A DNA stretch of 33,491 nt from Gammaproteobacteria bacterium (GTDB lineage Bacteria > Pseudomonadota > Gammaproteobacteria > GCA-001735895). Shown in pieces: positions 1-33,491 of this stretch. The translations under genes and the position numbers were made by a program. Where the stretch lies: positions 1 to 33,491 of the forward strand of contig JASJCI010000026.1 in the NCBI GenBank assembly GCA_030066085.1, written 5' to 3'. The notes beneath the pieces were generated by a model. It was not told where the DNA came from and did not search any database. It saw only the letters and a program-made list of their open reading frames with translations. Position 1 is the stretch's first letter. Every line of letters begins with the position of its first letter.

Positions 1-87
1 ATTAAGTCGGAGTGCGGCTTTAGCGTAGCAAAACATCGTTTTTGAAAGTGTTTTTGATCAGGCGTTTAAAATATCCCGGACAGTAGT

Positions 88-166
88 GCGCGCAAGCGGG
101 GATCTCCCGATGAAAGCACTGTCGCTAAAGATCCCCCCGGGCCGCGCGGGCTTGCGCGGGGACGAC
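88..166. repeat. degenerate copy of a dispersed palindromic repeat
   Basis: A block at 90-112 matches 7437-7459 at 22 of 23 positions, and a block at 142-159 matches 7491-7508 at 17 of 18. The spacing between blocks is similar (29 and 31 bases). GGGGATCT at 98-105 can pair with AGATCCCC at 129-136, and CCGCGC (142-147) pairs with GCGCGG (154-159). The outer CATCGTCATCCC-type ends of the 7424 copy are missing here, so this copy looks decayed. It lies downstream of the leftward pncC gene. The rest of 1-267 shows no gene that I can support. Confidence 0.6.
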
Positions 167-267
167 ATATCAAAAACCGGCGCTTACGCCGTCGCGGAGC
201 CCGCTCCGGCGATAGGCGCGGTCCGACTCACAGGGGCTGCTCGCAGTGATCGACGGGATGTTCGAGA

Positions 268-756
268 CTATTCGGCGTCGAGCAGCTCGAGCAGCATTTC
301 GATCGCCGCGACACAGGTGGCTTCGCGCACGGCCGCGCGGTCACCGTCGAAACGGAAGTGCCGCGCGCACTGTTGCCCGGCCGAAGCGACCGCGATCCAG
401 ACCGTGCCGACCGGCTTGTCGTCGCTGCCGCCGCCCGGCCCGGCAATACCGGTGACCGCGAGCGCGTAATTCGCCGCGCTGTGGCGCAGGGCACCGCTGG
501 CCATCGCACTGGCAACCGCTTCGCTGACCGCGCCATACTCGGCTATCACCGCGGCCGGCACGCCCAGCATGTCGTGCTTGGCTTGGTTGCTGTAGCTGAC
601 GAAGCCGCGCTCGAACCAGTCCGAGCTGCCGGCGAGATCGGTGAACGACTTCGCGATCAGGCCGCCGGTGCAGGACTCGGCGGCACAGACCCGGGCGCCG
701 GCCGCGAGCAGGCGATCCGCGAGGCTCTCGCTCAGGCTGGAGATAGATTCGGCCAT
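268..756 (-). CDS. pncC: nicotinamide-nucleotide amidase PncC (CinA C-terminal family)
   Basis: This 162-residue protein is the single-domain CinA C-terminal family. PncC hydrolyses nicotinamide mononucleotide to nicotinate mononucleotide and ammonia in the cytosol, recycling the by-product of the NAD-dependent DNA ligase reaction. Visible are the AAESCTGG motif with the likely nucleophile Ser28, the SYSNQAK motif with the conserved Lys60, and the glycine-rich TGIAGPGGGSDDKPVGTVW loop. The length is typical of stand-alone PncC. In many gammaproteobacteria pncC lies between mutS and recA; mutS is 2.5 kb away here, and recA, if retained, would lie beyond the left edge. TATAAT (763-768, read leftward) lies only 6 bases upstream of the ATG and no Shine-Dalgarno sequence is visible, so the transcript may be nearly leaderless. 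Confidence 0.93.
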   Translation of the reverse strand: MAESISSLSESLADRLLAAGARVCAAESCTGGLIAKSFTDLAGSSDWFERGFVSYSNQAKHDMLGVPAAVIAEYGAVSEAVASAMASGALRHSAANYALAVTGIAGPGGGSDDKPVGTVWIAVASAGQQCARHFRFDGDRAAVREATCVAAIEMLLELLDAE

Positions 757-880
757 CGCGGCATTATAACCCCGTCATGTGCAGGCTCCAGCGCGGGTAT
801 AAACCGGATTTCTGAGCCAGATCAAGTAATCTGTACCGGCCGCAATGCTAAACTCGGCCAAAAACGGGGGTCCCACCGAA

Positions 881-1831
881 ATGACTGACAAGCTCGAGGC
901 GAAATCCGCCAACGGAGAATCCGCGGCCACGGCAGCCCGAATGCCCGAAGACGACAGTATCGCGCAGCACGAACTGGACCGCACCGAGATAATCCGCCGC
1001 TTCGAAAACGGCATTTATCCCTATCCCGACAAGATCGGGCGCGACCAGTACGAAAGCGAAAAGGCGGAACTGCAGGTCGAGCTGCTCAAGGTGCAGAAGT
1101 GGGTCAAGGACAGCGGCAAGAAGATCGTGATCCTGTTCGAAGGCCGCGACGCGGCCGGCAAGGGTGGCGCGATCAAGCGTTTCATGGAGCATCTCAATCC
1201 GCGCGGCGCGCGTGTCGTCGCGCTCGAGAAGCCCACCGTCGCCGAGCAGACCCAGTGGTATTTTCAGCGCTATATCAACCACCTGCCGTCGGCCGGTGAA
1301 ATCGTGCTGTTCGATCGCTCCTGGTACAACCGCGCCGGGGTCGAGCGAGTCATGGGCTTTTGCGAACCCGGCGCCTACCTCGAGTTCATGCGCCAGTGCC
1401 CGGAAATCGAGCGTATGCTGGTGCGCTCCGGCATCCTGCTGTTCAAGTACTGGTTCTCGGTAACCCAGGACGAACAGCGCCGCCGTTTCGAGTCACGCCG
1501 CGAAGATCCACTCAAGCAGTGGAAGCTGTCACCGATCGACCAGGCGTCGATCGACAAGTGGGACGATTACACCGAGGCCAAGGAAGCGATGTTCTTTTAC
1601 ACCGATACCGCCGACGCGCCCTGGACCATCGTCAAGTCCGATGACAAGAAACGCGCGCGCCTGAACTGCATGCGTCATTTTCTGAGCACGCTCAACTACG
1701 ATGGCAAGGATTTGGACAGCTTCGGCGAAGCCGATCCGTTCATCGTCACCTCGAGCGACCACGCCATCGGTAACAGCGATCATATTCTCGGCAAGAGCCT
1801 GCACCCGGATCAGCGCCGCGCGCGCAAGTAG
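881..1831 (+). CDS. ppk2: polyphosphate kinase 2, class I
   Basis: PPK2 enzymes transfer phosphate between inorganic polyphosphate and nucleotides; single-domain class I members mainly phosphorylate nucleoside diphosphates (ADP or GDP). The 316-residue protein has one PPK2 domain: a Walker A-like GRDAAGKGG at residues 88-96, a Walker B-like DRSWYNR from Asp145, and the family segments QWYFQRY and LLFKYWFSV. About the first 30 residues are a low-complexity polar tail. An in-frame ATG at 845 would add 12 residues, but the one at 881 is preceded by a GGGGG tract (866-870) at suitable spacing, so I prefer it. The gene is flanked by leftward genes on both sides and ends in its own hairpin terminator, so it is probably monocistronic. 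ADP versus GDP preference cannot be read from the sequence. Confidence 0.93.
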   Translation: MTDKLEAKSANGESAATAARMPEDDSIAQHELDRTEIIRRFENGIYPYPDKIGRDQYESEKAELQVELLKVQKWVKDSGKKIVILFEGRDAAGKGGAIKRFMEHLNPRGARVVALEKPTVAEQTQWYFQRYINHLPSAGEIVLFDRSWYNRAGVERVMGFCEPGAYLEFMRQCPEIERMLVRSGILLFKYWFSVTQDEQRRRFESRREDPLKQWKLSPIDQASIDKWDDYTEAKEAMFFYTDTADAPWTIVKSDDKKRARLNCMRHFLSTLNYDGKDLDSFGEADPFIVTSSDHAIGNSDHILGKSLHPDQRRARK

Positions 1832-1848
1832 GCTCGCAGACTTAAAAC

Positions 1849-1880
1849 AGCCGGCTGATTCTAGCCCCGGCTTTTTCTTT
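1849..1880 (+). terminator. rho-independent terminator after ppk2
   Basis: AGCCGG (1849-1854) pairs with CCGGCT (1867-1872), followed directly by a T-rich run (TTTTTCTTT). It begins 17 bases after the ppk2 stop and lies in the short convergent gap before the leftward response-regulator gene. Confidence 0.75.
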
Positions 1881-1926
1881 ACGGGTAAACAATCCGCCCG
1901 CATCTGGAGCTCCGCTGTCTCCGCCT

Positions 1927-2841
1927 TTACGACTTGTCCGCAAGTGCTTCCTCGGCGGCTTTCAAATCGCTGATGTCGGTTTGCGAACCGGTCATCCGGC
2001 AGGCCACGCCGTTTTCGTCGCCGACCGCAACACCGCGGCATTTCACCCAGCGATAATCACCCTCGGCGTCACGTATGCGGTATTCGCATTCGAAATGCGT
2101 CGACTCGCCGTTCTTGTGCGCGTGCAGCTCGTTGATGACGCGGGATTTGTCATCGGTGTGTATGCGATCGATCCATTCCATCGGGTCGGTACCGATCTGG
2201 TCTTCGCCGAAACCGAGCATCGATTTCCAGCGCGCGGAGTAGTAAATCTTGTCGTCGGCGAAGCTCCAGTCCCAGAGTCCGTCGCTGATGCTGTATTCGA
2301 ACAGGCCCAGACGCTCCTCGCTCGCGCGCAGTTTGCCGAATGCGTTGGAGGCCCGCAGCACGTAGTCGATCTTGAACGGTAACAGGTCCCAGTTGACCGG
2401 CTTTTCACAATAATCCGTGGCGCCGATGGCAAAGGCCTGCTTGATGCTGCGGGCGTCGTTCAGTCCGGTCAGCATGACGACAGGAACGTGTTCGCCGTCC
2501 TTCATCCGCCGGATCGCCGAGCAGAGTTCGAAGCCGTCCAGGTTCGGCATCATGACGTCGCATAAAACAAGGTCCGGGTTCTTCGACTGGTAGATTTCGA
2601 GCGCCTGCTGGCCGTCCGCGGCCGTCAGCACCTTGAAGCCCTTGGCAGTAAGTGCCTGTTCGGCGAGAAACAGCACCATCGAATCGTCGTCCGCGACCAG
2701 GACGGCCGCCGAGGCTCGCTGGAAGGTTTGCTCGCGCTCGACGATTTCCTTCGACTGTTTCAGCTGCGTGACGGTTTTTCCCTCGCCCGTGTCCAGCGAC
2801 GGGTCATCCGGTTCATTCAGCAGCAGGTCGATTGATTCCAT
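1927..2841 (-). CDS. REC-PAS response regulator lacking an output domain
   Basis: The 304-residue protein has a short polar N-terminus, a receiver domain at about residues 45-160 and one PAS domain with its PAC-like end at about 170-295. Receiver residues are intact: acidic DDD at 51-53, phospho-acceptor Asp95 (CDVMMPNLDG), Thr125 and Lys147. The linker EKPVNWDLL followed by a PAS fold is typical of proteins that continue into GGDEF or GGDEF-EAL domains. Here the chain ends at SDLKAAEEALADKS, where such an output would begin. Only 95 bases separate its stop from the ppk2 stop, so no hidden output domain fits. It may act by protein-protein contact or be a stable truncation. Signal and partner are unknown; no histidine kinase is encoded nearby. 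Confidence 0.85.
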   Translation of the reverse strand: MESIDLLLNEPDDPSLDTGEGKTVTQLKQSKEIVEREQTFQRASAAVLVADDDSMVLFLAEQALTAKGFKVLTAADGQQALEIYQSKNPDLVLCDVMMPNLDGFELCSAIRRMKDGEHVPVVMLTGLNDARSIKQAFAIGATDYCEKPVNWDLLPFKIDYVLRASNAFGKLRASEERLGLFEYSISDGLWDWSFADDKIYYSARWKSMLGFGEDQIGTDPMEWIDRIHTDDKSRVINELHAHKNGESTHFECEYRIRDAEGDYRWVKCRGVAVGDENGVACRMTGSQTDISDLKAAEEALADKS

Positions 2842-3289
2842 GCTCTCGGATTCGAATGTTCGTATGTTGGTGCCTGTCGTCCCTGTTCACCATCCGGACA
2901 GCTCGGGCATCGATCCGGCTGTCGGCGGGTGGAGATGCGGCGTTTTTACTAATTGATCAAGTATAGAAGAGATTTACCGGGGGTTTGCCAAAAGGACTAC
3001 CGAGATGAGACGCCGTCCGACTTCAATCTTGGCGTTTCGTGACCGGATTCACGTCAACAGCGAGTGACCGCTAACCCGGGACCCGAAAGCAGGCACGGAA
3101 CTCACCAGAACCAGGCACGGCCGACTGCCAGGCGTCGTCGGCGAGAGGCATGCCGCGCGTTACGGGGCCGGGTTTTCGATCAGCAGGATGACCTTGCTGT
3201 TTGCGGGGCTTTGTCGTTGCTCGCTTGGGCGCGACGCCCTTGTTGCGTACAATGAGCCGGCGCCGGGCCGCGGCATTGCATTACGACTC
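2842..3289. other. intergenic region between the response regulator and mutS
   Basis: This 448-base divergent gap should carry the promoters of the leftward response-regulator gene and of mutS. A mutS promoter candidate is listed separately. An AT-rich patch at about 2946-2975 could serve the leftward gene, but no well-spaced -35/-10 pair stands out. CAGGCACGG occurs twice about 30 bases apart near 3090-3125. I see no RNA gene, protein gene or long inverted repeat here. Confidence 0.5.
3225..3253 (+). promoter_or_regulatory. candidate sigma70 promoter of mutS
   Basis: TTGGGC (3225-3230) and TACAAT (3248-3253) are separated by 17 bases. The -10 matches the consensus at 5 of 6 positions, but the -35 is weak. 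The predicted start would give a leader of about 30 bases before the chosen mutS ATG, and lies downstream of alternative in-frame starts near 3188, which supports the shorter protein. Confidence 0.4.
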
Positions 3290-5860
3290 ATGAGCCAGAC
3301 CAAGAGCAAAACCAGCACGCACACACCGATGATGCAGCAGTACCTGCGCATCAAGGGCGAGTATCCCGCTACGCTGGTGTTCTACCGCATGGGCGATTTT
3401 TACGAGCTGTTCTACGACGATGCGCGCAAGGCCGCGCGCCTGCTGGATATCACCCTGACCAAGCGCGGGCAGTCATCGGGCGAACCGATCCCGATGTGCG
3501 GCGTACCCTACCACGCGGTCGAGTCCTACCTCGGCAAGCTGGTGCGCGCCGGCGAATCGGTTGCGATCTGCGAACAGATCGGCGATCCGGCGACCAGCAA
3601 GGGCCCGGTAGAGCGCAAGGTCGTGCGCGTGGTAACGCCGGGCACGCTGACCGACGAAGCGCTGCTGCAGGACCGGCGCGAAAACCTGTTGTGCTGCCTG
3701 TTCAGACAGCAGGCGCGCTGGGGTCTCGCGGCACTGGAAATCTCCTCCGGCCGCTTTTCTGTCGGCGAAATCGACGGCGACGAGGGGCTCGCAGGCGAAA
3801 TTGCGCGCCTCGACCCGGCCGAGATAATTTTCTGCGAGGACCAGGTGCTGCCGCTGGAGAACCAGCGACTCAGGCAGGCGCACGCGATGCCGCCATGGTA
3901 CTTCGAGTTCGACAGCGCCGAGCGCCTGCTGTGCGAGCAGTACCGCACGCGCGACCTGCAGGGCTTCGGTATCGACGATGCCCGGCTCGCGGTAAGGGCC
4001 GCGGGCTGCCTGCTGGCCTACGCGAAGGAAACGCTGAAAAGCGACATCACCCACCTGCAGCCGCTGCGCCACGAGCGCGCCGGCGACCTGTTGCTGATCG
4101 ACGCCAACAGCCGGCGCAACCTCGAGCTGATGCGGCCGATCAACGACGATGCCGGCAATGCCAGCCTGCTGTCGATCGTCAACGCCTGCCGCTGCGCGAT
4201 GGGCCACCGCGAGCTCGCGCGCTGGATGCAAAAACCGTTGCGCAATCAGCAAATCGTGCGCCGCCGTCACCATGCGGTCGCGAGCCTGCTCGACAACCGT
4301 GAGTTCGAATTGATCGGCGAGCTGTTGAATCGCATCGGCGACGTCGAGCGCATCCTCGCACGCATCGCGCTGCGTTCGGCGCGGCCGCGTGACCTGGCAA
4401 CCCTGTCGCTGAGCCTGCAAACGCTGCCATCACTGCAGGTTGAACTCGGCCGGCTCGACAGCCCGCTGCTCGACGAGCTGGCGCAGGCGATCGCGACCCA
4501 TCCGGAGGTCGTCGCGCTGCTCGACGCCGCGATTATCGACGAGCCGCCGATGCTGATCCGTGACGGCGGCGTGATCCGCGCAGGCTTCGACCCGGAGCTC
4601 GACGAACTGCGCGACCTGTCGGCCAATGCCGACCAGTTCCTGCTGGACCTGGAGGCGCGCGAGCAGGACAAGACGGGCATCGCCTCGCTCAAGGTCGCTT
4701 ACAACCGCGTGCACGGTTTTTATATCGAGGTCGGCAAAACTCACAGTGACTCGGTACCGACCGAGTATGTCCGCAGGCAAACACTGAAAGCCGTCGAGCG
4801 TTACATCACCCCGGAACTGAAAGCTTTCGAGGACAAGGTGCTGAGCGCCCGCGAACGAGCCCTCGCGCGCGAGAAATACCTCTACGACCAGCTGCTGGAA
4901 CAGCTCGGCGACGGGCTCGCGCCGCTGCAGGCCTGCGCCACCGCGCTGGCGCAGCTCGACGTGCTCAACGGTTTCGCCGACTGCGCCGACCGTTTCGGCT
5001 GGAGCATGCCCGAGCTTTGCGACAGCCGTCGTCTCGAAATCATCGCCGGCAAACATCCGGTGGTCGAACAGGCGCTGGACGCACCTTTCGTCGCCAACGA
5101 TCTCGAACTCGACGATGACACCAGCATGCTGCTGATCACCGGGCCCAACATGGGCGGCAAATCGACCTACATGCGCCAGACCGCGCTGATCGTGATCCTC
5201 GCCTACATGGGCAGCTACGTACCCGCCGAGCGCGCCTCGATCGGTCCGGTCGACCAGGTCTTCACCCGCATCGGCGCCAGCGACGACCTCAGCAGCGGGC
5301 GTTCCACCTTCATGGTCGAGATGACCGAGGCGGCCAATATTCTCAACAATGCCAGCGCCAACAGCCTGGTGCTGATGGACGAAATCGGCCGCGGCACCAG
5401 CACCTTCGACGGCCTGGCGCTGGCCTGGGCCTGCGCCGATTACCTCGCGCGCCGGAATCGCGCGTTTTGCCTGTTCGCGACGCACTATTTCGAGCTGACA
5501 CGACTGCCCGAACAGTATTCCAACATCCGCAACGTGCATCTCGATGCGGTCGAGCACGGCGACGACATCATCTTCATGCACAGCGTCAGGCCCGGACCGG
5601 CCAACCAGAGCTACGGCCTGCAGGTCGCGCGCCTGGCCGGCGTGCCGGCGCAGGCCATCAGCCTGGCGAGACAGAAACTGCGCCTGCTCGAGGCGGACGG
5701 TCGCCAGGCGCAGGGCGATCTGTTCGCCGAACCACCAGCGGAAGTGGACGAGCCTGCCGATGCGCTGCGCACGGAACTCGAGGCGCTCGATCCCGACTCA
5801 CTGACGCCACGAGAGGCGCTGGACCTGCTCTACCGCCTGCGTGAACTGGCTCGCGACTAA
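3290..5860 (+). CDS. mutS: DNA mismatch repair protein MutS
   Basis: MutS binds mismatches and small loops and, with MutL, starts post-replicative repair. From the ATG at 3290 the protein is 856 residues, close to E. coli MutS (853). Near the N-terminus is the mismatch-reading Phe-X-Glu motif (GDFYELF, Phe37 and Glu39), followed by connector, lever and clamp domains. The C-terminal ATPase carries the Walker A motif [13 protein letters not shown], the segment [14 protein letters not shown], the Walker B motif [16 protein letters not shown] and ATHYFELT. The frame is open back to an ATG at 3188, but that extension has no MutS similarity, whereas the family begins like [18 protein letters not shown]. 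The gene is followed 78 bases later by fdxA on the same strand, a common gammaproteobacterial arrangement. Confidence 0.97.
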
Positions 5861-5938
5861 CCCGGCAGCGGTAAAAGAGGGTTGATTTTTGACCCCGCCG
5901 TTTTAGACTGCGTCGAGCTACATAAAACCGAAATCGAT

Positions 5939-6262
5939 ATGACCTTTGTCGTTCTAGAAAACTGCATCAAGTGCAAGTACACAGACTGTGTCGACGTCTG
6001 CCCGGTCGACTGCTTTCACGAAGGCCCCAACTTTCTCGTCATCGATCCGGAAGAGTGTATCGACTGCACCCTTTGCGAACCGGAGTGCCCGATCGAAGCG
6101 ATCGTATCGGAAGACGATATACCCGACGGGCAAGAGCATTTTCTCGAACTGAACGAGGAACTGTCGCGCGAATGGCCGGTGATTATCGCGAGCAAACCGC
6201 CGCCGGATGACGCCGAGGAATGGGAAGACGTGCCCGACAAACTGCAGTATCTCGAACGCTGA
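5939..6262 (+). CDS. fdxA: 7Fe ferredoxin FdxA
   Basis: This 107-residue electron carrier should bind one [3Fe-4S] and one [4Fe-4S] cluster. Cysteines at 9, 12, 17, 21, 25, 40, 43, 46 and 50 reproduce, with an offset of one, the pattern of Azotobacter ferredoxin I, in which the residue matching Cys12 is not a ligand. The C-terminal half is the acidic extension usual for this family. I take the ATG at 5939 because family members start MTFVV; an in-frame ATG at 5882 would add 19 unrelated residues. A weak promoter-like pair (TTGATT 5882-5887, TAGACT 5904-5909, 16-base spacer) lies between mutS and fdxA, so fdxA could be expressed with mutS or alone. Its redox partner is not identifiable here. 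Confidence 0.95.
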
Positions 6263-6293
6263 AACCGGTTCCCCTGCTGCCGCTGTCGGTATT

Positions 6294-6322
6294 TTGACAT
6301 TAACGGGGGCGAACTCTAAAAT
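6294..6322 (+). promoter_or_regulatory. near-consensus sigma70 promoter of the GGDEF gene
   Basis: TTGACA (6294-6299, perfect) and TAAAAT (6317-6322, 5 of 6) are separated by exactly 17 bases. This is the best housekeeping-type promoter I see in the window. The predicted start near 6329 leaves a leader of about 60 bases before the ATG at 6391. Confidence 0.75.
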
Positions 6323-6390
6323 CGCCTCGAAAGGGCAACAGGAGCGGGCGCCGGGAAGCGTCGCAGCCGCGAATTCCCGCGTATGGCAAC

Positions 6391-7365
6391 ATGGCAGACT
6401 GCAAGTACTACTCGTTCTACGCGCTCGCTAAGATCAACGATCCCGAACTCCTCTACGAAGCCTTCCAGCAACAGATAGCCCCCGGCCACGCCGACCGGAT
6501 CGAAATCGAGGTATTCGCACACAGCGACGACCGCTGGAGCCGCCTGACCCCGAGCGGCAGCCTCGAACAGAAAATCGATCCAGCGGTGCTCGCTACCCTG
6601 CAACAGGAGTTCGAAACCGATGCACAGGGCAGGTGGTATTACGATGCCGACCTGCAGGGCTGGTTCTGCAGCTACCGCCCGCTGACCACCCGACACTTCG
6701 TGCTGCTGGTCAAGACCGTCGACCCCGACAAGCTGATCGAGGAAGAATACCTGCAGTTCCTGTTTCACTTTTACTGTCACCAGCTGCAGATGCTGCAGGG
6801 TACTTATCGAGACGCGCTGACCGGGCTCTATAACCGGCGTGCGTTCAACGAAAAAATTCTGCAACTGCTCGATCAGGACAACAGCCACCAGCGCCGCGCG
6901 ATCGACTTTTCACCGACAGTTTTCGTCATGCTCGACATCGATCACTTCAAGCAGATCAATGACAACAAGGGGCACCTGTTCGGCGACGAAGTACTGCTGC
7001 TGCTGGCGCAACTCATGACCGATTCGTTTCGCGAAAACGACCTGCTGTTTCGCTACGGCGGCGAGGAATTTGCGCTGGTGCTGATGGACATCACGCCGGA
7101 GCAGGCGCAGGTATCGCTCGAACGTTTTCGCCACAAGGTTGCCGCCCACGATTTCCCGAGCCTCGAGCGGGTCACGATCAGTATCGGCTTTACCCTGTTC
7201 GACAAGCGCCTGGGCATCGACGAGTTGATCAGCCAGGCCGACAGCGCGCTCTACCACGGCAAGAGCACCACGCGCGACACGGTGCACAGTTACCAGCAGC
7301 TGGTCGAGCAGGGCCTGATTCCCGCGCTCAAGGCACCGGCCACGCCGAGCATCGAACTGTTCTGA
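6391..7365 (+). CDS. diguanylate cyclase (GGDEF) with an unrecognised N-terminal domain
   Basis: The C-terminal half (about residues 140-300) is a GGDEF domain that should make cyclic di-GMP from two GTP. It has the entry motif DALTGLYNRRAF, the metal/substrate segment LDIDHFKQINDNKGH and an active-site GGEEF. RENDLLFRYGGEEF places an RxxD motif five residues before the active site, the usual position of the inhibitory I-site, so product inhibition is likely. The first 130 or so residues contain no membrane segment or signal peptide; they are acidic and aromatic-rich and I do not recognise the fold, which probably senses something in the cytosol. There is no strong Shine-Dalgarno sequence before the ATG. 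The gene follows fdxA but has its own strong promoter, so it is probably transcribed separately. Confidence 0.9.
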   Translation: MADCKYYSFYALAKINDPELLYEAFQQQIAPGHADRIEIEVFAHSDDRWSRLTPSGSLEQKIDPAVLATLQQEFETDAQGRWYYDADLQGWFCSYRPLTTRHFVLLVKTVDPDKLIEEEYLQFLFHFYCHQLQMLQGTYRDALTGLYNRRAFNEKILQLLDQDNSHQRRAIDFSPTVFVMLDIDHFKQINDNKGHLFGDEVLLLLAQLMTDSFRENDLLFRYGGEEFALVLMDITPEQAQVSLERFRHKVAAHDFPSLERVTISIGFTLFDKRLGIDELISQADSALYHGKSTTRDTVHSYQQLVEQGLIPALKAPATPSIELF

Positions 7366-7423
7366 ACCCCCGCTCCGCGTCAAGCTCCATCTTCTAGCAA
7401 ATTCGCGCAATCTGTCGAATCCT

Positions 7424-7534
7424 CATCGTCATCCCCGCGCAAGCGGGGATCTCCAGATGGCGGAGCCGGCTTCACAAGGTCCCCGCCGGACCGCGCAGGC
7501 TTGCGCGGCGGTCCGCCGATGCGGGATGACGATG
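7424..7534. repeat. complete copy of a dispersed palindromic repeat (REP/MITE-like)
   Basis: This 111-base element is bounded by perfect 12-base terminal inverted repeats, CATCGTCATCCC (7424-7435) and GGGATGACGATG (7523-7534). Inside are a hairpin with a perfect 6-bp stem and GCAA tetraloop (7433-7448) and a second hairpin with arms CCGCGCA (7491-7497) and TGCGCGG (7502-7508). Two internal blocks recur at 88-166. It fills much of the 227-base convergent gap between the diguanylate cyclase and the acyltransferase gene. Short elements beginning with CGTCATCCCCGCG-type ends are common dispersed repeats in proteobacteria. No transposase gene is present. Confidence 0.75.
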
Positions 7535-7592
7535 TGGCGGTCGCCTCTATCGCAAATGGACTGCTACGGGTGTTTGACGCGAGCCCGAGAGG

Positions 7593-8741
7593 CTAGCCGG
7601 TCCGGCTTTGGTCGAAGAACTTGCGCACGACCGGCGAAAAATGCGCGTCGTCGATCAGGAAAGCATCGTGGCCGTTGACCGAATCGATTTCGACGTAGTC
7701 GACGTCGGTGCCGGTGGCGCGCATGTGGTCGGCGATCTCGCGCTGCTGCCGCGCCGGAAACAGGATGTCCGTGGTGACACCGATTACCAGCGCCCGGCGC
7801 AGGTCGAGCCGGCCCAGGCCGGCGTCGATCGAACCGCCATGTTCGGCGATGTCGAACCAGTCCATCGCGCGCGACAGGTAGAGGTAGCTGTTGGGATCGA
7901 AACTGTGAATGAATTTCTGCGCGTTGTACTCGAGGTAGTTTTCGATCTGGAACTCGCGCTCGAAGCGCGCACCGGTCAGCTCTGCCGGCGGCAGCCGGCT
8001 GCGATCGAACTTCGAGTTCCACTCGTCGGCGGCGCGGTAGGACACCAGCCCGAGCTTGCGCGCGAGCGACATACCCGTCAGCGGCTTGCTGTCATCCGTG
8101 TATCGTCCGCCGTTCCAGTCCGGATCGCTGCGAATGATTTCGCGCTGCAGCGAACGCAGCGCAATGGTCAGCGGCAGCGCGCTGGCCGCGGCCGAAATCG
8201 ATACGAGGTAGTCGACCTCTCCCGGGAACAGCATACCGTAGGCAATCGACGACATACCCCCCATCGACGAGCCGACCGCCGCGTGCAGACGCCGCACGCC
8301 CAGTTCGCGCATCAGGTAATAACCCGAGCTCGCGATATCCTCGACCGTGACATCGGGAAAATCGGCGCCGTAGGGCTCACCGCTCGCGGGATCGATCGAG
8401 CCCGGACCGGTGCTGCCGTAACAGCCGCCGAGCGTGTTGGCGCAAACCACGAAGAACCGGTCGGTATCGATCGCCTTGCCCGGGCCGATCATGTACTCCC
8501 ACCAGCCCGGCGAGGGATCCTGCGACGATGAGGCCGCGTGCGCGCTCGGCGACAGGCCGGTGAATATCAGGATGGCGTTGTCGGCCGCGGGCGAGAGTTC
8601 GCCCCAGGATTCGTAGGCGAGGGTCAGTTCCGGCAGGCTGCCGCCGTGCCACATGCGAAACGAACCGCCGTCGAAATCGGTGATTCGCTGTTCACGAGTG
8701 GCCTGCGTGGTAAAGCTGTAGGCGTTTTCTTCGTCGGCCAT
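7593..8741 (-). CDS. MetX-family acyltransferase, probably serine O-succinyltransferase
   Basis: This 382-residue alpha/beta-hydrolase belongs to the MetX family, whose members acylate homoserine (methionine pathway) or serine (cysteine pathway) from acetyl- or succinyl-CoA. The catalytic triad is visible: Ser159 (GSSMGG), Asp325 (TTDILFP) and His358 (NGHDAFL). From memory, segments such as FTGLSPSAHAA, ALPLTIALRSLQREIIRSD and DPNSYLYLSRAMDWFD resemble the Xanthomonas serine O-succinyltransferases more than acetyl-CoA-using MetX, which typically has ALTGD-type and GSMGGMQ-type segments. I therefore prefer a cysteine-pathway role, but homoserine remains possible. The ATG has a strong GGGGGAGGGG ribosome-binding tract. 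The gene lies 36 bases after nadA on the same strand; TATAAC within that gap might give it its own start. Confidence 0.85.
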   Translation of the reverse strand: MADEENAYSFTTQATREQRITDFDGGSFRMWHGGSLPELTLAYESWGELSPAADNAILIFTGLSPSAHAASSSQDPSPGWWEYMIGPGKAIDTDRFFVVCANTLGGCYGSTGPGSIDPASGEPYGADFPDVTVEDIASSGYYLMRELGVRRLHAAVGSSMGGMSSIAYGMLFPGEVDYLVSISAAASALPLTIALRSLQREIIRSDPDWNGGRYTDDSKPLTGMSLARKLGLVSYRAADEWNSKFDRSRLPPAELTGARFEREFQIENYLEYNAQKFIHSFDPNSYLYLSRAMDWFDIAEHGGSIDAGLGRLDLRRALVIGVTTDILFPARQQREIADHMRATGTDVDYVEIDSVNGHDAFLIDDAHFSPVVRKFFDQSRTG

Positions 8742-8777
8742 GCGCGATAACCCCTCCCCCGCGGGTTATACGATCGA

Positions 8778-9872
8778 CTAGATATCCAGCATGCGCTGCA
8801 GCGCGGTGCGCGCGTTTTCGGCCACGTCGTCGGGCACGCTGACACGATTGACGACGTTACCTTCGACCAGGTTTTCCAGCACCCAGGCCAGGTGCTGCGG
8901 ATCGATGCGGAACATGGTCGAACACATGCACACCATCGGTGACATGAACTGCACGGTCTTGCCTTCGCGCGCCAGCGTATTGTGCAGGCGATTGACGAGG
9001 TTCAGCTCGGTGCCTACCAGCCAGCTGCTGCCGGGCTCGGCCGCGGTAATCGTCTTGATGATGTACTCGGTGGAACCCACGTAATCCGACTGCTGGCAAA
9101 CCTCGAAGCTGGCCTCCGGGTGCGAGATCACCTTGCCATCGGGCACCTCGCGGCGAAAATTTTCGATCTGCTCGGGCTGGAACATCTGGTGCACCGAGCA
9201 AAAACCTTTCCACAGGATGATGCGCGCGCGCCTGATCTCTTCCTCGCTCAGACCGCCCATCGGCTGGTCGTAATCCCACACCACCATTTCGTCGAGCGGA
9301 ATACCCATGCGGTAACCGGTATTGCGGCCCAGGTGCTGGTCCGGGAAGAACAGCACTTTTTCGCGCCGCTCGAACGACCACTCGAGAATATTGCGGGCAT
9401 TGGTCGAAGTGCAGACGATGCCGCCGTGCACGCCGCAGAACGACTTCAGGTTGGCCGCGGAATTGATGTAAGTAACCGGCGTGATGGTTTCGTCGGGGTC
9501 GAGCACGCTGGAGAGCTCGCGCCAGGCGCGTTCGACCTGGTCGAGGTCAGCCATGTCGGCCATCGCGCAGCCGGCGGCCATGTCGGGCAGAATTGCCACC
9601 TGCTCCGGCCGCGAAATGATATCGGCGACCTCGGCCATGAAGTGCACGCCGCAGAAAACGATGTACTCGGCGTTCGATGCCGCCGCCTCGCGCGAAAGCT
9701 TGAGCGAGTCGCCGGAGAAATCGGCGTGCTTGAACACCTCGTCGCGCTGGTAGTGGTGGCCGAGAATGACAACCCGCTCGCCGAGCGCGGCCTTGGCCTT
9801 GCGAATACGCTCGTCGCAGGTCGCGTCGTCCAGCGACGCGTAGGGTTGCAGGTCAATAGCGGTAGCAGCCAT
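8778..9872 (-). CDS. nadA: quinolinate synthase NadA
   Basis: NadA condenses iminoaspartate with dihydroxyacetone phosphate to quinolinate in de novo NAD synthesis, using an oxygen-sensitive [4Fe-4S] cluster. The 364-residue protein shows the opening LGHHYQRDEV segment, repeated family motifs (CGVHFMAEVA, FFPDQHLGRNTGY), and likely cluster cysteines at 102 (AAGCAMAD), 225 (WKGFCSVH) and in the C-terminal VCMCSTM motif. The open frame runs up to 10037 and overlaps aspS, but the family-like start is the ATG at 9872. No nadB or nadC is adjacent. It lies between aspS (103-base gap) and the MetX-family gene, all on one strand, so co-transcription is possible. There is no clear Shine-Dalgarno sequence. 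Confidence 0.96.
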   Translation of the reverse strand: MAATAIDLQPYASLDDATCDERIRKAKAALGERVVILGHHYQRDEVFKHADFSGDSLKLSREAAASNAEYIVFCGVHFMAEVADIISRPEQVAILPDMAAGCAMADMADLDQVERAWRELSSVLDPDETITPVTYINSAANLKSFCGVHGGIVCTSTNARNILEWSFERREKVLFFPDQHLGRNTGYRMGIPLDEMVVWDYDQPMGGLSEEEIRRARIILWKGFCSVHQMFQPEQIENFRREVPDGKVISHPEASFEVCQQSDYVGSTEYIIKTITAAEPGSSWLVGTELNLVNRLHNTLAREGKTVQFMSPMVCMCSTMFRIDPQHLAWVLENLVEGNVVNRVSVPDDVAENARTALQRMLDI

Positions 9873-9975
9873 GATCAGGGGATATTTGTCAGACGAATGG
9901 GCAATGGTATCACCTGCCGTTTCGCCTGCCAAACCGACAGACGGCGGGGTTTTTGGCGGCTGTCGATGACGGGAT

Positions 9976-11754
9976 TCAGCTCTCGCCGCGCGGCTGGCGC
10001 AGGCGAATCGACAGTTCGCGCAGCTGGCGTTCACCAACCGCCGCCGGCGCCTGGGTCATCAGGTCGGAAGCGGTCTGGGTCTTGGGAAAAGCCATCACGT
10101 CGCGGATCGACGACGCGCCGGCCATCAGCATCACCAGCCGGTCGAGGCCGAAGGCGATACCGCCGTGGGGCGGGCAACCATAGCGCAGCGCGGTCAGCAG
10201 GAAGCCGAATTTTTCCTCGGCCTCGTCGTCACCGATTCCCAGCAGGTTCAGCACCCGCCGCTGCATCTCGGGGCGGTGGATACGCACCGAGCCGCCGCCG
10301 AGTTCGGTGCCGTTCAGCACCATGTCGTAGGCGCGCGACAGCGCTTCGCCGGGATTGGCTTCGAGTGCATCCGGATCATCGGTGGACGGCGCGGTGAAGG
10401 GATGGTGCAGCGCGTTCCAGCGCTGTTCGCGCTCGTCGAATTCGAACATCGGGAAATCGACCACCCACAGGAAGCGCCAGCCGTCCTCGACCAGCTCGCG
10501 ATCCTGGCCCACGCGCACGCGCAGCGCACCGAGCGATTCGTTGACCACCTTCGCCTTGTCGGCGCCGAAAAAGATCAGGTCGCCGGTTTCGGCGCCGGTG
10601 CGCTCGAGAATACCGCTGATCGCGTCGTCCGGCAGGAACTTGAGGATCGGCGACTGCAGCCCGTCGCGGCCGGCGGCGACGTCATTGCACTTGATATAGG
10701 CAAGCCCCCTGGCGCCGTAGCGGCCGACGTAGTCGGTATAGTCATCGATTTCCTTGCGCGTCAGCGCGTTACCGCCGGGCACGCGCAGCGCCGCGACGCG
10801 CCCGCCCGGATCGCTGGCCGGGCCGGAGAAAACCTTGAATTCGACATCCTGCAGCAGGTCGGAAATTGTCACCAGCTCGAGCGGAATCCGCAGGTCCGGC
10901 CGGTCGGTGCCGAAACGCTCCATGGCCTCGGCCCAGGACATGCGCTGCAGCGGCAGCTCGACATCGAGACCGAGAACGTCGCGGAACAGCTGCTGCATCA
11001 TGTCTTCCATCAATGCCATGATGCCGTCCTCGTCGAGGAACGAGGTTTCGATATCGAGCTGGGTAAACTCGGGCTGACGATCGGCGCGCAGGTCTTCGTC
11101 GCGGAAACAGCGCACGATCTGGTAGTAACGGTCCATGCCGGACATCATCAGCAGCTGTTTGAACAGCTGCGGCGACTGCGGCAGCGCAAAGAAAGCGCCG
11201 GGATGCGTGCGGCTCGGCACGAGGTAGTCGCGCGCACCTTCGGGTGTTGCTCGCGTCAGCATCGGCGTTTCGATATCGAGAAAACCGTTGGCGTCCAGCC
11301 AGTTGCGCATACTGCGGGTGACGCCGGCGCGCAGGCGCATGCGCTCCTGCATCTCGGGCCGGCGCAGGTCGATGTAGCGGTAGCGCAGCCGATTGTCTTC
11401 GTGCACATCGTCGTCGTCGAGCTGGAACGGAGGCGTCTCCGCCGCGTTCAGAATATCGAGCGCGAGCGCCAGCAGTTCGACCTGGCCGGTCGCCATTTCC
11501 GGGTTCTCGGTGCCCTCCGGGCGCGTGCGCAGTTTACCCTCGACGCGAATCACGAATTCGTTGCGCAGGGTCTCGGCGCGCGCGAACATCTCGGCGTCGT
11601 CGGGATCGAACACAACCTGCAGTAATCCGCGGTGATCACGCAGGTCGACGAAGATAACGCCGCCGTGATCGCGCCGACGATTGACCCAGCCACAGACGCT
11701 GATCGACTCGCCGACCTGGGCTTCACTGAGATCACCACAATAATGCGTGCGCAT
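9976..11754 (-). CDS. aspS: aspartyl-tRNA synthetase, probably non-discriminating
   Basis: This 592-residue class II synthetase is bacterial-type AspRS: an N-terminal anticodon-binding OB fold (about 1-110), catalytic core with motif 2 ([20 protein letters not shown]), a GAD-type insertion in the middle and motif 3 ([12 protein letters not shown]) near the end. E. coli AspRS is 590 residues. In the anticodon-binding domain the sequence reads [10 protein letters not shown], with His30 where E. coli has leucine. His at this position in Pseudomonas aeruginosa AspRS is linked to charging both tRNA-Asp and tRNA-Asn. I infer a non-discriminating enzyme that would need the amidotransferase GatCAB to finish Asn-tRNA; gatCAB is not in the window. 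The zinc-ribbon gene lies 62 bases upstream, a common pairing. Confidence 0.97.
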
Positions 11755-11755
11755 G

Positions 11756-11767
11756 GGAACCGGTTCC
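11756..11767. repeat. perfect 12-bp palindrome just upstream of aspS
   Basis: GGAACCGGTTCC is its own reverse complement and lies one base before the aspS ATG, where a ribosome-binding site would be expected. It could be an operator or occlude initiation, but a 12-bp palindrome can also arise by chance. Confidence 0.35.
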
Positions 11768-11816
11768 AGGGTATCAGAGGGTTAATCGTGGCGGCCGCTG
11801 CCGCCGCTTGGGGGAC

Positions 11817-12122
11817 TCAGGCTGCCGCCTCTTTGCCGGCCGAGGCCTTTGCGTCGGACTTGTTGTCGCTGCTTTTGCCCTTGTCGCCGCCGGTCTTGTC
11901 GGACGAATCCGACTTGGCCAGGTTTTTCTGCTTGTCCTTGTCGGACTTGAAGTCGGTTTCGTACCAGCCAGATCCGCTGAGGCGGAAGCCTGGCGCCGAC
12001 AGCTTTTTCTTCAATGCACTCTCGCCGCACTCGGGGCAATCGGTCAACGGCTCCTCGCTGACTTTTTGCAAAGCGTCGAACTCGTGGTTACAGGTGCTGC
12101 AGAGATACTCGTATATGGGCAT
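11817..12122 (-). CDS. FmdB-family zinc-ribbon protein
   Basis: This 101-residue protein starts MPIYEYLCSTCNHEFD and has two CxxC pairs (CSTC and CPEC) that should bind one zinc, the hallmark of the FmdB/CxxC-CxxC-SSSS regulatory-type family. The C-terminal half is a disordered Lys/Ser/Asp/Gly/Ala-rich tail. The family's molecular role is not settled; linkage to aspS is widespread in proteobacteria and is seen here. A GGAG ribosome-binding sequence lies six bases before the ATG. It probably heads an FmdB-aspS(-nadA) transcript. Confidence 0.9.
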   Translation of the reverse strand: MPIYEYLCSTCNHEFDALQKVSEEPLTDCPECGESALKKKLSAPGFRLSGSGWYETDFKSDKDKQKNLAKSDSSDKTGGDKGKSSDNKSDAKASAGKEAAA

Positions 12123-12240
12123 TGCTCGCTCCGTTCAACTCCAACCGGCGTTTGCCGTAAACCGACCCCGCGACCGAAAAGGGCGTGGATTTTAAACCAG
12201 GCCCAGCCAATTTCCAACAAGCGCGGCCGAAATAGTCACC

Positions 12241-12987
12241 TCAGAAGTAGTCGATATGGTTGCCGTCGCGGTCGAATACAAGCCAGACGCGTCCGTAACG
12301 CCCGCTGAAGGGCGCGATCAGCACCTCCTCGGGACTGCTGCCGCTCTCGGCCAGCCAGGCGTCGAAGCGCGGGCGATCTCCGTAGCTAACCATGCGATCG
12401 GCGAACAGGGCCTGGCGCGATTCGATCGCACTCCCGAGTTGCTCGCGCGGCCGGTAATACTCCATCTGCGCATGTTCATAGATCTTCTGCTCGATCTTGA
12501 CCTGCTGGATTTTCTCCAGCCCTTCACGGTTCATCGGCAGCTCGGACAGGATGATCGGCGGGTGTTCGTCGCTGAAAACGGACAGCGCATCCTGCGAGGT
12601 CCAGCTTTCGGCATAGTGCTCTTCGATCGCCGAAATCATGAATTCGTCGATCAATACGACGGCCACCGGCCGCTGGCTGTAGGTCGCGTGCACCCCATAG
12701 GCGAGCGCGCCGATCTGGATCGCGGCAATGGTGAGCAGGTCGAACACGATTTCACGCCTTTTCTTGCGATTGTCGAAGATCAGGAAGGTGATCAGGGGCC
12801 CGAGCACGAGATCCACCGCGCCAACCAGGCGGATACCCTGCCAGCCACCGTCGACCGCAAAATACGGCCACGGATACCAGTCGTACACGATCTTGTAAGT
12901 CAGGTAGACGAAGATCAGCACGCTGATGCTCAGATGAACACCGGTCGCTTTTAATTTGGTTATCAACAGAGGTTTGGTAAATTTCAT
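12241..12987 (-). CDS. TfpX/TfpZ-family type IV pilin accessory protein
   Basis: The 248-residue protein has membrane segments near residues 18-32, 54-72 and 82-100, then a soluble region to the C-terminus. The motif FAVDGGWQGIRLVGAVDLVLGP and the following short loop are characteristic of TfpX/TfpZ proteins, inner-membrane accessories that assist particular type IV pilins and are usually encoded beside their pilin gene. No pilin or other type IV pilus gene is present in this window, so this copy is an orphan. Its start is 31 bases from the divergent spermidine-synthase-like gene, so any promoters must overlap or lie inside the genes. The family call is firm; the partner pilin is unknown. Confidence 0.8.
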   Translation of the reverse strand: MKFTKPLLITKLKATGVHLSISVLIFVYLTYKIVYDWYPWPYFAVDGGWQGIRLVGAVDLVLGPLITFLIFDNRKKRREIVFDLLTIAAIQIGALAYGVHATYSQRPVAVVLIDEFMISAIEEHYAESWTSQDALSVFSDEHPPIILSELPMNREGLEKIQQVKIEQKIYEHAQMEYYRPREQLGSAIESRQALFADRMVSYGDRPRFDAWLAESGSSPEEVLIAPFSGRYGRVWLVFDRDGNHIDYF

Positions 12988-13018
12988 CGTTTAGCCGGAC
13001 CCCGTTTGTTGTCATGCA

Positions 13019-13801
13019 ATGACTATGGAAGTGAATTTCACGGATTTCAAGCTGGAAACCCCTTACAACCGGCTCTGGGTCCGACGGCGCAACGGGCTGC
13101 TCGAGCTCTGCAGTCACGACAACGCGCTGCAAAGCGTTATCGACCTGGAACAGCCCGAGCGGCTATGCCTGCGCAACCTCGAGTGCCTGCTCGGCATCCT
13201 GCTGTTCGTACCGCTGCCGCGGCGAGTACTGGTGCTGGGCACCGCGGCGGGGTCGCTGATCCACTGGCTGCGTCACTACCTGGACGCGAAGGTCGTCAGC
13301 GTCGACATCGACGGCGAACTGGTGACGAGGATGCTCGAGCTCGGTGCGTTGCCGCCGGCGGATGCCAGGCTGGCATACGTCGAGGCCGACGCACGCGATT
13401 TTCTCGCCGGCACGACGGAGCACTTCGACCTGATCCTGGCCGACGTCTTCAGCGGCGCACGCACGCCGCCGTGGATGATGCACGGCGACACCGCGGAACT
13501 GCTGCGCAGGCGACTGGCAGATGCCGGCGGGCTTGCATACAACCTGCTGATCCCGAGCGAGCACGACTTTCGCCGTTTTTATACCGAGTTGCGGCGCGTG
13601 TTCGAACGCCGCACCCTGTGCCTGCCGGTCACCGATTTCGAAAACACCATCGCCTACGCGTTACGCGATGCTCCGCTGGTAGCCGATCTCGATACCTGCC
13701 GCGCCCGCGCGCTCGAGCTCGGGGAAAAGCTCGGCATCGATTTCATGCGCATTCTTGCCGCGATCTACAATACCAATCCGCTCAATTCCGGCATTATCTG
13801 A
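13019..13801 (+). CDS. spermidine-synthase-like protein (Rossmann methyltransferase fold)
   Basis: This 260-residue protein has an N-terminal strand-rich segment, then a class I methyltransferase-type fold: nucleotide-binding loop VLVLGTAAGSLIHWL near residue 70, the acidic turn VVSVDID, EADARDFL, and LILADVFSG, the position used by polyamine synthases to bind substrate. Such proteins are often annotated spermidine synthase, but many single-domain relatives have no proven activity. No speD or speE partner is nearby. Either ATG at 13019 or at 13025 could be used; no strong Shine-Dalgarno sequence distinguishes them. It is alone on its strand between leftward genes. Polyamine synthesis is possible but unproven. 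Confidence 0.75.
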   Translation: MTMEVNFTDFKLETPYNRLWVRRRNGLLELCSHDNALQSVIDLEQPERLCLRNLECLLGILLFVPLPRRVLVLGTAAGSLIHWLRHYLDAKVVSVDIDGELVTRMLELGALPPADARLAYVEADARDFLAGTTEHFDLILADVFSGARTPPWMMHGDTAELLRRRLADAGGLAYNLLIPSEHDFRRFYTELRRVFERRTLCLPVTDFENTIAYALRDAPLVADLDTCRARALELGEKLGIDFMRILAAIYNTNPLNSGII

Positions 13802-13996
13802 GCCTTACTCGTCAGCGCGGGCGCAACGGGCACGGGAGCGCAGCGCAGCCATCGCCCCGGAGGTAGCGTCATTACCGGCCCGGGACCCGGCGCACGGCTA
13901 TTCCATGCCCGCGATGCGGGGCGGATTCGGTGTCGGTAATGCCGCCTGGAGACTGCCACGGCGCCGGCGCGCCGCGCAATCAGGGCGCAAAAGTGG

Positions 13997-14311
13997 TTAC
14001 TGGTTTTTACCGCCGCCGCGACATTTGGGCGAGGCGGCCACCGCGCCGCCGCGCGCCTCCCATTCGTCGGGGGTCAGCGTATGCAGCGCCAGCGCGTGGA
14101 TCTGCTGCAGCTCGTCCGCCAGCACCTGGTTGACCAGGCGGTGCCGCTTGATCAGCATCTGGTCGTTGAAACGGTCACTGACGATAGTGACCTTGAAATG
14201 GGATTCGGAGCCGGGCGCGACGTTGTGCATGTGGCTTTCGTTTTCGACCTGCAGGAAGGCGGCCTCGAATTCATTGCTGAGCTTGTGTTCGATAATGTCC
14301 TGGATCGACAT
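13997..14311 (-). CDS. bolA: BolA family protein
   Basis: BolA proteins form [2Fe-2S]-bridged complexes with monothiol glutaredoxins and influence iron-sulfur handling, cell shape and stress responses. The 104-residue sequence has the family core HFKVTIVSDRFNDQ, RHRLVNQVLADEL and the conserved HALALHT segment with the cluster-liganding histidine. The C-terminus is a short Gly/Ala-rich tail. It starts 11 bases after the HEAT-kinase stop, with an AGAGGA ribosome-binding sequence between, so it is almost certainly translated from the same transcript as that kinase. It converges with the spermidine-synthase-like gene; the 195-base gap holds GC-rich partial palindromes but no classical terminator. 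Confidence 0.92.
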   Translation of the reverse strand: MSIQDIIEHKLSNEFEAAFLQVENESHMHNVAPGSESHFKVTIVSDRFNDQMLIKRHRLVNQVLADELQQIHALALHTLTPDEWEARGGAVAASPKCRGGGKNQ

Positions 14312-14322
14312 TACGGGTCCTC

Positions 14323-16725
14323 TTACTTGATCTTTTTCTGTACCTTGCGGATCGCATCCGCAACGTCTTCCATGGTTTGCAGCCGATCCTCGAGTTCGAC
14401 CGCCATCATGCGCTGCACCAGCAGGCTGATCTCGGGCCCGACCTCGGGTCGAACCTCGTGCACCGGCGCCGCCTTGCCCTCGAGATGCTGGAACAGCAGC
14501 GACATGGGTTCGCCGACATAGGGCAGTTTACCGCAGAACATGCCGTAGGCAATGATACCGAGCGCGTAGATGTCGCTGCGGTGATCGGCTTCCAGGCCCT
14601 TGGCGCGCTCGGGTGACAGGTAGGCCGGGGTACCGATGATAGAACCGGTCTTGGTCAGGGTCGCATCGCTGACCGACGACGCCGACGCGATGCCGAAATC
14701 GACGATTTTGACCAGCCCGTCCTTGTTCATCAGGATGTTGCTCGGCTTGAGATCGCGATGAATGACTTCCTGCGCGTGCGCGGCGGCCATGCCGTTGGCG
14801 ACCTGCAGCAGGATCTCGAGCCCTTCCTTCGGCTCGAAGTGTTTCTTTTCGCGCAGGTACTCGTCGATACCGCGGCTTTCGAAAAACTCCATCGAGATCG
14901 CGTTGAGGCCATCCTTGTCGAGCATGTCGTGGATCCGGATCACGTTGGGGTGGCTGACCCGGCGCGAGTAACGCACCTCGCGCAGGAAACGCTCGCGCGA
15001 GGATTCTTCCGCGGTCAACTCGGGGTGCATGAACTTCAGGATCAGCGGTTCACCAACCATTTCGTCCTCGGCCAGCATGACCCGTCCCATCGCGCCACGA
15101 CCGATTTCGCGCTTGATGCGATAACGCTCCATCCACAGGTCACCCTCCTTGAAGTCCTCGATATTGATGATCTGCGGTTCGGGCTCCCTGGCCGGCGGAA
15201 CTTCAGCCGGCGCCTGCGTTTCGACCGACTGCGTATCGAACTTGAGCAGGCGCGTATCGAAGTAGGTTTCCTGGTCGACCGTCAGCGCGGGCAGGCCATA
15301 TTCCTCGGTCAGCCTGTTGACCACTTCGCCGGCCGTGTCACGCACGGTTACCTGCAGTTTCGGTACCTTTTGCATCAGCTTGTCGCGCACCGCCTTGGCG
15401 TGCCGCTTGCTGACCAGCTTGCCAATGGTTTCGAGGGCTTCGCGCTGCACCAGGGCTTCCGACATGTTGAGACAGGCGAAGGCGATTTCGAGACCCTTGC
15501 TGAAACCCAGTTCCCCCAGGGCCTTGAGCACCGCGACCGCCGATTCCGGCCACTGTTCGATCGTCTTGCGCAACAGCCCGATCGCCTCGCGCTTGTTGGA
15601 GCGTCCAACCGCCTCGATCGCGGTCTCGCGCACCTGCCAGTTTTCGTGCAGCGCGTTGTCCCAGAGCTGTTTCAGATCGGACGGGTCCGAGGCCTGCGCT
15701 GCGAGCTGCTGCGCGGTATCACGGATGAACTCGTTGTCGTGCTCGACCAGGCCGGCGGCAATCGAAAACAGCTGGTCATTGCCGAAGCGCTTGAGTGCCT
15801 TGATCGACTGCTCCTTGCCGAACCACTCCTGCTGGTCGATCAGGCCGAGAAAGGACTCGAGGCCTTCCGCGGTCGCGTACTTGACGAACAGCTTGATGAA
15901 AAACTCGCGCGTCTCCTCCGACTTGCCGCAGGTCCACGGCGCCAGCTTCGGCACCAGCTCGGCGTTGGCCTGCGCGCGCAGGATTTCCAGCGCCATTTCG
16001 CGCTCGACCTCGGACATGGTTTCGATATGCGGCAACAGCGGCGCGGCATCGAAGGCCACCGGCAGGTTCTTCAGCGCCTTCAACGCCTCCATCACGACGG
16101 TGTGGTTGTCATCCGTCAGGAATGACGCGATGAGGCTGGCTACCTCGGGCTGCTCGACCGTCGCCAGGTAACGCAGCAGCGTCATTTTGGTGGTCGGGCT
16201 GGCGATGCTGCGGGGCTCGATACGCAACACCTCGAGATCCGGCGGCAGTTCGGATTTTTCCGCCAGCTTGAGCAGTTTTTCGCCGTTGGCGCCGTCGAGC
16301 TTGAGCGCGTTGTTGATGATTTGTTCCGGTTTCAGCGACGCGGCGCGGAAACCGAGCACCTCGATGATCTCGGATTTCGAGCCCTCGGTCTCGTGCAGCT
16401 TCTTGAACAGTTTGGCCGGGTTGATCTCGCTCGACTTCGACAGGATCGAGGCCGCGGTCGAACGAATGTTGGTCTTGGTATCGTCGAGGCTTTCGAGAAA
16501 CAGTTCCTCGGCGTCGCCGGTGATGTTTTCCAGGCAGATTTCCTGCAGCACGGCATTGTGCATGCCGTTGGTTTCGGGGATGACCTCGATCAGGCGCTGC
16601 AACGAATCCTTGGAGGCCTCGCGCAGCTTTTCGATCAACGCATGCCCCTTGTCGCTTTCCAGGTCCTCGCAATCGAGAAACTGCTTCAGCGTACGCTTGA
16701 ACAATATGGAGCCTAAGACTGCCAT
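14323..16725 (-). CDS. HEAT-repeat protein fused to a C-terminal Ser/Thr protein kinase
   Basis: This 800-residue cytosolic protein has an unusual order. Residues 1 to about 490 are helical HEAT-like repeats (for example VRETAIEAVGR, AVLKALGELG), followed by a proline-rich linker at about 501-517. A Hanks-type kinase occupies about 535-800: glycine loop IGRGAMGRV (541-549), ATP lysine Lys564, catalytic HRDLKPSN (656-663), DFG (676-678) and SPE. All key residues are present, so it should be active. There is no membrane segment, unlike many bacterial kinases of this type, and no PP2C phosphatase gene nearby. It sits 270 bases downstream of clpB and 11 bases before bolA. A TATAAC lies 7 bases upstream of the ATG and a perfect TATAAT at 16780-16785 (read leftward); both lack good -35 boxes. 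Its substrates are unknown. Confidence 0.88.
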   Translation of the reverse strand: MAVLGSILFKRTLKQFLDCEDLESDKGHALIEKLREASKDSLQRLIEVIPETNGMHNAVLQEICLENITGDAEELFLESLDDTKTNIRSTAASILSKSSEINPAKLFKKLHETEGSKSEIIEVLGFRAASLKPEQIINNALKLDGANGEKLLKLAEKSELPPDLEVLRIEPRSIASPTTKMTLLRYLATVEQPEVASLIASFLTDDNHTVVMEALKALKNLPVAFDAAPLLPHIETMSEVEREMALEILRAQANAELVPKLAPWTCGKSEETREFFIKLFVKYATAEGLESFLGLIDQQEWFGKEQSIKALKRFGNDQLFSIAAGLVEHDNEFIRDTAQQLAAQASDPSDLKQLWDNALHENWQVRETAIEAVGRSNKREAIGLLRKTIEQWPESAVAVLKALGELGFSKGLEIAFACLNMSEALVQREALETIGKLVSKRHAKAVRDKLMQKVPKLQVTVRDTAGEVVNRLTEEYGLPALTVDQETYFDTRLLKFDTQSVETQAPAEVPPAREPEPQIINIEDFKEGDLWMERYRIKREIGRGAMGRVMLAEDEMVGEPLILKFMHPELTAEESSRERFLREVRYSRRVSHPNVIRIHDMLDKDGLNAISMEFFESRGIDEYLREKKHFEPKEGLEILLQVANGMAAAHAQEVIHRDLKPSNILMNKDGLVKIVDFGIASASSVSDATLTKTGSIIGTPAYLSPERAKGLEADHRSDIYALGIIAYGMFCGKLPYVGEPMSLLFQHLEGKAAPVHEVRPEVGPEISLLVQRMMAVELEDRLQTMEDVADAIRKVQKKIK

Positions 16726-16994
16726 CGCACTCGTTATATCGACCAGTTTCCCGGGGAATTCAGTTCTATTAAAGCCTTGATTATAGACCCAAATTCGTGC
16801 AAGTAGAGCATACCGTGCGCAATTTCGCCACGGCCATCACGCCGGCGCTGATTTGATCGTGCCAGGCCCTGTTTTGCGAGCCGTCGCGAGCGTCGTTCGC
16901 GGTACACCGCGGCGATTCAGGTTAGCGGGCCAACCGGGCGGGCGCGGGCCATCCACAAGCGCGCCACCCTGTCCTTTCGACGCGCCGCAAACAG

Positions 16995-19583
16995 CTAGTG
17001 CAGGTGCTGCCTCGAGAAACTGAACTCCCGGTTTTCGCTGATATCCACCGCGATGCGGTCGCCGGGACCGAATTCACCGGCAAGGATGGAACGCGCCACC
17101 GGGTTTTCGATCGCCTGCTGGATTTCGCGCTTGAGCGGGCGCGCGCCGTAGACCGGGTCGAAACCGAGTTCGCCGAGCGTATCCATCGCCGCGTCGCTGA
17201 TCGACATAGCGATATCCTTTTCCCTCAGGCGCGCCATCAGGCCCTGCAGCTGGATCTGCGCTATCTGGCGAATCTCGGCCTGGGTCAGCGGATGGAATAC
17301 CACCATTTCATCGATGCGGTTGATGAATTCGGGGCGGAAATGGCGCCCGACCTGCTCCAGCACGGCCTGCTTGATTTCGTCGTAGTGCTGCTCGCCGGCA
17401 TGGGCCTGGATCTCGGACGAACCGAGGTTGGAGGTCATCACCACGACGCAGTTACGGAAATCCACGGTGCGGCCCTGGCCGTCGGTCAGGCGACCGTCGT
17501 CCAGTACCTGCAGCAGGATGTTGAACACGTCGGGATGGGCCTTTTCGACTTCGTCGAGCAGGATCACCGAGTAAGGCCGGCGACGCACGGCCTCGGTCAG
17601 GTAACCACCCTGTTCGTAACCGACGTAACCGGGCGGTGCGCCGACCAGGCGCGCGACGCTGTGCTTTTCCATGAACTCGGACATATCGATGCGGATCATC
17701 GCGTCCTCGGTGTCGAACAGGAACTGCGTCAACGCCTTGGTCAGCTCGGTTTTACCGACACCGGTGGGGCCGAGGAACAGGAACGAGCCGTTGGGGCGCG
17801 CCGGGTCGGAGAGTCCCGCGCGCGACCGCCGGATCGCATCCGATACCGCGCGCACCGCCTCGACCTGGCCAACCACGCGCTCGCCGAGGCGGAGCTCCAT
17901 GTCGAGCAGCTTCTCGCGCTCCGATTCGAGCATCTTGGACACCGGGATACCGGTCCAGCGCGATACCACCGACGCGATCTCTTCTTCGCCGACCTTGTTG
18001 ATCAGCAGCTGCATGTCACGCATCTCCGCGCTGGCCGCGGCTTCGAGCTGCTTTTCGAGCTCGGGGATACGGCCGTACTGCAGTTCGGACATGCGCGCGA
18101 GGTCGTTGGCGCGCTGCGCGGTTTCGAGATCGAGCCGCGCGCGCTCGAGCTCTTCCTTGACGTGGGCCGAACCCTGCAGCGCGGCTTTCTCTGCCTTGTA
18201 GATTTCCTCGAGATCCGAGTACTCGCGCTCGAGGCTGGTAACTTCGTCCTGCAGCGCCTGCAGCCGCTTTTTACTGGCGGCATCGCTTTCCTTCTTCAGC
18301 GCTTCCTGCTCGATCTTGAGCTGGATCAGGCGCCGCTCGAGACGATCCATTTCCTCGGGCTTGGAGTCGATCTGCATACGAATACGGCTGGCGGCTTCAT
18401 CGACCAGGTCGATCGCCTTGTCCGGCAGCTGGCGGTCGGTAATGTAGCGGTAGGACAGCGTGGCCGCGGCCACGATCGCGGGGTCGGTGATATCGACGCC
18501 ATGATGCACCTCGTAACGTTCCTTGAGACCGCGCAGGATCGCGATCGTGTCCTCTACCGAGGGCTCCTGCACCAGTACTTTCTGGAAGCGGCGCTCGAGC
18601 GCGGCGTCCTTTTCGATGTACTGGCGGTACTCGTCGAGCGTCGTTGCGCCGATGCAGTGCAGCTCGCCGCGCGACAGCGCCGGCTTGAGCATATTGCCGG
18701 CATCCATCGCGCCTTCCGCCTTGCCGGCGCCAACCATCGTGTGCAGTTCGTCGATGAACAGGATGATCTGCCCTTCCTGCTTGGCCAGGTCGTGCAGCAC
18801 AGCCTTGAGCCGTTCCTCGAATTCACCGCGAAACTTGGCGCCCGCGATCAGCGCGCCCATGTCGAGCGACAGTACGCGCTTGTTCTTGAGTCCCTCGGGC
18901 ACCTCGCTGTTGACGATACGCTGCGCCAGGCCTTCGACGATCGCGGTCTTGCCGACGCCGGGTTCGCCGATCAGCACCGGGTTGTTCTTGGTGCGCCGCT
19001 GCAGCACCTGGATCGCGCGCCGGATTTCCTCGTCGCGGCCGATCACCGGATCGAGCTTGCCCTGTTCGGCGCGCTCGGTCAGGTCGATGGTGTACTTGTC
19101 GAGCGCCATGCGCTGGTCCTCGGCGCTTGCGCTGTCGACCGACTGGCCACCGCGAATGGCGTCGACCGCGGCACTGATCGTCTGCTTGTCGGCGCCGGCG
19201 GCCTGCAACATATCGCGCAACGGGCCCTTGTCGTCCAGCACCGCGAGCACGAACAGCTCGCTCGAAATGAACTGGTCCTTGCGTTCCTGCGCAAGCTTGT
19301 CGGTCAGGTTCAGCAGCTTGCCGAGCGCGTTCGAGATATGCAGGTCGCCACCGGCACCCTCGACGCGCGACAGCTTGTCGAGCGATTCGCCGAGCTGCGA
19401 ACGCAACAGGTTGATATTGACGCCGGCACGCGAAAACAGCGGCCGCACGGATCCGCCCTGCTGGTCCAGCAGCGCAATCATGAGGTGCACCGGTTCGACG
19501 AACTGGTGGTCGCGACCGACGGCCAGCGACTGGGCGTCGGCGAGGGCTTCCTGGAATTTACTGGTCAGTCGATCCATGCGCAT
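16995..19583 (-). CDS. clpB: protein disaggregase ClpB
   Basis: ClpB is a hexameric AAA+ chaperone that threads aggregated proteins together with DnaK. The 862-residue protein matches the family length (E. coli 857) and shows the N-domain (1-145), AAA1 with Walker A GEPGVGKT (206-213) and arginine-finger region, the middle coiled coil (about 400-520) that marks ClpB rather than ClpA, and AAA2 with Walker A GPTGVGKT (about residue 607) and the pore loop [11 protein letters not shown]. The IGL/F loop for ClpP binding is not evident, as expected. The first ATG is preceded by AGGGG at good spacing. A heat-shock-type promoter lies in the 77-base gap after pgeF, so clpB can be induced independently of the rluD-pgeF pair. 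Confidence 0.98.
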
Positions 19584-19618
19584 GAACAGAGTCCCCTAAT
19601 CATTAAAAAATATGGGGT

Positions 19619-19647
19619 TAAATAGGTGTAAGGCCGATGTTTTCAAG
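19619..19647 (-). promoter_or_regulatory. candidate heat-shock (sigma32) promoter of clpB
   Basis: Read leftward, CTTGAAA (19647-19641) is a perfect sigma32 -35 element, followed after 13 bases by ACCTATTTA (19627-19619), 7 of 9 to the CCCCATTTA-type -10. Spacing is within the known sigma32 range. It lies between pgeF and clpB, about 36 bases before the ATG. A second CCCCATAT further downstream is too far from the -35 to be the partner. Confidence 0.7.
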
Positions 19648-19660
19648 TCCGCCGCGGGGT

Positions 19661-20392
19661 TCAATCCTTGATCCAGATCAAGCCGGCCATGCGCCCGCTG
19701 ACGCCGTCGCGCCGGTAGGAATAAAACAGTTCGCGCTCGCGGTAACTGCAGTGAGGCGCGCGCGTTACCGATGTTACCCCGGCGGTCTCGAGTACGTCCG
19801 CGGCGATCCCGGCCAGGTCGCACAACCAGTGACCGGGGCGGTTTTCTGCGAAGCACGCCTCGCTGCCGGGCAACGCCGCGGCATAAGCTGCGCGCACCTC
19901 ATCGCCCACCTCGAAATGTGCCTGGGAAATGCCTGGACCGATCCATGCAAGCAGTTCCCGCGCGGGGCTTTGCATCGCATCGAGCGCGGCACCGACGACA
20001 CCGGCCAGCAACCCGCGCCAGCCCGCGTGCACCGCGGCGACCTCGTTGCCGGCGCGGTTGCACAGCAGGATCGGCAAACAGTCGGCCACCAGCACTGCCG
20101 CGACCCGGCCCGGCGCGCGGCAGACGGCCGCATCACCGTCGCGCGCCGCGTCGTTATCGAGATCGACGACCTGGATGCCATGGGTCTGGTTGATCCATTC
20201 CGGTTCACGCTCCAGGGCCAGCGTATCCACCAGGCGCGCGCGATTGTGCAGCACGTGGTCACGCGCGTCGCCGACATGCAGCGCGAGGTTGAAGTCGTCA
20301 TATGGAGCCTGGCTGACGCCGCCCCGGCGGGTGGTAAAGCAGGCACGCACCGCCGGCGGTGCGTTCCAGGCGGGTTCGATCAACTCAATCAT
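19661..20392 (-). CDS. pgeF: peptidoglycan editing factor PgeF (YfiH/laccase-domain family)
   Basis: PgeF removes wrongly incorporated amino acids from cytoplasmic muropeptide precursors; related proteins also show purine nucleoside phosphorylase activity. The 243-residue protein has the metal-binding signature of the family: QTHG, the cysteine in ADCLPILL, and the histidine of AVHAGWRGL, with the C-terminal APHCSYRERELFYSYRRDG segment. The frame stays open to 20452, but the family start is the ATG at 20392, which overlaps the end of rluD by 8 bases. This rluD-pgeF-clpB order is widely conserved in gammaproteobacteria. The overlap suggests translational coupling with rluD. Confidence 0.94.
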   Translation of the reverse strand: MIELIEPAWNAPPAVRACFTTRRGGVSQAPYDDFNLALHVGDARDHVLHNRARLVDTLALEREPEWINQTHGIQVVDLDNDAARDGDAAVCRAPGRVAAVLVADCLPILLCNRAGNEVAAVHAGWRGLLAGVVGAALDAMQSPARELLAWIGPGISQAHFEVGDEVRAAYAAALPGSEACFAENRPGHWLCDLAGIAADVLETAGVTSVTRAPHCSYRERELFYSYRRDGVSGRMAGLIWIKD

Positions 20393-21329
20393 ATTGCTCC
20401 AGCGCGTCGAGCAGCGCCCGCATGTCTCGCGGCAGCGGGGCCTCGAATTCACTCGCTTCGCCAGTGCGAGGATGCAGCAGGCGCAGGCGCCGCGCGTGCA
20501 GCGCCTGGCGCGCGAAGCCTCGAATCAGGGTAGCCAGTTCCGGGGCTATACCCGCCGCAAGCTGCGCGCGACCACCGTAGTCCGGATCGCCGATCAGCGG
20601 GTGATGGATGTGCGCCATGTGCACTCGGATCTGGTGTGTGCGGCCGGTTTCGAGCTGCAGTTCCACGTGGGTGAAATGATCGAAGCGTCGCGCTACCTGG
20701 AAGTGCGTGATGGCCGGCTTGCCGTCGGCGCGCACCGCCATCTTCTTGCGCTGCCGCGGATGGCGGCCGATCCCGGTTTCGATCCTGCGCCCGGCAGTAA
20801 TCACGCCACGCGCGACGGCCACATATTCCCGCGACACGACACGCCGCTGCAGCTGGTCCACCAGCGACTGGTGCGCAACCAGGTTGCGCGCGACTACCAT
20901 GACGCCGGTGGTATCCTTGTCGAGCCGGTGTACGATACCGGCGCGGGGTAACTGCTCCAGTGCCGGATCGCGCGCCAGCAGGCCGTTGACCAGGGTGCCG
21001 TCGCGATGCCCGGCGGCCGGGTGCACGACGAGACCGGCGGGCTTGTCGATTACGAACAGATCCTCGTCCTCGTACAGCAGGCCGAACTCCAGCGCCTGCG
21101 GCTTGTCCGACAGGCGTACCTGCTGCGGCACGTCGAGCTCGATCCGGTCACCGCGATAGACCTTCTGCCGCGGCTTGCAGCTCCGCTGGTTGAGGCTGAC
21201 GAAGCCCTGCTGGATCCAGTCCTGGATGCGGCTGCGCGAGTAGTCGGGCAGCAGGCGGTGCAACGCGATATCGAGGCGATCACCCGCGTGCTCGGCTGCG
21301 ACCTCGAAACGTTGCTGAATTAATTTCAT
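20385..21329 (-). CDS. rluD: 23S rRNA pseudouridine synthase RluD
   Basis: RluD makes pseudouridines at positions 1911, 1915 and 1917 (E. coli numbering) in helix 69 of 23S rRNA. The 314-residue protein has an N-terminal S4 RNA-binding domain (about 16-65) and a RluA-type catalytic domain with HRLDKDTTG, catalytic Asp137, plus the LETGRTHQIRVHMAHI motif. RluD rather than RluA/RluC is inferred from length and from linkage to pgeF, clpB and divergent bamD. It is divergent from bamD with a 66-base gap. A good promoter pair ends 7 bases before the ATG and no Shine-Dalgarno sequence is visible, which suggests a leaderless or nearly leaderless transcript. Confidence 0.95.
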   Translation of the reverse strand: MKLIQQRFEVAAEHAGDRLDIALHRLLPDYSRSRIQDWIQQGFVSLNQRSCKPRQKVYRGDRIELDVPQQVRLSDKPQALEFGLLYEDEDLFVIDKPAGLVVHPAAGHRDGTLVNGLLARDPALEQLPRAGIVHRLDKDTTGVMVVARNLVAHQSLVDQLQRRVVSREYVAVARGVITAGRRIETGIGRHPRQRKKMAVRADGKPAITHFQVARRFDHFTHVELQLETGRTHQIRVHMAHIHHPLIGDPDYGGRAQLAAGIAPELATLIRGFARQALHARRLRLLHPRTGEASEFEAPLPRDMRALLDALEQYD

Positions 21330-21335
21330 GCGCTG

Positions 21336-21364
21336 GTTATACTGTTTGTCCCTGCGGTCGGCAA
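21336..21364 (-). promoter_or_regulatory. candidate sigma70 promoter of rluD, giving a leaderless transcript
   Basis: Read leftward, TTGCCG (21364-21359) and TATAAC (21341-21336) are separated by exactly 17 bases. The -10 ends 7 bases before the rluD ATG, so transcription would begin at or beside the A of the start codon. TATACT on the other strand (21338-21343) overlaps it and could serve bamD, but lacks a well-spaced -35. Confidence 0.5.
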
Positions 21365-21395
21365 GCTGTTAGGCCGGCGTTTTAGCAAGAGAATT

Positions 21396-22130
21396 ATGCG
21401 TTTATTCATCGTTTTGATCCTGTCCGCCGGACTGCTCGCCTGTGGCCCGGAGAAGGAAATCGATCCCACCATCGACTGGACGGTCGACGAGTTTTACCGA
21501 CGTGCCAAGGCCGAACTGGCGGCGGGCAATTATCTCACCGCGATCGAGTACTACGAAACGCTCGAGTCGCGCTTTCCGTTCGGTAACTATGCCACCCAGG
21601 CGCAGATCGACGTCGCCTATGCCTACTTCAAGTTCGATGAACCCGACTCGGCGGTTACCGCGATAGACCGCTTCATCAAGCTGCATCCACGTCACCCGTC
21701 GGTCGACTACGCGTACTATCTCAAGGGCCTGGTCAATTTCGAGCGTGGCGGCACGGCGCTGGATTTCCTGAGTGAACGCGACAAGGCGACCTTCGACCGG
21801 CAACTGATCCTGACCGCGTACAATGATTTCCGGCTTTTGCTGCAGCGTTTCCCCGACAGCAAGTACGCCACCGACGCGAGCAAGCGCATGATCTACCTGC
21901 GCGACCAGCTCGCGCGCGCCGATTACAACGCCGCCGCGTATTACGCCTCGCGCGATGCGTGGGTTGCGGTGCTCGGCCGGACCAGGTTCATACTTGCCAA
22001 CTACCAGGGCTCGAGCGTAATTCGCCAGGCACTCGAACTGCAGCTGCAGGCATACGAAAATCTCGAAATGGAAGAGCTGGCACGCGACACGCGGCGCATC
22101 CTGGACCTCAATTACCCCGACCGCTCGTAA
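21396..22130 (+). CDS. bamD: outer-membrane assembly lipoprotein BamD
   Basis: BamD is the essential lipoprotein partner of BamA in the complex that inserts beta-barrel proteins into the outer membrane. The 244-residue precursor has a short signal peptide ending in lipobox LLAC with Cys16 as the lipidated residue, followed by TPR-like helical repeats: YRRAKAELAAGNYLTAIEYYETLESRFPFG-type segments (first repeat about 33-62) with conserved AQIDVAYAYFKFDEPDSA and FIKLHPRHP. Length is normal for BamD. It is divergent from rluD as in many gammaproteobacteria. The leader contains only a weak AAGAG ribosome-binding sequence. GC-rich hairpins follow the stop codon. Confidence 0.95.
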   Translation: MRLFIVLILSAGLLACGPEKEIDPTIDWTVDEFYRRAKAELAAGNYLTAIEYYETLESRFPFGNYATQAQIDVAYAYFKFDEPDSAVTAIDRFIKLHPRHPSVDYAYYLKGLVNFERGGTALDFLSERDKATFDRQLILTAYNDFRLLLQRFPDSKYATDASKRMIYLRDQLARADYNAAAYYASRDAWVAVLGRTRFILANYQGSSVIRQALELQLQAYENLEMEELARDTRRILDLNYPDRS

Positions 22131-22134
22131 CCGC

Positions 22135-22217
22135 GCCCCGCGGGGGCTGACATATCGTCACCAGGCACCACTGGGCCCCCGTTGCCCGCGCCCGCCCGCG
22201 GGCGGTGCCGTGGCAAC
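22135..22217 (+). terminator. GC-rich hairpins after bamD, possible weak terminator
   Basis: GCCCC (22135-22139) pairs with GGGGC (22143-22147) immediately after the bamD stop. Further on, GTTGCC (22181-22186) pairs with GGCAAC (22212-22217) around a perfect 14-base palindrome CCGCCCGCGGGCGG (22192-22205). There is no T tract, so this is not a classical rho-independent terminator. The remainder of the gap to 22324 shows nothing else. Confidence 0.35.
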
Positions 22218-22324
22218 AAGTTATCAGGCCGCTTACCGCCATGCCAGGTCCGGCAACCGACAGCTGTTGGACCAGGCCCGACACGCTGGTAACATCGACG
22301 CCGGCTCAAGCATAACCGTCACGC

Positions 22325-23368
22325 ATGCAATACCGACAGCTAGGAACCAGCGATCTCGAGGTCAGCGCGATCTGCCTCGGCTCGATGACCTGGGGCACAC
22401 AGAACACCGAGGCCGAAGGCCACGCACAGATCGACCTGGCGCTCGATCGCGGCGTTAATTTCATCGATACCGCCGAGCTCTACCCGTCGTGTCCGATGGA
22501 TGCCGCAACTGCCGGCCGCACCGAGGAAATTATCGGCACCTGGCTGGCCGCCTCGGGGCGGCGTGACGACGTGATACTCGCGACCAAGGTCGCCGGCGAG
22601 GGCAACACCAACGTCCAGGACGGCATTCCGATCAGTCCGCACAAGATCAGGATCAGTCTCGAGGGCAGTCTGCGCCGGCTGCAGACCGACTACGTCGACC
22701 TCTACCAGCTGCACTGGCCCAACCGTGGCTCTTACCATTTTCGCCAGAACTGGGATTTCGACCCGAGCCGCCAGGACAGCCAGGCAATGCGCGATCACGT
22801 GCACGAAACCCTGGCTTTTCTCGGCGAGATGGTCACCGCCGGCAAGATCCGCCACATCGGCCTGTCCAACGAAACCTGCTGGGGTACCCTGCAGTACCTG
22901 CAGGCGGCAGAGACACACGGATTCCCGCGCGTGGTGTCGATCCAGAACGAGTACAGCCTGATGTATCGCACCCACGACCTCGACCTTGCCGAGCTATCGC
23001 ACCACGAAAACGTCGGCCTGCTGCCCTATTCCCCACTGTGCTGCGGCATGCTGACCGGCAAGTACGCCGGCGGCGCCCGCCCTGAAGGGTCGCGCATGAC
23101 GATCACCCCCGACATGTTCGGCCGCGCGGTCGACTCGGCCTGGCCGGCGATCGACGCCTATATCGGCGTGGCACGCAAACACGGGCTCGATCCCGCGCAT
23201 ATGGCAATCGCGTTCTGCAACCAGCGCCCGTTCGTCACCTCGAGCATCATCGGGGCGACCAGCCTCGAGCAACTCGAACACAACCTCGCCGCGGCCGATC
23301 TCAGGCTCGACGAGGACGTCCAGGCCGACATCCAGGCCGTGTACCGTTCCCAACCCATGCCGTACTGA
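22325..23368 (+). CDS. Tas-like NADP(H)-dependent aldo-keto reductase
   Basis: This 347-residue protein is a close relative of E. coli Tas (346 residues), an aldo-keto reductase with a TIM-barrel fold. The catalytic tetrad is visible: Asp48 and Tyr53 (FIDTAELYP), Lys88 (ILATKVAG) and His130 (LYQLHWPN). The cofactor-binding C-terminal loop SSIIGATSLEQLEHN is also present. The natural substrate of Tas is unclear, so I name only the family. It is followed after 6 bases by nadE on the same strand, suggesting a two-gene operon; the pairing of a nicotinamide-cofactor reductase with NAD synthase is suggestive but may be incidental. No clear Shine-Dalgarno sequence precedes the ATG. Confidence 0.9.
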   Translation: MQYRQLGTSDLEVSAICLGSMTWGTQNTEAEGHAQIDLALDRGVNFIDTAELYPSCPMDAATAGRTEEIIGTWLAASGRRDDVILATKVAGEGNTNVQDGIPISPHKIRISLEGSLRRLQTDYVDLYQLHWPNRGSYHFRQNWDFDPSRQDSQAMRDHVHETLAFLGEMVTAGKIRHIGLSNETCWGTLQYLQAAETHGFPRVVSIQNEYSLMYRTHDLDLAELSHHENVGLLPYSPLCCGMLTGKYAGGARPEGSRMTITPDMFGRAVDSAWPAIDAYIGVARKHGLDPAHMAIAFCNQRPFVTSSIIGATSLEQLEHNLAAADLRLDEDVQADIQAVYRSQPMPY

Positions 23369-23374
23369 CAGATC

Positions 23375-24205
23375 ATGCAACAATCCGATATCGTCGCCGA
23401 AATGATGGTGCTGCCGCAAATCGATGCCGACCGTGAAATTCGCCGGCGCATCGACTTCATCAAGTACCAGCTCGAACTGAGCGGTGCCCGTACGCTGGTG
23501 CTCGGCATCAGCGGTGGAATCGACTCCTGCACCTGCGGCCGCCTGGCGCAGCTCGCGGTCGAGGAGCTCAACCAGAACAACCCGGGCTATCGCTTCGTTG
23601 CCGTGCGCCTGCCCTACGCAACCCAGGCCGACGAGGCGGACGCGCAGACAGCAATCGACTTTATCCAGCCCAGCCACGCGCTGACGGTCAACGTGCAGCC
23701 CGGCACGGACGCGATTCACGCGAGTACGCTGGCCGCGCTCGAAGCCGCGGGACTGGGCGGCCAGGACGAAACCACGCTCGATTTCGTGCGCGGCAACGTC
23801 AAGGCGCGCGTGCGCATGGTCGCGCAATACGAAATTGCCGGCCTGCTCGACGGGCTCGTGCTCGGCACCGACCATTCGGCCGAGAACGTGACCGGTTTTT
23901 ATACCAAGTACGGCGACGGCGCCTGCGACCTGATCCCGCTGTTCGGCCTCAACAAGCGCCAGGTTCGCCAGGTCGCAAAACGTCTCGGCGCGCCGGAGAA
24001 GATCATTACCAAGGCGCCGACCGCCGATCTCGAGACGCTCGATCCATCCAGGCCCGACGAGGAAGCGCTCGGACTTTCCTATGACCAGATCGACGACTTT
24101 CTCGAGGGGCGCGAGGTCGACCCCGCGGTCGCCGAGCGCATCATTCACATCTTTACCAGCACCGCGCACAAGCGCGAACCCATCGCCACCGTCTACGACC
24201 AGTAA
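23375..24205 (+). CDS. nadE: ammonia-dependent NAD synthetase NadE
   Basis: NadE adenylates and amidates nicotinate adenine dinucleotide to NAD, the final step of NAD synthesis. The 276-residue protein is the short ammonia-using form (E. coli 275 residues) without a glutaminase domain. It has the PP-loop LGISGGIDS (SGGIDS at 46-51), the conserved GNVKARVRM and [22 protein letters not shown] segments, and KAPTADLE near the ATP/NaAD site. It sits 6 bases after the Tas-like gene and is probably co-transcribed. Its stop is followed by the large folded elements described below. Confidence 0.96.
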
Positions 24206-24229
24206 TCCCTCCCGGTGAAAAGACCGTGA

Positions 24230-24380
24230 CGGGCGGGCCCGGGGTGGTTCCGCAGGAATTGCACCGAGCGGCGCGAAGCGCCGCTCGGCACATCCATGTG
24301 GCGCTCTCTGCACCGAAGTGTCGGACCAGGCCATCCCTGGCCATGCTAGGTTCCTGCAGAACCACCTCCGGGCCCGCCCG
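24230..24380 (+). repeat. folded element A (long inverted repeat with internal hairpins)
   Basis: The outer arms, 24230-24258 and 24351-24380, are reverse complements except for one mismatch and one single-base gap over 30 positions. Inside, CCGAGCGGCGC (24264-24274) and GCGCCGCTCGG (24278-24288) form a perfect 11-bp stem with a 3-base loop. CACATCCATGTG (24289-24300) follows, then GTGGCGCTCTC (24298-24308) and GGCCATCCCTGGCC (24329-24342), which can form a short hairpin. The same order of blocks occurs, reversed, in element B. The element begins 24 bases after the nadE stop, so it would lie in the nadE transcript's tail and may end or protect it. No T tract follows. Confidence 0.8.
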
Positions 24381-24509
24381 GGACATTCGTAAGCAACATC
24401 GACGTAACGACTTTGAAAACTAGTCCCAATCTGGTCTGCGAACAAAGCAGACAATTGATACAAAGTTGAAGATAACACCCGCGATTTGACGTCTTCACCG
24501 CTCCGGATA

Positions 24510-24639
24510 GCGGTGGCGAGGCAGGCCCCGCGAGAACCTTACCGGGCCAGGGATGGCCCGGTGAGAGCGCCACAGGGACGTGCCGTTCGCTGGGCAGCAG
24601 CGAACGGAGCGCTTCCCGTGGGGCCTGCCTCGCTACCGC
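24510..24639 (-). repeat. folded element B (relative of element A, opposite orientation)
   Basis: The arms 24510-24529 and 24620-24639 are reverse complements at 19 of 20 positions. Inside are two perfect hairpins: ACCGGGCC/GGCCCGGT (24541-24548 and 24555-24562) and CCGTTCGCTG/CAGCGAACGG (24583-24592 and 24598-24607). Read on the minus strand it shares with element A, in the same order, a stem beginning CCG and ending CGG, the segment GGCAC(A/G)TCC(A/C)TGTG, GTGGCGCTCTC, GGCCATCCCTGGCC (14 of 14) and AGGTTC near the right arm. Stem sequences differ while pairing is kept. It lies 114 bases beyond the lipA stop and is oriented like lipA. Confidence 0.8.
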
Positions 24640-24752
24640 GACAACAACGACGAAGACCGTGGTATAGATCTGTTGACAGCTCGCGGTTTGCCGAGCCAAA
24701 GGGACGCGCCGCCGCAGCACCAGGCCGGGCGGTGCATATAACCTGCTAACAA

Positions 24753-25706
24753 TCAGGAGTCGAGGACGGCTTCGGCCTGCAGGTCGGCATGGTACGAAGA
24801 ACGCACCATCGGCCCGCTCGCGACCTGGTCGAAGCCGATCGATTCGGCGTAGGCGCCGAGCTCGTCGAATTCTTCCGGCGTGACGAAGCGCTCGACCGCG
24901 AGGTGATCGAGGCTCGGTTGCAGGTACTGGCCGAGGGTCAGCATGTTGACGTCGTGCGCGCGCATGTCGCGCAGTACCTGCCTGACCTCGTCGATTTCCT
25001 CGCCGAGACCGAGCATCAGCCCCGACTTGGTTGGCACCGCCGCATGCATTTGCTTGAAGCGCTTGAGCAGGTCCAGCGACCACTGGTAATCGGAGCCGGG
25101 ACGAATCTTTTTATACAGCGACGGTACCGATTCGAGATTATGGTTGAACACGTCCGGCGGCGCCGCGGTCATGATTTCGAGCGCAACGTCCATGCGTCCG
25201 CGGAAATCAGGCGTCAGTATCTCGATCTTCGTGTCCGGATTGAGGCGGCGTGTTTCGCGGATGCAGTCGACGAAGTGCTGCGCGCCACCGTCGCGCAGAT
25301 CGTCACGATCGACCGAGGTTATGACGACGTAACGCAGGCCCATGTCCTGGATCGTGCGCGCCAGCTGCACCGGTTCGTCGACGTCGAGCGGATTGGGCCT
25401 GCCGTGGCCAACGTCGCAGAACGGACAGCGCCGGGTGCAAATATCGCCCATGATCATGAAGGTAGCGGTGCCCTTGGAAAAACACTCGCCGAGGTTCGGG
25501 CAGGAGGCTTCCTCGCACACGGTATGCAGGCTGTTGGCGCGAAGCCTGGCCTTGAGTTCGGCAACCCGGTTGCCGCTCGGCGCACGAGCGCGAATCCACG
25601 GCGGCTTGCGCGCCACCGACTTGGACGGCACGACCTTGATCGGGATGCGGGCGACCTTGTCGGCGCCCTTGAGCTTAACGCCCTGTACTACCTGATTTTT
25701 TTTCAA
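24753..25706 (-). CDS. lipA: lipoyl synthase LipA
   Basis: LipA inserts two sulfur atoms into protein-bound octanoyl groups to make lipoate. The 317-residue radical-SAM enzyme has both cluster motifs: auxiliary cysteines Cys64, Cys69 and Cys75 ([12 protein letters not shown]) and the radical-SAM CxxxCxxC at Cys90, Cys94 and Cys97 (CTRRCPFC). The C-terminal VRSSYHAD segment holds the serine that completes the auxiliary cluster. The ATG at 25706 lies inside the end of lipB, giving a 32-base overlap in a different frame; family N-termini (GVK..ADK..IP.K) support this start. It is the last gene of the dacA-ybeD-lipB-lipA group. Confidence 0.97.
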
Positions 25707-26316
25707 CGAGATTTCCAGTCAGCAATTGTGCCAGTCGTTCGCCGGCCCGCGTAACGTCGAGGCTAACGCCGAGATCCGCAAGCTGGGTTACTTCCAGACC
25801 CTCGTATCCGCAAGGATTGATGCGGGAAAAGGGTTCCAGGTCCATGTCTACATTGAGGCTCAGGCCATGATAACAACATCCTTTTCGCACGCGCAAACCG
25901 AGCGCGGCGATCTTGGCATCGCCGACGTAGACGCCGGGCGCGCCGGGCAGGGTCCTGGCCTCGACCGCATGCTCGGCCAGCAGCCCGATCACCGATCTTT
26001 CGATTGCCCCTACCAGCCCCTTGACGCCGAGACCGAGACGCGGCAGGTCGAGCAGGCAGTAAAGCACGAGCTGCCCGGGACCGTGATAAGTTACCTGGCC
26101 GCCGCGATCGATCTGCACCACCGGGATATTGCCGGGCGCCAGCAAATGCTCCGCGCGGCCGTTCAGGCCCTGGGTGAATACCGGCGCGTGCTCGGTCAGC
26201 CAGAGTTCGTCCGCCGTGTCGGGTCCGCGTTCATCGGTGAAGCGACGCATCGCATCCCAGGTCGGCCGATAGTCCGTGCGACCCATCCGCCTGACCTGGA
26301 AACCGGGATAGCACAT
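25675..26316 (-). CDS. lipB: octanoyl-[acyl carrier protein]:protein transferase LipB
   Basis: LipB moves octanoate from acyl carrier protein to lipoyl domains, the step before LipA. The 213-residue protein carries the catalytic dyad Lys135 (DAKIAALG) and Cys169 (INPCGYEG), matching E. coli numbering exactly, plus the substrate-tunnel motifs [14 protein letters not shown] and YHGLSLNV. It starts 5 bases after ybeD and overlaps lipA by 32 bases, so expression of the three is likely coupled. The C-terminal 20 residues or so, encoded in the overlap region, are polar and not conserved. Confidence 0.96.
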
Positions 26317-26321
26317 TGCGC

Positions 26322-26612
26322 TCAGAGCGACATGACTACGTGTTCGCAGTCGTACAGGTCCCGGTAGATTTCTTCGAGTTGTTGCTGGGTGTAGGCGGTA
26401 AAGGTCAGGGTCAGCGCCACGTACTTGCCGCCCTTGCTGCTGCGCCGGCGGACATCGATGTGCTCGGCCTGCGGGATTCGTGCGCGCACCAGCTCGACGA
26501 CGATGTCCTCGAACTCTTCGCTATGGTTACCGAAAACCTTGAGCGGAAAACGGGTGGGGTAATCGAGCAGCGCCAGCCCGGTGCGCTCGGTATCGGCATC
26601 CGAGTCCGGCAT
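26322..26612 (-). CDS. ybeD: YbeD/DUF493 family protein
   Basis: This 96-residue protein has the DUF493 (YbeD) fold, an ACT-like small domain: [14 protein letters not shown], then [10 protein letters not shown] and [24 protein letters not shown]. Members sit between dacA and lipB in many gammaproteobacteria and are thought regulatory, but the function is not established. The reading frame is open to 27113 through dacA, but that extension is a shadow of dacA; the real ATG at 26612 overlaps the dacA stop by one base (TAATG). This is a coupled arrangement with dacA upstream and lipB 5 bases downstream. Confidence 0.93.
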
Positions 26613-27751
26613 TACTGGAACATCAGCTTGATGCTGTCCATCGCGCGGGCAAACAGGCTGCCCTTGTCGACCGGCTGCATCGCGACAATGTTTTCGCTGA
26701 CGATGAGTTCTTCGTCGAGCCGGATGTTGACCTTGCCGAGTTGCTGACCCTGCGTCACCGGTGCCTCGATACGGCTGTCGACTTCCATCGACGCGTCGAG
26801 ATCGCCGTAGCGTCCACGGGGTATTGTTATATGTATGTCGCGATCGACGCCGAGATTGACCTGCTCCTGCGCGCCGTACCAGATGCGCGTGGTCTGCAGC
26901 ACCTCCTGCGCGCGGTAGAGCCGATGGGTTTCGAAAAAGCGGAAACCGTAATTCAGCATCGACTGGCTGCTCTGGGTGCGTGCCTTGTCGCTCTTGGTAC
27001 CGATCACCACCGAGATCAGTCGCATGTCGCCGCGCAGCGCCGACACCACGAGGCAGTAACCGGCGCTTTCGGTATGCCCGGTCTTGACCCCGTCGACCGA
27101 CTCGTCGCGCCACAGCAGGCGGTTGCGGTTGAACTGTCTTATTTCGTTGTAGGTGAATTCCTTTTCGCTGTAAAGCTGGTAGGAATCCGGGAAATCTCGA
27201 ATGATGGCCCGCGCCAGGATCGCGATATCGCGGGCGCTGCTGTAGTGATTTTCATCGGGCCAGCCGGTGGAGTTGACGAAATTCGAATTCTGCATGCCCA
27301 GCAGACGCGCCTGGTGATTCATGTAACCGGCGAAAGCCGATTCCGACCCGGCGACGTGCTCGGCCAGCGCAACGCTGGCATCGTTACCGGACTGGATGAT
27401 CAGACCCCGCAACAGGTCCTCGACCTTGACCTGCTTGCCGACCTCGACAAACATTTTCGATCCCTTCATGCGCCAGGCTTTTTCACTGATGGTGACGTCT
27501 TCGTCGAGGCTTACGTCACCCTCGTCGATCGCCTTGAACACGAGATAAGCCGTCATCAGCTTGGTTATGCTGGCCGGTTCGATGGCCTTGTCTGGATCCT
27601 TTTCCGCCAGCACCTGGCCGGAATCGTAGTCGACGAGGTAGTAGCTGGTGGCGTCGATTTGCGGCGGATTCGGGATCGGCCGGGACGCTGCCCATGCACC
27701 GGATGCCAGGAGGCATACCAGCAGGCCGAACATTATCGAGAGGCGTTTCAT
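26612..27751 (-). CDS. dacA: D-alanyl-D-alanine carboxypeptidase (PBP5/6 family)
   Basis: This low-molecular-mass penicillin-binding protein trims the terminal D-Ala from peptidoglycan pentapeptides in the periplasm. The 379-residue precursor has a signal peptide (about 1-21, ending AWA), the catalytic SITK (Ser61, Lys64), SGN (121-123) and KTG (223-225) motifs, the PBP5-type beta-rich C-terminal domain and a terminal amphipathic stretch LFARAMDSIKLMFQ that should anchor it to the membrane. Its own promoter candidate lies upstream, separating it from rlpA by 78 bases. The name could equally be dacC; the two cannot be told apart here. Confidence 0.95.
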   Translation of the reverse strand: MKRLSIMFGLLVCLLASGAWAASRPIPNPPQIDATSYYLVDYDSGQVLAEKDPDKAIEPASITKLMTAYLVFKAIDEGDVSLDEDVTISEKAWRMKGSKMFVEVGKQVKVEDLLRGLIIQSGNDASVALAEHVAGSESAFAGYMNHQARLLGMQNSNFVNSTGWPDENHYSSARDIAILARAIIRDFPDSYQLYSEKEFTYNEIRQFNRNRLLWRDESVDGVKTGHTESAGYCLVVSALRGDMRLISVVIGTKSDKARTQSSQSMLNYGFRFFETHRLYRAQEVLQTTRIWYGAQEQVNLGVDRDIHITIPRGRYGDLDASMEVDSRIEAPVTQGQQLGKVNIRLDEELIVSENIVAMQPVDKGSLFARAMDSIKLMFQ

Positions 27752-27784
27752 GCGGAAGCTATGCGATCGGGCTGAAAGGACGCG

Positions 27785-27813
27785 ATTGTAGCGATCACGG
27801 TAACGGCGCTCAA
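27785..27813 (-). promoter_or_regulatory. candidate sigma70 promoter of dacA-ybeD-lipB-lipA
   Basis: Read leftward, TTGAGC (27813-27808) and TACAAT (27790-27785) are separated by 17 bases. The -10 matches 5 of 6 and the -35 4 of 6. The predicted start, near 27778, gives a leader of about 27 bases before the dacA ATG. It would let the carboxypeptidase and lipoate genes be expressed apart from mrdA-rodA-mltB-rlpA. Confidence 0.55.
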
Positions 27814-27829
27814 GACTCGCCGTCCGCGG

Positions 27830-28618
27830 TCACGGCTGATCGACAACGATGCGCGCACCGTCGAAACCCTTGCGCTCGAGGCGACGCATGATGGCGTTGG
27901 CTTCGTCGATATCGAACAGCGGGCCGACCTGCACGCGATAAAAGGTCCTGCCATCGGTATCGAGCTGGCTCACCCGTACCGCGGCCTCGTTGGCCGCCAG
28001 CAGGTTCTGCTTCAGGCTCTGCGCGTTGAGCGGGCTGCTGAACGAGCCCATCTGGATGAACAACGGCGCCTCGTTCCTTTGCTCGGGTTCGGACAGGGGT
28101 ATCGCGCGCACGCTTTGCCGGGGTTCGCTCTGACCGGCGGACAGGGCGGTAATCTCGACGTTGGCGGTGCCCGGCAGCGTAACGCCGAGCTTTTTCGCGG
28201 CCGCAAACGACAGGTCGATGATACGGCCTTCGATGAAGGGACCCCGATCGTTGACCCGCACGATCGTGCTGCGACCGTTGTCGAGATTTTTGACGTGTAC
28301 GTAGACGGGGATCGGCAGCGTCTTGTGCGCGGCGGTCATTTCGTACATGTTGTAGACCTCGCCGCTGGATGTCTTGCGTCCATGAAACTTCCTGCCGTAC
28401 CAGGAAGCCAGTCCGCGCTGCTTGAAACCCTCGGAACTGTCGAGTACGAAGTAACGCTTGCCGTGCACCACGTAGGATGGCGGATTACCCAGCCGCGAAG
28501 GCGTGGTCGCGGGTACCCCGCTGCCCGGCGACTTGCCGCGATCGCCGATCGGCACGCCGAAGGTACAGGCGCCGAGCAGCATCGTGCCAGCCAGTACCAT
28601 TGCGCCACGGGCGTTCAT
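27830..28618 (-). CDS. rlpA: septal/rare lipoprotein RlpA
   Basis: RlpA is an outer-membrane lipoprotein; in Pseudomonas it is a lytic transglycosylase acting on glycan strands that lack stem peptides. The 262-residue precursor has lipobox LLGAC with Cys18, a double-psi beta-barrel domain (about 70-160; GLASWYGRKFHGRKTSSGE, RVNDRGPF, RIIDLS) and a C-terminal SPOR domain (about 186-260; FIQMGSFSS, YRVQVGP) that binds denuded peptidoglycan at division sites. Its ATG overlaps the mltB stop by 4 bases (ATGA), so translation is likely coupled to mltB. Confidence 0.95.
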   Translation of the reverse strand: MNARGAMVLAGTMLLGACTFGVPIGDRGKSPGSGVPATTPSRLGNPPSYVVHGKRYFVLDSSEGFKQRGLASWYGRKFHGRKTSSGEVYNMYEMTAAHKTLPIPVYVHVKNLDNGRSTIVRVNDRGPFIEGRIIDLSFAAAKKLGVTLPGTANVEITALSAGQSEPRQSVRAIPLSEPEQRNEAPLFIQMGSFSSPLNAQSLKQNLLAANEAAVRVSQLDTDGRTFYRVQVGPLFDIDEANAIMRRLERKGFDGARIVVDQP

Positions 28619-29610
28619 GCGGCCTGCTTGAAGGCGTGACTGATCAGCTTGGCCAGCTGGTAGACCGCCATCGCGTAGAGTTCGCTGCGGTTGTAGCGCG
28701 TAATCACGTAGAAATTCTTGAACCCGGCCCAGTATTCGGGGTGGGTGCGCTGCTGCAAGCGGACCAGTGCCACCGGCGTGTCCTCGGCGATGGTAAAATC
28801 CGATGCCAGGCCGCTCTGTTTCAGTTCACGCCAGCTGTAGGCGGGCTTGACCCCGATCTCGAGATTGTCGATGGTGTTGTCTTCCACCGCGACCAGCGGC
28901 CGCGCGACCATGCCGTCTCGTTCCCAGCCGTGCCGTACGAAATAGTTGGCCACGCTCGCGGTGATATCGGCGATGCTGTCGAACAGGTTGATCTGGCCGT
29001 CCTGGTCGAAGTCGACCGCGTAGTTACGGTAGCTCGACGATATGAATTGCGGCACGCCCATCGCACCGGCATAGGATCCGCGCAGGGCACGCACATCGAA
29101 ACCCTGTTCCTTGGCCAGCAGCAGAAACTGCTCCAGCTCACGCATGAAAAACTTGGCCCGCCGCGGGTAATCGAAGGCCAGCGTCACCAGGCTGTCGAAC
29201 ACCGGGTCCTTGCCCTTGTAGACTCCATAAAAGGTTTCCACGCCGATGATCGCAACGATTATTTCCGGCGGCACGCCGGTCTCGGCGCTGACACGCTCCA
29301 GCATATCGCGATGTTTGCGCCAGAACTCGACCCCGCGCTCGATACGCTTGTCCTTGATGAATATACCGCGGTACTGGTACCAGTCGAGTTCCTTTTCCGC
29401 CGGCCGGTCAAGCTTGGCGAACAGGTGCTCCTGTTTTTCGACCTGCGAAAAAAGTCCGATCAGTTCGGCCTCGCTGTAACTGGTTTCGCTCACCATGCGT
29501 TCGACGAAGGCAACGACATCCGCGCGCCCCTGGTAGTCGCCGGCGGTGATTTCGACCGCTGCGGCGGCGGTGACGTTCAGTAACAGAAAAACAAGTACCA
29601 GTCTTCTCAT
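28615..29610 (-). CDS. mltB: lytic murein transglycosylase B, apparently not a lipoprotein
   Basis: MltB cleaves the glycan strand of peptidoglycan to 1,6-anhydromuropeptides. The 331-residue precursor has a cleavable signal peptide (about 1-18, ending AAAA) and the GH103 domain with catalytic Glu in IIGVETFYGVY, followed by GAMGVPQFISSSYRNYAVDF and the C-terminal YAMAVYQLA. No cysteine follows the signal peptide, so unlike E. coli MltB it should be a soluble periplasmic enzyme. Its ATG overlaps the rodA stop by one base (TGATG) and its stop overlaps rlpA. Position between rodA and rlpA is the Pseudomonas-type order. Confidence 0.94.
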   Translation of the reverse strand: MRRLVLVFLLLNVTAAAAVEITAGDYQGRADVVAFVERMVSETSYSEAELIGLFSQVEKQEHLFAKLDRPAEKELDWYQYRGIFIKDKRIERGVEFWRKHRDMLERVSAETGVPPEIIVAIIGVETFYGVYKGKDPVFDSLVTLAFDYPRRAKFFMRELEQFLLLAKEQGFDVRALRGSYAGAMGVPQFISSSYRNYAVDFDQDGQINLFDSIADITASVANYFVRHGWERDGMVARPLVAVEDNTIDNLEIGVKPAYSWRELKQSGLASDFTIAEDTPVALVRLQQRTHPEYWAGFKNFYVITRYNRSELYAMAVYQLAKLISHAFKQAA

Positions 29611-30731
29611 CAGGCAAGGAACCGTTTTGCCGAGCGTATCGACATGATTAATCCGAACCCCGTCATCAGGGTCACCATCGATGTGCCGCCGTAGCTAATC
29701 AGCGGCAACGGCACGCCCACCACCGGCAGCATACCGGTCACCATTCCGGTATTGACGAACAGGTAGACAAAAAACGTCAGGCTCAGTGCCCCGGCGAGCA
29801 GGCGCCCGAAATTTTCGGTCGAATGTGCGGCAATGTACAGCCCTCGGAAAATAATGGCGAGATAAATAAGTATCAATACCACGCTGCCGAAAAAGCCGAA
29901 CTCTTCGCCAAACACCGAAAAGATGAAATCGGTCGAGCGCTCGGGAATAAAATCGAGTTGCGACTGGGTGCCGTTGAGCCAGCCCTTGCCGTAAACCCCG
30001 CCCGAGCCGATCGCGATCTTGGACTGGATGATGTGATAACCCGAACCGAGCGGGTCCGATTCGGGATCCAGCAGGGTCAGGATGCGCTTGCGCTGGTATT
30101 CGTGCAGGGCAAACTTCCACAACAGCGGCGCCATCAGCGACAGCAGCACGCCGAGACTCAGGATAACGCGCCAGCGCACGCCGGCCAGGAAAAGCACGAA
30201 GAAACCGGCGCTACCGACCAGGATGGCGGTGCCGAGATCAGGTTGCCGCGCGATCAGCAGCGACGGGATCAGTACCAGGATCGACGACACCACCAGTTCC
30301 TTCCAGCCCACCGGCAGGGCGCGGTTGGCGAGGTAGGCCGCGACCACCATGGGTACCGCGAGCTTCAGGATTTCGGAGGGCTGAAAGCGGACGAATCCGA
30401 GGTCGAGCCAGCGCTGCGCACCCTTGCCGACCTCACCGAAGAACATCACCGCCACCAGCAGCGCCACGCCGCCGAGATACAGCCAGGGCGACATCTTGCG
30501 CACCAGGCGCAACGGCAGATTGGCCGCCGCAACCAGCAACAGCAGCGCCACACCGAGCCGCGTGACCTGGCGCACCACGGATCCATCGTCGGCGCCGCTG
30601 GCGCTGTACAACAGCATGCAACCGAACCCCGACAGGATCAGGATCAGTGACAGCAGCACGGGATCCAGCCGCAAGGCGTCCAGCACCCGTCGCGTCAACG
30701 AAATCGATTCGGCGTCGATAGCCTGGTTCAC
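29610..30731 (-). CDS. rodA: peptidoglycan polymerase RodA (SEDS family)
   Basis: RodA is the inner-membrane glycosyltransferase that polymerises lateral-wall glycan with PBP2. I start it at the GTG at 30731, which overlaps the mrdA stop as GTGA and yields 373 residues (E. coli 370) and about ten membrane segments. SEDS hallmarks are present: RWLDLGFVRFQPSE, ARQPDLGTA, KGWLNGTQSQLDFIPERSTD with the likely catalytic Asp268, and the C-terminal GVPLPLISYGGTSM. The frame stays open upstream to 31289, but that stretch lies over mrdA and is arginine-rich shadow sequence. It is tightly coupled to mrdA before it and mltB after it. Confidence 0.95.
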   Translation of the reverse strand: MNQAIDAESISLTRRVLDALRLDPVLLSLILILSGFGCMLLYSASGADDGSVVRQVTRLGVALLLLVAAANLPLRLVRKMSPWLYLGGVALLVAVMFFGEVGKGAQRWLDLGFVRFQPSEILKLAVPMVVAAYLANRALPVGWKELVVSSILVLIPSLLIARQPDLGTAILVGSAGFFVLFLAGVRWRVILSLGVLLSLMAPLLWKFALHEYQRKRILTLLDPESDPLGSGYHIIQSKIAIGSGGVYGKGWLNGTQSQLDFIPERSTDFIFSVFGEEFGFFGSVVLILIYLAIIFRGLYIAAHSTENFGRLLAGALSLTFFVYLFVNTGMVTGMLPVVGVPLPLISYGGTSMVTLMTGFGLIMSIRSAKRFLA

Positions 30732-32575
30732 GAAGACCCCACGAGATATGCATCCATGATCCGCCGCGCGATCGGCGCGGCCACCGAGCTGCCGCTGCCG
30801 CCGTTTTCGACGATGATGGCGACCGCGATCTGCGGATCCTCGGCCGGCGCGTAGGCCACGAACAGCGCGTGATCGCGCAGTTTCTCGGCTACCGTCTCTT
30901 CGTCGTATTCCTCGTCCTGGCCGATCTCGAATACCTGCGCGGTGCCGGTCTTGCCGGCCATGCGGTAGTCCATTCCGAGACTGATCCGGTGGGCGGTGCC
31001 ACGCAGGCTGTGCACGGTGTTGACCATGGCCCGGTGAATATGCTTCCAGTTGGCGTCGCGCTGCACCCGGTAGCGGGAAACAACGCGGTCGGCGATTTTG
31101 ACCGCGCTGCCGTCGGCGACCTTTTCCACCCGCTGAACCAGCCGCGGCTGGTAGCGCGTTCCCTGCTTGGCAAAGGCGGCGGTGGAATTGGCGAGCTGGA
31201 TCGGCGTGACCAGTAACGCACCCTGGCCAATTCCCGTGATCAGCGTTTCTCCCGGAAACCAGGGCATGCCCTGGGTTCTGCGTTTCCACTCGCGTGACGG
31301 CAGCAATCCCGGGCGCTCGCCAGTGCTGTCGACGCCGGTCTTGACGCCAAAGCCGAAATTTTCCATGAACGACGAAATTCGATCTATACCCAAACGATAG
31401 GCGAGGTCATAGAAATAGACGTCGCAGGACTGCACGATGGCATCGTTCAGATCCACCGGTCCATGGCCTTCCCGCTTCCAGTCACGGTAGCGTCGCTCTT
31501 CGTTGGGCAGACGGTAATAACCGATGCAATAAGTCTTGCGCTCGTGCGTGATGGTGCTGTTCTCGAGGCCGGCGAGACCAAAGAACGGCTTGGTGGTCGA
31601 GCCGGGCGGGTACTGTCCGGACAGCGCGCGGTTGAACAACGGTCGATGCCGTGAATCGCGCAGTGCACTGTAGTTGGCCACACTGATACCGTTCACGAAC
31701 AGGTTCGGATCGAACACCGGCATCGATACCAGCGCGAGGATTTCCCCGTTGCGGGGATCGATGGCAACCGCCGCGCCATTACGCTCGCCGAAAGCCTCCT
31801 CGGCGACCCGCTGCAGTTTCGAATCGATGGTCAGGTGCAGGTTGTTGCCCTGTATCGGCGGTTCTTCGGTCAGTACGCGCAGCGTGCGGCCCTTGGCATT
31901 CACTTCGACCTGCTGCAAGCCGACGGTGCCGTGCAATTCGTGTTCGTAGAATTTTTCCAGGCCGAGCTTGCCGATATGGGTCGTGCCCGCGTAGTCGACT
32001 TCGTTGACCGTTCCCAGGTCGCGCTCGTCGATGCGCCCGACGTAACCGAGCGCGTGTACCGCGTGCGATCCCTGCGGATAGTTGCGGGTCAGGCGCGCGT
32101 TGATTTCGACGCCTTCGAACTGGTGCAGGTTGACCGCCAGCCGCGCGACTTCCTCGTCGCTCAGGTTGAGCTTCAGCGGGACACTCTCGAATGGCCGGCG
32201 TCGCTTCGAGGCCTGCTCGAAACGCTTCAGGTCCTGTTCGCTGTATTCGACGTATTGCCGGAGCGCCTCCAGCGTCAGGTCGATGTCACCGACCTGTTCG
32301 CGCACGATTTCCAGCCGGTATGCCGGCAGATTATTCGCCATGACCAGGCCGTTGCGATCGTAGATCAGTCCACGGGTCGGCGGCAGCGGTTTGATCTGTA
32401 CCCGGTTACTGTCCGACAGGGTGGAAAAGTGTTCGTAGTCGACGATTTGCAGCACGAACAGGCGTACCAGCAAGATGCCGAGCAATAGCAGGATAAACAG
32501 CGCCGACAGCACCAGTCGGCGCCGGATCAGGCGGTTTTCGAGGTAGTCGTCTTTGAGATGCTCGCGCTTCGACAT
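30728..32575 (-). CDS. mrdA: penicillin-binding protein 2 (class B transpeptidase)
   Basis: PBP2 cross-links peptidoglycan during cell elongation as RodA's partner. From the ATG at 32575 the protein has 615 residues: a short cytosolic tail, one membrane anchor (about 20-44), the pedestal domain and a C-terminal transpeptidase with STTK (Ser326, Lys329), SCD (383-385) and KTGTAQ (from Lys542). The frame extends 42 residues further upstream, but that part is not family-like. No convincing Shine-Dalgarno sequence precedes the ATG. It heads the leftward wall cluster and is divergent from hppA with a 200-base gap. In many relatives nadD, rsfS and rlmH lie upstream; here they are replaced by hppA. 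Confidence 0.95.
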   Translation of the reverse strand: MSKREHLKDDYLENRLIRRRLVLSALFILLLLGILLVRLFVLQIVDYEHFSTLSDSNRVQIKPLPPTRGLIYDRNGLVMANNLPAYRLEIVREQVGDIDLTLEALRQYVEYSEQDLKRFEQASKRRRPFESVPLKLNLSDEEVARLAVNLHQFEGVEINARLTRNYPQGSHAVHALGYVGRIDERDLGTVNEVDYAGTTHIGKLGLEKFYEHELHGTVGLQQVEVNAKGRTLRVLTEEPPIQGNNLHLTIDSKLQRVAEEAFGERNGAAVAIDPRNGEILALVSMPVFDPNLFVNGISVANYSALRDSRHRPLFNRALSGQYPPGSTTKPFFGLAGLENSTITHERKTYCIGYYRLPNEERRYRDWKREGHGPVDLNDAIVQSCDVYFYDLAYRLGIDRISSFMENFGFGVKTGVDSTGERPGLLPSREWKRRTQGMPWFPGETLITGIGQGALLVTPIQLANSTAAFAKQGTRYQPRLVQRVEKVADGSAVKIADRVVSRYRVQRDANWKHIHRAMVNTVHSLRGTAHRISLGMDYRMAGKTGTAQVFEIGQDEEYDEETVAEKLRDHALFVAYAPAEDPQIAVAIIVENGGSGSSVAAPIARRIMDAYLVGSS

Positions 32576-32775
32576 CGAAGGGCAATAAACGCCGGAAACT
32601 CCGGATAGTCCTGTATTTGCGGACAATAGCAGAAATTTCGGTAAAAAAGGCGTGAATTTGGGGATAAGAAGTTTTAATCCGGCGCCAAAAACCGATATCA
32701 TGCGGGCGTTTTTTTTCGCTCCCCGTTCGCGCGGAAGCGATTTTTTCTCGATTCACCGTTTTTGGGGATATAAGT

Positions 32776-33491
32776 ATGGAGAACCTGCTTCCGCCCTTGA
32801 TGGGCGTGCTGGGACTGGTCGCGGCAGCGATCACCTACGCCGCGGTCAAGAAGAATCCCGAGGGAGAAGGCAAGGTTGTCGACATCGGCAACCAGATTCA
32901 CCTCGGCGCGATGGTTTTCATGAAGCGCGAGTACAAGATGATGGCGGTTTTTGCCGCCGTCCTGATGGTATTCCTGTTCTTTGCGCTCGGCTGGGAAACC
33001 ACTTTCTGCTTCGTGCTGGGCGCACTGGCCTCCGGTTCGGCGGGCTACATCGGCATGAACACGGCAACCCGGGCCAACCTGCGGACCACCACCGCGGCCC
33101 ACACCCAGGGCCCCGCCGCGGCGTTGACGGTTGCATTCTTCGGCGGCTCGATCATGGGTCTGGCGGTTGCATCCATGGGCCTGCTCGGCCTCGGCATCTG
33201 CTTTTACATCTTTTCCGGTGACATCGAATCGCTGCACGCGATTCACGGCTTTGCCATGGGTGCCTCGGTGGTCGCGCTGTTCTCGCGTGTCGGCGGCGGT
33301 ATCTACACCAAGAGCGCCGACGTCGGCGCGGACCTGGTGGGCAAGGTCGAAGCGGGTATCCCCGAGGACGACCCGCGCAACCCGGGCGTGATCGCCGATA
33401 ACGTCGGCGACAACGTCGGCGACATCGCCGGCATGGGATCCGACATCTTCGAATCCTACTGCGGCTCGATGATCGCCTGTATCGCCATCGC
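32776..33491 (+). CDS. hppA: membrane-bound proton/sodium-translocating pyrophosphatase, 5' part
   Basis: This gene runs off the right edge; about 238 codons are present of the roughly 660-700 usual for the family. The protein couples pyrophosphate hydrolysis to H+ or Na+ export across the inner membrane. Visible are several membrane segments, the substrate-binding YTKSADVGADLVGKVEAGIP signature and the repeated NVGDNVGDIAGMGSDIFESY acidic motif. It begins MENLLPPLMGVLGL at the ATG at 32776, preceded by a GGGGAT ribosome-binding sequence. Whether it is potassium-dependent, or pumps sodium, depends on residues beyond the window. No terminator or clear promoter pair is visible in the gap with mrdA. 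Confidence 0.93.
   Translation, partial: MENLLPPLMGVLGLVAAAITYAAVKKNPEGEGKVVDIGNQIHLGAMVFMKREYKMMAVFAAVLMVFLFFALGWETTFCFVLGALASGSAGYIGMNTATRANLRTTTAAHTQGPAAALTVAFFGGSIMGLAVASMGLLGLGICFYIFSGDIESLHAIHGFAMGASVVALFSRVGGGIYTKSADVGADLVGKVEAGIPEDDPRNPGVIADNVGDNVGDIAGMGSDIFESYCGSMIACIAI

What the first reader, a model, noticed from the sequence alone, without database searches (positions are those of the whole stretch)
24230..24639. Two related, oppositely oriented folded elements whose stems covary
Elements A (24230-24380) and B (24510-24639) in the nadE-lipA gap are both near-perfect long inverted repeats with inner hairpins. Compared on the same strand (A plus, B minus) they carry the same blocks in order: a CCG...CGG stem, GGCAC-TCC-TGTG, GTGGCGCTCTC, GGCCATCCCTGGCC and AGGTTC. 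The first inner stem is CCGAGCGGCGC/GCGCCGCTCGG in A but CCGTTCGCTG/CAGCGAACGG in B: the sequence changes while pairing is preserved. The outer arms behave likewise. This suggests selection on folded structure, either as RNA at the two convergent transcript ends or as single-stranded/cruciform DNA. Each copy is oriented so that it would be transcribed from its nearest gene. Similar palindromic words recur between genes in some gammaproteobacteria as far as I recall, but I know no established function.
Basis: partly seen in the sequence, partly recalled or inferred. Interest (0 to 1): 0.75.

Follow-up and report, generated by a model that had tools for sequence, protein, structure and literature searches.

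The report
Dispersed two-hairpin RNAs between bacterial genes
The two folded stretches between two genes are copies of a widespread, scattered RNA-like element whose paired stems keep changing together while two small loops stay fixed in the form recognised by a global bacterial regulator protein, CsrA.

Summary
A (24230-24380) and B (24510-24639) are related, strongly folded palindromes in the convergent nadE/lipA gap. They belong to a dispersed family: 9 copies in this genome, tens in some congeners, and a short subtype in 68 of 369 sampled Gammaproteobacteria. Covariation is strong: 0.754 against 0.188 shuffled, 50 sequences. Rfam already holds two pieces of this group: TwoAYGGAY (CsrB clan) and Ysr224 (multicopy Yersinia sRNA, other strand). 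A and B do not reach the TwoAYGGAY cut-off. Neighbouring copies lie back to back, GGA 5' ends inward, in 49 of 51 pairs in the genus and 14 of 18 elsewhere. U-tracts are absent, so they are not intrinsic terminators. Best reading: a two-site CsrA/Rsm-binding RNA module in read-through RNA at gene ends. Binding and GGA-strand expression are untested; a selfish palindromic repeat remains a live rival.

The parts
24230..24380 (-). Element A, type I copy; the GGA (folding) strand is minus
   Evidence: R1 match 24246-24363 minus, 90.1 bits; fold and coordinates
24264..24288 (-). A, hairpin 3 (variable stem)
   Evidence: sequence, fold
24289..24300 (-). A, hairpin 2 (CACATGGATGTG on the minus strand; CsrA/Rsm-type loop CATGGATG)
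   Evidence: sequence, consensus
24313..24324 (-). A, accessory small hairpin (CCGACACTTCGG on the minus strand), absent from B
   Evidence: alignment
24329..24342 (-). A, hairpin 1 (GGCCAGGGATGGCC on the minus strand; loop CAGGGATG)
24510..24639 (+). Element B, type I copy; the GGA (folding) strand is plus; outer arms 24510-24536 and 24613-24639
   Evidence: R1 match 24524-24625 plus, 105.7 bits; inverted repeat I2
24545..24558 (+). B, hairpin 1 (GGCCAGGGATGGCC; loop CAGGGATG)
24571..24582 (+). B, hairpin 2 (CACAGGGACGTG; loop CAGGGACG)
   Evidence: sequence, consensus
24583..24607 (+). B, hairpin 3 (variable stem)
   Evidence: sequence, fold
23375..24205 (+). nadE, NAD(+) synthase; flanking gene, not part of the element
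   Evidence: NCBIfam NF001979, 385.7 bits
24753..25706 (-). lipA, lipoyl synthase; flanking gene, not part of the element
   Evidence: NCBIfam TIGR00510, 428.6 bits

Best explanation
A and B are two copies of a dispersed, strand-specific structured RNA element. A long outer stem, hypervariable but kept paired, displays two hairpins with CANGGANG loops (and, in type I, a third hairpin). I infer that RNA read through the gap in the GGA direction presents two CsrA/Rsm sites per element, enough for one CsrA dimer, and that the many copies act as a distributed CsrA-binding layer (sponge or 3' UTR mark) at gene ends, as CsrB-type RNAs do from single loci. Shown: the family, the covariation, the folding strand, the conserved loop, the pair order. 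Inferred: transcription of the GGA strand, CsrA binding, any effect on genes.
For: Covariation 0.754 against 0.188 +/- 0.010 shuffled, 0 of 500, and 0.09-0.16 for slid structures. Strand: G.U to A.C 164 to 63 in 144 genus helices and 107 to 35 in 78 helices from other loci; GGA strand more stable in 134 of 150 (12 the other way) and 62 of 87 (21 the other way). Loop: two CANGGANG in 126 of 150 and 64 of 87 elements, none on the other strand in 148 of 150 and 83 of 87 (the models, and in the second set the search pattern for hairpin 2, favour the motif by construction). This is the Rsm consensus and close to the CsrA SELEX site. TwoAYGGAY and CsrB share Rfam clan CL00106, and TwoAYGGAY was proposed to bind CsrA. 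Near-complete genomes of the class with type II have csrA in 56 of 57, those without in 224 of 257. Genus genomes with R1 hits have extra CsrA-domain matches in 9 of 16 against 1 of 15.
Against: No binding or expression data. One near-complete genome with type II lacks csrA above the cut-off (G226, best 15.9 bits), as do four less complete ones (G038, G099, G130, G372). The csrA associations are not corrected for descent or genome size, and type II absence is uncertain because few candidates per genome were scored. The GGA strand tends to be antisense to the nearest gene 3' end, and the one related family known from RNA-seq, Ysr224, is modelled on the other strand. SELEX hairpins mostly had four or fewer pairs whereas hairpin 1 is longer. 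The strand signal could also come from single-stranded DNA or from mutation biased by transcription.
Confidence: 0.5

Rival explanations
1. A selfish dispersed palindromic repeat (REP/ERIC/MITE-like) spread as folded single-stranded DNA by a transposase; place and orientation reflect insertion preference and tolerance, with no service to the cell.
For: Copy number differs strongly within the genus; cores are alike between loci of one genome; the nadE-lipA gap holds different elements in different species; minus-plus pairing is kept in tandem gaps, as an insertion rule would give; a tandem array in L216; copies on two plasmids next to an ISAs1 transposase gene.
Against: Arms differ between loci yet stay paired, with compensated changes between orthologues; two loops are conserved while stems drift; no mobilising enzyme or clean empty site was looked for systematically; no match in 50,697 phage records.
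Confidence: 0.3
2. An mRNA 3'-end element acting on the other strand (CCAUCC sense): stabiliser or processing site of the gene next to it.
For: Single copies near a 3' end have the CCAUCC strand in the sense of that gene 42 to 25, and 20 to 6 within 30 nt of the stop; Ysr224, seen in RNA studies, is modelled on this strand.
Against: Mismatch and energy asymmetries favour the other strand; U-tracts are absent; tandem single copies show no bias outside the genus (12 to 11).
Confidence: 0.12
3. Double-stranded cruciform DNA, for example a topology or chromosome-organisation site between convergent genes.
For: Long palindromes, many in convergent gaps.
Against: A cruciform uses both strands alike; the mismatch and energy asymmetries and the one-strand loop motif contradict this.
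Confidence: 0.04

Closest known systems
TwoAYGGAY RNA (Rfam RF01731, clan CL00106)
   Same: Outer stem with two GGA-loop hairpins on the same strand; type III copies in the genus score above its cut-off (up to 66.7 bits).
   Different: A and B do not reach its cut-off (B 23.7 bits; no A match); they have a third hairpin and loops often AGGGAY. Dispersed back-to-back pairs were not mentioned in the passages I saw.
Ysr224 (Rfam RF02770, Yersinia sRNA 224)
   Same: Its consensus contains the type II core read on the opposite strand (L285 44.5 bits; alignment); multicopy.
   Different: Modelled on the CCAUCC strand and as part of the palindrome; score below its cut-off of 70; on A/B only a 15.1-bit stretch of B.
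CsrB/RsmB and RsmY/RsmZ-type CsrA-sequestering sRNAs
   Same: GGA in hairpin loops; CsrB is in the same Rfam clan as TwoAYGGAY.
   Different: Here two sites per element and many dispersed copies, instead of many sites in one sRNA; no promoter or CsrA binding shown.
REP/BIME/REPIN and ERIC repeats (recalled)
   Same: Dispersed intergenic palindromes, many near gene 3' ends, paired copies.
   Different: Arms share little sequence between copies; strand-specific GGA loops; very regular 5'-to-5' pairing. A RAYT link was not tested.

Membership tests
TwoAYGGAY (RF01731) | Score at or above the curated gathering score (43 bits) | tested here: not met
   Window: 0 matches at gathering; B 23.7 bits in the genome search
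TwoAYGGAY (RF01731) | Two hairpins with AYGGAY loops inside a longer stem | tested here: inconclusive
   Two GGA-loop hairpins within an outer stem are present, but three of the four loops in A and B read AGGGAY, one ATGGAT
Ysr224 (RF02770) | Score at or above the gathering score (70 bits) | tested here: not met
   15.1 bits on B; best type II seen 44.5 bits
CsrA/Rsm-binding RNA | CANGGANG in a hairpin loop | tested here: met
   4 of 4 GGA hairpins of A and B; counts in relatives
CsrA/Rsm-binding RNA | Binds CsrA/RsmA | not testable with these tools
   Needs gel shift or CLIP-seq
CsrA/Rsm-binding RNA | csrA present in the same genome | tested here: met
   One match in G000, E 2.9e-25
Intrinsic terminator | GC-rich hairpin followed by a U-tract | tested here: not met
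   T-run of 5 or more in the next 12 nt after 0 of 145 and 0 of 80 elements on the GGA strand, 2 and 0 on the other
REP/REPIN | Conserved short palindrome mobilised by a RAYT transposase (recalled) | not tested
   RAYT genes were not searched

The most novel reading that the evidence does not exclude
TwoAYGGAY and Ysr224 are partial, opposite-strand views of one gammaproteobacterial superfamily of dispersed CsrA-binding elements. Back-to-back pairs at convergent gene ends put a strand-specific CsrA-binding module in front of each gene's 3' end, so that read-through or antisense RNA entering a gene is captured or terminated by CsrA; together the copies form a distributed CsrA reservoir.
Probability: 0.2. 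Interest if true: 0.85.

Novelty: new variant of a known kind. Interest (0 to 1): 0.62.

Why it matters
CsrA is a global regulator described as controlled by a few sequestering RNAs. If tens of dispersed elements per genome, in many genera, bind it from gene ends, the CsrA budget and the meaning of 3' ends would need recounting. The result also links two separately catalogued RNA families and names the strand that experiments should test.

Tried and rejected
Intrinsic terminator: no U-tracts. Double-stranded cruciform: strand asymmetry. A strict gene-orientation rule: single copies in tandem gaps are 15 antisense to 5 sense in the genus (13 to 4 by hand after removing orthologues) but 12 to 11 elsewhere. 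A divergent promoter between paired copies: rejected because some spacers are only about 8-13 nt (by eye). A palindromic insertion target at the centre of pairs: some spacers look palindromic but flank logos are weak; left open. The PtaRNA1 hit on A (26.8 against 47 bits) and R1 hits at 20423-20517 (19 bits) and 10747-10834 (18.2 bits) are taken as chance.

Limits. Match counts of the genome search are not exact: few first-look candidates are scored (9 per genome) and a palindrome can be listed on both strands (so of the 43 R2 matches in G008, one search lists 28 distinct places). In one search, 25 of 398 genomes of the phylum had type II, all of this class, but how many of the 398 were of other classes was not shown. 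The element table (96 loci, 150 elements) was typed by hand, leaving out weak matches and the weaker of overlapping or opposite-strand matches; loci were chosen because they hold matches and include orthologues. One search used 64 of the 80 loci; 16 were left out as focal-genus contigs by accession and contig length. L225, also of the focal genus (100% identical to L213), had been left in by oversight: one search repeats the mismatch and pair counts without it; still contain it (62 loci with matches, 87 elements). A7 has 48 rows and 2 from the genus; none is L225. Searches dropped low-scoring or short helices and repeats. Gene contexts rest on my own ORF caller. One search removed four orthologous duplicates. 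Paper search found 25 papers, 20 listed; the only listed paper with an element word is an unrelated human-cell study.

Full report
What is there. The gap between nadE (plus, ends 24205) and lipA (minus, 3' end at 24753; both named by NCBIfam) holds two strongly folded stretches, A (24230-24380) and B (24510-24639).

Family in this genome. A search for the 14-nt palindrome found both copies and others, three of them at contig ends. Seven copies gave a consensus of an outer stem, two small GGA-loop hairpins and a third hairpin; 18 of 39 pairs show a change on both sides with the pair kept. The model R1 finds 9 places in the 4.39 Mb genome at E <= 1: eight type I, A and B among them, and one of a shorter subtype.

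Family in relatives. R1 hits 16 of 31 genomes of the genus at E <= 0.01. Fetched loci showed three types, often side by side: type I (about 102-nt core), type II (short; for example hairpins GCAACAGGGATGTTGC and TACATGGATGTA) and type III, which is Rfam TwoAYGGAY (66.2 bits). A type II model, R2, hits 19 of 31 genomes. RF01731 is above its cut-off in 12 of 31, not in this genome. In the class, R2 hits 68 of 369 sampled genomes and 60 of 271 genera at E <= 1e-4.

Covariation. On 50 type II elements (48 from outside the focal genus as far as sequence comparison shows), 92.5% of cells pair, the covariation score is 0.754 against 0.188 +/- 0.010 for shuffles (0 of 500), and slid structures give 0.09-0.16; 26 of 35 pairs have a change on both sides, though shuffles reach that count in 18 of 500 and the number of pair types in 126 of 500. 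Hairpin 2 hardly varies there because the search pattern fixed it; hairpin 1 and the arms were free. Orthologous loci with about 90-96% identical surroundings show compensated arm changes (L215/L157, L069/L161/L206), and a 15-nt accessory hairpin comes and goes beside GGA hairpins of all three types. A carries such an insertion, B does not.

Which strand. I aligned left and right arms with a score that treats G.U and A.C alike. On the GGA strand G.U exceeds A.C 164 to 63 in 144 genus helices (p 1e-11) and 107 to 35 in 78 helices of the other loci (p 1e-9), after removing the 9 innermost pairs. The GGA strand also folds more stably in 134 of 150 elements (12 the other way) and 62 of 87 (21 the other way), and in A and B themselves. 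In genus type I copies hairpin 3 has the loop CTTG 29 times and CAAG once on that strand (copies are related). So the structure is kept on A minus and B plus. RNA is the simplest reading. Single-stranded DNA, or mutation biased by transcription, could give a similar signal.

The loop. While stems drift, the loop stays CANGGANG. Among 66 GGA-loop hairpins picked by shape in the second set, 60 have the C, 65 the A and 61 the final G, and the base before GGA is free (31 G, 30 T, 4 A, 1 C; the pick required the C-G position to pair). This equals the Rsm consensus (PMC6849547: summary and discussion passages) and is close to the CsrA SELEX site (PMC7652899: passages). Two motifs occur in 126 of 150 and 64 of 87 elements, and none on the other strand in 148 of 150 and 83 of 87. 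Rfam puts TwoAYGGAY in the clan that holds CsrB. PMC4333381 (passages) already proposed that TwoAYGGAY binds CsrA, as a Clostridia candidate; PMC2864571 (one table row) marks it 'y' as an RNA, from human gut, gammaproteobacteria and Clostridiales.

csrA. This genome has one csrA match. Among near-complete genomes of the class, 56 of 57 with type II have csrA and 224 of 257 without (p 0.0097). The exception, G226, has only a 15.9-bit match; four less complete type II genomes also show none. In the genus, genomes with R1 hits carry more than one CsrA-domain match in 9 of 16 against 1 of 15 (p 0.006, not corrected for descent).

Arrangement. Neighbouring elements within 400 nt are ordered minus-plus (GGA 5' ends inward) in 49 of 51 cases in the genus loci (1 plus-plus, 1 minus-minus). 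In the other loci it is 14 of 18 (one plus-minus, three steps of one tandem array). A/B is such a pair. Genus pairs with both genes called lie in convergent gaps 29, tandem 14, divergent 1, so the order is kept in tandem gaps too. Single copies whose nearest gene end is a 3' end have the GGA strand antisense to that gene 42 to 25 (p 0.05), and 20 to 6 within 30 nt of the stop (p 0.009; neither set alone is significant overall, p 0.11 and 0.31). How the GGA strand is made is the main open point; read-through from the opposite gene is my inference.

The same gap in relatives. NadE was found in 24 of 31 genomes, and lipA beside it in 15 of those 24 loci. By eye the gap holds I-/III+ (G016, G029), III-/I+ (G017, G027), I-/II+ (G018), I- alone (G011), a one-hairpin relative (G012), other palindromes (G002, G005, G013, G024, and G014 on a contig end) or almost nothing (G006, G007). 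The site is occupied by different folded elements in different species, which fits either demand for such an element or a tolerant insertion site.

Known names. Type II, read on the other strand, is the core of Rfam Ysr224 (44.5 bits against a cut-off of 70; alignment). A review lists Ysr224 among the most prevalent sRNAs in bacterial genomes (PMC9029176 passages), and Y. ruckeri shows several Ysr224 copies with different expression profiles (PMC12112432 passage). That is outside evidence that such elements appear in RNA; the modelled strand is the other one. Searches for TwoAYGGAY (7 papers, 5 listed), Ysr224 (2 papers) and element words showed no paper in the held library that joins these families or describes the back-to-back pairs; I saw listings and passages, not whole papers. 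A read-through RNA at rRNA operon ends that binds CsrA in vitro has been described in E. coli (RrA/B/F, PMC8144298 passages).

Verdict. A and B are real, covarying, strand-specific members of a dispersed element group of which Rfam holds two pieces. They are not filed as TwoAYGGAY, because its cut-off was tested and not met. They look like two-site CsrA/Rsm modules. Whether they act as such, or are mainly selfish repeats with such loops, needs the experiments listed.

Noticed in passing
L196 2949-3269 (G017), L201 2886-3329 (G028), L202 2-178 (G016, cut by contig start): Tandem CsrA-domain proteins of about 106-147 aa, two CsrA-like repeats in one chain, beside the normal csrA elsewhere in the genome.
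   Followed up: partly
L197, L198, L200, L203, L204 (G017, G018, G029, G016, G026): A divergent 62-aa CsrA paralogue (starts MLVLGCTNHQSVIID) in a conserved gene neighbourhood, in genomes rich in type I and III elements.
   Followed up: partly
L173, L167, L157, L208, L206; window 24313-24324: A 15-nt accessory hairpin is present or absent just 3' of GGA hairpins in all three element types, also between close orthologues; looks like exchange between copies.
   Followed up: partly
L216 3099-3758: Four type II elements in a head-to-tail array about 180 nt apart in a Saccharophagus-like MAG.
   Followed up: no
L362 2501-2568 (plasmid pDCA, Ancylobacter novellus; also NZ_KU922121 of Xanthobacter flavus): Type II-like stretches on conjugative plasmids of alphaproteobacteria, between an ISAs1 transposase gene and a haloalkane dehalogenase gene.
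   Followed up: no
L099, L101, L104 (nadE-lipA gap of G014, G005, G013): Other large palindromic elements without the CANGGANG pair occupy the same gap in other species.
   Followed up: no
L219, L220, L222, L224, L235, L238, L257 (Halopseudomonas/Pseudomonas): An extra small hairpin (like GCTGAnGGTTTT..AACCnTCAGC) lies just 5' of type II elements or between paired ones.
   Followed up: no
L102 (G026 contig end): A type I element seems to break off into type III sequence at a shared CGCTTG word: recombination between copies or an assembly join.
   Followed up: no
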